Below are positions 1 to 52,513 of a stretch of 52,513 nt of DNA, piece by piece. Under the pieces are notes generated by a model. The model did not search any database. It was not told where the DNA came from and saw only the letters and a list, made by a program, of their open reading frames with translations. The stretch lies in the NCBI GenBank assembly GCA_937868185.1, contig CALMMG010000135.1, forward strand, positions 1-52,513, written 5' to 3'. This DNA is from an uncultured Pseudomonadota bacterium (GTDB lineage: Bacteria; Desulfobacterota; Desulfobulbia; Desulfobulbales; Desulfurivibrionaceae). Position 1 is the stretch's first letter, and the number at the start of each line of letters is the position of its first letter. Position numbers and translations under genes: made by a program.

Positions 1-212
1 AGACAAATCAACAGCTCCTCGTCCAGGAAGGGATCCGTCTTTTTACTGGATGGTTACAGAAAATAGCCGCACCCACCTCGCTTGCCGACCTGGGCCTCTC
101 AAAGAAGGATATCCCTGCCCTTGCCGCCAACACCCAAACGCAGGCAAGACTATGGCGCCTTAGCGGGTATCCCCCGGAGATTGTCGAGGCAATTCTTTGG
201 GAATGTCTATGA
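1..212 (+). CDS. Iron-containing alcohol dehydrogenase, C-terminal fragment (5' end outside window)
   Basis: The frame beginning at base 3 is open from the window edge to a TGA at 210-212, giving the last 69 residues of a protein. The text resembles the C-terminal helical domain of group III Fe-dependent alcohol dehydrogenases of the butanol-dehydrogenase/YqhD type: a 'GWLQKIAAPTSLADLGL' stretch, then 'DIPALA' and a final 'YPPEIVEAIL' helix. Such enzymes reduce aldehydes or oxidise alcohols with NAD(P)H in the cytoplasm. The metal and cofactor sites lie in the missing N-terminal part, so substrate and activity cannot be judged. It runs tail-to-tail into the DUF3108 gene and the two coding regions overlap by 53 bases. 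Confidence 0.72.
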   Translation, partial: TNQQLLVQEGIRLFTGWLQKIAAPTSLADLGLSKKDIPALAANTQTQARLWRLSGYPPEIVEAILWECL

Positions 213-1086
213 TGGGGAATTTTCCGGCAGGGCCTGAGTATTCAACCAGCTCCGCCGTCAGGGAGCCAATGACAATCTTCGCCTGAATCTTGGTGGGAAT
301 TCTCCAGACATCATCGGTGAGCCAGACAAGAGGATCCCCCACCTTTTCGTACTGCCCCTTGAATTTCAGATGCGGCTGAACCTTGATGGTATTTTTCTTG
401 CCCAGCACACCTTCCTGCTCTTCCTTTCCCTCCACGGTAACAACCACCTCATGCCGCTTCTTATCGGCAAAGGTGGGGACGATCATCGGCGCCTCCCCGG
501 CAAAGGACAACGCCCGCATGAAGAAGAAAGAGGAAAACTCGTTCTGCATCGGACCCTCAAGCTGATAGATATCTGCAGGCTCATCATTTTTGTGATGGGT
601 CACGCGGAACTTCTCCTGGTCATACAGGGTAAGTTTGCTATTTATCCGGCGTCCCTCCATCTGCAACATTTCATGACGGTTTGGCAAGCGCATCCGCCCC
701 TGCACGATGGTTCGAAAACGATCCTCCACCGGGTAAAATACGTCGAGCAACCCTGCGCTCCTGGCGGTAATTGCAATGACAAATGTTTCCTGGCTGTCGG
801 CAACTTTGCTGACTTGCATGACGAGTTCTCCCGCCTTTATGCCCAACCAACTGACCGTATAACGCAAGGTCTCCCCTCCAGCATAGGCGCTTTGCAACAA
901 TGCCTCATCCGGTCTGGTGCCAGGATGCACCAGACCTGTTAAGCGAGGGGGCGGAACACGCAGAACCAAAAAACCATCGGTATCAAGAAGTTCATCGCCC
1001 CAGATCTGGGAAGGATAAAGCGGACAACATACTATAAAAAAAAGAAGCATCCCTACCCGAAGATTACAGATATTCTTTGTCACCAT
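160..1086 (-). CDS. DUF3108 domain protein, predicted exported
   Basis: The gene encodes a protein of about 308 residues with an N-terminal hydrophobic signal-like segment (residues ~8-25) followed by a beta-rich region typical of DUF3108. Recognisable blocks are 'GETLRYTVSWLGIKAGELVMQV', a central 'DRFRTIV' strand and a C-terminal 'DDVWRIPTKIQAKIVIGSLTAELVEYSG'. DUF3108 proteins are thought to be periplasmic or envelope proteins; no enzymatic role is established. I chose the ATG at 1084-1086 because it places the signal peptide at the N terminus; in-frame starts at 1164 and 1170 would add about 28 residues without signal character. The 3' end overlaps the convergent dehydrogenase by 53 bp. 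Confidence 0.78.
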   Translation of the reverse strand: MVTKNICNLRVGMLLFFIVCCPLYPSQIWGDELLDTDGFLVLRVPPPRLTGLVHPGTRPDEALLQSAYAGGETLRYTVSWLGIKAGELVMQVSKVADSQETFVIAITARSAGLLDVFYPVEDRFRTIVQGRMRLPNRHEMLQMEGRRINSKLTLYDQEKFRVTHHKNDEPADIYQLEGPMQNEFSSFFFMRALSFAGEAPMIVPTFADKKRHEVVVTVEGKEEQEGVLGKKNTIKVQPHLKFKGQYEKVGDPLVWLTDDVWRIPTKIQAKIVIGSLTAELVEYSGPAGKFPIIDIPKELPRQSPGDTR

Positions 1087-1536
1087 TATCCGCACAAAAG
1101 CCTCATCTAAAGAAAATTGCCCGGGAACGCCACCCAAGCCCAGGAATCTATGTCCTCTTTTCATGCCCACAACGCAGATTCATATCTCGCTGCAAGATAA
1201 CAGAGAGGAGATCTTGTCCTTTGCCAACAAAAAACAGTATGTACAATTTAATGCCGTCATGCACTGGGAATACGAATATGCTATGAAAAAAATACGGGGC
1301 AGAATCCAAATCTCCGACAAGACTGGCGCTACTCAGCAACATGATGCGGGAAACAAAATACCATCTGGAGCAGCAAACATAATAACTGGCATCCATGAAC
1401 CTCAGGTATGCCAGCCCTGTTCATGACAACGCAACGCTCAACACTCCAAATTGCAGGCAAAAAAATAGGTGGGCTTCAAAACTGAAGCCCACCTTGAGAT
1501 GAAGGAAAAGAAAAAACGCTCAACACATGTTAAAAA
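1087..1536. other. Intergenic stretch between DUF3108 and zraP-like genes
   Basis: These 450 bases contain short open frames on both strands (for example about 80 codons each near 1148-1426), but none has a convincing ribosome binding site or a recognisable product. The only structured element seen is the strong hairpin terminator of the zraP-like gene at 1459-1493. The promoter of the DUF3108 gene must lie in the left half, but no good -35/-10 pair could be picked by eye. Confidence 0.5.
1459..1493 (-). terminator. Rho-independent terminator of the zraP-like gene
   Basis: A perfect 10-bp stem, GGTGGGCTTC pairing with GAAGCCCACC around a 6-base loop, occupies 1468-1493. On the minus strand it is followed by a U-rich tract, the complement of the A-run at 1459-1465. 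It lies 43 bases past the zraP-like stop codon and is correctly oriented to end that transcript. Confidence 0.88.
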
Positions 1537-1971
1537 CTACCAAGAACGATGATGGGGTCCGTAGCCCATGCCCTGTCCACCACCAGAGCCACCACAAAAA
1601 CCAGGACCGAAACCAGCCTGGACCAAACCTGCATCCTGAGCCTTATTATGTATCTGGGTGCGGAGATCAAATAACTCCTCGGAAAGCCTTGCCGCCTTTT
1701 TCTCGTCCGGCTTTTCCCCGCTCATAACCGCGTCCAGCTCAGTTTTCTTAGAAAACATCTTCTTGCGCAGTTCTGTGGTCTCGTTAAAGAATTTCTCCCT
1801 GGCTTTCAGAGTCTCTTCGCTCATCTGTCCTTGACCTTGCCCCTGGCCACCCATCATTTCCATGCCAGGCCCCATACCTTGAGCACCGCCCCAAGGTTGC
1901 GCTTCGGCAAGCTGATATCCGGCGAGACCAATCGTAGCTATTGCGGCAACTGTAAGTAATATCTTTTTCAT
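1537..1971 (-). CDS. zraP: ZraP/CpxP-like periplasmic zinc-responsive protein
   Basis: The 144-residue product has a clear signal peptide (KK, hydrophobic core, cleavage near 'AEA-QP', residue ~24). A Gly/Met/Gln-rich segment follows at residues 28-49, then a charged helical domain (about 50-115), and a Gly-rich tail with one Cys and a terminal 'HHRSW'. This is the architecture of ZraP/Spy/CpxP periplasmic chaperone-sensors; ZraP binds zinc and damps ZraS signalling in Escherichia coli. The divergent neighbour is a ZraS-like kinase, supporting the assignment. An AGGAGGT ribosome binding site lies 6 bases before the ATG. A sigma-54-like promoter is found at 2044-2060 and a terminator at 1459-1493, so it is probably monocistronic. 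The exact metal specificity is inferred, not seen. Confidence 0.82.
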   Translation of the reverse strand: MKKILLTVAAIATIGLAGYQLAEAQPWGGAQGMGPGMEMMGGQGQGQGQMSEETLKAREKFFNETTELRKKMFSKKTELDAVMSGEKPDEKKAARLSEELFDLRTQIHNKAQDAGLVQAGFGPGFCGGSGGGQGMGYGPHHRSW

Positions 1972-2043
1972 CTTTCTACCTCCTGAACATATGGTGTTGA
2001 ATTAAGTAGGTTGTAATTTTTCCTCTGTGTATTCAGCTCTCAT

Positions 2044-2060
2044 TACAACAATCATGCCAA
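2044..2060 (-). promoter_or_regulatory. Sigma-54-like promoter of zraP-like gene
   Basis: The minus strand reads TTGGCATGATTGTTGTA, which matches the consensus YTGGCACGRNNNTTGCW at 15 of 17 positions. The -24 GG is intact; the -12 GC is GT, a deviation at a normally well conserved base. Transcription would start near 2033, leaving a leader of about 60 bases before the ATG at 1971. Confidence 0.6.
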
Positions 2061-2101
2061 CAACCAGAAAAACCAACAACGTGCTGAATTTACAGATTTT
2101 T

Positions 2102-2196
2102 AAGTAATCAGAAAACCATTGACCAATAAGAAGCTGGGGAAAAAGATGCAAACTGAGTATTTTTTATCCAAACACTATATTTCTAACTGATTACTT
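2102..2196. promoter_or_regulatory. Inverted AAGTAATCAG pair, candidate activator sites
   Basis: AAGTAATCAG occurs at 2102-2111 on the plus strand and exactly inverted at 2187-2196. The pair sits about 70-160 bases upstream of the inferred start for zraP and about 105-200 upstream of the inferred start for the kinase gene, the usual range for NtrC-family enhancer sites. Binding by a ZraR-like activator is an inference from position only. Confidence 0.45.
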
Positions 2197-2274
2197 TTTA
2201 CCCAACCAAAAATCCCCAAGAAATATAACTATGAACTCGCCACAGGAAGACTACATTTCAGGAACGGCCCAGCC

Positions 2275-2291
2275 GAGGAACAATAATTGCT
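2275..2291 (+). promoter_or_regulatory. Sigma-54-like promoter of the histidine kinase gene
   Basis: The sequence GAGGAACAATAATTGCT keeps the diagnostic GG-N10-GC spacing (GG at 2277-2278, GC at 2289-2290) and the TTGCT box, matching 13 of 17 consensus positions. The start would be near 2302, about 66 bases before the ATG at 2368. Confidence 0.5.
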
Positions 2292-2367
2292 TGTGCAACA
2301 TAATCGTGGTTTTATAAAGATGAGCATATTCTCCGTGCTACAAAAATTCCCCCCTGGATAAGGCGTC

Positions 2368-4173
2368 ATGAAAAAGAAGACAAAAATAATTACCGCTCCC
2401 TTTGCCTATGCTTCCCCTTGGATTCTGGCCACTGCCAGCGGCATCCTGATCGCCATTGTTTTTTTCTTTGCGGTCAACAATCTGCAACGGGAAAAAAGGA
2501 TCATGACCGAAAGCCTATTCAATAAGGGGCAGGCCATCATTCGTTTTGTCGGCGCAGGCACTCGGGCCTCAATGATGATGGGCGCCCCCTCCACCCAACA
2601 ATTCCAACATTTGATCGAACAGGCTGCGGGTGAATCGGGTATCCTCTATATCGCTGTTGCCAACAGCAGCGGAAAAATCGTAGCACACAGCACTCCCGGC
2701 CTGGTGGGCACCGACCTCAACCACCCCCTACTTGGGGACACCGATCTTGCTCCCATTGGTAAATACCAGATCATCACTGGCCAGGGAACGAAACAGAAGG
2801 TCTTTGAAATTGTAGCGCCATTCAAACCGTTCATGCGCGGGCGCGGTTATTTTTTCAAGCGACACATGCAGACAATGTCGCAGGCTGAAAAACAGGACAG
2901 GCTCGCCAGGGAAGATGCCGCACCCCCGTCTGCCTGCCAATCTTTCCTAGGCAAGGACACCTGGTTGCCCGGGGACAATCTCTCTATTGTTGTCGGCCTT
3001 GATATGGCGGAACAGGATAAGGTTATCCAGCAAGACCGCTATCACATGTTCTATATGTCCATTGCCATGCTATTGGTGGCGATTGGCGGCTGGATCGCCT
3101 TGCTCACCGCACAAAGCTACCGATCATCCCAAAAAACCCTTATGAACATGCGGGCTTTTACCGACTTGCTCATCTCTCGCCTGCCCGTGGGTATCATTGC
3201 AACCAATGCCGAAGGACATATCCAGACCTTCAACAGCACCGCGGCAAAGTTTACCGGAAAAACCACGGATCAGGCCATTGGCCAACCTCAAACCGCAGTC
3301 TTGCCGTACATTCAGCAACTGATACCCACTGATGAACAAGAAGGGGAGATCATCGACAAAGAAATTCTCTTGCCCCCGGATTCCCCGTCGCCAAATCACC
3401 TGCACATCAGCTCCGTTCCCATCACCGATGGCCACAGCAACACCATCGGCAGGGTCATCCTCATGTACGATGTCTCGGAGATAAAAAAACTCGAAGCCCA
3501 GGTCCGCCGCCATGACCGTCTTGTCGCCCTAGGCAAGATGGCGGCCGGCGTTGCCCACGAGGTGAGAAACCCATTGAGTTCCATCAAAGGGTTCGCCACC
3601 CTGCTTGGTTCACGTTTTCCGGTGGAAAGTGAGGAAGGAGAGGCGGCCAGGTTATTGATCAACGAGGTAGAACGGCTCAACCGCAGCATCACCGAACTGC
3701 TGACTTACGCCCGCCCCCTCCCCTTAGCCATTAACGAGGTTGAGATCGAACCGTTCATTGAGGCCTCTCTCAAGCTTATCCAAAGTGACGCCAAGGAACT
3801 GGGCGTTGCCGTACACCACGAGATCACCCTTGCGCGCAAGCAAGTGCGGTTGGATAAGGACCGGCTCAACCAAGTGCTGCTGAACCTCTATCTCAACAGC
3901 CTACAGGCCATGGAGCACGGAGGCGAACTACAGGTGTCGGTGCATGAGGGGCTTCGATCGGGCACTATTGAAATAGACGTGCGTGACACGGGCGGCGGAA
4001 TCGCCAAAGATATTCTGGAACGGGTCATGGACCCGTATTTTACGACCAAACCGGAAGGTACCGGTCTGGGGCTGGCCATGGTTTATAAAATCATTGACGA
4101 ACATGGGGGCACAATCAGAATCGCAAGCAAAGAAGGGGAAGGTACCACGGTTAGCATCGTCCTCCCGGGATGA
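2368..4173 (+). CDS. ZraS/NtrB-type membrane sensor histidine kinase with PAS domain
   Basis: The 601-residue protein has a first membrane helix at about residues 14-36, a periplasmic sensor region of about 190 residues, a second helix near 229-247, and a PAS-like domain around 265-380. A HisKA dimerisation domain follows with the phospho-acceptor at His397 in 'AHEVRNPLSSIKG', then a HATPase domain ('NQVLLNLYLNSLQAM', 'DTGGGI', 'GTGLGLAMVYKI'). It should autophosphorylate and pass phosphate to an NtrC-type regulator. The divergent zraP-like gene suggests zinc or envelope-stress sensing, as for E. coli ZraS, but this protein is longer because of the PAS domain. No response regulator gene adjoins it: the next gene is convergent murA, whose stop codon is only one base away. 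Confidence 0.88.
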   Translation: MKKKTKIITAPFAYASPWILATASGILIAIVFFFAVNNLQREKRIMTESLFNKGQAIIRFVGAGTRASMMMGAPSTQQFQHLIEQAAGESGILYIAVANSSGKIVAHSTPGLVGTDLNHPLLGDTDLAPIGKYQIITGQGTKQKVFEIVAPFKPFMRGRGYFFKRHMQTMSQAEKQDRLAREDAAPPSACQSFLGKDTWLPGDNLSIVVGLDMAEQDKVIQQDRYHMFYMSIAMLLVAIGGWIALLTAQSYRSSQKTLMNMRAFTDLLISRLPVGIIATNAEGHIQTFNSTAAKFTGKTTDQAIGQPQTAVLPYIQQLIPTDEQEGEIIDKEILLPPDSPSPNHLHISSVPITDGHSNTIGRVILMYDVSEIKKLEAQVRRHDRLVALGKMAAGVAHEVRNPLSSIKGFATLLGSRFPVESEEGEAARLLINEVERLNRSITELLTYARPLPLAINEVEIEPFIEASLKLIQSDAKELGVAVHHEITLARKQVRLDKDRLNQVLLNLYLNSLQAMEHGGELQVSVHEGLRSGTIEIDVRDTGGGIAKDILERVMDPYFTTKPEGTGLGLAMVYKIIDEHGGTIRIASKEGEGTTVSIVLPG

Positions 4174-4174
4174 A

Positions 4175-5431
4175 TCACTCTTTTTCGCGCCTGATTTTGG
4201 CCCCGGCTGCGGAGAGTTTACCCACCAGGTTGTCATAGCCTCGATCCAGATGATAGACTCGGGAGATATGTGTTTCCCCCTCCGCAGCAAGAGCCGCGAT
4301 CACCAAAGAGGCGCTGGCCCGCAAATCCGTAGCCATCACCGGTGCCCCACTCAACCGGCCTAAGCCGGTGACGATGGCGCTGTGACCGTCAACCTTGATG
4401 TCCGCCCCCATGCGGTGCAACTCGGCCACATGCATGAAACGGTTCTCGAAGATGGTCTCGGCAATCACGCTCAAGCCATCGCTCAAGGTCATCAGCGCCA
4501 TGATCTGGGCCTGGAGGTCTGTGGCGAAGCCAGGATAGGGCATGGTCTTAATATCTACGCTTTTAAGAGGCCCTTTGCGGGTAACATGGATGCGGTCCCG
4601 GTCCTCCTCGATCGACAGGCCTGCAGATCGTAATTTTTCCAGCAAGGCTGGCAGATGCTGCGGGTTACACTGCGTCACCGTAGCCTCGCCGCCAACCGCA
4701 CCAACGGCGATGAGATAGGTCCCGGCCTCGATTCGGTCAGGAATAACCTCCTGTTCGGCCCCATGCAGTTTTTTTACCCCCTCAACCACCAAGGTGTCGG
4801 TATCTTTGCCCTTGATCCGCGCCCCCATAGCGGTAAGCAGATCGACAAGATTCCCGATCTCCGGCTCACGGGCTGCGTTCTTGATCACGGTGACGCCCTC
4901 GGCCAGGGTCGCGGCCATGAGGATATTCTCCGTCCCGGTGACTGAAGGGATATCGAAACAGACAGTCCCGCCCTTCAAACGTCCCACCGCCTTGGCCTCG
5001 ACATATCCCTGATTCAATTCGTACTGGGAACCGAGTTTTTCCAGCCCCTGAAGATGAAAATTAATGGGCCGGGCGCCGATGGCACAACCTCCTGGCAAAG
5101 AAACACGGGCTGTACCCATCCGGGCCAAAAGGGGACCCAGAACCAGCACCGAGGCCCGCATGGTTTTTACCAACTCATAGGACGCCTCGCAGCTGATAAT
5201 TGTCCCTGCATCAAGCACCAACACCGTGCCATCTTTCTGCCATTTGACCCCGAAAGACTCCAGCAGGGTGAGAAAGGTTCGAACATCCCGAAGATCCGGG
5301 ACATTGCGCAAAATTATCGGCTCAGCACTCAGCAGACAGGCGGCCATCAGCGGCAGGGCTGCATTTTTAGCGCCGCTCACGGCAATCTCACCATGCAGAG
5401 GATATCCACCTTCAATAACGATCTTATCCAT
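4175..5431 (-). CDS. murA: UDP-N-acetylglucosamine 1-carboxyvinyltransferase
   Basis: This 418-residue cytoplasmic enzyme transfers enolpyruvate from PEP to UDP-GlcNAc, the first committed step of peptidoglycan synthesis. The sequence has the expected N-terminal 'GAKNAALP' with the active-site Lys22/Asn23. It also has the catalytic loop 'GGCAIGARP' with Cys116, the residue alkylated by fosfomycin, and the C-terminal '[15 protein letters not shown]' arginine motif. Length is normal for the family. It is the last gene of the minus-strand run rho-rpmE-prfA-prmC-murA and starts 50 bases after prmC. Its stop lies one base from the stop of the convergent histidine kinase, so antisense read-through into either gene is possible; no terminator hairpin was seen between them. 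Confidence 0.97.
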
Positions 5432-5481
5432 GAAGTTCTCTCTTAATATATAAAAAATCGCGAAAAGGGCGACGATACAAA

Positions 5482-6336
5482 TCAGCAGCGACGGGCCTGG
5501 AAAATACGCGCCAAACCAGCCAGATCAAAATGGACCTGCAACCTATCATATTCGGGAAAAGAAGAAAAGATTTTCAACACAGACTCCTGCTGATCCGCAC
5601 CGATCTCCATAAAAAACCAGCCGCCGGTCAACAACACCGGGTGAACCTGTGTCGCCAAAGCGCGAATATCGGCAAGGCCATCAGCGCCTCCGCTCAGGGC
5701 ACCATGCGGCTCGAAGGTCACTTCCGGCTGCAAGGTGGCCATTGCCGCTGCATCTATGTAGGGTGGATTAGAGACAACCAGGGCAAACCTGGGTTCCTGC
5801 CGAATGGCCGTCAACCAGTTCCCGTTCAGTAGAAAAACTCTTGGTTGGACCTGATGCAACCGGATATTTTCTTTGGCAACTCTGAGCGCGGGCAGGGAAA
5901 GGTCTACCCCGAAAACTTGGCGATCGTCGAGTTCTCGGGCCAGGACCACGGTGATTGCCCCACTCCCAACCCCCAGATCCAGAACCGGACCAGATGGCAG
6001 CCCGATTTGACGCACAGTATCAAAAATTTTCTCGAGCAATTCTTCGGTTTCGGGCCGTGGAATGAGAACATTGCGGGAAACATTGAAGGGCAATGACCAG
6101 AATTCCTGCTCACCAATGATATAGGCCAATGGTTCCCGGAGAAGGCGTCGAACAAGAAGCTTATTGTATAAAAAAAGCTGCGAGGAAGGGACTTCCTGCT
6201 CCATGGCAAGAAAAAATTGACTCCTGGAATAGCTCAGGACATGCCCCAGCAAAAGAGCTGCATCGATTTCCGGATCAGCAACGCCCGCATCGGTAAGGCG
6301 GCGGACGCTCTCAAGATAAAGCTGTTTGAGAATCAT
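5482..6336 (-). CDS. prmC: Peptide chain release factor N5-glutamine methyltransferase
   Basis: The product (284 residues, also called HemK) methylates the glutamine of the GGQ motif in RF1 and RF2, raising termination efficiency. It shows the N-terminal helical substrate-binding domain, the SAM-binding loop 'DLGVGSGAI' beginning at residue 120 and the catalytic 'NPPY' at residues 190-193. The gene directly follows prfA, which encodes its substrate RF1, with a 53-base gap; this pairing is conserved across bacteria. Size and motifs are all as expected. Confidence 0.96.
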
Positions 6337-6389
6337 AGGAAGTCATCCGTACCGAAGAAAAACTGAAAGCCTCATCCAAGGGACGCGAT

Positions 6390-7454
6390 TTATTGCATAA
6401 TCTGCAGGGCTTCTGTTTGAAAATGAACAGTGAGGGGGTCGATGATATCGTCAAGTTTCCCCATCAGAATATCATCAAGCTGGTACAGAGTGAGATTGAT
6501 CCGGTGATCGCTGACCCGGCCCTGGGGGAAATTATAGGTCCGGATGCGTTCGCTCCGGTCACCGCTGCCCACTTGGCTCTTTCGGTCTGCCGACATCTTC
6601 TCGTCCTGTTCGCGCTGCATCTTGTCGAGAAGCCGGGCCCGAAGAACCTGCAAAGCCTTAGCCTTGTTTTTGTGCTGGGATTTTTCATCCTGACAGGTCA
6701 CCACCAACCCGGTGGGTAGGTGGGTAACCCGAACCGCTGAATCGGTGGTATTAACGCTCTGCCCGCCTGAGCCGGTGGAACGGTAGACATCGAACCGCAG
6801 TTCATTGGGGCTGATATCAAGCTCAACCTCTTCCGCCTCGGGCATAACCGCCACGGTCACGGCAGAGGTATGAATACGGCCTTGCGTTTCCGTGTCGGGA
6901 ACACGCTGCACCCGATGGGCTCCAGACTCATATTTTAATCTACTGTAAACATGATCGCCGCTGATCAGGGCGATGATTTCCTTAAATCCCCCGATGCCGG
7001 TGGGATTGCTGGTCATCACCTCAACCTTCCAACCCTGCTGCTCGGCATACCTGCTGTACATCCTAAAAAGATCGCTAACAAACAGGGCTGCCTCGTCTCC
7101 GCCGGTGCCGGCCCTGATCTCAAGAAGGGTATTCTTCTCATCATTGGGATCCTTGGGAAGTAGGGCAACCCGAAGCGCCTTGATCAATTCATCCTGACGG
7201 ATTTCAAGCTCGACAAGATCAGCCCGGACAAGCTCTCGAATCTCGCTATCTTCTTCCTGCAGCAGAAGACGATTCGCGGCGATTTCCTTAGTCACCTTCT
7301 TGTAATTGTTGTACAGATCATCAAGTTTTGCCAGATGGGCGTGTTCTTTGGCCACCCGGCGAAATTCGGCCTGATCACTTGCCAATTGCGGCTCTGAAAG
7401 TCTGGCCTCAAGAGCAAGCTTGCGTTCTGCAACATTTTCAAGTTGAGCAAACAT
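6390..7454 (-). CDS. prfA: Peptide chain release factor 1 (RF1)
   Basis: The 354-residue protein ends translation at UAA and UAG. Residues 230-232 form the GGQ catalytic motif in '[15 protein letters not shown]'. The stop-codon recognition tripeptide is of the RF1 PxT type, here Pro186-Asp187-Thr188, where E. coli has PAT. Presence of the PxT rather than the SPF motif separates it from RF2. The next gene, prmC, encodes the enzyme that methylates its GGQ glutamine. Because RF1 does not read UGA, it should not compete with selenocysteine insertion at the UGA codon of the SelW-like gene in this window; RF2 would. Confidence 0.97.
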
Positions 7455-7547
7455 GGTTATCTCGTCAAAAAAAAGAACGCCCCTGAGCCATCTCCCCTAA
7501 CAGGAACGGTCCAAAGGCGTTATGAGCACAGAAAAAGTTGTGTTTTC

Positions 7548-7760
7548 TTATTCGGCTGCTTGCTGCTTTGCATATTTCTTATTGAACTTCTCAATCCGGC
7601 CAGCAGAGTCAATCAGCTTCTGCTTACCGGTAAAAAACGGATGACAGGCTGAACAGATTTCCACTTTTATTGCAGAAAGAACCGAACCAAGTTCAACCGT
7701 ATTGCCACAGGCACATACGGCATCAATTTTATTATATTCGGGATGCACACCTTCTTTCAT
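7548..7760 (-). CDS. rpmE: 50S ribosomal protein L31, zinc-binding type
   Basis: The 70-residue protein begins 'MKEGVHPEY' and has the family motif '[13 protein letters not shown]'. Four cysteines, Cys16, Cys18, Cys36 and Cys39, form the zinc ribbon of the C+ form of L31; the C- paralogue that replaces it under zinc starvation lacks them. It lies between rho and prfA on the same strand, with gaps of 142 and 93 bases, in the arrangement usual for this operon. No Zur-like operator was identified by eye in the 142-base gap upstream. Confidence 0.96.
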
Positions 7761-7902
7761 GGACAGAACCCTCCATTAAATTAACAAAAAAATCCATTCT
7801 ACACAGCCCAGAAGGGCACATTTTTCTATCGAACTACCAAAAACAGTGCAATATATCTTTATCTTCTTTATTTTGCAAGTCAGAATTGCGGACCGTCAAA
7901 AA

Positions 7903-9162
7903 TCACCCGCCTTTCATGGATTCAAAAAATTCGGCGTTAGACCGAGTTCCTTTCATCTTGTCCCGGAAAAACTCCATGGCATCAATTGGGTTCATGGAAC
8001 CCAAGAGTTTTCGCAAAATCCAAACCTTGTTCAATTCTTCCGGCGTGAGTAGCAGCTCTTCCTTCCGGGTTCCGGAGCGGGCCATGTCGATGGCAGGAAA
8101 AATTCTCCGATCGGCAATCTTCCGGTCGAGCACAAGCTCCATGTTACCGGTACCTTTGAACTCCTCAAAAATAACTTCATCCATCCGGCTACCAGTTTCG
8201 ATCAGGGCCGAGGCAAGAATGGTCAGACTGCCGCCCTCTTCGATGTTCCGCGCCGCGCCAAAAAACCGCTTCGGACGGTGCAGGGCGTTGGAATCGACAC
8301 CACCGGAAAGAATCTTTCCGCTTGGCGGCACCACCGTGTTGTAAGCCCTGGCCAGACGAGTAATACTGTCGAGCAGGATTACCACATCTTTTTTATGCTC
8401 CACCAGACGACGGGCCTTATCGAGCACCATCTCGGCCACCTGGATATGACGCTGGGGTGGCTCATCAAAGGTGGAACTGATCACCTCGGCATCGACGCCC
8501 CTGGCCATGTCGGTAACTTCTTCGGGCCGTTCGTCGATGAGCAAAACAATGAGAATAATCTCTTTATGGTTTTTGGTGATGCTGTTGGCTATATCCTTAA
8601 TCAACACGGTCTTGCCGGTTCTGGGTGGGGCAACGATCAAGCCCCGCTGCCCCTTGCCGATGGGCGACATGATATCCATGATCCGCATGGAGTAATTGTC
8701 CGGCTCCCGCTCAAGCTTGATACGCTCCTGGGGGTGCAACGGAGTAAGGTTAGAAAACAGCGTTTTATCCCGGGCCTTTTCCGGCGGGTCAAAATTGACG
8801 CTGTCAACCTTGAGCAGGGCAAAATAGCGCTCGCCTTCCTTGGGAGTACGGACCGGTCCCTCAATGGTATCGCCGGTGCGAAGATTAAGCCGCCGAATCT
8901 GGGAAGGTGAGACATAAATGTCATCGGGGCCGGGCAGATAATTGTAATACGGTGCCCGCAGAAAACCAAACCCATCGGGTAGAACCTCAAGCACTCCGCT
9001 GCCCCAGTTTTCGCCGTTTTTCTCGGTCTGCCCACCAGCGGCCTGCAGGATAGCAAAAATCATCTCCTGCTTGCGCATGGCGCTGTATTCTTCGATACGG
9101 TAATCCTTGGCGAGCTTGGTCAGCTCGGTGATTTTCATCAATTTAAGTTCAGATAAGTTCAT
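7903..9162 (-). CDS. rho: Transcription termination factor Rho
   Basis: The 419-residue product is an RNA-dependent hexameric ATPase that ends transcription at Rho-dependent sites. It carries the N-terminal helical segment '[17 protein letters not shown]', the cold-shock-like RNA-binding fold ('[13 protein letters not shown]'), the Walker A motif '[12 protein letters not shown]' (residues about 174-185) and the Walker B/Q-loop '[16 protein letters not shown]'. Its length equals that of E. coli Rho, so there is no inserted domain of the actinobacterial type. It heads the minus-strand run and is divergent from the sigma-factor gene across a 616-base gap. A purine-rich GAGAAAGGG stretch precedes the ATG. 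Confidence 0.97.
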
Positions 9163-9778
9163 ACAATCCCTTTCTCCATCTCCCGTATACTACTCTGAAT
9201 ATTGTACAGTTTGAACCGCGACGGCCCCAGGCAATCATTGAAATCTAATAAATTCAAATCAGACATGAGCAGAAAACGTGAACAACAGAATATTCACGCC
9301 CGGCCCATCACGACAGAAAAAATCTGAAATGAAAAATCTTGAAATGTTTCCGCAAAATTGAGAAAATACCAGATGAAATCATCACGATCTCGCGAACAAA
9401 TACACCTGAGGTTTTTTTAAACGATGCGGAAATTTTACAGAGAGCAATATGTGAAATTGAACAGATTGTTTTTCGAGAATTGAATTAGGAGGCTGATATA
9501 TTCTCGGAATATTTTGATCTTACGTAAAATAAGGAAGGATTAGACACATGATTTTTTCGTATACGATGCGCAATACTATTGACTAATCCCCTCAGTGTCA
9601 ACATTTTTTTCGCAATTTTAAATCTTCCACAAAAAAACCACTAAATATTTTTTACTCACTTTCTCTTGCCATCATCTGATACTGTTTGTATATTGCTAAG
9701 TTTTCTGCCCCGGTTACACAAAGAACCGGTATTTACTTGCAACGGAAAGAAAACTTTGAAACCAGGAGAGGTTAGCCC
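9163..9778. other. 616-base AT-rich region between divergent rho and rpoD
   Basis: This long gap separates rho (minus) from the sigma-factor gene (plus). A good sigma-70 promoter for the latter is at 9666-9694. Two very short open frames were noticed: 9424-9483 (19 codons) and 9548-9586 (12 codons, preceded by AAGGAAGG). They have no recognisable product and may be chance. No convincing promoter for rho could be picked. The right part is strongly AT-rich with several T-runs. No RNA gene was recognised. Confidence 0.45.
9666..9694 (+). promoter_or_regulatory. Sigma-70-type promoter for rpoD-like gene
   Basis: A -35 box TTGCCA (9666-9671) and a -10 box TATATT (9689-9694) are separated by exactly 17 bases; each differs from consensus at one position. 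Transcription would begin near 9702, giving a leader of about 77 bases before the GTG start. Confidence 0.6.
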
Positions 9779-11131
9779 GTGCCTGCCGACATAAAAGCCA
9801 GATTACTCGAAGCCGGAAAAGACGAGGGATGCGTAACCCTCAACTTCCTGAACGACTTGATTCCGGAAGGCAAAGACGCTGATGCCATCGACGGTATTTT
9901 CGATTTTCTCAACGAGAACAATATCGAAATAGTCAGTCAGGAGAAATCTGGCAAGAAGAAAACTCTTGATGGCAAGAATTGGGAGGGTGGCGGAGATGGC
10001 CAGCACGACGAACCCCCTCTGGACGATGACGACGACAAGCTCATGGACACCGCCGCTCTTGTTTCTAAGGAGGACAGCCCAGAGCCAGAAGAAACCACTA
10101 CCACCTACCTCCGAGAGATGGGCAAGTTCGAACTGCTCACCCCACAAGAAGAAGAAAAATACAGCAAAACCATCCGCGAAGGATTTGATGGCATAATCCG
10201 TTCGGTTCGCCAGGACCAGCATGGAACGGACGAACTGACCCAACTCGTCGAACGTATTGACCTGTGGGAAAAACGTGACCCGACCCTGAAGCCTAAAAAG
10301 CAGCATCTCAATTTCATGATGCGTGCGATTGCCAAGGCTTGCGAGATGCATCCTACCAACAAAAAACTCCAGGAAATGCATTGCAAGCTGGAAATGTTCC
10401 ACCGCTCCATTGAGGTTGCCAAAGATGCCATGATCAAGGCCAATCTTCGCCTAGTGGTCAGCATCGCCAAACGCTACATGCACCAAGGCCTTACCCTGGC
10501 CGACCTTATTCAGGAAGGCAACCTCGGCCTGATGCGGGCCGTTTTTCGTTTTGACTACACCAAGGGCAACAAATTCAGTACCTATGCCAGCTGGTGGATC
10601 AGGCAGGCCATCACCAGGGCCATACTAGACAAAACCAGAACCATCCGACTGCCGGTGCATTTCCTTGAACTCAGAAGTCAATTCTTCAAGGCGTTTTACT
10701 CGCTCCTTAAGGAACTTGGCCGCGAGCCAACCCCCATTGAAATTTCCGAGAAAACCGGATTGCCGATGGACAAGATCCTCGCAATTCTAGAGGCCTCCCG
10801 GGAACCCATTTCTCTGGAAACCCCGGTGGGCGACGACGACAGCACCCTAGGAGATTTCCTGGAAAACCAGGAATCGGTTTCCCCCTACGAGGCCGTACAG
10901 AACCAGCAGCTCTCCGACCGGGTTACCAGCATCCTCAACACCCTAAGCACCCGGGAAGAAAAGATCATCCGGTTGCGCTTCGGCATTGGCGAGGACGCGG
11001 AGTACACCCTTGAAGAAATCGGCAAGCGGTTCAACGTATCGCGGGAACGTATCCGGCAGATCGAGAAAAAAGCGCTCAATCGGTTGCGGCATTCGAGCAG
11101 ACGGGAAAAGCTCAAACATTTTCTGGACTAA
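9779..11131 (+). CDS. rpoD: RNA polymerase sigma-70 family factor, RpoD type, compact
   Basis: The start is a GTG preceded at 7 bases by AGGAGAGG. The 450-residue protein has a region 1.1-like N terminus (about 1-60) and an acidic linker including five consecutive Asp. Region 1.2 is 'TTYLREMGKFELLTPQEE'. Regions 2.1-2.4 include 'NLRLVVSIAKRYMHQGLTLADLIQEGN' and 'YASWWIRQAITRAI', followed by region 3 and region 4 with the helix-turn-helix 'TLEEIGKRFNVSRERIRQIE'. Region 1.1 argues for a primary (group 1) sigma. It is shorter than E. coli RpoD (613) because the non-conserved insert between 1.2 and 2.1 is only about 75 residues. dnaG, the usual upstream neighbour, is absent, so a group 2 paralogue cannot be excluded. 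Confidence 0.8.
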   Translation: MPADIKARLLEAGKDEGCVTLNFLNDLIPEGKDADAIDGIFDFLNENNIEIVSQEKSGKKKTLDGKNWEGGGDGQHDEPPLDDDDDKLMDTAALVSKEDSPEPEETTTTYLREMGKFELLTPQEEEKYSKTIREGFDGIIRSVRQDQHGTDELTQLVERIDLWEKRDPTLKPKKQHLNFMMRAIAKACEMHPTNKKLQEMHCKLEMFHRSIEVAKDAMIKANLRLVVSIAKRYMHQGLTLADLIQEGNLGLMRAVFRFDYTKGNKFSTYASWWIRQAITRAILDKTRTIRLPVHFLELRSQFFKAFYSLLKELGREPTPIEISEKTGLPMDKILAILEASREPISLETPVGDDDSTLGDFLENQESVSPYEAVQNQQLSDRVTSILNTLSTREEKIIRLRFGIGEDAEYTLEEIGKRFNVSRERIRQIEKKALNRLRHSSRREKLKHFLD

Positions 11132-11242
11132 GATTCACCGGTTCCATTTTTTACCGTTGTGCATGCGACATCAAGCCGAACAATAAGATCTGCTGAAGTT
11201 TGCTGAACCTTTTTTCCAACCGGAAGTCCGCAGACAAGATAC

Positions 11243-13729
11243 ATGCTGCCCCAGACAGACCGCAACCCTCTCCTTCCGTCGCTCCTGGCCTTTGCCGCTG
11301 GAGCGATGATAGCCGGGGCTGACTGGCTACCGACCACCGCCTCCTTCTGGTTGCCTGCCACCCTGATCGTGGCCCTGTCCACCCTCATTCTGCTCCGGTG
11401 GTCGCAGGCACGAATCTGGGTACTGGCACTCCTGCTCCCCCTGTTCTTTCTCTGTGGCCTACTATACACAGAGTCGTTTCTATCTCCTAAACTTCCTGCC
11501 CATCATCTCACGCTCCTCATCCCGGAAAAGCAGGATGCCAGCCTGACGGGAACGTTGATCCAAAAACCAGTTTTCAAGAATGGAAAAACCTATCTCATTC
11601 TCGAAACAGACAGTATCCTGCTCCCCTCTACTCAATCCCCCTTTACAACAACAGGTCGAGTCACGCTCACGATCAACGCCCCCCTGCTCAAGGGTCTCGT
11701 TCCCGGCCAGGACTATTTGGTGCGCGCTCGGCTTTTCCTGCCAGAAAAGCTGGCAACCCCTGGCACCTTTGATTATGCCGGATATCTTGCCTCCGAAGAG
11801 ATCATGGTTAAGGGCTGGGTTGCCAGCCCCATTTTCATCCAGCCCATCTCCCCCCTAACCGACAGCCGCCCAACCCTGCCGAGCCCCTACTTTCTTGAGA
11901 GATTCCGGCAGCAATTTGAGGCCTTTCTTCATGCGAATCTCACCCCGGACAACGCCGGACTCTACCAGGCACTTCTCATTGGCGACAGCAGCAGCCTCTC
12001 GCCGGAAGTCTCGGAGATGTACCGGGCAACCGGCATCATGCACATTCTCGCCATTTCCGGAAGCCATCTTGTTGTCGTGGCTTTCCTGACTACGTTTTTC
12101 TTCCGCTTTCTGGTCAACCGCTTCCCTTGGCTGCTGCTTCGGCTACCTGCGACCAAACTCACCCTGGCGCTCTCTTTTCCCGTGCTCTTTCTCTACACCG
12201 GCTTTGCCGGTTTTCAGCCTCCGGCAATGCGGTCCCTGATCATGACCGGCGTTTTCATCACGGCCATTCTTTTGGATCGCCAGTGGTCAAGCCTGAACAA
12301 CCTTGCCATTGCCGCCTTCTGCATTCTCCTGCTTAACCCGCTCAGCATCCACACCGCCTCCTTCCAGCTCTCATTTGCCGCCACGGCGGCAATTGTACTT
12401 GCCATGCCGCGCCTCGCTTACTGGCGCCCCCAGAAGAACAACCGCTTTCCCTGGCAAACCCCACGCTACCTCCTCATTTCTGGGCTTTACATCTCCTGCG
12501 CCGCTTTCCTTGCCACGGCCCCGCTCGCCCTGTACCATTTCAACAGAATTTCCTTACTGGGCCCGATCACCACCCTGCTGGTCACGCCTCTCCTCTGCTT
12601 CTGGACTCTACCCCTTGGCCTGATGGCCATCCTTACCCAACCATTTACCCCAACAGTCGCAGTATTTTTTTTAAAGGCAGGCGCTTTTGGCATCCAAATC
12701 TCCCATGCCCTGACCGCCTTTCTTGCCGAGATACCGTTTTCCTCTCTCTGGCTCCCCACGCCGCCCTTCCCCCTGCTGATTCTTTCTTTCGTGCTCCTTC
12801 TCCTGTTCTTCCGCAGCAAACGCCCGCTTTCCGTGCTGGCCATGCTTAGCTGCTTCGCCTTGTTGCTTTCCGGCTACACGCCGCTGCCAAAATGGCACGA
12901 CAATGCGGCACAAATCTCTTTTCTGGCCGTGGGAAGCGGCAGCGCCACGGTGGTGGAACTACCAGACAACCGCGTTATCCTCATCGACGGTGGCGGACCA
13001 CCCACCGGTTTTTTCAATGTAGGAGAACGGGTAATTGCACCATTTTTATGGCACCGGCAGATCAGGCGGGTGGAACAGATTATTCTCACCCATCCCCATG
13101 CCGATCACTTTAACGGCCTGCCCTGGATCTTTAAAAGATTTCAGCCAAAGGTTCTCTGGCTCAGCGAAACCAGCAGTCAAGAGCCAGGCTTTGCTACTTT
13201 TCTCCATGGGGCGGAACTGGCTGGTTGCCAGGTGCGGGTTGCAAAAGCAGGGGAAGTGCTTGCCACCGGAGACAATGGCTTTGCCATCACCTGCCTGGCC
13301 AATCTGGCCCTCGTCGAAGGCAAAAAACAAATCGCTGGGCAGCAAACAATTTCGGACAACCCAAACAACAGGGGGCTCGTCCTGCGCCTGAGCAATGGCG
13401 ACAACACCTTTCTTTTTCCTGGGGATATCGAAAAGGACTACGAAGAATACATCCTACCAAAGGCGGACCTGCTCAAAGCAGAGGTTCTCCTGCTGCCCCA
13501 TCATGGCCTAGGCTCGTCCGGCAGTGCCCAGTTCATGGAGACCGTTAAGCCTCGCTACTGTGTGGTATCAACGGGCAAGAAAGAACCCTTCCCCCCCGCG
13601 CAGTATCGGAACTCCAGTGCCGACATCTTTTCAACAGCTCGGCATGGCAGCGTTTTCTTCCTTTCTGACGGAAAAAAGATAACCGCCCTGCCCTACCGAA
13701 CCACCGATGGTTCGCCAAAAGGCTGGTGA
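11243..13729 (+). CDS. comEC: ComEC/Rec2 DNA-uptake channel with metallo-beta-lactamase domain
   Basis: This 828-residue inner-membrane protein is the channel that carries single-stranded DNA into the cytoplasm during natural transformation. An N-terminal pair of membrane helices and a DUF4131/OB-like periplasmic part (to about residue 200) are followed by the Competence core. That core contains 'YRATGIMHILAISGSHL' and many helices (about 225-545). A C-terminal metallo-beta-lactamase-like domain carries 'THPHADHFNG' near residue 615 and 'LLPHHGLGSSG'. The presence of the His/Asp metal motif suggests an active nuclease-type domain. Together with pilT next door it hints at transformation competence, but comEA and other com genes are not in view. 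Its end faces the end of pilT, 27 bases away. Confidence 0.93.
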   Translation: MLPQTDRNPLLPSLLAFAAGAMIAGADWLPTTASFWLPATLIVALSTLILLRWSQARIWVLALLLPLFFLCGLLYTESFLSPKLPAHHLTLLIPEKQDASLTGTLIQKPVFKNGKTYLILETDSILLPSTQSPFTTTGRVTLTINAPLLKGLVPGQDYLVRARLFLPEKLATPGTFDYAGYLASEEIMVKGWVASPIFIQPISPLTDSRPTLPSPYFLERFRQQFEAFLHANLTPDNAGLYQALLIGDSSSLSPEVSEMYRATGIMHILAISGSHLVVVAFLTTFFFRFLVNRFPWLLLRLPATKLTLALSFPVLFLYTGFAGFQPPAMRSLIMTGVFITAILLDRQWSSLNNLAIAAFCILLLNPLSIHTASFQLSFAATAAIVLAMPRLAYWRPQKNNRFPWQTPRYLLISGLYISCAAFLATAPLALYHFNRISLLGPITTLLVTPLLCFWTLPLGLMAILTQPFTPTVAVFFLKAGAFGIQISHALTAFLAEIPFSSLWLPTPPFPLLILSFVLLLLFFRSKRPLSVLAMLSCFALLLSGYTPLPKWHDNAAQISFLAVGSGSATVVELPDNRVILIDGGGPPTGFFNVGERVIAPFLWHRQIRRVEQIILTHPHADHFNGLPWIFKRFQPKVLWLSETSSQEPGFATFLHGAELAGCQVRVAKAGEVLATGDNGFAITCLANLALVEGKKQIAGQQTISDNPNNRGLVLRLSNGDNTFLFPGDIEKDYEEYILPKADLLKAEVLLLPHHGLGSSGSAQFMETVKPRYCVVSTGKKEPFPPAQYRNSSADIFSTARHGSVFFLSDGKKITALPYRTTDGSPKGW

Positions 13730-13756
13730 ACCCATGCGCGACCAGCCGACCAGCCT

Positions 13757-14839
13757 TTAGGCATCGGTAAAATCCGTGGGCGGCTTCTTGAGAAATTGGA
13801 CAAACTTGCTCTTGTCAATGCAGTTTATGTAAGCGTCATCCCCGGAAATCCAGCCTTTTTTGATCAACTCCATGATTGCATCATCCAGGGTCTGCATCCC
13901 GAATTTCTTTCCGGTCTGCATGGCGGAGGGGATCTGATAGGTTTTGCCTTCACGGATCAGGTTCCGCACCGCCGGGGTGCAAATCAGAATCTCCAGCGCG
14001 GCGCAGCGCCCCTTGATATCCACCCGTTTAAAAAGGGTTTGGGAAACCACGGCCTTCAGGGCATCCGCCAAGGTAGAGCGAACCTGGGCCTGCTGACTGG
14101 CCGGAAATATCTCGATGATTCTGTCCACAGTTTTGTTGGCATTCAGGGTGTGCAGAGTACCAAAAACCAGATGACCGGTCATGGCCGCTTCCATGGCCAG
14201 AGCAATGGTTTCCAGGTCGCGCATTTCGCCGACCATGATGATATCGGGGTCTTCACGGAGTGCCCCACGCAAGGCGGCAGCAAAGGACTGGGTGTGCAGC
14301 CCCACCTCCCGATGGTTCACGATACAATTCTGACTCTTATGCACAAACTCGATAGGGTCTTCGATGGTCAGGATATGGTCCTTCCGCAGCTTATTGGCCT
14401 GATCGACAATAGCAGCCAGGGTAGTCGATTTACCACTACCTGTGGGACCAGTCACTAGGACCATTCCCTTGGGCAGAGTGGCGAGCTGGGACACAACCTG
14501 AGGCAATCCCAACTGGTCGCAGCCCAAAATATTGCTGGGAATCTCACGGAATACCGCGCCGATCCCATATTTTTGCATAAAGAGGTTGCCACGGTAGCGG
14601 GCAAGTCCGGCGATCTCGTAGCCGAAATCCACATCGCCGGTTTCCTCGAAAATCTTCACCTTTTCCTCGGAAACAATCTCATAGAGCATGGCCTTGAGCT
14701 CATCGTTGCCAAGAACCTTGTACTTGACCCGCTCCATCTCGCCCCGGATACGAAGGATCGGCTGCTGCCCAGAAACCATATGCAGATCCGAGGCGCCCTG
14801 TTCGTTCATCAGTTTAAAAAAAGCATCGATCTGAGCCAT
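13757..14839 (-). CDS. pilT: Type IV pilus retraction ATPase PilT
   Basis: The 360-residue cytoplasmic hexameric ATPase powers pilus retraction for twitching and DNA uptake. Visible motifs are the PilT-type N terminus 'MNEQGASDLHMVSGQQP', Walker A 'GPTGSGKSTT', the Asp box 'EDPIEF', the Walker B region 'LREDPDIIMVGEMRD', the His box 'TGHLVFGTLHT' and the retraction-specific 'AVRNLIREGK'. The last motif favours PilT over PilB; PilU is less likely. I chose the ATG at 14837-14839 because AGGAG lies 8 bases upstream; an upstream in-frame ATG at 14860 would place that AGGAG inside the coding region. It converges on comEC, an uptake gene. No other pil genes are adjacent. Confidence 0.93.
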   Translation of the reverse strand: MAQIDAFFKLMNEQGASDLHMVSGQQPILRIRGEMERVKYKVLGNDELKAMLYEIVSEEKVKIFEETGDVDFGYEIAGLARYRGNLFMQKYGIGAVFREIPSNILGCDQLGLPQVVSQLATLPKGMVLVTGPTGSGKSTTLAAIVDQANKLRKDHILTIEDPIEFVHKSQNCIVNHREVGLHTQSFAAALRGALREDPDIIMVGEMRDLETIALAMEAAMTGHLVFGTLHTLNANKTVDRIIEIFPASQQAQVRSTLADALKAVVSQTLFKRVDIKGRCAALEILICTPAVRNLIREGKTYQIPSAMQTGKKFGMQTLDDAIMELIKKGWISGDDAYINCIDKSKFVQFLKKPPTDFTDA

Positions 14840-15003
14840 GCAAAAAACTCCTGTAATCAACCGATTGAAAGTCTCGTGGAAATAAGCCTAAAAAGAAGAC
14901 TCATCCATACAGCATTTATGCACCAGTAGTGCTAGTATATAAAATTGAGTGGAATTACTCCACGCAAAAAAATATGACCACGCGCAAATAATATATCTAA
15001 GCA

Positions 15004-15867
15004 ATGACGTTGTTCATCGATCTGCACACCCACTCAACCTATTCAGACGGCCTGTTGACCCCGACGGCCCTGCTTACCCTTGCCGCCCGCCGGGGGCTTG
15101 CAGCTATAGCCCTCACCGATCACGACACCGTCGCGGGAATCCCTGAAGCACTTGCCCACGGCACAGTCACGGGAGTAGAAGTTCTCCCGGGAATAGAAAT
15201 AAGCAGCACCCTCGATGGAGTTTCGCTCCATATTCTGGGCTACGGCTTCAACCATGAGCATCCAGAATTCCTCGCCTTTCTCGCCCGCCTGCAACAAGCC
15301 AGGCACAACCGCAACCAAGGGATACTGGAGCGCCTCCAGGCTCTCGGCATCTCCATAACCAGCGAGGAGTTGGCCCAGATTTCCGGAGATCAGGTAGGCC
15401 GTCCCCACTTCGCCCGCCTGCTTGCCAGAAAAGGCCGAGCCAAAAACAGCCAAGACGCCTTCTGCCGCTACCTCAAACGCGGCTGCCCCGCTTTTGTGGA
15501 ACATATCAAACCCCAGGCAGACGAGGTGATCAGCCGAATTGCCGAGGCAAATGGCCTTGCAGTACTCGCCCATCCGGCCTGCTCGGACCCGGGCCTTGAA
15601 AAAACCTCCGCCCTTGTCACCCAACTTACAGATTACGGGCTGGCCGGGCTTGAAGCCTTTTACCCAACCCACTCAAAAAAGGTATGCCACTTCTTACAAA
15701 CGCTTGCGGCACGACACGGTTTGCTCCTCAGCGGCGGCACAGATTATCATGGCGACACTCACTCTGTCACCCCCCTGGGCGGCAATAACAAAACCATCCG
15801 CGTTCCGCTCCAACTTCTGTTGGATATCAAGCAACGACTGTCGACCATTGAAGTGGACCACAGGTGA
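15004..15867 (+). CDS. PHP-domain metal-dependent phosphoesterase (TrpH/RNase AM family)
   Basis: The 287-residue product opens with 'FIDLHTHSTYSDG', the metal-binding HxH of the PHP fold. It continues with 'AIALTDHDTVAGIPEAL', a central 'GRPHFARLL', 'LAVLAHPAC' and a C-terminal 'LLSGGTDYHGD'. This is the arrangement of the YciV/TrpH group, which includes 3',5'-nucleotide bisphosphate phosphatases and the 5'-3' exoribonuclease RNase AM that trims 5S and other RNAs. Both activities need a trinuclear metal centre, and all the visible His/Asp ligands are present. The family is assigned firmly, but the substrate is not. It stands alone on the plus strand, divergent from pilT. Confidence 0.87.
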   Translation: MTLFIDLHTHSTYSDGLLTPTALLTLAARRGLAAIALTDHDTVAGIPEALAHGTVTGVEVLPGIEISSTLDGVSLHILGYGFNHEHPEFLAFLARLQQARHNRNQGILERLQALGISITSEELAQISGDQVGRPHFARLLARKGRAKNSQDAFCRYLKRGCPAFVEHIKPQADEVISRIAEANGLAVLAHPACSDPGLEKTSALVTQLTDYGLAGLEAFYPTHSKKVCHFLQTLAARHGLLLSGGTDYHGDTHSVTPLGGNNKTIRVPLQLLLDIKQRLSTIEVDHR

Positions 15868-16057
15868 GCGATCCTTTGATCTGTTGAATCGAGCAGATTG
15901 CCACTTTTTTTCTAAAAGCAGGATTGACTTCCTGACCAACCAACAGTACTACAAATACATTCCTTGCACGTGTTAACCGGGAGAACATTATTCACGATAG
16001 AAGATTTTTCGCTTCCTACACCTTGGGAACCGATAACGGACAAAGACGGGTAATCGC

Positions 16058-16819
16058 ATGACGGGCGACGAATACATCCTTTCCATTCTTAAAAAATATG
16101 AGGTTCCACGCGGGCCTGAGTCTGCTGCGGAACAAGCAGCGAACCGCATTGCGCCGAAGATACAGCGCTGGGCGGGAGGCTGGCTGGCCAGCTTATCCTA
16201 TTCCGGCTCTTACGCAAAGCAGACCGCCGTGCATGGCGCAACCGATATGGATCTTTTTATCTCTTTAAAACCCGAGATGCCTGGTACTTCAAAAAAAATC
16301 TACGACGAACTGTTTACCCTGGCCACCTTGCATGGCTGGAATCCCCGCCGCAAGAATGTTTCCATCGGGATTTCCATAAACGGCATAAACCTCGATTTAA
16401 TTCCCGGTCGAGGACAAGCAGGCTATGAGAGCTATCATGACCTGTATTGGCTCAAGTCTGATTCCTTCCGGCAAACCGATGTACATCTCCATGTGGATAC
16501 TGTCACCAAATCACATCTCCTTAGTGAAATCCGGGCGATCAAAATATGGCGGCACATCCACCAGCTTGACTGGCCCTCTTTATATCTTGAGCTTTTTGTT
16601 ATTACCGCCCTGACCGAAAAAGACCCGGATTCTCCCGCCCTTAACATTCTTCATGTGCTGGATGCGATAGGGGAAACACTGGAGACAACGTGCATCGTTG
16701 ACCCTGCCAACCCAGACAATGTGCTTTCCAATGATTTAACGCCAGAAGAAAAAACAGCCATCGTTGAGCAGGCAAAAAATTCAGCTTCCCAGCAGCACTG
16801 GGAAGACATTATCTGGTAA
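16058..16819 (+). CDS. Stand-alone nucleotidyltransferase, CCA-adding/CD-NTase-like
   Basis: The 253-residue protein has the polymerase-beta-type catalytic signature: 'SGSYAKQTAVHGATDMDLFISL' with Gly50-Ser51, Asp63 and Asp65, then a third acidic residue in 'INLDLIPGRG' (Asp113). The following helical part ('HLLSEIRAIKIWRH') and the tail 'IVDPANPDNVLSNDLTPEEKTAI' resemble the second domain of archaeal-type CCA-adding enzymes, OAS and bacterial CD-NTases. It could therefore add nucleotides to RNA or make an oligonucleotide signal. No effector of CBASS type, ubiquitin-like cassette or toxin/antitoxin partner is next to it, so function is unknown. All three catalytic acids are present. The ribosome binding site is weak. 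Confidence 0.72.
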   Translation: MTGDEYILSILKKYEVPRGPESAAEQAANRIAPKIQRWAGGWLASLSYSGSYAKQTAVHGATDMDLFISLKPEMPGTSKKIYDELFTLATLHGWNPRRKNVSIGISINGINLDLIPGRGQAGYESYHDLYWLKSDSFRQTDVHLHVDTVTKSHLLSEIRAIKIWRHIHQLDWPSLYLELFVITALTEKDPDSPALNILHVLDAIGETLETTCIVDPANPDNVLSNDLTPEEKTAIVEQAKNSASQQHWEDIIW

Positions 16820-17067
16820 GGGCCAGCATTTCAAAAAAACTCTTCCTCTTGCACCTCGTCCCTTTCCGCCGACACTCCTCCTTTTTTCCCTTGATCCATT
16901 TCCCCAAATGGCCCTATGATATTTTTATCGTTTGTCTTTTTTTAATATTTCCACCTTGTCTCTTCATAAATATTTTCAACAAACGATACCAGAGAGAGCG
17001 CCGCACAGCACCTCATCCTGTTATGATAAATTTTCCCTGAAATTTCTCCCGCAAGGACGCGCACCAC

Positions 17068-17490
17068 ATGGCCAGGAAATACAAAGTCCTCATCGTCGAT
17101 GATTCAACCAGTATCCTGAAGGCTCTAGCCAGGGCTTTTGCCGATACCCCATATGAAGTTACGACCTGCAATGATCCAGTCAAATCCTACGAGATGATCG
17201 AGGACGAGCAGTTTGACATTGTAATCAGCGACATCATGATGCCAGAGATGGACGGGCTCACCCTGTTACGCAAGATCAAGAACTACAACGGCACCATCCA
17301 GGTGATCATGATCACCGGCTACATCACGATTAGCAACACCCTTAATGCCTTTCGCTACGGGGCAAACGACATCTTTTTCAAGCCGTTCAAGGACATGCAA
17401 GAACTCGTTGATGCCGTGGATAGCGCCGCCAGAAAACTGAACCGCATCAACGAGATTCTCAAAATGCTGGCCAGCGAAAAAGGAAACTAA
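17068..17490 (+). CDS. Single-domain response regulator (CheY-like receiver)
   Basis: The 140-residue protein is a receiver domain with all active-site residues: the acidic pair Asp11/Asp12, phospho-acceptor Asp55 in 'VISDIMMPEMDG', Thr83 and Lys105. A short C-terminal helix (about 115-140) follows, with no DNA-binding output. It ends one base before the CheA-like kinase gene and is clearly co-transcribed with it. It is thus a likely phosphate acceptor or sink for that kinase. An in-cell target is not evident, since no flagellar switch genes are in the window. Confidence 0.93.
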   Translation: MARKYKVLIVDDSTSILKALARAFADTPYEVTTCNDPVKSYEMIEDEQFDIVISDIMMPEMDGLTLLRKIKNYNGTIQVIMITGYITISNTLNAFRYGANDIFFKPFKDMQELVDAVDSAARKLNRINEILKMLASEKGN

Positions 17491-17491
17491 C

Positions 17492-19783
17492 ATGCAGTAC
17501 GACGTTGATCCTGACGCACTCCGCGGTTTTATCGATGAATCCAACGATTCACTTCAGGGAATCGAGTCGGACTTCATCGCTCTGGAAAATGACCCTGGCA
17601 ACGCCGAGATCATAAACAGGATCTTCCGTCCGGTGCATAGCCTCAAGGGAAATTCCGGCTTTTTCGGCCTCACCAACATCAACAAGTTCTCCCACCGGCT
17701 TGAAAATCTCCTTGATGCCTGCCGCAAAGGAGAGATATCCATCAATAAAAAGGTCATTGACATCCTGCTCAAGGGGGTCGAATACCTGCAGGCCATGCTC
17801 AACCGAGCTCAGCAGAACCCGACCGAAGTGGCTTTCCTTCCGGAAGAAAAAGACTTTCTTACCCAGGTGGAGGCTGTCCAGCCCATTGCCGCCACCGGCT
17901 CCATCCAGAGTATCATCACCCTGGAACATCTCCTCCATGAATTCCTGGATCTTGGCCAAAATATCCACAGCCACCCAATGATCCCGGGACTTCTGGATCA
18001 AATTGAAAAAGCCAATATCGATCTTCAGACAATTATCGCCACCAAAAAACAAAAAGGGCCAAGTAGCGCTTATTCCCCTGACAACCAATATTTTCTCGGC
18101 GACAGGGATTTCAGCAACCAGATGGCCCAGTTCGGCATGATCCTCGAACTGCTTGAAGGCAAAAAAGCTGCAGGCAAAGACCTCCTGCTCGCCTTTGCCC
18201 AGGCCCTTGCCCAGGTATGCGAAGCCCTGCGAGACAACCCCGCCATTGCCGGAGAGCTGGACGAACTCACGGCCATGCGGAACTTCCTTGATGACGCCCT
18301 GATGGTGTCCAGCGATGAATATAACTCCCTCTGCCGCAACCTCCTCAACTCGGTGCTCAACTGTTTTGAGGCCAGGGCAAAGACTGGCAGCATCAGATTG
18401 GGCGAAATCCTAATGGAGCAGCAGCTTGTCAATGAAGCACAAATCTCCACGGCCTTGGGCCAGCAAAAAAAGATCGGAGAGCTACTCATCGAACAAGGGA
18501 TTATCCAAGAAAACGACCTAAAAAAGGCACTGGCAATCCAAGACAAACGAGCCCTCGATGCCCACATCAAGGAAGGCCAAGGTAGCGAACAGACAAAAAC
18601 TATTCGTATTGATCAGGCACGGCTCGACAACTTTGCCAATTCCGTGGGTGGGCTTTACATCAGCCTTGACTCCCTTAATTTTCTCAAAAAACAGATGGAG
18701 ACAAAGCTGTCTGATTTTGAGCTCGTCGCCAGATTCGATGGCATCATCGATGCGCTTGACGAACAGCTTGAAAAACTACACGCCAATATCATGAGCATCC
18801 GCAGGGTGCCGGTCAAATCGCTATTCCAGCGCTTCCCCAAGGTGGTCCGCCAGCTGTCCACTTCACTCTCTAAGGAGGTCCGCTTCACCATCACCGGAGA
18901 TGAAACCGTTATCGACAAAGATCTGCTTGAGAAGATCGAAAACCCCTTGGTCCACATCCTGCGCAACTCTCTGGACCACGGGCTCCAAGCACCGGAGGCA
19001 AGAAAAAAAGCGGGCAAACCGGAACAGGGCAATCTCACGCTGCATGCGCGGGCGGACGAGAACAATGTCTACCTTATTATTGAAGACGACGGCCTGGGCA
19101 TCGATCCGCGGAAAATGAAGGAAGTCGCTCTAAACAAGGGGTTCATGACCGCTGAAGAGCTGGAACGATTGAGCGACCGGGAGCTGATCAACCTCGTTTT
19201 CAAGCCGGGTTTCAGTTCGGCAGAAAAAGTCAGTGAGGTTTCAGGGCGCGGGGTGGGCATGGACGTGGTCATGTCCGGCCTTAAGGAATGCAACGGTAGC
19301 ATCCAACTCGATTCTACGGTGGGCAAAGGCACCACGGTTTCCCTCACCGTCCCCCTTACCAAAACCCTGGTCACCAAAGATGCCATGCTCGCAGAATCAG
19401 GCGATGAAACCTATGCCATTCCCTCCGATGAAATCACCACGGTCATCGAAACAGAAAACATCATCCCGCTTCTTGCAGAAAACCACTGCATCGCATATGA
19501 TGGCGCAATCCTGCGGCTTGTTGAGCTCAACACCTTCTTCTACCCAAAAGCATCCTCAACCCTGGCTGATCCGCGCAATAAAATTGTTGTGGTCTGCAAG
19601 CCCCATGGAATCGGCCTGCTGGTTGACCGCATCCTCTCCCATCAAAAGATCGTAGCCAAGGAGTTTGGCGATGGGTACAAGAAACTTCGAAAAGTCAATG
19701 GGATCTGCGGATACACCATCATGGGTAACGACGATATTATCCTCATTGCCGACATCAAGGAAATTGCCGAGCATGCTGCATAA
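17492..19783 (+). CDS. CheA-like histidine kinase with embedded MshEN/T2SSE_N-like repeats
   Basis: The 763-residue kinase begins with an Hpt (P1) domain, with the phospho-histidine His49 in 'VHSLKGNSGFFG'. A helical middle section has no clear CheY-docking P2 domain. Two tandem ~25-residue repeats at about 302-355 ('LGEILMEQQLVNEAQISTAL' and 'IGELLIEQGIIQENDLKKAL') resemble the N-terminal domain of GspE/PilB/MshE ATPases, which in MshE binds c-di-GMP. Next come the CheA dimerisation domain, a HATPase domain ('LRNSLDHG', 'DDGLGID', 'GRGVGMDVV', 'GKGTTVSL') and a C-terminal CheW-like domain (about 630-760). There are no chemoreceptor, CheW, CheR or CheB genes nearby. The flanking receiver and NtrC activator suggest output to phospho-signalling and sigma-54 transcription rather than motility. 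Confidence 0.88.
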   Translation: MQYDVDPDALRGFIDESNDSLQGIESDFIALENDPGNAEIINRIFRPVHSLKGNSGFFGLTNINKFSHRLENLLDACRKGEISINKKVIDILLKGVEYLQAMLNRAQQNPTEVAFLPEEKDFLTQVEAVQPIAATGSIQSIITLEHLLHEFLDLGQNIHSHPMIPGLLDQIEKANIDLQTIIATKKQKGPSSAYSPDNQYFLGDRDFSNQMAQFGMILELLEGKKAAGKDLLLAFAQALAQVCEALRDNPAIAGELDELTAMRNFLDDALMVSSDEYNSLCRNLLNSVLNCFEARAKTGSIRLGEILMEQQLVNEAQISTALGQQKKIGELLIEQGIIQENDLKKALAIQDKRALDAHIKEGQGSEQTKTIRIDQARLDNFANSVGGLYISLDSLNFLKKQMETKLSDFELVARFDGIIDALDEQLEKLHANIMSIRRVPVKSLFQRFPKVVRQLSTSLSKEVRFTITGDETVIDKDLLEKIENPLVHILRNSLDHGLQAPEARKKAGKPEQGNLTLHARADENNVYLIIEDDGLGIDPRKMKEVALNKGFMTAEELERLSDRELINLVFKPGFSSAEKVSEVSGRGVGMDVVMSGLKECNGSIQLDSTVGKGTTVSLTVPLTKTLVTKDAMLAESGDETYAIPSDEITTVIETENIIPLLAENHCIAYDGAILRLVELNTFFYPKASSTLADPRNKIVVVCKPHGIGLLVDRILSHQKIVAKEFGDGYKKLRKVNGICGYTIMGNDDIILIADIKEIAEHAA

Positions 19784-19854
19784 CAGGCAGGCGTTCCCCT
19801 TTGGCACACCAAAGGTTTCCCTCAGAAATTCCACCGCTGCAAGGTTGCTTACAT

Positions 19855-21240
19855 ATGAACACCGTATTGATTGTTGACGATGAGCCAAACTACCTGATAG
19901 TCCTCTCCGAACTGCTCCGCGAAGAAGGCCTCGGAATTTTTACCGCCGGAAACGGGGAAGAGGCCCTTAAAATCCTGAATGAAACCGACATTGACCTGGT
20001 AATTACCGATATGTGTATGCCTGGGCTTGATGGCCTGGGGCTGCTCAAGGCGGCGAAAACTCTCAACCCAGACCTGCCTGTTATCATGATCACCGCTTTC
20101 GGCGAGGTGGAAATGGCCGTGGCAGCCATGAAAGCCGGGGCCTTCAACTATCTCACCAAGCCCTTCAACAACGACGAACTGGTGTTGAACACCGCCAAGG
20201 CCCTGGAGCATTACGCCGTGCTCCGCGAGAACATGCGGCTTCGGGAGGAAATGCGCTCCCGGACCTCTTATGCCAGCATGGTCGGCAAAAACCAGAAGAT
20301 GCAGGCCATCTTCAACCTCATCGAAAAAGTGGCCCCGACCTCGACCTCGGTCCTGATTACCGGCGAATCCGGCACCGGCAAGGAGCTGGTGGCCAGGGCC
20401 ATCCATTGCAATAGCCCACGAGAAAAAGCGCCGTTCATCTCCCTCAACTGCGCAGGTCTCCCGGAAAATCTTCTGGAAAGCGAGCTCTTCGGCCATGAAA
20501 AGGGCGCCTTTACCGGGGCCATCGCCCTGCGCAAGGGGCGGTTCGAACTGGCCGACACCGGCAGCCTTTTTCTCGACGAAGTCGGGGAGATGGCCATGCC
20601 GCTCCAGGCAAAACTGCTGCGGGTGCTCCAAGAACGGAGCTTTGAGCGGGTCGGAGGCAGCCAGACCCTGCGGGTTGATGTCCGAATTATCGCTGCCACC
20701 AACAGAGATCTCAAGGACGAAGTGGACAAAGGACATTTCCGGGAAGACCTCTATTACCGGCTCAACGTGCTCCACATCCATCTCCCCCCTCTGCGAGAAC
20801 GCACCGATGATATTCCCATGCTGGTCGCCCATTTCGTCAGCAAATATGCCGAACAGCTGAACAAACCAAAGCTGGAGATTGCCACGGAAACCGTCCGGTT
20901 TCTCACGACCCTGCCTTGGGAAGGTAACATTCGAGAGCTCGAAAACACCATCGAACGGGCAGCCATTCTCTGCACCAGAAACCTGATCCGCCCAGAAGAT
21001 GTTCAGCCCGAGACCCAAAGCGGGAAGGAGCCCTTACAGTGGCTGAATGGCTTCGACCTGGAGCAGGCGATCCCGGCCAATACCCCTCTACCCGACGTGC
21101 TTGACGGCATTGAAAAGAAAATGGTCCTCTCTGCTTTGAACAAGGCGAACTATGTCCAGACAAGAGCGGCGGATGCCTTGGGAATCACCAAGAGCCTGCT
21201 CCAATACAAGATGAAGAAACACGGCATCCTCAAACGCTGA
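19855..21240 (+). CDS. NtrC-family sigma-54-dependent response regulator
   Basis: The 461-residue activator has an N-terminal receiver (Asp8, Asp9, phospho-acceptor Asp52, Thr80, Lys102). The AAA+ domain has Walker A 'GESGTGKE' (about 170-177), the sigma-54-contacting 'GAFTGA' loop (about 217-222) and the sensor 'NRDLKDEV'. A Fis-type helix-turn-helix at the C terminus reads 'ALNKANYVQTRAADALGITKSLLQ'. It should open sigma-54 promoters when phosphorylated. I chose the ATG at 19855, where the receiver begins; an in-frame TTG at 19801 would add 18 residues of no domain character. It lies 71 bases after the CheA-like gene and is probably that kinase's transcriptional output. It might also serve the orphan ZraS-like kinase 16 kb away, but that is speculation. 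Confidence 0.94.
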   Translation: MNTVLIVDDEPNYLIVLSELLREEGLGIFTAGNGEEALKILNETDIDLVITDMCMPGLDGLGLLKAAKTLNPDLPVIMITAFGEVEMAVAAMKAGAFNYLTKPFNNDELVLNTAKALEHYAVLRENMRLREEMRSRTSYASMVGKNQKMQAIFNLIEKVAPTSTSVLITGESGTGKELVARAIHCNSPREKAPFISLNCAGLPENLLESELFGHEKGAFTGAIALRKGRFELADTGSLFLDEVGEMAMPLQAKLLRVLQERSFERVGGSQTLRVDVRIIAATNRDLKDEVDKGHFREDLYYRLNVLHIHLPPLRERTDDIPMLVAHFVSKYAEQLNKPKLEIATETVRFLTTLPWEGNIRELENTIERAAILCTRNLIRPEDVQPETQSGKEPLQWLNGFDLEQAIPANTPLPDVLDGIEKKMVLSALNKANYVQTRAADALGITKSLLQYKMKKHGILKR

Positions 21241-21317
21241 AATTTCCCTGGGCGGAGCCGAAGAATTAACCCGACGCGTCTGAAAAATTAGGCAGCAAAC
21301 CACCCCAGGTCCCCACG

Positions 21318-21500
21318 ATGAGCTTTTCCTGCAAAAACTACGACTACAATGATGATAAATGCCTGATGCTCAAACAGGAATGTATTCCTGGTCGACCAGG
21401 CTGCGTGCTTGAAGGGAGGGTCGCCTTGAGTGAAGCGCTCACAGACCGGATCAAGGAGCTGGAGCAGAAAAAGACCTCCGGCACAATAGGCAAGAAATAA
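21318..21500 (+). CDS. Small four-cysteine protein of unknown function
   Basis: This 60-residue open frame encodes a small hydrophilic protein with cysteines at positions 5, 15, 22 and 29 (spacing C-x9-C-x6-C-x6-C), followed by a charged helix and a Lys-rich end. Four regularly spaced cysteines suggest a metal site or disulfides. No family was recognised. It starts 77 bases after the NtrC-type gene and ends 8 bases before the flavoprotein gene on the same strand, which supports its being real and co-transcribed. There is no hydrophobic segment or signal peptide. Confidence 0.6.
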   Translation: MSFSCKNYDYNDDKCLMLKQECIPGRPGCVLEGRVALSEALTDRIKELEQKKTSGTIGKK

Positions 21501-21508
21501 CCTGCCCC

Positions 21509-22768
21509 ATGAAAAACGAAACCAGGGTGGCGGTTGTCGGTTGTGGCCCGGCCGGACTCATGGCCGCCACCGTCTTAAGCGAAGCAGGCCTGTCAGTGGA
21601 TCTCTTCGATACAAAAGGTTCGGCTGGCTGTAAATTCCTGGTTGCCGGTCGCGGGGGGCTCAATCTTACTCATTCGGAACACGCCGAATCCTTTGTCGCC
21701 CGCTACGGGAACAACGCCGAAATTTTCAAAAAATTCCTTGCCGATTTTTCGCCAGACGACCTGCGCGCCTGGTTGCGCCGACTCGGAGTGGAAACCTTTG
21801 TCGGCACCAGTGGCCGGGTCTTCCCCAAAGACGCCACCGCCCGCGATATTCTGAAAATCTGGATTGATGCCCTGGGCAAACACGGTGTTGTTTTCCACTA
21901 CCACCACCGCTGGCAGGGATTTACCAAAACAGGCACCCCAATCTTTATTACTAAGACCGGCGAACTCCTCGAACTCCCGGCTAAGGCCGTACTCCTTGCC
22001 CTGGGCGGGGCAAGCTGGCCGCAAACCGGCTCTGATGGAAGCTGGACCTCGCTCCTCGTTACCAAGGGCGTCCATTTAGAACCATTCCGCCCGGCAAATT
22101 GCGGGCTCGAAGTGGCGTGGTCCGAGCATTTCCGTAGCCGCTTTAGCGGCAAACCCCTCAAAAATATCCTGCTCCGCTGTGACGACCAGCAGGCCACCGG
22201 CGATGTGGTGGTGACCAGCCATGGCCTGGAAGGAGGGCCGGTCTATGCCTTGAGCGGGGTCATCCGCGACCTATTGAAAAAAACCAAGCCCGTCCCCCTC
22301 TTTCTCGATCTCAAACGCGATCTCTCACTGGAACGGATTCAGGAAAAACTTGAACACCCGCGCGGCAAGGAAAGTCTCGCCAATTTCCTGCGCAAGGCCA
22401 TACACCTTACCGGCCCAGCCTACTCACTGCTCCGCGAAATCTGCTCCTCGGAAGAGCTAAACAGCCCGGAGGTTCTTGCCGAACACATTAAGAATCTTCC
22501 CATACCCATCATCAATACCAGGCCTCTTGCCGAGGCAATTTCCTCTGCCGGAGGTATAACCTTTCCAGAGGTAGACGAGAACCTCATGCTCCGTAAACTC
22601 CCCGGAGTATTCGTGGCCGGAGAAATGCTGGACTGGGAAGCACCAACCGGAGGCTACCTGCTACAGGGCGCCTTTACCACCGGATACCTGGCCGCACAAG
22701 GCCTTCTGAAATGGCTGAAACTTTCGATCCACCCACTCCCGCCGCACCCTTCCACACAGGACAACTGA
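21509..22768 (+). CDS. YhiN/HI0933-family FAD-dependent oxidoreductase
   Basis: The 419-residue flavoprotein has the N-terminal dinucleotide-binding motif 'VVGCGPAGLMAATVLSEAG' and the family signature 'GCKFLVAGRGGLNLTHSE'. It ends with 'GVFVAGEMLDWEAPTGGYLLQGAFTTGYLAAQG', the FAD-binding block of this group. Members are soluble enzymes (the family includes BaiN-like reductases); the subgroup appears closest to the shorter TIGR03862 type. The physiological substrate is unknown. It may form a unit with the small Cys protein just upstream. The 203 bases before the SelW-like gene contain no gene. Confidence 0.85.
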   Translation: MKNETRVAVVGCGPAGLMAATVLSEAGLSVDLFDTKGSAGCKFLVAGRGGLNLTHSEHAESFVARYGNNAEIFKKFLADFSPDDLRAWLRRLGVETFVGTSGRVFPKDATARDILKIWIDALGKHGVVFHYHHRWQGFTKTGTPIFITKTGELLELPAKAVLLALGGASWPQTGSDGSWTSLLVTKGVHLEPFRPANCGLEVAWSEHFRSRFSGKPLKNILLRCDDQQATGDVVVTSHGLEGGPVYALSGVIRDLLKKTKPVPLFLDLKRDLSLERIQEKLEHPRGKESLANFLRKAIHLTGPAYSLLREICSSEELNSPEVLAEHIKNLPIPIINTRPLAEAISSAGGITFPEVDENLMLRKLPGVFVAGEMLDWEAPTGGYLLQGAFTTGYLAAQGLLKWLKLSIHPLPPHPSTQDN

Positions 22769-22971
22769 CAGGCTAAACCTTGCCGCGCACGCATATTTCC
22801 CCCACCTTTCCTCTTAAAACACCTTTGCCGACTCATTTCTCCGCTTGCGATCAAAATGAATTAATCGGACAATCCATCCTGTTCTAATCAGATACTGTTG
22901 TGGTATAAAGAAACATCGAGTCGCGCATATTCTGCCACCCATTAAACAATATTTTTACACGGAAACTCACC

Positions 22972-23196
22972 ATGAAGATCACCATCACCTACTGCACACA
23001 ATGAAACTATCTGCCACGGGCTTCCAGGCTGGAAGCCGAGCTGAAGCAACAATTCGCCGCCGAGGTTGAGCTGATTCCAGGATCAGGCGGCATCTATGAA
23101 ATCATGGTCGATGGCCACCTGATCTTTTCAAAACAGGCGGCCGGCCGTTTTGCCGAGCCCGAAGAAATCATCAGCCTCATCCAGAACCACGGATAA
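22972..23196 (+). CDS. SelW-like (Rdx family) selenoprotein, Sec at in-frame TGA
   Basis: The 74-codon gene starts at ATG 22972 and ends at TAA 23194-23196, with one in-frame TGA at 23002-23004 (codon 11). Read as selenocysteine, the N terminus is 'MKITITYCTQ-U-NYLPRASRL', with the CxxU redox motif (Cys8, Sec11) of the SelW/SelT/SelH thioredoxin-like family. The rest fits the Rdx fold: 'VELIPGSGGIYEIMVDGHLIFSK' and 'AGRFAEPEEIISLI'. Bacterial homologues have 'YCTQCNW' or a Sec version here. A SECIS-like hairpin lies just after the TGA (23019-23037). Frame and conservation persist on both sides of the TGA, which argues against a pseudogene. The FHA-cyclase gene follows after 22 bases. The role is presumed thiol redox; the substrate is unknown. 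Decoding needs selABC elsewhere in the genome. Confidence 0.88.
23019..23037 (+). promoter_or_regulatory. Bacterial SECIS-like hairpin
   Basis: A perfect 7-bp stem (GGCTTCC at 23019-23025, GGAAGCC at 23031-23037) encloses the loop AGGCT. The loop begins 22 bases after the UGA and has G as its second base, both within the described limits for bacterial SECIS elements recognised by SelB. It lies inside the reading frame, as bacterial SECIS elements must. Confidence 0.78.
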
Positions 23197-23218
23197 CAGA
23201 AAGGCCTACCTGACAACC

Positions 23219-24211
23219 ATGACCGAATCCCAGGAAAAGCCAGCGACCCTCATTCTTCTTGATGCCCAGGAAGCCACTGCCCACCGCTGGCTGCTCAACA
23301 ACAGTACCACCTATAGTCTGGGCCGGGTGGCCAACACCGATATCACCCTTCCCTATTCATGGGTATCCCGGAAACACGCCATGATTCAAAAGGAAGAAAA
23401 TGGCCGCTTCAGTCTCCTTGATCTGGGCAGCTCCAACGGCACTTTTATCAACGGCCGTAAAATTCATACGCCCGTTACCCTACAAGATGGAGACTGCATC
23501 GGCATCGGCAGCACCCGTCTCCTGTTCCACCAAGATATCATCCCTGCCCAGCCGTCACCACCAAGCAGCTCTGACCTCGATGAAATGACCGTGGCCTTTG
23601 TCCAGAAACAGATCATCACCATTCTGATCTGCGACATCCATGAATTCACTAAATTGTCCGAAACCATGGGGGACAAGTGGGTTTCCCAGCTTCTCCAACA
23701 CTGGACGGGAGGAGTAAGCAAGCTGGTACACAAACATAACGGGGTAGTCGATAAATTTATCGGTGACGCGGTCATGGCCCTATGGGCTGGACCACATCTT
23801 CAGGACAATATCAACCATGCCCTGAAAACCGCTATTGCCATCAATACATTCACCAACAATCTCAACAAGAAGGTTCCGAATCTACCCTGGCCTCTGCAGA
23901 TCGGGGCTGCCCTTAACACCGGCGAGGCCATGATGGGAAATCTTGCCCAAGACGGGGAGAATAACTATACCGTGGTCGGGGACGTGGTCAACGTGGCTTT
24001 TCGCCTGGAAAACATGACCAACAGTCAAGAGAATCTGGATCTTGTTATGGGCTGCGATGCCGCAATACACCTCCTTGAGCCCGATACTTTTTTTAAAAAA
24101 TACTCCTTCCGGGTGAAAGGAAAACAGGAGGCGGTTGAGGCCTATGGTTGCAGCTTTTCCCAGCTTTCATCCTATCTTGAAAAAAACACAGGGATGCCAT
24201 GCGCCCTGTGA
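23219..24211 (+). CDS. FHA domain-class III adenylate cyclase
   Basis: The 330-residue cytoplasmic protein joins an FHA domain (about residues 25-105) to a class III cyclase domain (about 128-315). FHA landmarks are Gly35-Arg36, 'SRKH' and 'SSNGTFING', which bind phospho-threonine. The cyclase has both metal aspartates, Asp139 ('LICDIHEFT') and Asp183 ('KFIGDAVMALW'), the adenine-specifying Lys179/Asp255 pair, and Asn258/Arg262 in 'VVNVAFRLE'. It should therefore be active and make cAMP. The ATG at 23219 was preferred over upstream in-frame starts that overlap the selenoprotein gene. It follows that gene by 22 bases and precedes the HD-GYP gene by 75. A Ser/Thr kinase partner for the FHA domain is not in the window. 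Confidence 0.9.
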   Translation: MTESQEKPATLILLDAQEATAHRWLLNNSTTYSLGRVANTDITLPYSWVSRKHAMIQKEENGRFSLLDLGSSNGTFINGRKIHTPVTLQDGDCIGIGSTRLLFHQDIIPAQPSPPSSSDLDEMTVAFVQKQIITILICDIHEFTKLSETMGDKWVSQLLQHWTGGVSKLVHKHNGVVDKFIGDAVMALWAGPHLQDNINHALKTAIAINTFTNNLNKKVPNLPWPLQIGAALNTGEAMMGNLAQDGENNYTVVGDVVNVAFRLENMTNSQENLDLVMGCDAAIHLLEPDTFFKKYSFRVKGKQEAVEAYGCSFSQLSSYLEKNTGMPCAL

Positions 24212-24286
24212 ACTGCGCCGCCCAACCTAACCGAACTTTCGGCTACACTACATCGCTAGAAAATAATTGGAGAACCTGAAAAGAAC

Positions 24287-25246
24287 ATGATCCTCGAATC
24301 CAAAAAATTCATCCGGATTGTCACCGATTATCTTCTTGCGGAAGACCGAATAATCGATTTCAACATCTACGCTAAGCCTCCCAATAGCAATAAACCCGTC
24401 CTGCTGATCGCGGCCAATACCAATATTGCCAACATCAAAGATGTCCTCGCCAGGAAAAACCACGGGCCGCTCTTCATCACCCAAGATTCCTCCATGAAAT
24501 TTGAAAATTTCATGGAGGAATCCCTGGATTCCATTATCAAGAATCCGACCATTCCTCTTGAGCAAAAATCCTCAATTGTGCATGCCTGCGCCACAAACAT
24601 CATCCGAGATGTTTTTGATGACCCCCGGAGCGGCAAAAACATCTCCCGCGCCAAAAATATAACCAGCAACATCATCGATCTTACCCTGGCGGACACCCAA
24701 TCCATCCGCCACCTCCTTCGCCTGGGCTCCCACCATTATTACACTTTTTCCCACTGCGTAAATGTCGCGGTATTTGGCGTTGGCCTCTGGCTGATGATCC
24801 GCAAGGGCGATGACACGGAGCTCCACGATTTTACCCTTGGCTGTATCCTGCACGATGTGGGAAAAAGCCAGATCTTAGACAGCATCCTGAACAAACCAGG
24901 AAAACTCGACTTCGAAGAGTTTGAAATCATCAAAAAACACCCCGGCCAAGGCCACTGGCTCATGGCCAAGCACGCATCTGAAATCACCCTGGATGTCATC
25001 CTGCACCATCACGAAAAAATCAACGGCAACGGCTACCCCCATGGACTCAAGCGAGACCAGATTTCTGACAACGCCAAGATCGCCACGATCGCGGACGTGT
25101 ACGACGCCCTGACAACCAACCGGCCATACGGAGGGGCGCGACGGCCTCTTAGCGCCCTGACCCTGATGAAAAAAGAGATGGTCGGTCACTTCGAGCAGAA
25201 AAGATTTGAAGAATTTATCCTATTCTTAGGAGGCAGGTCGGCCTGA
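24287..25246 (+). CDS. HD-GYP domain phosphodiesterase-type protein
   Basis: The 319-residue protein has a C-terminal HD-GYP domain (about 140-310) with His189-Asp190 in 'ILHDVGKSQILD', 'HHHEKINGNGYPHGL' containing GYP at 249-251, and 'IADVYDALTTNRPYG'. HD-GYP proteins hydrolyse c-di-GMP or cGAMP. The N-terminal 130 residues are not a receiver or any domain I recognise. Codons 67-79 in that part are spelled by a perfect 38-base palindrome (24485-24522). GGAG precedes the ATG by about 14 bases. Location after the adenylate cyclase and before ppsR on one strand suggests a shared signalling transcript. Confidence 0.9.
   Translation: MILESKKFIRIVTDYLLAEDRIIDFNIYAKPPNSNKPVLLIAANTNIANIKDVLARKNHGPLFITQDSSMKFENFMEESLDSIIKNPTIPLEQKSSIVHACATNIIRDVFDDPRSGKNISRAKNITSNIIDLTLADTQSIRHLLRLGSHHYYTFSHCVNVAVFGVGLWLMIRKGDDTELHDFTLGCILHDVGKSQILDSILNKPGKLDFEEFEIIKKHPGQGHWLMAKHASEITLDVILHHHEKINGNGYPHGLKRDQISDNAKIATIADVYDALTTNRPYGGARRPLSALTLMKKEMVGHFEQKRFEEFILFLGGRSA
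24485..24522. repeat. Perfect 38-base palindrome inside the HD-GYP gene
   Basis: An 18-base arm (24485-24502, GATTCCTCCATGAAATTT) is followed by the two bases GA and then its exact reverse complement (24505-24522). The left arm begins on a codon boundary. There is no mismatch in 18 pairs. No T-run follows, so it is not a standard terminator. Confidence 0.95.
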
Positions 25247-25290
25247 GTCCGTCATGTCCTTTTTCCCCAGGCAACAAGGAGCAACGCAGC

Positions 25291-26124
25291 ATGTGGTCAT
25301 CGAAAGACGTGTATTATATCTCGGACAGTACCGGAATACTCGCAACAAACCTGGGCCAAGCCCTGATCTGCCAATTTCCGGAAATCAATTTTCATGAAGA
25401 AAAATTCCCCTTTGTCCTCAACAGGGAAGAAGCAAAAAAGATCCTGGACTATATTCTGAAAAAATCCTCTGGACGTCGGCCGCTGATTTTCAGCACCATC
25501 ATGACCAAAGATATCCGCGCTGTTTTCGATTCCCCAGAGGTCGAATTTTTTGACGCCTTTGAAATATTCATGACCCGACTGGAGGGCTGCCTGGAAGCCA
25601 AGGCCTTGGGTGTTCCCGGCTTTTCCCGGCATATCGACAACCTGACCATGGCCAAGCGGGTCGAGGCGATCCACTACTGCCTGGAACATGATGACGGGGT
25701 CAACACCCATGAGCTGGACGAGGCAGAGGTCATCCTCCTGGGAGTTTCCCGCTCCGGCAAGACCCCGGTCAGCGTCTATCTGGCAACGCAGATGGGGTTA
25801 AAATCGGCAAACTTCCCCCTCACCGCCGAATATCTCCGGGAATACACCCTACCAGAAGAAATAATCAGGAACAGAAAACGCGCCATCGGCCTGACCACAA
25901 CCCCTGAAGTGCTCCACAATGTCCGGGAAAAACGCTACGCAGACAGCAACTACGCCAAACGCTCCACCTGCAGTGAAGAGATCCAGACGGCCGAAACCAT
26001 CTTTCACAACCACCAGATTCCCATTGTTTCCACTGCGGGCAAATCCATAGAGGAGGTCGCCACCCAGGTTTCCCAGGAGCTGGGCCTTTCTAGAAAACCG
26101 GCCTCGTTGAACGAACGCTCCTGA
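25291..26124 (+). CDS. ppsR: PPDK / PEP synthetase regulatory protein (kinase-pyrophosphorylase)
   Basis: The 277-residue product belongs to the DUF299/YdiA family. These bifunctional enzymes inactivate pyruvate phosphate dikinase or PEP synthase by ADP-dependent threonine phosphorylation and reactivate it by phosphorolysis. It has the opening 'VYYISDSTGILA', the central 'IDNLTMAKRVEAIHYCLEHDDG' and the P-loop 'GVSRSGKTP' (residues 151-159). Length is typical. AAGGAG lies 10 bases before the ATG. Whether the target is PPDK or PEP synthase cannot be told here because neither target gene is present. It follows the HD-GYP gene by 44 bases. Confidence 0.93.
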   Translation: MWSSKDVYYISDSTGILATNLGQALICQFPEINFHEEKFPFVLNREEAKKILDYILKKSSGRRPLIFSTIMTKDIRAVFDSPEVEFFDAFEIFMTRLEGCLEAKALGVPGFSRHIDNLTMAKRVEAIHYCLEHDDGVNTHELDEAEVILLGVSRSGKTPVSVYLATQMGLKSANFPLTAEYLREYTLPEEIIRNRKRAIGLTTTPEVLHNVREKRYADSNYAKRSTCSEEIQTAETIFHNHQIPIVSTAGKSIEEVATQVSQELGLSRKPASLNERS

Positions 26125-26284
26125 CATTGCGATGACGAATCTACTCTTGGGTATTTTTTCCCATAGGTCATTTTTTTCATATGCCGAACGACGAGGCATC
26201 ATGGTATGGTGCTCTGAACAATAGGGTTTTGTAACCTATCTGATCCGCGTTTCGTTCGCACCACCAGCCATCCGAGGTTTTTTC

Positions 26285-26755
26285 TTGGCGCCATTTTTTT
26301 TCACTGTATTTCTGCTGCTGTTGGGCTGTCTCCTGCCAGATAAAGCCCTGGCTTTCCAGCCCCATGCCTATTCCGGACTCTACATCCATCAATTCGCCCA
26401 CTTTTTCCTGATTGTCTCCCTTTTCTTTTTTGCCAAAAAAGCCCGGCGGACCCGCCTTGCTTCCCTCAAGGCTTGGCAATATATCATCGCCGGAACCTGG
26501 CTCCTTATGCTCTGGAGCGCCACCACCATGATGGGCCATTTTCTTGACGTGGACCTCAGTGAAGAGGTCCTGTTCTTGCCGCCCGGAGCAAACATTCCCC
26601 TGCTCCGCCTGGCTGGCTGGCAAGAAGTCCTGTACTATCTCCTGAAGCTGGATCACCTCATCGCCGTACCCGCCGTGTTTCTTTTTTATCGGGGCCTTAA
26701 ATTGCTCCGGAAAAACCAAGCACCGCCATCTCCCCCTGGGCAGGACCACTTATGA
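26285..26755 (+). CDS. His-containing integral membrane protein, candidate sensor partner
   Basis: The 156-residue protein begins at a TTG with CGAGG about 8 bases upstream. Its first segment looks like a signal peptide or membrane anchor (to about residue 24). Further hydrophobic helices lie at about 32-50, 64-86 and 118-140. Histidines sit in or at the edges of membrane segments: 'LYIHQFAHFF', 'TMMGHFLDVDL' and 'LKLDHLIAVP'. Its last bases overlap the start of the following histidine kinase gene (ATGA), so the two are translated together. I do not recognise a named family. The paired histidines could bind haem or metal, and the coupling suggests it senses for the kinase; both are inferences. 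Confidence 0.7.
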   Translation: MAPFFFTVFLLLLGCLLPDKALAFQPHAYSGLYIHQFAHFFLIVSLFFFAKKARRTRLASLKAWQYIIAGTWLLMLWSATTMMGHFLDVDLSEEVLFLPPGANIPLLRLAGWQEVLYYLLKLDHLIAVPAVFLFYRGLKLLRKNQAPPSPPGQDHL

Positions 26756-27867
26756 TCACCATCTCCATGCTCCCGGTCTGGCTCTTTGACTTCGGCGGTG
26801 CCATTGCCCTTATCATTCTTTCCGGGTTATGTCTCAACCATGCCCTGGCCCTGGTCCGTACCGATCGAGAAAGCCCCCTGGCCATCTTTCTCCTCTGGTT
26901 CTTCGGAGCGCTTTTCGCTCTTGCCCTATCACGCTCCAGCGGACACATCCTCAATCACCTTCTCACCTTCTCCGGGAGAAAAAACCTCTGGCTGTTCCTA
27001 GCCCCATACAGCGGGTCAATTAACACTATGGCCTTCATTGTCATCGCCTCGGTGACTCTTTTTTTCAACCGGATCGAAACCATCATGGAAAGGATGGCGC
27101 GGGACCGCGAAAAGATCGAAAAAAACAGCCAGGATCTCTTTCGCCTGAACAAAGAAATCGAGGCTGTCATCGCGGAGCGGACCAGGGCGAGCATGGCCCT
27201 GCGCATTGCCCATGAGGTGCGCAACCCGGTCACCATAATCGGCGGCATGGTCCGCCGACTCCTCAACACCTATCCGGCAGAAGAAGAAGGTCGGCTAAAA
27301 CTGATCCATATCCTTGATCAGGCCCGCAAACTTGAAAATCTGGTGGGCAAATTCGAATCGGTTCGGCCGGAAGCAAAAAAAATTTTTGCCCCCTTGGATC
27401 TCAATCCGCTTGTCGTAGAGGCGGTAGAATCCTTGCAGGAAGAGGCCCTTGCCAGAGATATCAGCCTGGTATCCACCCTCAGCCAGACCCCGCTTTTTTT
27501 CCATGGCAACAGCTCGCTCATCAAGATCGCCATTACCCATTTGCTCCGTAACGCGGTGCATGCCTGCGGCGTGAAAAACCGGATCCTTATCGCTACAGAG
27601 ATGACCTCGGCTGGCTGCCAGGTTAAAATCACCGATAATGGCCCAGGAATCTCCAAAGAAATGCTCGAGGTTATCTTCGACCCCTATCTGCATATCAACC
27701 GGCAGAGCACCGGCCTGGGGTTGCCCTATGTCAAGCAGATCATCAACGAGCACATGGGTACAGTCACCATAACCAGCGAGCAGGGCACAGGCACCACCGT
27801 GCTGATCGTCCTGCCAACCCACCTTGGTGAGCTGACCGGCGTTGCCGGAGGCAACTACGCTATCTGA
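26752..27867 (+). CDS. Membrane histidine kinase coupled to upstream membrane protein
   Basis: The 371-residue kinase has three N-terminal membrane helices (about residues 8-28, 43-62, 80-104; 'SSGHILNHLL' lies between the second and third). A coiled linker follows to about 145, then a HisKA domain with His154 in 'IAHEVRNPVTIIGG' and a HATPase domain with 'HLLRNAVHACG', 'ITDNGPGIS' and 'STGLGLPYVKQI'. It lacks PAS or HAMP domains, so signal input must come through its own membrane part or the overlapping 156-residue partner. No response regulator follows: the next gene is an ABC-F ATPase, 107 bases on. The start ATG overlaps the previous stop by four bases. Confidence 0.9.
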   Translation: MITISMLPVWLFDFGGAIALIILSGLCLNHALALVRTDRESPLAIFLLWFFGALFALALSRSSGHILNHLLTFSGRKNLWLFLAPYSGSINTMAFIVIASVTLFFNRIETIMERMARDREKIEKNSQDLFRLNKEIEAVIAERTRASMALRIAHEVRNPVTIIGGMVRRLLNTYPAEEEGRLKLIHILDQARKLENLVGKFESVRPEAKKIFAPLDLNPLVVEAVESLQEEALARDISLVSTLSQTPLFFHGNSSLIKIAITHLLRNAVHACGVKNRILIATEMTSAGCQVKITDNGPGISKEMLEVIFDPYLHINRQSTGLGLPYVKQIINEHMGTVTITSEQGTGTTVLIVLPTHLGELTGVAGGNYAI

Positions 27868-27974
27868 GGATTCTTTTCCTCTGCGTAACATCTATTAGAA
27901 ATACCCGACATAATGTGCTATGGTGTGCGATTGTTTTTCCCCTCAACAACAATCTCAGCCTATAGTGCCTACCC

Positions 27975-29972
27975 ATGCTCGCCATCAACCAGCTTTCCAT
28001 CCAGTTCGGCTCCAAACACCTTTTCAAGAATGTCTCTGTCCGCGTCCATCCCGGCGAAAAAATCGGCTTGGTCGGCGTCAACGGCGCGGGAAAATCCACC
28101 CTGCTCAAGATCATGGCGCAAGTCAAGCATGTCGATGACGGCGTCCTGACTCGATCCAAAAACATCTCCATCGGCTATCTGCCCCAGGAAATCGCTTCCT
28201 TTGCCCCGGGCCGCAGCCTGTTTGATGAGGCGAAAACTGCCTTTGCTGAAGCCCTGGCCATACAAAAAGAGCTGGATCAGGTCAACCAGGCCCTTGGCAC
28301 GGTCCCCCCGGAAGCCGCCGGATTCGCAGATCTGCTCCACCGCCAGGGTGATCTGCAGCACCGACTGGACCAGTCCGACATCTTCACCATGGAGTCCCAG
28401 ATTGAAAGAATTCTCCTTGGCTTAGGTTTTTCCCAGAGCGATTTCGGCAAGGACAGCATTTCCTTTTCCGGCGGCTGGCTCATGCGTTTGATGCTGGCCA
28501 AGATTCTCCTTGCCAAGCCGGACCTTTTGCTGCTGGACGAGCCGACCAACCATCTGGACATCGAGTCGCTCACCTGGCTTGAGGAGTTTTTAAAAAATCA
28601 CCGTGGAGCCATGGTGATGATCTCCCATGACCGTGCCTTTCTCGACAACCTTACCACCGTCACCTGGGAGATTTCCTTGGGCGATCTCACGGTCTACAAG
28701 GGCAATTACTCGAAATACCTGGTGGACAAAGCAAACCGGATGATCATCAAGCGGGCGGCCTATGAGAACCAACAGGCCATGATCGAGCAAACCATGAAAT
28801 TCGTTGACCGGTTCCGCTCGAAAGCCACCAAGGCCACCCAGGTGCAGAGCCGCCTCAAGCAACTGGACAAGATCGAAATGATCGAGCTGGACGAAACGGA
28901 AAATACCATCGCCTTCCGTTTTCCACCCTCCCCACCTTCCGGCAGAACCGTGCTGGAGGTCGAGGACATGAGCAAACAGTTCGGCGGACAGCCGGTTTTC
29001 CGCGACCTCTCCTTTACCCTGCAACGCGGCGAGAAGCTGGCCGTACTCGGGGTCAACGGCGCAGGCAAATCCACCCTGGTAAAAATCCTGGCCGGCCTCA
29101 TCACCCCAGACAGCGGAGCCATCCGCTTCGGCCACAATGTAACCATCTCCTACTTTGGCCAGCATCAGGCCCAGGAGCTTGATTCCCGCTACACAGTGTT
29201 GGAAACCCTGAGCCACGTAAATAACGAACTGAGCGTCACCCAAACCCGTTCCCTGCTGGGCGCCTTCCTTTTCCGCGGCGATGACGTGGACAAGAAGGTG
29301 GGGGTGCTATCCGGCGGCGAAAAAAGCCGAGTGGCCCTGGCTAAGATGATCGCCACCCCAGCCAACCTCCTCATCCTGGACGAGCCCACCAACCATCTGG
29401 ACATCCAGTCCCAGGAGGTGCTCCAGGAGGCTATGCGCCAATACGACGGCTCCATCATCGTTGTTTCCCACAACCGTTATTTTGCCAATTCCTTTGTCGG
29501 CAAAGTATTGGAGATCAAAGGCGGCCACGGCACCATCTTTGACGGCAATATCGACTACTATCTCCACAAGACCCATGCCGAAGCAGCCAGCACCCCGCAA
29601 AAAAAGACTGCCGCTCCCAAAACCCAACCCGGCGACAGCCCGACACCCGAAAAACAGGCAAAAAAGGGCAAAGACTCCCGAAAGCTCCAGGCAGACCTGC
29701 GCCAGCAGAAAACCCGAGAGATTGCTCCGCTCAAGAAAATCGTTGCCCAATCTGAACAAGAGATCGAACAGCTTGAAGGCAGGAAGACCCAACTGGAACA
29801 GGCCATGGCCGATCCGGTGCTTTACCAGGATCAAGACCGGTTTGCCGAACTCAATAACGAATACACCACACTTGGCAAAAGGCTGAAAAAAATCTACGCG
29901 GATTGGGAGCAGGCCCAAGCAGGAATAGAAGAGATCGAAGCTCGGCTTGGTGAGGCAGATGTGGAAGGATAA
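27975..29972 (+). CDS. ABC-F family ATPase (Uup/YheS-like)
   Basis: The 665-residue protein has two ABC ATPase domains without membrane segments. Both contain Walker A ('GVNGAGKST' twice), a signature ('SFSGGW' and 'LSGGEKSR') and Walker B followed by 'DEPTNHLD'. Between them is the interdomain linker of ABC-F proteins ('ANRMIIKRAAYENQQAMIEQ' and on). A C-terminal coiled-coil extension (about 535-660) follows a Pro/Lys-rich spacer. ABC-F proteins act on ribosomes, as translation factors or antibiotic-protection proteins. The C-terminal extension favours the Uup/YheS branch rather than EttA, but the subgroup is unresolved. A hairpin terminator follows its stop immediately. Confidence 0.9.
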   Translation: MLAINQLSIQFGSKHLFKNVSVRVHPGEKIGLVGVNGAGKSTLLKIMAQVKHVDDGVLTRSKNISIGYLPQEIASFAPGRSLFDEAKTAFAEALAIQKELDQVNQALGTVPPEAAGFADLLHRQGDLQHRLDQSDIFTMESQIERILLGLGFSQSDFGKDSISFSGGWLMRLMLAKILLAKPDLLLLDEPTNHLDIESLTWLEEFLKNHRGAMVMISHDRAFLDNLTTVTWEISLGDLTVYKGNYSKYLVDKANRMIIKRAAYENQQAMIEQTMKFVDRFRSKATKATQVQSRLKQLDKIEMIELDETENTIAFRFPPSPPSGRTVLEVEDMSKQFGGQPVFRDLSFTLQRGEKLAVLGVNGAGKSTLVKILAGLITPDSGAIRFGHNVTISYFGQHQAQELDSRYTVLETLSHVNNELSVTQTRSLLGAFLFRGDDVDKKVGVLSGGEKSRVALAKMIATPANLLILDEPTNHLDIQSQEVLQEAMRQYDGSIIVVSHNRYFANSFVGKVLEIKGGHGTIFDGNIDYYLHKTHAEAASTPQKKTAAPKTQPGDSPTPEKQAKKGKDSRKLQADLRQQKTREIAPLKKIVAQSEQEIEQLEGRKTQLEQAMADPVLYQDQDRFAELNNEYTTLGKRLKKIYADWEQAQAGIEEIEARLGEADVEG

Positions 29973-30009
29973 AACAGGGCTGAACTTTCAGCATTCCGCC
30001 CCTGTTTTT
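29971..30009 (+). terminator. Terminator after ABC-F gene
   Basis: AAAACAGGG (29971-29979) pairs with CCCTGTTTT (30000-30008). Inside is a second perfect 6-bp hairpin GCTGAA-CT-TTCAGC (29979-29992). The outer stem ends in a run of five T. It begins at the ABC-F stop codon and separates that gene from the carbonic anhydrase. Confidence 0.65.
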
Positions 30010-30189
30010 AGCTTCTTGACCGGTCCCGCAATTGCCGGTATCTTCAGCGCTGTTTCTACGCAGAGATGGAGAGTAAGCTCCCCAATGACGTTAGATGGAA
30101 GAGAGAACAGCGGGCAATGTTTTCCAATGAGGGGAAGGCGTTGGTGCGGCATTATATTTTTTCAAAATAATTTTTCTAGGAGATGCATC

Positions 30190-30981
30190 ATGCAGAAGAT
30201 GAAAACCGGCAAAAAACTCATTCTCGGCCTTAGCTGCGCCGTTGCTCTGACCATGGCGTCGACTGCTTTTGCCGAACATGGTGAGACCCCGACCGTCGCG
30301 ATCAAAAACGCAGAAGCCACGATCAAGGCCGCAGTCACGGGCAATGACCTGTTCACCGAACACAACGACAGCCACCACTTCGACGCCTTCCAGACCGGCC
30401 AGACCCCGACTCTCACCGTGATCACCTGCTCCGACTCCCGGGTACACACCCAGTTGTTCGGCATGGACCCGGACAACAACATCTTCGTGATCCGCAACAT
30501 CGGCAACCAGGTCAAGACTGCGGAAGGCTCGGTTGATTACGGGGTCCGTCATCTGCCCACCAAGATCCTTATGATTCTGGGTCACTCAAGCTGCGGCGCG
30601 GTCAAGGCCGCCATGGGTGATTATTCCGGCGAAAGCAAGGGCATCAAGGCCGAGTTAGACACCCTGAAGCCGGTTATTGCTGCCGAGGACAAATCAGGCG
30701 ACATAAACGGTCGCTGGAGCAAGAACGTGGAACGCAACGTGGACTATCAGGTCAAGGCCGCCATGGAACTATACAAAGAAAAAATCCAGGCCAAGGAGCT
30801 AACCGTGGTCGGTGCGGTCTATGATTTCAACGACCTCTACGGCAAGGGCCGCGGCAAACTGGTAATCACCAACATCAACGGCGAAACCACCCCGAACAAG
30901 ATCATGGACCATCCGGTGCTCAAGGAGCTGAACCGGGGCGAGATCGTCACCCATGTAGGTAGCCTGGCCCCGGCCCTCTAA
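30190..30981 (+). CDS. Exported beta-class carbonic anhydrase
   Basis: The 263-residue enzyme interconverts CO2 and bicarbonate. The zinc ligands of the beta class are all visible: Cys80 with the catalytic Asp82-Arg84 dyad in 'TCSDSRV', then His132 and Cys135 in 'GHSSCGAV'. A clear signal peptide occupies residues 1-28 (lysines, hydrophobic core, 'TAFA-EH'), so the mature enzyme should be periplasmic. That is less usual for the beta class, whose bacterial members are mostly cytoplasmic. I chose the ATG at 30190 because AGGAG lies 7 bases before it and the signal peptide begins there; an upstream in-frame extension to 29947 would cross the terminator. The dGTPase gene starts 4 bases after its stop. 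Confidence 0.92.
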
Positions 30982-30985
30982 GGTT

Positions 30986-32029
30986 ATGAACCATTCCATC
31001 CGTCAGCAAATCGAGGAGCGCGAGGCCACAAGCCTCGCGCCCTTTGCCGCCCTGAGCCGGGAGAGCAAAGGCAGACTCAAGCCCGAAGAGGAATGCCCCA
31101 TCCGGGGCACATACCAACGCGACCGGGATCGGATCATCCACTGCAAGTCCTTCCGGCGCCTCAAGCATAAAACCCAGGTGTTCCTGGCCCCCACCGGCGA
31201 CCACTACCGGACCCGGCTCACCCATGTGCTCGAGGTAAGCCAGATCGCCCGGACCATCTCCGTGGCCCTGCGTCTCAACGGCCATCTCACCGAGGCCATT
31301 GCCCTGGGCCATGATCTCGGCCACACCCCTTTCGGCCACGCCGGAGAAGCAGTGCTGGACGAACTCTACCCCACCGGCTTCCGTCATTACGAACAGAGCC
31401 TGCGGGTGGTGAACATCCTGGAAAAAAAGGGCGAGGGACTCAACCTCACCGTTGAGGTTCTGGACGGCATAGCCAAGCATTCCAAGGGGAGGCGCGATAT
31501 CCTGCCCCTGGATCTCTCCGAGCTGCCTGCAACCATGGAAGGGCGGGTGGTGCGCATCGCCGATATCATCGCCTATGTGAATCACGATCTGGACGATGCC
31601 GCCCGGGCAGGAATTATCAGCGAGTCGCAGATTCCATCCCATCTCCAGAAGCTTTTCGGCCCCAACCATTCCGGGCGGATCGGCACCATGGTCCACGATC
31701 TTGTGGTCCAGACCCTGCAAAACGGCGGGGAAACCCTAAGTATGACCCCGCATATGCTGGAGGGCATTGGCGAACTGCGCTCCTTTCTCTATGAAAACGT
31801 CTACGAAACCAACCGGGTGCACGATGACTTCATCAAGGCCAAAAAGGTGCTGCGGGAGCTGTACGAGTATTTCATCAACCACGACGACCACTGGGAAAGA
31901 GTCATCGACTATGACGAGGCGACCCCGCGGGAACAGATGGTCTGCGATTTCATCGCCGGCATGACCGACCGCTATGCCCTGGATCTCTACACCAATATCT
32001 TTCTTCCCAAACCATGGAGTGTAATGTAA
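30986..32029 (+). CDS. dgt: Deoxyguanosinetriphosphate triphosphohydrolase-like protein
   Basis: The 347-residue HD-domain enzyme matches the shorter dGTPase-like family, which hydrolyses dNTPs to nucleosides and triphosphate. It has the family opening '[27 protein letters not shown]', His80 in '[15 protein letters not shown]', the metal-binding His109-Asp110 in '[14 protein letters not shown]', and '[19 protein letters not shown]'. It lies 4 bases after the carbonic anhydrase gene and 3 bases before valS, so the three are probably one transcript. Substrate preference among dNTPs is not predictable. Confidence 0.93.
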
Positions 32030-32032
32030 CCG

Positions 32033-34714
32033 ATGAGCGATAACGCTTCCGCACAGCCCGCCGAGCATGAATTGGCCAAGGGGTACGAATTCAAAGAGGT
32101 TGAGGCCAGATGGTATCAGAAATGGCTTGCGCAGAAAAATTTCCAGGCCACCATGGACGACGGTAAACCTTCCTTTTCCATCGTCATCCCGCCGCCCAAC
32201 GTCACCGGCGTACTCCATGTGGGCCATGCCCTGAACAACACCATGCAGGATGTCTTGGTCCGCTACAAGCGGATGTGCGGCTACAACACCCTCTGGGTGC
32301 CCGGCACCGACCACGCGGGCATCGCCACCCAGAATGTAGTAGAGCGACAGCTTGCCTCCGAAGGAAAAACCCGGCACGATCTTGGCCGCGCCCAGTTCAT
32401 CGAGCGGGTCTGGCAATGGCGCGAGGAAAAAGGCGGCACCATCATCAACCAGCTCAAACATCTGGGCTGCTCCTGCGACTGGGAGCGGGAACGCTTCACC
32501 ATGGACGAGGGGCTATCCAAGGCGGTGCGCACCGTTTTTGTCCGCCTCTACAAAGAAGGGCTGATCTACAAGGGCGACTACATCGTCAACTGGTGCCCAC
32601 GCTGCAAAACCGCGCTCTCCGACGACGAGGTCGAGCATGAGGAGACGGCAGGCAAGCTCTACCATATCCGCTACCCCTATGCCGACGGTTCCGGGCACGT
32701 GGTGGTCGCCACCACCCGACCCGAAACCATGCTGGGCGACACCGCCGTGGCCGTGCATCCTGACGATGAGCGATACAAGCACCTAAAAGAAATCGGCATC
32801 CGGCTGCCCCTCACCGACCGCACCATCCCGGTGGTCTTCGACCACCACGTGGAGCGGGAGTTCGGCACCGGGGCGCTCAAGGTCACCCCGTCCCACGACC
32901 GCAACGATTACGAGATCGGCTTGCGCCACAACCTGGAACGTCTTAAGGTCATGGACGACTCCGGCCTCATGAACGAATCGGCTGGCCCCTATGCAGGGAT
33001 GGACCGTTTTGCCTGCCGGAAACAGATCGTCGCCGACCTGGAAGCACAGGGATTTCTGGAGAAGATCGAGGATTACGCCCATGCGGTGGGCCAGTGCTAC
33101 CGCTGCAAAACCGTGGTGGAGCCCACCACCTCGCTGCAATGGTTTGTTTCCGTAAAGCCCCTGGCTGCTCAGGCCGTGGCCGCCGTGCGCGACGGACGCA
33201 TCGCCATCCATCCCAAGACCTGGTACAATACCTTCTACGCCTGGATGGACAACATCCGCGACTGGTGCATCTCCCGCCAGATCTGGTGGGGCCATCAGAT
33301 TCCGGCCTGGACCTGCGACGCTTGTTCCCATTTCATGGTCGAGGAGCATGCGCCTGCCTCTTGCGAGAAATGCGGGGCCACCACCCTCACCCAGGAAACC
33401 GACGTGCTGGACACCTGGTTCTCCTCGGCGCTCTGGCCCTTCTCCACCCTGGGCTGGCCCGATGACACCAAGGAGCTGAAGTTTTTCTACCCCACCTCGG
33501 TGCTGATCACCAGCTTCGACATCCTCTTCTTTTGGGTGGCCCGGATGATGATGATGGGCATCCACATCATGGACGAGGTGCCATTTAAAGACGTCTACCT
33601 CCACGCCCTGGTCCGCGACAAACACGGCAAGAAGATGAGCAAATCCACGGGCAACGTCATTGACCCCCTGGTGGTCATGGCCGAGTACGGCACCGACGCC
33701 CTGCGCTTCACCCTCACCGCCTTTGCCGCCCAGGGCCGCGAGATCAAGCTCGCCGAGGAGCGCATCGAAGGCTACCGCCATTTCATCAACAAGATCTGGA
33801 ACGCCTCCCGCTTCGCCCTCATGCACATCAATGCGTGCGATCCCGCGATCAGCAAGAATATCGATCCATCCGGTCTCCCCCTGTCCCACCGCTGGATCCT
33901 GCACCGGCTCAACCAGGCGATCACCGAGGTGCGCCAGGCCCTGGACGACTACCGCTTCAACGATGCCGCCTCCACCATCTACCAGTTTGTCTGGAGCGAA
34001 TTCTGCGACTGGTATCTAGAATGGATCAAGTCCGATCTCTATGGCGACAATGCCACGGCCAAGGCCCAATCCCAGGCCGTACTCCTGGCGGTACTGGAAA
34101 ATGTCCTCAAGCTCCTGCACCCCATCACCCCGTTCGTCACCGAGGAGATCTGGCATGTGCTCCCCGGCGCGCGGACCAGCATCATGGTCGAAGCGTACCC
34201 CACACCGAACCCGGCCTGGGACGATGGTGAGGCTGCTGACTTGGCCGCGCTGTTCATGGGAATCGTCGGCGGCATCCGCAATATCCGCAGCGAGGCCATG
34301 GTCCACCCCTCCGCCGAGATCGAGGTGCTAATCGTCTGCCACGACGAAGACAAACACGCAGGCTTGACCTCCCTTGCCTCTTCCCTCAAGACCCTGACCC
34401 GGACCTGCACCATGTCCGTGCAAAAGGAAGGCACCCGCCCCAAGGGCGCGGCCTCTCACCTCTACACTGACATCGAGATCTTCGTCCCCCTGGCCGGACT
34501 GGTGGATGTGGACAAGGAACAGGCCAAGCTCCAAAAGGATCAGGACAAGACCGAGGGTGAGCTGGCCCGCTGCCAGAGCAAGCTCGGTAACGAGAAGTTC
34601 ATGGCCAACGCCCCGGATGAGGTGAAGGCTAAAGAGCGGGAAAAGGTTACGGAAATGCAGGCCAAGCTGGAAAAAATCAAGGCAGGGATGGAGCGGTTGG
34701 CGGAGTTGCGCTGA
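32033..34714 (+). CDS. valS: Valyl-tRNA synthetase
   Basis: The 893-residue class I synthetase charges tRNA-Val. It has the HIGH-type motif 'LHVGHALN' at residues 61-68 and the editing domain with 'TTRPETMLGDTAVAVHP'. The KMSKS motif is at 534-538 and the anticodon-binding domain contains 'WSEFCDWYLEWIK'. The C-terminal coiled coil (about 820-893), diagnostic of ValRS over IleRS, contacts the tRNA elbow. Length and motif spacing are normal. It starts 3 bases after the dGTPase stop. No T-box or other leader control is visible, as expected for a Gram-negative organism, and no clear terminator follows. Confidence 0.98.
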   Translation: MSDNASAQPAEHELAKGYEFKEVEARWYQKWLAQKNFQATMDDGKPSFSIVIPPPNVTGVLHVGHALNNTMQDVLVRYKRMCGYNTLWVPGTDHAGIATQNVVERQLASEGKTRHDLGRAQFIERVWQWREEKGGTIINQLKHLGCSCDWERERFTMDEGLSKAVRTVFVRLYKEGLIYKGDYIVNWCPRCKTALSDDEVEHEETAGKLYHIRYPYADGSGHVVVATTRPETMLGDTAVAVHPDDERYKHLKEIGIRLPLTDRTIPVVFDHHVEREFGTGALKVTPSHDRNDYEIGLRHNLERLKVMDDSGLMNESAGPYAGMDRFACRKQIVADLEAQGFLEKIEDYAHAVGQCYRCKTVVEPTTSLQWFVSVKPLAAQAVAAVRDGRIAIHPKTWYNTFYAWMDNIRDWCISRQIWWGHQIPAWTCDACSHFMVEEHAPASCEKCGATTLTQETDVLDTWFSSALWPFSTLGWPDDTKELKFFYPTSVLITSFDILFFWVARMMMMGIHIMDEVPFKDVYLHALVRDKHGKKMSKSTGNVIDPLVVMAEYGTDALRFTLTAFAAQGREIKLAEERIEGYRHFINKIWNASRFALMHINACDPAISKNIDPSGLPLSHRWILHRLNQAITEVRQALDDYRFNDAASTIYQFVWSEFCDWYLEWIKSDLYGDNATAKAQSQAVLLAVLENVLKLLHPITPFVTEEIWHVLPGARTSIMVEAYPTPNPAWDDGEAADLAALFMGIVGGIRNIRSEAMVHPSAEIEVLIVCHDEDKHAGLTSLASSLKTLTRTCTMSVQKEGTRPKGAASHLYTDIEIFVPLAGLVDVDKEQAKLQKDQDKTEGELARCQSKLGNEKFMANAPDEVKAKEREKVTEMQAKLEKIKAGMERLAELR

Positions 34715-34904
34715 GTTACTAGTTGGATGAGCAGAAGGACAAGTCCATAGAATAACAACGCCACGGTTTTCTCCTAATTCCGGATAACACCAAAAATGAT
34801 CACAAAATCAGGAAGTTCAGGAGATAAAACAAGCCACAGACAAGCCCCTCCCGCTTAACAGGATACAATTGCGGCCATAAACATGCGCAAAAGAGGAACT
34901 CCGT

Positions 34905-34937
34905 ATGATATTAATGTTGATCCTCTCAGAGAACTAA
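34905..34937 (+). CDS. Putative 10-codon leader frame before the glycosylase gene
   Basis: An ATG at 34905 has AGAGGA about 8 bases upstream and is followed by nine codons (ILMLILSEN) and a TAA. Three bases later comes the TTG used as the start of the downstream gene, in the same frame. The ribosome binding site here is better than the one for that TTG, so ribosomes may load at this frame and re-initiate. No product function is proposed. Confidence 0.35.
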   Translation: MILMLILSEN

Positions 34938-34940
34938 ACC

Positions 34941-35417
34941 TTGCGCCTGTGGACACTACATCCTTGTTACTTGGACTCGCGTGGCCTAGTTGCTCTTTGG
35001 CGTGAGGCGCTTTTGGCGCAGGCGGTTCTCGGAGGGCAAACACGCGGATATACCCGGCATCCCCAACTCATTCGCTTCCGCGACTCTCCCTCACCCTTGG
35101 CAGCGATCGCATCCTATTTGCATGCCGTTCAAACAGAAGCCACACTGCGTGGCTACCGTTTTGACGCGACGAAGATCATCTCTGCTGACCGGGAGGCCGC
35201 ACCGATTGTGGCCACTTGTGGACAGCTCGAATACGAATGGGCACATCTCCTCACGAAACTGCACGTTCGCGATCCTTCATGGCTCGACAATTTCATCTCA
35301 TTAACGCTGCCCTTACCCCATCCTCTCTTTCAGCTTATCCCTGGTCCGGTCGCGGACTGGGAGGTCATCCGGCCCAACCTGTCTAATTCACCGGACGTTA
35401 GCGTCCAAAAAACATGA
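34941..35417 (+). CDS. Pyrimidine-dimer DNA glycosylase/endonuclease V family protein
   Basis: The 158-residue protein begins 'MRLWTLHPCYLDSRGLVALWREALLAQAVL' and continues 'GYTRHPQLIRFR', the signature of the T4 endonuclease V-like family. Its members excise UV-induced pyrimidine dimers. The start is TTG, placed by the invariant MRLW N terminus; no ATG exists in frame before an upstream TAA. A 10-codon frame with a better ribosome binding site ends just before it. Codon choice looks less GC-biased than in valS, and no repair gene is nearby, so transfer is possible. The C-terminal 30 residues are less conserved. Confidence 0.8.
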   Translation: MRLWTLHPCYLDSRGLVALWREALLAQAVLGGQTRGYTRHPQLIRFRDSPSPLAAIASYLHAVQTEATLRGYRFDATKIISADREAAPIVATCGQLEYEWAHLLTKLHVRDPSWLDNFISLTLPLPHPLFQLIPGPVADWEVIRPNLSNSPDVSVQKT

Positions 35418-35435
35418 AAGTAAAAATATCAGGAG

Positions 35436-35474
35436 CAGCCCTCATATTGCCCATCCCATCAGGCAAGAGGGCTG
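35436..35474. terminator. Hairpin between convergent glycosylase and mocA genes
   Basis: CAGCCCTC (35436-35443) pairs perfectly with GAGGGCTG (35467-35474), with an inner TTGCC/GGCAA pairing. It lies between two convergent genes, 18 bases after one stop and 16 before the other. The plus side lacks a T-run; the minus side is followed by a moderately T-rich stretch. It is a plausible but weak bidirectional terminator. Confidence 0.5.
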
Positions 35475-35490
35475 TTCGCCAAGAACCATC

Positions 35491-36084
35491 TCATGAAACC
35501 ATCTGACATAGGGCCTCATACTCGGCCGGGGTATCCATGTCGAGGAAGATTCCTTCATCTTCCACCGGAACCCGTAGCACCCGTGCCGGGTCTTTCCGGA
35601 CAATATCCCGCAGGATGGCGGAAGGAGTCAGTTCAGCAAGAACCTTCCGGGGAAAAAGAGTGGGATGGCCTTGGCGGCCGTTGCAGGTGGGGATGATAAT
35701 CGACTGCGGCGTGGTCAGATGGGCGGCGCAGAGAGCCTGCATGGTGGCTGCAGATACCAGCGGGTGATCGACCAAATGAATCAGCACTCCGGTGCAATCC
35801 GGCGGCAGCAGCGCCAGCCCAGCGCGGACCGAACCAGCCATGTCCCCCTCCGGGTCGCGGTTCCAGGCGATGGTGATAGGAAAAGAGGCGATGGCCTCCT
35901 GCACCGCTTCGCCTCCGGGGCCGAGCACGACCACGAGGGGCGAAGCCTCCGTGGCGAGCAGGGTATGGAGGCAGTGATGGATGACCGGCTTGTCAGCCAG
36001 CGGCAGCAATTGCTTGCTTGTGCCCATGCGCCTTGAGAGGCCGGCGGCAAGCAACAGCGCTGCAATGCGTGTCTGTGTCTGCAT
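35491..36084 (-). CDS. mocA: Molybdenum cofactor cytidylyltransferase (MocA-like)
   Basis: The 197-residue enzyme is a MobA/MocA-type nucleotidyltransferase with 'ALLLAAGLSRRMGTSKQLLPL' (residues 9-29), the metal/nucleotide site 'VLIHLVDHPLVSA' and 'GRQGHPTLFPRKVL'. MocA attaches CMP to Mo-molybdopterin to give MCD, the form used by xanthine-dehydrogenase-type enzymes, which fits the adjoining iorAB and xdhC. Its ATG lies inside the xdhC coding region; the two overlap by 92 bases in different frames. Because the conserved domain begins at residue 7, the start cannot be moved downstream of the overlap. A hairpin follows the stop. Confidence 0.9.
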   Translation of the reverse strand: MQTQTRIAALLLAAGLSRRMGTSKQLLPLADKPVIHHCLHTLLATEASPLVVVLGPGGEAVQEAIASFPITIAWNRDPEGDMAGSVRAGLALLPPDCTGVLIHLVDHPLVSAATMQALCAAHLTTPQSIIIPTCNGRQGHPTLFPRKVLAELTPSAILRDIVRKDPARVLRVPVEDEGIFLDMDTPAEYEALCQMVS

Positions 36085-36790
36085 TGGCTCTGCGAACCTG
36101 AATCATCTGGGCCACAACACTGACCGCAATTTCCTCCGGCGTTTCCGCGCCGATATCGAGCCCCGCCGGGGAGATAACCCGGCTGATCGCCTGGGGCGTG
36201 ACCCCCTGCCCCAGCAAAAACTCCTCCATCGCCGTGCGCTTGCGCTTGCTGCCCAGCACGGCGATGTGGCAGGCGGGAGTGTTCAGTGCCTCTTGCACGG
36301 CAAGAAAATCCTGCTGATGATCGCTGGTGCAGATGAAAAAATAGGTGCGGCTATCGGCGCGGGACAGGAGTTCCGCCCGGTCGTCGGCTTCGTCTCCAAG
36401 GCTCACCAGAAAACCGGCCCGCCCGGCAGCCTCACCCATGGCCTGGCCGACATGGCCATCGCCGATTATGATGCAGTGTGGGGCCGCGACCAGCGGTTCG
36501 AGATAGACCGTCACATCGCCGCCGCAGACACCGCCGTGCGCCTCGGTAAGGCTGAAGGCCATGGTGCGTGGGGCATTGAGCCGCAAAACCTCGCCTGCGG
36601 CAACAATGGTCTCGGCCTCGGTCTTACCCCCGCCGATGGTCCCGCAGATACTGCCATCACCATAGACCAGCATCTTGGCTCCGGCCTTGCGAGGCGAAGA
36701 ACCGCGGGTCTCGATCACCGTGGCCAGCACCGCAGGCTGCCGCGCCTTTTTCAAGCGTATAATCTCTTCGTACAGCGCCAGTTCATCCAT
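35993..36790 (-). CDS. xdhC: XdhC-family molybdenum cofactor insertion/sulfuration chaperone
   Basis: The 265-residue protein has the N-terminal XdhC/CoxI domain ('AVLATVIETRGSSPRKAGAKMLV', 'GTIGGGKTEAE') and the C-terminal Rossmann domain ('CIIIGDGHVGQAMGEAAGRAGF', 'GLDIGAETPEEIAVSVVAQMI'). XdhC-type chaperones bind the molybdenum cofactor, promote its sulfuration and deliver it to Mo-hydroxylases. Conservation ends near residue 232. The last ~30 residues are read through the start of mocA in another frame and look like non-conserved tail. The gene follows iorB with a 9-base gap. XdhC-MocA fusions exist in other organisms, so a frameshift-linked product is conceivable. Confidence 0.9.
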   Translation of the reverse strand: MDELALYEEIIRLKKARQPAVLATVIETRGSSPRKAGAKMLVYGDGSICGTIGGGKTEAETIVAAGEVLRLNAPRTMAFSLTEAHGGVCGGDVTVYLEPLVAAPHCIIIGDGHVGQAMGEAAGRAGFLVSLGDEADDRAELLSRADSRTYFFICTSDHQQDFLAVQEALNTPACHIAVLGSKRKRTAMEEFLLGQGVTPQAISRVISPAGLDIGAETPEEIAVSVVAQMIQVRRANADTDTHCSAVACRRPLKAHGHKQAIAAAG

Positions 36791-36799
36791 GCCGGTGCC

Positions 36800-39001
36800 C
36801 TACTTCTTCTTTTTCTTGCCGACCTTGGGAGTCGGAGCAGGGGTTTTGGTTGGCGGGGCCAGGTTCAACGGCAGGGTCCGCAACCGCGTCTTGTTGGCAG
36901 CGAAAACCGCATTGGCAATGGCCGGGGCAATGGGCGGCACCCCGGGCTCACCGATGCCGCCCGGCTTTTCCTTGCTCGGCATGATATGCACCTCTACCAC
37001 CGGCATCTCGGCCAAGCGCGGCATGGGGTAGTCGTGAAAGTTACTCTGCTCAACCCGGCCGTTTTTAAAGGTGATGGCATCGTGGAGCGCCGCAGCCATG
37101 CCGAAATAGATGGCCGACTGCATCTGAGCCACGATGGTGTCCGGGTTGACGGTCTGGCCGCAATCCACGGCGCAGACCACCCGTTGCACCTTGATCTTGT
37201 TGTCTTCCACAACTACCTCGGCCACCTGGGCCACGATGGAGCCAAAGGATTCATGGATGGCCAACCCTTGCGCCCTACCCTGCTCGGGTTTGCCCCAGCC
37301 AGCTTTTTCGGCCAGCAGATCGAGCAACGCGATCTGGCGCGGGTGCTCACCCAGAAGCTGCTTACGATAGGCGAGCGGGTCCTGACCGGCGGCGCTGGCC
37401 AGCTCATCGACAAAGCATTCCTTGACAAAGGCGGTGAAGGAGTGGCCCACCGAGCGCCACCACAGCACCGGCACCCCTGCCGGCGCCATCTGGTATTCGA
37501 CCTGCAGATTGGGCACGGCGTAGCTGAGATCGATAATCCCCTCCACCGAGGTATGGTCGATGCCCTCCTTCATCATTCCCTCTTCGAAGGGTGTGCCCTT
37601 GACGATGGACTGGCAGACGATGCGCTGCTGCCATACAGACGGGAGGTTGTCCTCGCCCAGGGCGGCGCGCACCGCATGATAGGCGCGGGGCCGGTAGTAG
37701 CCGCCGCGGATATCGTCTTCGCGGGTCCAGACCACCTTGACCGGCGCCTGCATGGCCTTGGAAACCTGCACCGCCTCGCGAACAAAATGGCTATCGCCCA
37801 CAGCCCGGCGGCCGAAGCCGCCGCCGAGGAAGGTGGTGTGCAACGTGACCTTTTCCGGAGGCAGGCCGGTCACTTCGGCTGCGGCATTGCGATCCAGGGT
37901 CTGCATCTGGGTACCCACCCAGATCTCGCAGCTGTCAGCACGGACATCGGCCACGCAATTCAAGGGCTCCATCGGCGCATGGGCAAGATAGGGCATCTCA
38001 TAGACCGCCTCGATCTTTTTTCCCGCTCCGGCAAGCGTTGCCGCGGCATCCCCGCGATTGGCGGCAACCAGCCCCGGTTTTTGCGCCAAGGCAGCGTATT
38101 CCTTGCCCTGGGTTGCGCTGTCGAGCTTGGCGAGCGGACCATCATCCCACTTGATTTCAAGGGCGTCGCGCCCAAGTTTTGCGGCCCAAAAACTCTCCGC
38201 CACCACGGCCACGCCGGAATCCACCTGCACCACCTCTTTCACCCCCGGCACCGCCTTGGCCGCCTCACCATTGAATTCTTTCAGCGTGGCGCCGAAGACC
38301 GGCGGCCGAGCAATCACCGCAGTAAGCAGGTTGGGCCGCTTGACGTCGATGCCGAATTCGGCGGTGCCGTTCACCTTGGCCGGGGTATCGAGCCTGGCGC
38401 GAGGCTTGCCGATGATCTTGAAGCTTGCTGCCGGTTTGAGCGGGACCTCCTTGGGCGGCTGCAGCTTGGCGGCACCGCCGACCAGAGTGCCGTAGGAAAG
38501 GCTCTTCTCGCCTTTGGGGTGGAGAACCTTACCACCCTCGACCTTGCAGGATGCGGGTGGTACCCCCCAGATCTGGGCCGCTGCTTGGACTAGCATCATG
38601 CGGCCTGAAGCCCCGGCGGTGCGCAACTGATCAAAAGTCGAGCGGATGCTGGTGCTGCCGCCGGTGCCCTGGAGGTTGCCCCATTGGGTATGGTTGTATT
38701 CCGGGGCCACCGGCGCGGCCTCGATTTTGATCTTCTTCCAGTCCACCTCCAGTTCCTCGGCGATCAGCATGGGCAGCGAGGTGTACACCCCCTGACCCAT
38801 CTCCGATTTATTAATGAAAAAGGTTACCGTGTCGTTCGGCGCGATCTGGATGAAGGCATTGGGTTTGAAAGGACCGCTGGCCGGGGGAATGATCTCTTTT
38901 TTCTGGCAGCCGGGAAGGTAGAAGCCGAGCACCAGGCCGGTGCCGAGCAGCGCCCCGTTTTTACAAAAATCCCGCCGACTGCAATTGAATATCTGGCTCA
39001 T
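36800..39001 (-). CDS. iorB: Molybdenum hydroxylase large subunit (IorB/aldehyde dehydrogenase type), Tat-exported
   Basis: The 733-residue protein begins with a twin-arginine signal, '[20 protein letters not shown]', and has the Mo-cofactor-binding domains of isoquinoline 1-oxidoreductase or periplasmic aldehyde oxidoreductase large subunits. Blocks include '[20 protein letters not shown]', '[16 protein letters not shown]' and '[20 protein letters not shown]'. It oxidises an N-heterocycle or aldehyde with water as oxygen donor; the true substrate is unknown. I placed the start at 38999-39001 because the Tat signal follows directly and the ATG overlaps the iorA stop (ATGA); an in-frame start at 39073 lies inside iorA. 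A Lys-rich tail ends the protein. It should be carried out with its Fe-S partner after cofactor loading. Confidence 0.9.
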
Positions 39002-39459
39002 GGCTTCCCTCCTTTGGCCGAGGCCTTGGCGGCGCGATGAATGGCGGTGCGGATACGAGGATAGGTGCCGCAACGGCAGATACCGGTCATCTCCTTGTCG
39101 ATGTCCGCGTCAAGCGGTTCCGGGAACTTGGCCAGAAAGGCCGCAGCCTGCATGATCTGGCCAGGCTGGCAGTAGCCGCACTGCGGTACCTCTTCGGCCA
39201 CCCAGGCAGCCTTGACCGGATGGTTCTCCGGCAAACCCTCGATGGTGGTGATCTTCTTGTCCACCGCGTCCTGCACCAACACCTGGCAGGAACGCACCGC
39301 CTCGGCGTTGATATGCACGGTGCAGGCGCCGCATTCGCCGATGCCGCAGCTGTATTTGGTGCCGGTGAGCTGGAGCTGGTCGCGCAGCACCCACAAGAGC
39401 GGGGTGTCGGGCGCAACGTCCACCTCAAAGGACTTATCGTTGACGGTGAGTGTGATCAT
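38998..39459 (-). CDS. iorA: Molybdenum hydroxylase small 2Fe-2S subunit (IorA type)
   Basis: The 153-residue protein contains two [2Fe-2S] clusters. A plant-ferredoxin type cluster has Cys38, Cys43, Cys46 and Cys58 ('[12 protein letters not shown]'). A C-terminal helical type has Cys94, Cys97, Cys128 and Cys130 ('CGYCQPGQ', 'CRCG'). It passes electrons from the Mo site of IorB to an external acceptor. It has no signal peptide of its own, so it would hitchhike with Tat-exported IorB. It is the first gene of iorA-iorB-xdhC-mocA. No FAD subunit gene is present, and no cytochrome partner is adjacent, so the terminal acceptor is open. Confidence 0.93.
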
Positions 39460-39797
39460 GGCAATCCCCTCGGAAGGTTGAAGGAAGAAACAAGTTGCCT
39501 GTCAGGGGCGGGTGGCGAATATGCCTCCGATTCGATCCCCCCCGGAACATGCATATCGTTATCAGGTTACGTGGGCAGTCCTCTCTCTGTCAAGGGGAGG
39601 GATGAAAAAAATGCGGGGTATTGCGCGGGGAAGAGCACCCAATGAATGGGTGTTGCCTCACTGACTGCTGTTTAAATACTTGCCAAACAACTCAGAAATA
39701 GCCGACTATTATGAAAGAAGATTCGCCCGTTCCCTGCCGTCTGAAATCTGCGGCGCAATGCTTCAATGACCTGTAACCCCAGAAACTGGCAAACCCC
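39460..39797. other. 338-base gap between divergent iorA and asmA
   Basis: This stretch must carry the promoters of iorA (minus) and the AsmA gene (plus). A TATTAT box is seen at 39707-39712 but has no good -35 partner at 16-18 bases. A 21-codon open frame at 39711-39776 has no ribosome binding site and is not called. No RNA structure such as a Moco riboswitch was recognised. Confidence 0.4.
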
Positions 39798-42002
39798 ATG
39801 AACAAGTATCTCAAATACGGCTTGGCAGCGCTTGCAGGAACAGGATTTCTTATTATCAGTCTGATCGTGGCCACGTCCCTGCTCCTCAACCCCAACGATT
39901 ACAAACCGCAGATCGTGCAGATGGTGAAGGAGAAAAATCAGCGCGCCCTTACCCTGGCCGGCGACATCAAGCTGGCTTTTTTCCCCAAGCTGGGGCTGGA
40001 TCTTGGCCGCGTTTCGCTCAGCGAATTCAAAGGGGAAAAAGAATTTGCCGCAGTGGAAAGCGCTCGGCTATATCTCTCATGGTGGCCGCTGCTACGCAAA
40101 AAAATGGTGGTGGACCAAATTCGCATCCAAGGCGTGACTGCCACTCTGGTTCGCCTTAAAGACGGCACCACCAATTTCGACGATCTGCTGAAGAAAAATG
40201 AGGATTCCGAAGATAAACAGATCAATTTCGATATCAACAGCATCTCAATTACAAAAAGCGCCTTTACCCTTCAGGACAAGAAGGCGGGCCGCCAGTTTGC
40301 CTTGAGCGACATCTCTCTCAAAACTGGCCGCCTCACCAGCGGCAAGCCCACAGAAGCATCGGCGGATTTCGTCCTGAAAGGCGAGGCGCCTCGGGTGGAG
40401 GCACAGGTTCATCTCACAGCCGGCTTGACCTTCGACACCGAGGCCAAGCGGTTTGCGGTAAATGGCCTGAATCTTGAAATCACGGGCGAGGCGGCCGGGT
40501 TGAGCAAACTCAGTGCCGGGCTCAAAGGCAATATAGAACTGGACCGGACTGCCGACACGCTACTGATGGAAAATCTGCTCATGGTTGTGTCCGGAAAGAA
40601 TGGCACGGACGACATCGATATTAAACTTACCGCGCCCAGGCTCCAGTGGGTGGCGGGCAAAATCGCCACGGATGCAATCAAGTTGGAGACAAAAATGAAG
40701 CAGAACGGGGAGGCCAAGGGCGAAATGGTGCTGCTGGCAAATATCCCCTCCGTTTCCGGCGATAGCCAATCCTTCAAGACGAGCAAGGTAACCGTCGACC
40801 TGAACGCCAAACAGCCCGACGGGAAATATCAGGGGCAAGTTACCTCGGCACTGAGCGGCAATTTCGATGACCAGCAGTTTGCCTTAGCCAACATAAAAGG
40901 GACCTTGACGGGTAACAATACGAAAATGTCCGACGGAGCCATGCAAATCGATCTTGCCGGTTCAGCCCAGCTTGACCTGCAGGACCAGAGTGCAACCCTG
41001 AACCTGACCTCGCATCTGAACGAAAGCACGATCAAGCTGAGAGGCGGCATCACCCAATTCGCCAAGCCGCGCATCACGCTCGATCTCGACCTCGACAAAA
41101 TCGACGCCGACCGTTACTTGCCGCCCCAAAAACCGAGAAATCCGTCGCAGCCAGAAAAAGCGCTGGATTTCTCCATTCTGAAAACACTCAACGCCAACGG
41201 CAACATCCAGGTCGGCAGCCTTACGCTGTATAACATCAAGGCCAGCAACGTGCGGCTGGACTTTAAGGCAGGCGGAGGGCAACTTGATATTCGCCCGCTG
41301 TCAGCCGACCTCTACCAGGGAACAATGAGCGGCGCTCTGTCGCTGAATGCTGAAGGGCCAAAAATCACAGCGCGACAGAACATTAGCGGAGTAAGTATCA
41401 ACCCCTTGCTGAAAGATGCCTTAAATAAAGACATTCTCGAAGGCCGAGGAAGCTTGAATTTTGATCTTCGTGCGGAAGGCACCACCGTAGGGTCCATGAA
41501 GAAATCATTACAGGGCAAGGCCAGCCTCAATCTCCGCGACGGTGCCGTTAAGGGTATCAATATCCCGGCCGGACTACGTGAGGCCCAGTCCGTTCTGGGG
41601 ACCCTGACGGGAAAAAAGGTCCAAGCCGCCAATGTGCAAGAAAAAACCGAGTTCTCCGAGCTTTCCGCCAGCTTCGCAATCAATCGTGGCGTGGCACACA
41701 ATAAAGACCTTTTCGCCAAGTCTCCTCTGCTGCGCGTCTCCGGCAACGGCGACATCGATATCGGCGCGGATATGATCAATTATCTTGTGCGGGCAACCGT
41801 GGTGGGCAGCCTGGAAGGTCTGAGAGGGCGAGAACTGGCGTCGCTCAAGGGCGTGACAGTGCCCGTGCGCGTCACTGGCCCGTTGGCCGCAGCCGAGGTA
41901 ACTCTCGATTTCAATGGACTGGTAGGCGAGAGCATACAGCAGGGAATCAAGACGCGCGCCACCGACACACTGAAGGAAGGGTTCAAGGGGTTGTTCCGCT
42001 AA
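39798..42002 (+). CDS. AsmA family protein
   Basis: The 734-residue protein has one N-terminal membrane helix (about 8-31) and a large periplasmic part. The AsmA N-terminal domain is clear ('LLNPNDYKPQIVQMVKEKNQRALTLAGDIKLAFFPKLGLDLGRVSL', followed by 'LYLSWWPLLRKKMVVDQIRIQG'). So is the C-terminal AsmA repeat ('GKASLNLRDGAVKGINIPAGLREAQSVLG'). AsmA-like proteins are bridge-like lipid-transfer proteins linking the inner and outer membranes and influence outer-membrane phospholipid and LPS balance. Length is normal for AsmA. It is single, with its own upstream gap and no operon partner evident. Confidence 0.92.
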   Translation: MNKYLKYGLAALAGTGFLIISLIVATSLLLNPNDYKPQIVQMVKEKNQRALTLAGDIKLAFFPKLGLDLGRVSLSEFKGEKEFAAVESARLYLSWWPLLRKKMVVDQIRIQGVTATLVRLKDGTTNFDDLLKKNEDSEDKQINFDINSISITKSAFTLQDKKAGRQFALSDISLKTGRLTSGKPTEASADFVLKGEAPRVEAQVHLTAGLTFDTEAKRFAVNGLNLEITGEAAGLSKLSAGLKGNIELDRTADTLLMENLLMVVSGKNGTDDIDIKLTAPRLQWVAGKIATDAIKLETKMKQNGEAKGEMVLLANIPSVSGDSQSFKTSKVTVDLNAKQPDGKYQGQVTSALSGNFDDQQFALANIKGTLTGNNTKMSDGAMQIDLAGSAQLDLQDQSATLNLTSHLNESTIKLRGGITQFAKPRITLDLDLDKIDADRYLPPQKPRNPSQPEKALDFSILKTLNANGNIQVGSLTLYNIKASNVRLDFKAGGGQLDIRPLSADLYQGTMSGALSLNAEGPKITARQNISGVSINPLLKDALNKDILEGRGSLNFDLRAEGTTVGSMKKSLQGKASLNLRDGAVKGINIPAGLREAQSVLGTLTGKKVQAANVQEKTEFSELSASFAINRGVAHNKDLFAKSPLLRVSGNGDIDIGADMINYLVRATVVGSLEGLRGRELASLKGVTVPVRVTGPLAAAEVTLDFNGLVGESIQQGIKTRATDTLKEGFKGLFR

Positions 42003-42084
42003 TCCATCTTATGTTGCACCGAACCCAGACTCCCGTGCAAATTCAACCACCAGAAGCAAACAAACATTTCCCGAGGTGAAAACT

Positions 42085-42939
42085 ATGCATTTAGGATTTA
42101 TTGGACTTGGACATCTTGGCAAAGCAATTGCGAGCCGTCTCTTAGACTGTGGCCACGCCCTCACGGTTTGGAACCGAACCCCAGCCAAAGCAGAAGGGCT
42201 GAAAGCCGAGATAGCCTCCTCACCCAGAGCGGTAGCAGACAAAGCAGAAATTATTTTTGTCTGCATGTTTGACAGCACCGCGGTCCATTCCATTCTCAGC
42301 CAAAAAGACGGGCTTTTGTCTAGCGAACTCTCCGGAAAAATTATTGTGGACCTCTCCACAAACCACTTTAAAGAGGTACCGCTCTTTCATGAACTGTGCG
42401 CAAAATCCGGCGGGGTGTATCTTGAGGCACCTGTCCTGGGCAGCGTCATCCCTGCTTCGCAGGGAGCCCTTACCGTTCTGGTCAGCGGCAAAGAGGCAGG
42501 ATATGCAAAGGCCAAACCGATACTAGAAAACATTGGCAAAAATCTTTTCTATCTAAGGGCACCTGGCCTTGCTACCAAGATGAAACTTATCAACAATCTG
42601 GCGTTGGGGAGCTTCATGGCCACCATTGCAGAAGCACTGGCCCTCGGGGAAACAATCGGCCTTGAGAAGGAAGAAATCCTGGAAATTTTATCCGTGGGTG
42701 GCGGCAACTCCCTTGTCCTTAATGCCAAGAAAAACAAATTGCTCCAGGAAGATTTCTCCACCCACTTTTCAAATGCCCTAATCTATAAGGATCTCCATTG
42801 TCTTCAGGACCTGGCCTATGAACAGAAGAAAACACTCTTCACCGGCGCGGTGGTAAAAGAACTATACGCCAGAACCTTTGAAGAGGGCATAGACCAAGAA
42901 GACTTTTCCGCCATCTATAAATTATTCAAAAAGGGCTGA
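42085..42939 (+). CDS. Beta-hydroxyacid dehydrogenase (3-hydroxyisobutyrate dehydrogenase family)
   Basis: The 284-residue NAD(P)-dependent enzyme begins 'MHLGFIGLGHLGKAIASRLLDCGH', a GxGxxG Rossmann motif. It has the substrate-binding 'EAPVLGSVIPASQGALTVLVSG' and the catalytic lysine in 'ATKMKLINNL'. Relatives act on 3-hydroxyisobutyrate, tartronate semialdehyde or glyoxylate/succinic semialdehyde. The substrate is not decidable here. The ATG at 42085 has GAGG 9 bases before it and was preferred to an in-frame GTG at 42076. Its local base composition is somewhat more AT-rich than asmA. Confidence 0.88.
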   Translation: MHLGFIGLGHLGKAIASRLLDCGHALTVWNRTPAKAEGLKAEIASSPRAVADKAEIIFVCMFDSTAVHSILSQKDGLLSSELSGKIIVDLSTNHFKEVPLFHELCAKSGGVYLEAPVLGSVIPASQGALTVLVSGKEAGYAKAKPILENIGKNLFYLRAPGLATKMKLINNLALGSFMATIAEALALGETIGLEKEEILEILSVGGGNSLVLNAKKNKLLQEDFSTHFSNALIYKDLHCLQDLAYEQKKTLFTGAVVKELYARTFEEGIDQEDFSAIYKLFKKG

Positions 42940-43115
42940 CAAACAGAAGTAGCGCTATTGACTGTATGACTCCCCGAGTGAATAATGTTAAAAAAAATCA
43001 CTAAAGGTATCAACTGATTATGCTTTCAACAAATCAGCCGTTAATAGTATCCTGCTATCAGTATGGGTGAACATGCTCAATTGCCTATCAATCCTTGGCC
43101 CAAAGAGTAAAAACT

Positions 43116-43565
43116 ATGCTAAAAGAATTTAAAGAATTTGCAATGCGAGGGAATGTTGTTGATATGGCAGTGGGTATCATTATCGGCGGAGCATTCGGTA
43201 CCATTGTGAAAAGTCTTGTTTCAGACGTGATCATGCCGCCAATTGGCTTATTGCTGGGAGGCGTTGATTTTTCGGATCTCTTTATAACCCTTAAAGAAGG
43301 GGTAACAGCAGGACCCTATACGACTCTCGCGAGTGCTCAATCCGCAGGGGCAGTTACGATAAGTTATGGTCTTTTTATCAATGCAGTCATCAGTTTCCTC
43401 ATTGTTGCCTTTGCTGTTTTCATGTTAATAAAGGGTATCAATAGGCTTGAACACCTCAAGGAAGCTCCGGTGGCAGAGCCGACCACAAAAGAATGTCCCT
43501 ATTGTTGTTCTACCATAGCGATCAAGGCCACTCGCTGTCCTAACTGCACCTCGGAATTAGACTGA
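43116..43565 (+). CDS. mscL: Large-conductance mechanosensitive channel MscL with Cys4 tail
   Basis: The 149-residue protein starts '[46 protein letters not shown]', the cytoplasmic helix and first membrane helix of MscL. The second helix is '[28 protein letters not shown]'. It opens under membrane tension to vent solutes in osmotic downshock. The usual C-terminal bundle is replaced by a tail with '[23 protein letters not shown]', a CxxC...CxxC zinc-ribbon-like motif. An in-frame TTG at 43095 is possible, but ATG 43116 matches the family N terminus. It stands alone. Confidence 0.93.
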
Positions 43566-43943
43566 TTGTCTTAAGAAAATGACCAGCGCTGTACTTGTGT
43601 CCTACAAGTACACAACCTTAGCACGGAGAAAAGAATCCGTAGAAGCTGCACCTGACGGGAATAAAAATAACAATCACTCCCAAAAACCTTTGCGCTTGAC
43701 GTTGTGGGTGATCGACAATGAAGAGAGACCTTCTCAATCGGGATGTTAATTGTGTAAACGATAGCAAAAGTATGGCGTTATTTTTTCCGAGAAGGATTAG
43801 CCACAGTCCAACCCGTTTTTCGAGTAGAGCCAGAATCGATGCCCAGCGTTGGTCAAAACACTCCAACCGGCAACCATGACTGAACGGAAAAAAGCATCCA
43901 GAAACGTATTTCTGTTTTCAATAAACAAAAAAGAGGGCAAAAT
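43566..43943. other. 378-base AT-rich gap between mscL and DUF805 gene
   Basis: The left end holds a perfect 9-bp inverted repeat (43590-43612). The remainder is AT-rich with short frames on both strands (for example 82 codons on minus at 43618-43866) that show no recognisable protein. It could be a decayed gene or mobile-element scar, but no transposase or terminal repeat could be identified. Confidence 0.4.
43590..43612. repeat. Perfect 9-bp inverted repeat after mscL
   Basis: TGTACTTGT (43590-43598), five bases, then ACAAGTACA (43604-43612). It begins 24 bases after the mscL stop and is followed by no T-run. It could be a weak terminator or an operator. Confidence 0.5.
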
Positions 43944-44282
43944 ATGACCTTTGTCGAATCGATCAGAGTTTGTTTTTCTAAATATGCAGAATTTAATGGA
44001 CGCGCATCACGGTCTGAATTTTGGTGGTGGACTCTGTTTGTTGTCTTGGCATCGATAGCTGCAAGCATCTTTGGCGAATCAGCGTCAGCGCTTTTTTCTT
44101 TGGCCACACTTTTGCCAGGGCTGGCAGTGGGGTCACGGAGACTGCATGACACAGACAGAAGCGGCTGGTTCCAACTGCTTTGGCTCATTCTGTTCGTTGG
44201 CTGGATTCCTTTAATCATCTGGCTGACGCAAGTAGGCAAGGAACCGAACCGTTTTGGTTCAGCCTCAGCCGTGGCGCCCTAG
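43944..44282 (+). CDS. DUF805 membrane protein
   Basis: The 112-residue protein shows the DUF805 pattern: 'KYAEFNGRASRSEFWWWTLF' at the N terminus, two or three hydrophobic helices, 'LLPGLAVGSRRLHDTDRSGWFQLLWLI' and a final 'GKEPNRFG'. DUF805 proteins are small inner-membrane proteins with no established function. It lies alone in an AT-rich stretch and precedes the AEC transporter by 59 bases. A ribosome binding site (AGAGGG) is 12 bases before the ATG. Confidence 0.9.
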   Translation: MTFVESIRVCFSKYAEFNGRASRSEFWWWTLFVVLASIAASIFGESASALFSLATLLPGLAVGSRRLHDTDRSGWFQLLWLILFVGWIPLIIWLTQVGKEPNRFGSASAVAP

Positions 44283-44341
44283 TATAAGCAGGACAACAAA
44301 AAAAAATCACCCTTCAACATTCCGACCTCACGTGCCACATT

Positions 44342-45241
44342 ATGGAAAATTTTGTAGTTACGATAACCTTTCTCCTTATTGGCATGGCGATAAAACGCAT
44401 CCCGGATTTTTCCAATGAAACAGGGAAAGTTTTAAATTTATTTGTAATATATCTTTCATTACCTGCCCTAGTCCTTCTTAAAATCCCAGACTTGATCTTC
44501 TCGGAAAATCTACTGGTCCCTGCCCTTATGCCTTGGGGAATGTTGTTGTTCTCCGTTGCCATGATCTTACTCATGGCCAGACTTTTGAGATGGGACCGTG
44601 CGACCACCGGTTGCCTGCTCCTTTTAATCCCTTTGGGCAACACCTCTTTTCTGGGCATCCCGATGGTTCAGGCTTTTTTTGGGGCGCAGGCAATCCCCTA
44701 CGCCTTATTATATGATCAGCTCGGTTCTTTCCTTGCTTTAGCAACCTATGGCTCCCTTATCTTGGCGCTCTATGGAACAGAGAGAACCGCCCCGACATTA
44801 AAAGATGTATTAAAAAAAGTTGTTTCATTTCCTCCATTTATCGCTTTATTCCTTGCCTTCGGTATGAAAAGTTTTCCTTATCCACCTATTATGATAAGTC
44901 TTTTAAAAATATTATCCTCTACATTGGTTCCCCTGGTAATGATTGCAGTGGGCTTTCAACTCACCCTCCATTTGGAAAAAAAAGTAATTTCTCAACTTTG
45001 TATCGGGCTTTCCATAAAACTTATTGCCGCCCCAGTAGCCGCATTGCTTTTATGTAAAATAGTCGGACTTGAAGGGGAATCTGTACGGGTTTCAATTTTT
45101 GAAGCAGGCATGCCCCCAATGGTTTCTGCAGGAGCATTGGCCATCTTGGCCAATCTTTCCCCTGCCCTGACGGCAGCATTGGTCGGCGCAGGCATTGTCC
45201 TCAGTTTTGCAACGCTGCCTGTGCTGTATCAGTTACTGTAA
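44342..45241 (+). CDS. AEC (auxin efflux carrier) family transporter
   Basis: The 299-residue protein is almost wholly hydrophobic with about 8-10 membrane helices and matches the AEC/MdcF transporter fold: 'LLIGMAIKRIPDFSNETGKVLNLFVIYLSLPALVLLKIP' and the C-terminal 'EAGMPPMVSAGALAILANLSPALTAALVGAGIVLS'. Family members export or exchange malonate, malate or other carboxylates. The substrate is unknown, and no associated enzyme gene is next to it. The gene is clearly AT-richer than most of the window, which may point to acquisition. Confidence 0.87.
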   Translation: MENFVVTITFLLIGMAIKRIPDFSNETGKVLNLFVIYLSLPALVLLKIPDLIFSENLLVPALMPWGMLLFSVAMILLMARLLRWDRATTGCLLLLIPLGNTSFLGIPMVQAFFGAQAIPYALLYDQLGSFLALATYGSLILALYGTERTAPTLKDVLKKVVSFPPFIALFLAFGMKSFPYPPIMISLLKILSSTLVPLVMIAVGFQLTLHLEKKVISQLCIGLSIKLIAAPVAALLLCKIVGLEGESVRVSIFEAGMPPMVSAGALAILANLSPALTAALVGAGIVLSFATLPVLYQLL

Positions 45242-45282
45242 TCAAGTTGAAACAGGCATGTGTTACCTGAAAGGAAATCTGT

Positions 45283-45825
45283 ATGCGGAGTTCAAAAACC
45301 TGGCTGATCTTAATCAGCGCTCTTCTTGCTGGGATTGTAAGCTGTAATTCGCGGGAAGTGACTGTAACCCTGTCCCGCGATGAGATCCAGGCACATGTTG
45401 CCCCCCGGTTTCCCATCACCAAAAATTGGTTAATCCTTAACGTCATTCTCAGTGAGCCGGAAATTTTCCTCTCAGAAAGCGCAAATCAGATCGGGATCAA
45501 TACGCGGGTCGAGCTGAACATTCCCATGCTAAAACCAATCTCCGGATATCTTGGGGTCGCGGCGGTGCCGCGTTACGATACGGAATCGAAGTCGTTCTAT
45601 CTCGAACAAGCCACGGTAGAACGACTGGACCTGCCGGGACTCATGCCCGAGCTGCAAGACAAGGCCAGAACCGCCATCGAATCCATCGTCCGGCAAGAAC
45701 TCGCCAAACATCCGATCTACGAACTCAAGGGCAAAAATCTCAAGGAAATCACCACAGCTTACACATTGCGTGAGGTGCAGGTGCGAAACGGCAAACTACA
45801 GGCAACTTTTTACTTGCCACTATAG
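45283..45825 (+). CDS. DUF1439-like lipoprotein
   Basis: The 180-residue product has a lipoprotein signal peptide with lipobox 'IVSC' (Cys21). A YceB/DUF1439-like domain follows: 'VTLSRDEIQAHVAPRFPITKNWLILNVILSEPEIFLSESANQIGI'. Such proteins are periplasmic lipid-binding-like lipoproteins of uncertain role, structurally related to tubular lipid-binding folds. The residue after Cys is Asn, not Asp, so outer-membrane sorting is likely. GAAAGG lies about 8 bases before the ATG. It follows the AEC gene by 41 bases on the same strand. Confidence 0.8.
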   Translation: MRSSKTWLILISALLAGIVSCNSREVTVTLSRDEIQAHVAPRFPITKNWLILNVILSEPEIFLSESANQIGINTRVELNIPMLKPISGYLGVAAVPRYDTESKSFYLEQATVERLDLPGLMPELQDKARTAIESIVRQELAKHPIYELKGKNLKEITTAYTLREVQVRNGKLQATFYLPL

Positions 45826-45945
45826 GCAGGAGAGCGCAAAATCAGCCCTAGCCTGACAATGGCTTTTCCCCTTGCAGCGCAGCGCAAACCCTTCTATGAT
45901 AAAAATATGCTTTTTTTACCTATATTGTTGACCCACACAGGAGTA

Positions 45946-46353
45946 ATGGCAGTGACCTCTTCAGATTTCTTTTCCTTACTTAGCGCCGGAAGCCTCTTTG
46001 CCATTGCCGTCGCCTTGGTCCCAACCTTTCTGCAGTTCCGCCGCACCTTGCAAAAAATGGAGGTCTGCATCGAGAACTTTAACAAGCATGTGGACCCTCT
46101 CTGCCAGTCCCTGACCGAGGCTGGCAACGAAATCCAACTCCTCTGTATTTCCTTGAGCGACAAACTGGAGAAGACAGACACTGTCATCTACACCGCCCAG
46201 AAATCAGCGGAAATTTTGCTAAGCACCGCCACCATGGTCAAGGAAACGGCACGCCCCTTTATCACTCAAATTGGCGGGTTCAGCGCCGGGGTCATGGCCT
46301 TCTCGCATTTTCTCAACCGATCATGGAAATCACAAAAAAAAGAAGGAGATTGA
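45946..46353 (+). CDS. Small membrane-anchored coiled-coil protein (DUF948-like)
   Basis: The product of about 135 residues has one N-terminal membrane helix ('LSAGSLFAIAVALVPTFL') followed by a helical region with heptad-like spacing to about residue 115. That is the outline of DUF948-type proteins. The start is uncertain: ATG 45946 has AGGAG only 2 bases away, while in-frame ATGs at 45907 and 45859 would lengthen the N terminus. It ends one base before the YtxH gene. DUF948 and YtxH pairs are common and are linked to general stress in Gram-positives; function here is unknown. Confidence 0.65.
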   Translation: MAVTSSDFFSLLSAGSLFAIAVALVPTFLQFRRTLQKMEVCIENFNKHVDPLCQSLTEAGNEIQLLCISLSDKLEKTDTVIYTAQKSAEILLSTATMVKETARPFITQIGGFSAGVMAFSHFLNRSWKSQKKEGD

Positions 46354-46354
46354 T

Positions 46355-46744
46355 ATGAGCAAAGACCATTGCGACAATTCCAGCACAGCAGTATTAGCCT
46401 TCCTGGCAGGCACCGTTGTCGGCGCGGCCATTGCCCTTTTAACCGCTCCGAAAACCGGTCAGGAAACCAGGGAAATGCTGGCTGACTATGGGGCCGAGTT
46501 AAAAGAACGGGCCAAAACTCTCCCTGATGATTTTCAGGAATACAAAGAAACCGCCATTGAGCGGAGCAAGGAGATGATCGCTAAAGGCAAGGAACTCATC
46601 AGCAGAGGCACGGACCTTGCCGCACAAGGAAAGGATTTTCTCGACGAAAAGAAAAGAACCCTCAGCGAAGCCATTGAGGCCGGAAAGGTCGCCATGCAGG
46701 AAGAGCGGGAAGCCTTGGCCCACAAACTTGAAGAAAAGGATTAA
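46355..46744 (+). CDS. YtxH domain protein
   Basis: The 129-residue protein starts with a short polar stretch, then a Gly/Ala-rich membrane helix ('AVLAFLAGTVVGAAIALLTAPKTGQETREML') that defines the YtxH family. A long amphipathic, Lys/Glu-rich helix follows to the end. AAGGAG lies 6 bases before the ATG at 46355, fixing the start. It is translationally close to the preceding DUF948-like gene. Family members are stress-related envelope proteins of unknown mechanism. A strong terminator follows at 46805. Confidence 0.85.
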   Translation: MSKDHCDNSSTAVLAFLAGTVVGAAIALLTAPKTGQETREMLADYGAELKERAKTLPDDFQEYKETAIERSKEMIAKGKELISRGTDLAAQGKDFLDEKKRTLSEAIEAGKVAMQEEREALAHKLEEKD

Positions 46745-46804
46745 TTCCAACCAATAGGTTGTGTCTTTCCTCATCTCCCGCAGGTAGATGAGGTCCTTTA
46801 CAAC

Positions 46805-46846
46805 AAAAAAGCGGAGGCCCCTAACAAGGAGGCTTCCGCTTTTTTT
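46805..46846. terminator. Bidirectional terminator between ytxH-type gene and nadK
   Basis: A 15-bp stem joins AAAAAAGCGGAGGCC to GGCTTCCGCTTTTTT (one G-T pair) around an 11-base loop. Flanking A and T runs give a U-tract on either strand. It sits between two convergent genes. Confidence 0.9.
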
Positions 46847-46867
46847 AGCAGCTCAAAACATACCCAC

Positions 46868-47707
46868 TCAGCGCTTAATTTTCCCCACCTCGCCTGCCCG
46901 CCCACCCCAGTTCAGCTTGTTGCGCAGAATTTCAAAATAATCCTTCTGCGGGGAGCAAATAAGCCGCAGAGGCCGCTCCGAGGCCATCACCTCTAGGGTG
47001 TCGCTGGCCGACATTTCCCAGGCAGGTTGGCCATCGACAATGACCTTCACCCCGTTGGCCGGTCCGGCAAGTCTGGTCGTAAGACAGACCGTGGCGGGGA
47101 GAAGCACCGGCCGACTTTCCAACATGAATGGGCAGATCGGCGTAACCAGGATAGATTGCAAAGCCGGATTGACGATAGGCCCGCCAGCAGAAAGGTTGTA
47201 AGCCGTCGAACCGGTGGGCGTAGAAAAGATCAGGCCATCCGCCCGGTAGGTTGTAATGTACTCCTGGTTAGCCCAGGTACTCAGCTGAGCAAGCTGGTCA
47301 ACGCTGCCCTTGCTTACCACAACATCATTCAAGGCATAGCGCCAGTCAGCCACCTCGTCGCCGTGATGAAGCCTGGCCTTAAGCATCAACCTTTCCTCAA
47401 CCACCACCTGCCCGGCCAGAATCCTTTCCAGAACTTCATAGCGCTCGCTAACAGCCACTTCGGTCAGAAATCCGAGATCGCCAAGATTCACCCCGACCAC
47501 CGGCACTTGCAATCGGCTTGCCTGGTCGGCGACATGGAGCAGGGTACCGTCCCCGCCCAAGATGATAAGCAGATCCATGTCATCGGCTATAGTATCAACT
47601 GCAGCAGTAATACCCCGCTCACCTAACCAAGAGAGCAGTTCCCTGCTCATGCCCAGAGCGGCGGAAGAATCCTTTTTGCAGATAATCCCAACCTTACAGA
47701 TTTTCAT
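46868..47707 (-). CDS. nadK: NAD kinase
   Basis: The 279-residue enzyme phosphorylates NAD to NADP. It has the diagnostic 'LLIILGGDGTLLHVA' with the GGDG motif, 'YALNDVVVSKG' and 'DGLIFSTPTGSTAYNLSAGGPIV'. Length is typical. The ATG at 47707 was chosen over an in-frame GTG at 47713; a GGGGTGG sequence is just upstream. It is the last gene of the minus-strand group and ends 22 bases from the shared terminator. The 127-bp palindromic element separates it from proC. Confidence 0.96.
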   Translation of the reverse strand: MKICKVGIICKKDSSAALGMSRELLSWLGERGITAAVDTIADDMDLLIILGGDGTLLHVADQASRLQVPVVGVNLGDLGFLTEVAVSERYEVLERILAGQVVVEERLMLKARLHHGDEVADWRYALNDVVVSKGSVDQLAQLSTWANQEYITTYRADGLIFSTPTGSTAYNLSAGGPIVNPALQSILVTPICPFMLESRPVLLPATVCLTTRLAGPANGVKVIVDGQPAWEMSASDTLEVMASERPLRLICSPQKDYFEILRNKLNWGGRAGEVGKIKR

Positions 47708-47768
47708 TACCACCCCAATCTATTTGCAATCGTTCATCAAAAACGATAAACCGTGGCTCAAACTCTGA

Positions 47769-47895
47769 ATTGTAAACGTTGAGCAGCGCCGCTTCGCTGC
47801 TACCGCAGAGGCGCTTAAGAAGCTTGCGAGCTATAGCCAGCCTATGCAAGCAGGCCGATGACAAAGCAGATGCGGTGTTGTTGAATGTTTACAAT
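47769..47895. repeat. 127-bp structured element with inverted ends between proC and nadK
   Basis: ATTGTAAACGTT at the left end (47769-47780) is matched by AATGTTTACAAT at the right end (47884-47895), 11 of 12 bases complementary. Inside is a perfect 7-bp hairpin AGCAGCG/CGCTGCT (47782-47801) and other short inverted pieces. The right end abuts the proC stop codon. It has no coding frame of note. The arrangement resembles a MITE or palindromic intergenic repeat, but no second copy was found in the window. Confidence 0.5.
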
Positions 47896-48735
47896 CTACT
47901 TGCCTGTGGCGGAGACCACAAGCCGACCAAGTTCGCAGGAGCGATTGGTGGCAGCCTCCACCGCGTTGGTGACCAACGCCCGAAAAGCCCCCTTTTCAAG
48001 CTCATGCAGACCGGCAATGGTTGTGCCACCGGGCGAGGTCACCATGGCCCGCAACTCGGCGGGATGCTTGTTTCCGTTCAGCGCCAGCAGCACGGAGCCA
48101 AGCACCGTTTGCAGGGCCAGACTCTGGGCCACAGGCCGAGCCAGACCCACCTTGACCCCAGCGTCGATCAGGGCTTCGATAAAGGTGAACACATAGGCCG
48201 GGCCGCTGCCGCTCAAGCCGGTAACCGCGTCGAGATACGACTCCTCCAGCACAAAGCTTACACCGACCGCATCAAAGATGCTGGTGGCCACGGCCATATC
48301 CTCGGAACTTACACCCTTGCCAGGGCTCAAGGCAGAGGCGCCCTTGAGCACGATGGCCGGGGTGTTGGGCATAACCCGGATAATCCGGCAGCCACACCCG
48401 GAAACCGCGCCTTCCAACACAGCCAGCGGGATGCCTGCGGCAATGGAGATAAGCAGGTGGTGGGCCTGGATCTTTTCGCGGGAATCGCTGAGAACCGCAC
48501 CGATCACCTGCGGTTTAACCGCAAGAATAACAACCTTGCACTCTGCCCAGACAACCGTAGCTTCCGAAACCGTGGCAACCTTATACTCCTTGTGCAACAA
48601 CGCCTGCCGGTCAGTACTTGGGTCAGCAACCAGAATCTGTCCGGCCTCAACAAGCCCGGCCCCGGTAATGCCCTTGATCAAGGCTTCGGCCATCAGCCCC
48701 CCACCGACAAAGCCAAGTTTTCCTGAAAAACTCAT
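47896..48735 (-). CDS. proC: Pyrroline-5-carboxylate reductase
   Basis: The 279-residue enzyme reduces pyrroline-5-carboxylate to proline with NAD(P)H. It has the N-terminal 'LGFVGGGLMAEALIKG' Rossmann motif, 'VILAVKPQVIGAVL', 'RIIRVMPNTPAIV' and the signature 'DAVTGLSGSGPAYVFTFIEALIDAGVKVGL'. Length and motif order are standard. It is co-oriented with lpxC upstream, but the lpxC terminator in the 202-base gap suggests its own promoter. The palindromic element begins at its stop codon. Confidence 0.97.
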   Translation of the reverse strand: MSFSGKLGFVGGGLMAEALIKGITGAGLVEAGQILVADPSTDRQALLHKEYKVATVSEATVVWAECKVVILAVKPQVIGAVLSDSREKIQAHHLLISIAAGIPLAVLEGAVSGCGCRIIRVMPNTPAIVLKGASALSPGKGVSSEDMAVATSIFDAVGVSFVLEESYLDAVTGLSGSGPAYVFTFIEALIDAGVKVGLARPVAQSLALQTVLGSVLLALNGNKHPAELRAMVTSPGGTTIAGLHELEKGAFRALVTNAVEAATNRSCELGRLVVSATGK

Positions 48736-48874
48736 ATTCTACTCCTAATGGTTAGCTAGGCCGGACGTGAAAACACGACCATAATAGATCAACAATATTG
48801 ACACTGCAGCATCGTACCAATTTTCCCCGCCATTGCAAGCAGGATTCATGGCAACTCCCCCAACCGCCGGGCGT

Positions 48875-48908
48875 AAAAAAACCCGCAGAGTTTTCCAACA
48901 TCTGCGGG
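48875..48908 (-). terminator. Terminator after lpxC
   Basis: An 8-bp perfect stem CCCGCAGA/TCTGCGGG (48882-48908, 11-base loop) is followed on the minus strand by seven U. It lies 30 bases past the lpxC stop. Confidence 0.87.
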
Positions 48909-48937
48909 GTAATTCCTCTCAGGAAAGGCTAGGTCGT

Positions 48938-49921
48938 TCAGGCAAAGCAGGATTGTCCAGCAAGGGCGATACTGGGCGGCAAGAGATAGGACAACAACTT
49001 GTCACCAGCCTCCTTGGTACCCAAGACTACCTTTTCCAGCACCCGGTTGCCCCCTTCTTCTCCATAGGCGATCAAGTCCCACCGCTCGGGCTGAGCGGCA
49101 AGCTGCTTCATTAAGGAAAAATGATGACCGTGCCCTGATTTCCTGGTCACAACATGACCAAGCAAAGGGAAGCCCAACAAGGCCAAATCGCCAATCACAT
49201 CAAGAGTCTTGTGCCTGGCGAATTCATTGGCAAAACGCAATCCCTCGGCATTAACTATGCCATCATCGTCGATAACCACAGCGTTTTCTAGGGAGCCGCC
49301 CAAGGCAAGCCCACTCTGCCGGAGCTTCTCAACCTGATCCAGGAAACCAAAGGTTCTGGCTGAGGCAATCTCCTGGGCGAATTTCTGAGGGGTCAGCTCA
49401 CTGGAGAAGATTTGCTTTCTGATCAGATGGTGGTTGAACTCGATCTCACAGGTGACCTTAAACCCATTATAGGGCAGAATTTTCACAAAAGAATCACCCT
49501 CGACATAGGAGATTTCCTTCTTCACCTTGAGCATCCACTTGCAGGCATTCTGCCGCCGACGGCCCACCCTTTTCAGCACATGGACAAAAGGGCCGGCGCT
49601 ACCATCCATGATGGGCACCTCGGGACCATCCAATTCAACCACTGCATTATCGATGCCCATGCCAAAAAGCGCGGCCAGCAAATGCTCCGTGGTAGAAATC
49701 ATCGCCTCATCCTCGGTGGCGATAGTGGTGGCAAGCCGCGTGTCAACGATCCGATCCATGAAGGCCGGGGTTGGCGCAGCCTGCGGCAAATCACTACGAA
49801 CAAAGCGAATCCCGCTGTTCTCCTCGCCAGGCAAAATAGAGAGGGTGGCAACCTTGCCGGAATGGAGACCAATACCCGCGAAGCTTACCGGTCTTTTTAT
49901 GGTGTGCTGTAATGAATCCAT
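48938..49921 (-). CDS. lpxC: UDP-3-O-acyl-N-acetylglucosamine deacetylase
   Basis: The 327-residue zinc enzyme performs the committed step of lipid A synthesis. It begins 'QHTIKRPVSFAGIGLHSG', has the zinc ligand His80 in 'STTEHLLAALFGMGID', and 'RHKTLDVIGDLALLG' with the second His/Asp pair. The catalytic His lies in 'SGHGHHFSL'. The ATG at 49921 matches the family N terminus; an in-frame start 13 codons earlier is less likely. It has its own terminator and a 242-base upstream gap, so it is probably a single transcription unit. The cytoplasmic location and pathway fit lpxK and waaA nearby. Confidence 0.96.
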   Translation of the reverse strand: MDSLQHTIKRPVSFAGIGLHSGKVATLSILPGEENSGIRFVRSDLPQAAPTPAFMDRIVDTRLATTIATEDEAMISTTEHLLAALFGMGIDNAVVELDGPEVPIMDGSAGPFVHVLKRVGRRRQNACKWMLKVKKEISYVEGDSFVKILPYNGFKVTCEIEFNHHLIRKQIFSSELTPQKFAQEIASARTFGFLDQVEKLRQSGLALGGSLENAVVIDDDGIVNAEGLRFANEFARHKTLDVIGDLALLGFPLLGHVVTRKSGHGHHFSLMKQLAAQPERWDLIAYGEEGGNRVLEKVVLGTKEAGDKLLSYLLPPSIALAGQSCFA

Positions 49922-50163
49922 ATGATGAACACTCTTTCCTGATCTGTGTGTATTTCGCAACGATAACGATACGATATGATTCTAATGCAAAAAACAGACC
50001 ACTTTGTCGAAAGTGAATCAATAATTAATAAAACCGTTTATTTCCGGGATGTTGCACGTGTTGCCTGTAAACAGAGAAATACTAAAGCCAGCCAGACTGT
50101 TGCAAAAAAACCACACCCACGGCATTACCCGCCTTCCCCGAATTCGTGTTCTTTGAGTCGCAA

Positions 50164-51225
50164 CTACCGAAGCTGCTCACTGAGCCGCTCAGCCATAAAC
50201 AGATCAAAGCCTTGGTCCATACGAAGTTCGATGGTCAGAGCCAGGATAGGAAACTGCCCAAAAAATGGCCGGAGTTTAACAAAGTCCTTTTCCGTGGTGA
50301 TAAGCGCCTGGGCTCCCAGGACTTGGGCCGCGGCGACAAGAGCCGCAACATCCCGGGCCGCATAGCCATGATGGTCCTTGAACTCCCTGAACCCGACAAG
50401 AGAAAACCCCTCCTGGCGCAAGGTTTGGCGGAAGGAATCCGGGTTTGCGATCCCAGCAAAGGCAAACACCTTCATTTCCCGGGCCTCGATGAGAGTACAA
50501 GCCGTGTCCGGCCTGCTGTACCAGATCCCTGTCGGCAGATACTCACCCCCAAACACAGGCTTTCCCGGAAAGGTTCCCTGAAGCCACCGTTGGAAATCTT
50601 TCACCTTGGCACGGTTGCCGCTGTCAACCCCGGTAATAACAAAACCATGAGCCCGCCCTAGAGCGGAAACCGGCTCCCGCAATTCACCCCCCGGAAAAAC
50701 CCAGCCATTACCAAGAAGCGTCCTAGCGCTAAAGAGAACCAGGTCAAGATCACGTCTTACGGCGAGATGCTGAAAGGCATCATCCATGACGATGCAGTTC
50801 ACCCCGAACTCCTGGATTGCATGCCTGGCAACCCGGACTCTTTCAGGACCGGTCAAGACAGGAACCCATGGCAGTGCCTCAGCCAGCATGAAAGGCTCAT
50901 CGCCGGACATATCCGGCGAAAGTAATATCCTTGTGCCATCAGAGACGATATTCACCTTACCGGCGGCTTTTCCACCATAGCCACGGCTGGCAATGGCTGG
51001 CCGCAGCCCCCTGTCCAAGAGTATACGGGTCACATAGCGCACCATGGGCGTTTTTCCGGTACCCCCCAAGGTGAGATTGCCGATGCTGATAACCGGCACC
51101 GGCAACCACTGGGATTTCAGCAGGATATTTTTTCGGTAGAGATAGGAGCGCAGCACCATGACCAGGCTGTACAAGGGCGAGAAAATGCGCCCAACCAGAA
51201 ACAGAACGAAAAGCAACTGCTTCAT
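50164..51225 (-). CDS. lpxK: Tetraacyldisaccharide 4'-kinase
   Basis: The 353-residue inner-membrane-associated kinase phosphorylates the 4' position of the lipid A precursor. It has an N-terminal hydrophobic helix and the P-loop 'GGTGKTP' at residues 54-60 within 'ISIGNLTLGGTGKTPMVRYV'. 'AIASRGYGGKA', 'DDAFQHLAVRRDLDLVLF' and 'ALITTEKDFVKL' follow. Its ATG overlaps the stop of waaA by 4 bases, so the two are translationally coupled. Its product is the acceptor for Kdo addition by WaaA after that step. No terminator was evident after the stop. Confidence 0.96.
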   Translation of the reverse strand: MKQLLFVLFLVGRIFSPLYSLVMVLRSYLYRKNILLKSQWLPVPVISIGNLTLGGTGKTPMVRYVTRILLDRGLRPAIASRGYGGKAAGKVNIVSDGTRILLSPDMSGDEPFMLAEALPWVPVLTGPERVRVARHAIQEFGVNCIVMDDAFQHLAVRRDLDLVLFSARTLLGNGWVFPGGELREPVSALGRAHGFVITGVDSGNRAKVKDFQRWLQGTFPGKPVFGGEYLPTGIWYSRPDTACTLIEAREMKVFAFAGIANPDSFRQTLRQEGFSLVGFREFKDHHGYAARDVAALVAAAQVLGAQALITTEKDFVKLRPFFGQFPILALTIELRMDQGFDLFMAERLSEQLR

Positions 51226-52513
51226 CCTCCCTCCTCCAGCGCAAGCACTCTACGGATCAACGCGATATGCGACTCGACGACTCCACGCTTGGAAGCAATC
51301 AACTCCTGCGTCTGCAGCCCTGCCCGCTTACGCTCTGCAGGATCGGCCAACAGAGAGGAAAGAACGGACAGAAGCTCCTCGACATCGTGTACCTGCTTGG
51401 CCCCGCCCACCGCAAGGAGATCGCGGCTGATCTCGGCAAAATCTTCCATGAACGGCCCAAACAACACTGGCTTCCCAAAAACCCCTGGCTCTAGCGGGTT
51501 GTGGCCCCGTTCCGGCACCAAGCTCCCGCCGACAAAAGCCACATCGCACAGATCATATACCGATGCCAGTTCACCCAAAGTGTCGAGGATCAACACCGAG
51601 GCCTCCCCTGCTCCGCCGACAGAACGACGAACCGCCGAAAAACCGCGCCGGGCCGCCATGGTCGCAATTTCAGCGCCTCGTTCCACATTCCGCGGCGCCA
51701 CGACCAAAAAGAGATTGGCAAAGGATTGAGCAAGCTTTTGGAAAGCATCGAAGACAATCTCTTCCTCCCCCCGGTGGGTGCTACCCGCCACCCAGACCAA
51801 GGCCTGTTCCGGGATTTGCAAGGCGACCCGATTAAGCCCTGCCTTCACACCACTTCCAGACAGGGCTGCGTCGTATTTCAGATTACCCAGAACAACTAGG
51901 CGCGCAGGATCAACCCCGAGCTGACGCATGCTGATGGCGTCCTGCTCAGTTTGCATGGCAAGGGCTTGGAAGGAATTAAAAAGCGACATAAAAAACCAGC
52001 GGAACCTGCGGTATCTGGCCAACGATTCTTCCGAGGCCCGGCCATTAACCAGAAGGCTGGGAATATCCCGCCTATTGAGCTCCGTCAAAAAATTCGGCCA
52101 AAAGTCAGTCTCCACCAGGAGAAAAAGATCAGGTCTAACCCAAGAAATCAGGCGTTTTACGCTCCAAAGCAGATCAAAAGGAAAGGGAACGAAACAATCG
52201 ACATACTCACGTAGAGTGGCACGGGCAAAAGATTCCCCGGTCCGGGTGGCCGAGGAAAAAATGATGACCCCCTGGGGATAAGTCCGCCGCAGATTCTGCA
52301 CCAGATTCCGAGCGGAAGCCACCTCACCGACGGACAGGGCATGCACCCAGATGCGGGGCCTGCCCGAAACGGTACCGCCGAGACATTCCCCAAGAGCGAA
52401 ACCAAGCCGTTTAACAGAACGGCTGCGGTACTTGGGCGTCAGTATAACTTTGACGAAAAGAAGCGGAGCGAATACAATCACCCCCACCGTCAAGAACAGA
52501 TTGTAAAAAAAAG
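51222..52513 (-). CDS. waaA: 3-deoxy-D-manno-octulosonic acid transferase (5' end outside window)
   Basis: The glycosyltransferase adds Kdo residues to lipid IVA. Recognisable are the N-terminal membrane anchor, 'RIWVHALSVGEVASARNLVQ', 'DLFLLVETDFWPNFL', 'VAGSTHRGEEEIVFDAF' and 'VAFVGGSLVPERGHNPLEPGVFGKPVLFGP'. The frame stays open to the window edge, and the residues before the TTG at 52493 ('FFYNLF') match the start of other WaaA proteins. The true start therefore probably lies just beyond 52513, and the TTG should not be taken as the initiator. The stop overlaps the lpxK start (ATGA). Confidence 0.94.
   Translation of the reverse strand, partial: FFYNLFLTVGVIVFAPLLFVKVILTPKYRSRSVKRLGFALGECLGGTVSGRPRIWVHALSVGEVASARNLVQNLRRTYPQGVIIFSSATRTGESFARATLREYVDCFVPFPFDLLWSVKRLISWVRPDLFLLVETDFWPNFLTELNRRDIPSLLVNGRASEESLARYRRFRWFFMSLFNSFQALAMQTEQDAISMRQLGVDPARLVVLGNLKYDAALSGSGVKAGLNRVALQIPEQALVWVAGSTHRGEEEIVFDAFQKLAQSFANLFLVVAPRNVERGAEIATMAARRGFSAVRRSVGGAGEASVLILDTLGELASVYDLCDVAFVGGSLVPERGHNPLEPGVFGKPVLFGPFMEDFAEISRDLLAVGGAKQVHDVEELLSVLSSLLADPAERKRAGLQTQELIASKRGVVESHIALIRRVLALEEGG

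Follow-up and report, generated by a model that had tools for sequence, protein, structure and literature searches.

The window analyzed here, a 52,513-nt stretch of DNA, carries on its forward strand a selW-like gene of the Rdx family (22972–23196) that opens with ATG at 22972 and comprises 74 codons before a TAA stop at 23194–23196. Codon 11 is an in-frame TGA (23002–23004, forward strand) that we read as selenocysteine (Sec, U), and a hairpin with the features of a bacterial SECIS element lies just downstream (23019–23037, forward strand). Further along the same strand is a gene encoding an FHA-domain class III adenylate/guanylate cyclase-like protein (23219–24211; Pfam FHA, 5e-20; Guanylate_cyc, 7e-10), which starts 22 nt past the selW stop. 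Upstream of selW, an HI0933-like flavoprotein (TIGR03862) is encoded at 21509–22768; it adjoins selW within the genus and was not found beside selW in other genera.

With TGA translated as U, the selW product is MKITITYCTQUNYLPRASRLEAELKQQFAAEVELIPGSGGIYEIMVDGHLIFSKQAAGRFAEPEEIISLIQNHG, and its CxxU motif is C8-T-Q-U11. A first-pass annotation of this DNA had described a 74-codon gene split by TGA at codon 11, at the site of the CxxC/CxxU motif of Rdx/SelW proteins, and coordinates and translation agree with that description. Pfam PF10262 (Rdx) matches the product at 3e-23 (82.3 bits versus a curated cut-off of 22.6), and the score against NCBIfam NF041051, an equivalog model of SelT/SelW/SelH (seleno)proteins, is 101 bits, above the cut-off of 88. 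The latter model, SelTWH_Campy, is named after Campylobacterota, whereas the member in the window derives from Desulfobulbaceae-like bacteria. By sequence, the nearest relatives in the PDB are bacterial proteins such as 2fa8, with selenoprotein W (2npb) more distant. A thioredoxin-like fold is predicted from these solved homologues, and the family suggests a redox function.

As the first-pass annotation expected of standard gene calling, a table-11 listing of open reading frames (ORFs) does not report the selW-like gene; a 10-codon ORF is read, with no second start nearby. Such a listing is compatible with two short unrelated ORFs flanking a genuine stop codon. However, a single Rdx domain covers residues 2–72 and runs uninterrupted across the TGA, with frame and family resemblance retained on both sides as had been claimed, and we consider the notion of two ORFs vanishingly improbable.

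SelW-like matches turned up in 81 of 97 genomes drawn from the genus, family and order, and all 81 have the in-frame TGA. From these 81 genomes, 82 loci were recovered, and in all 82 the frame is intact and the TGA occupies the identical CxxU position. No Cys form of SelW was found among the 82 loci. The sole match in the 97 genomes without an inner stop is a 45-residue fragment at the edge of a contig; it begins past the TGA. Those relatives that bear names are MAGs of uncultured Desulfobulbaceae and Deltaproteobacteria, one of them called Desulfurivibrio sp. In a sample of 395 genomes from the phylum, 49 of 51 matches have the in-frame TGA; the other two are presumably Cys forms. Judging from these genomes, a SelW-like TGA gene is common in this bacterial order, where SelW exists almost exclusively in the Sec form. 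This near-exclusive Sec form agrees with the suggestion, made in 2006, that the family started out with Sec. Within the genus, codons 12–71 of selW have a median dN/dS of 0.16, indicative of purifying selection downstream of the TGA. At one locus (L036, match 1501–1716), the codon for the first motif Cys is also TGA (MKIVIKYUVQUNF); either a sequencing error occurred here or this SelW may carry two selenocysteines in a UxxU motif.

The hairpin has a stem of GGCUUCC/GGAAGCC and a loop of AGGCU, encoded by GGCTTCC (23019–23025), AGGCT (23026–23030) and GGAAGCC (23031–23037). Fourteen nucleotides separate the TGA from the stem and the loop begins 22 nt after the TGA, coordinates that bear out the 7-bp hairpin of the earlier description; folding adds one A-U pair, giving 8 bp and a loop of GGC. 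Published limits for bacterial SECIS elements are a loop of 3–9 nt, an upper stem of 4–16 bp, a G in the first two loop positions, a UGA-to-loop distance of 16–37 nt and a minimum free energy of at most −7.5 kcal/mol (PMC13188914). The hairpin lies within all of them (7 bp, loop AGGCU at 22 nt, −15.1 kcal/mol for a 44-nt stretch), in line with the original claim that it fits bacterial SECIS rules. The fold energy has a z of only −1.7 relative to shuffled sequences, and stems of at least 7 Watson-Crick bp occur at a comparable distance from 14 of the 1713 TGA trinucleotides in the window (about 0.8%, own site included). The SECIS of E. coli formate dehydrogenase (fdhF) is a stem-loop immediately after the UGA, inside the coding sequence, with a G in the apical loop. 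The window's hairpin likewise lies directly past the UGA in coding sequence and has a G in its loop.

A single-sequence fold with this z is weak evidence on its own; covariation is decisive. Among 96 distinct sequences, standard pairs make up 95% of cells at the six core positions, versus 35–57% when the 3′ partner is shifted by 1–3 columns. Between codons 17 and 21, the wobble bases vary in concert: T-A (59) and C-G (23) prevail over C-A (9), T-G (4) and G-C (1) (Fisher p 4e-11, without phylogenetic correction). Changes at codon 18 are matched at codon 21, even where the amino acids differ as a result: Ser-TCC accompanies Glu-GAR or Gly-GGR, Ala-GCC accompanies Ala-GCN, and Thr-ACC accompanies Val-GTG. 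Compensatory changes are found at both synonymous and amino-acid-changing sites, in counts that ignore phylogeny. Mismatches are T.C in five sequences, mostly near-identical Acidobacteria records, and A.C in two. The codon for Ser18 is TCC in 95 of 95 cases, versus 40% of Ser codons in neighboring genes, and third-position differences within the genus amount to 0.11 per site in hairpin codons versus 0.28 elsewhere. At the base of the stem, the outermost two pairs seen in the window are not conserved across the order. On this comparative evidence, the hairpin is a bacterial SECIS element and a candidate for SelB binding. Family assignment and conservation together place the gene and its TGA far outside what chance would give.

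These data bear on whether the gene is a pseudogene, namely an Rdx gene of the Cys form that a nonsense mutation has disabled. A young pseudogene would be expected to have a lone in-frame stop, and the draft genome has no match to selA. Nonetheless, because all 82 loci across the order carry TGA at the CxxU site and purifying selection continues after it, the TGA is not a mutation. The intact frames, the dN/dS of the downstream codons and the covarying hairpin likewise argue against a pseudogene, which we regard as very unlikely. A decayed TGA region in sister strains, looked for as a sign to the contrary, was not seen among the 82 loci, where TGA and frame are intact and the hairpin is kept.

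The genome to which the window belongs is an 86% complete draft of 2.67 Mb in 205 contigs. It contains selB (365 bits), selD (356 bits) and selC, encoding a tRNA-Sec with a UCA anticodon (72.5 bits); no match to selA was found in this draft. The first-pass annotation had implied a Sec-decoding genome, a proposal that held for selB, selC and selD and is incomplete for selA; selB and selC, whose absence would have spoken against Sec decoding, are both present. In a congener, selA occupies positions 5214–6656 of a 12-kb neighborhood. Alignment with contig C40 of the draft ends at neighborhood position 3473 and resumes at 6881, on the first base of contig C45. Thus, selA is probably missing from the draft only because its place falls in the assembly gap between the ends of C40 and C45, and selA was found in 16 of 16 congeners. 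We therefore rejected the idea of a genome without selA and hence unable to make Sec. Structured RNA next to selA, such as an rRNA operon, was considered as a cause of contig breaks at that place and dismissed, with no Rfam match in three stretches.

Two near-complete relatives also gave no selA match. In one (G070), the gene found after selA in relatives is immediately preceded by a 5000-base run of N (L158:5502–10501). The absence of selA there is an artifact of the record because the N run sits at the expected place of selA, and we did not accept this organism as a Sec decoder without selA. The other (G063, 2 contigs) has selB, tRNA-Sec and a TGA-containing SelW. In two further genomes, a second, shorter selB-like match (G061:C19:2750–3979 and G033:C104:7084–8328) adjoins a second, divergent tRNA-Sec-like gene.

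The decoding genes also weigh on a reassigned genetic code, in which TGA specifies an ordinary amino acid, and on unspecific readthrough. Support for these is confined to the frame being open under such a reading. Conversely, TGA is the normal stop in 7 of 12 genes checked around the site; because TGA ends neighboring genes, the code is not reassigned. Moreover, the genome encodes selB and a tRNA-Sec with a UCA anticodon, and a specific SECIS-type hairpin is conserved. Reassignment or readthrough is thus highly improbable. With the gene, its conserved TGA, the covarying SECIS hairpin and the machinery genes all observed, comparative sequence evidence indicates that this is almost certainly a functional SelW-like selenoprotein gene. 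By the established mechanism, SelB with Sec-tRNA(Sec) would bind the hairpin that closely follows UGA 11, and Sec would be inserted at this codon in the cell, as we infer from the parts present. The predicted product is a small protein with a thioredoxin-like fold and a Cys-x-x-Sec redox center that probably participates in thiol/selenol redox exchange.

The gene is a further member, from one more species, of a well-known bacterial selenoprotein family. Prokaryotic SelW-like (SELENOW-like) CxxU selenoproteins are treated in papers from 2006 (PMC1794560) and 2008 (PMC2398784) and in a 2026 review (PMC13188914). The 2006 paper lists SelW-like selenoproteins in Deltaproteobacteria, names the Desulfotalea and Geobacter lineages in a table of losses, and states that Sec forms of SelW-like proteins predominate in Sec-using organisms (PMC1794560). 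The known proteins share with ours the PF10262 family, a CxxU motif with Sec second, a hairpin directly downstream, occurrence in Deltaproteobacteria and a scarcity of Cys homologues in Sec-using organisms; nothing essential differs. The neighborhood does differ from that reported for SelW in some marine reads, where the neighbor is a Prx gene rather than an FHA cyclase-like gene.

The selW and FHA cyclase-like genes are likely co-transcribed. At 37 of the 82 loci (L009–L096), selW has a homologue of the cyclase-like gene as its downstream same-strand neighbor, mostly within 100 nt, and these 37 loci fall into seven of the order's families (f1, f5, f6, f7, f8, f14 and f15). No discussion of this pairing was found in the portions of the SelW literature consulted, and it is possibly the only new item here. 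We know of nothing about SelW that explains a conserved pair with a cyclase-like gene. The conserved neighborhood suggests a functional link between the two, as a redox-signaling pair. That SelW and the FHA cyclase-like protein form a conserved two-gene redox-signaling module of this order is a tentative and rather unlikely proposal; if true, the CxxU protein would sense or set thiol redox state for cyclic-nucleotide signaling. The selW-like gene is a clean case of a gene missed by plain ORF calling, and conservation, covariation and machinery genes together recover it. The neighboring cyclase-like gene, in turn, offers a testable hint at the role of SelW in bacteria.
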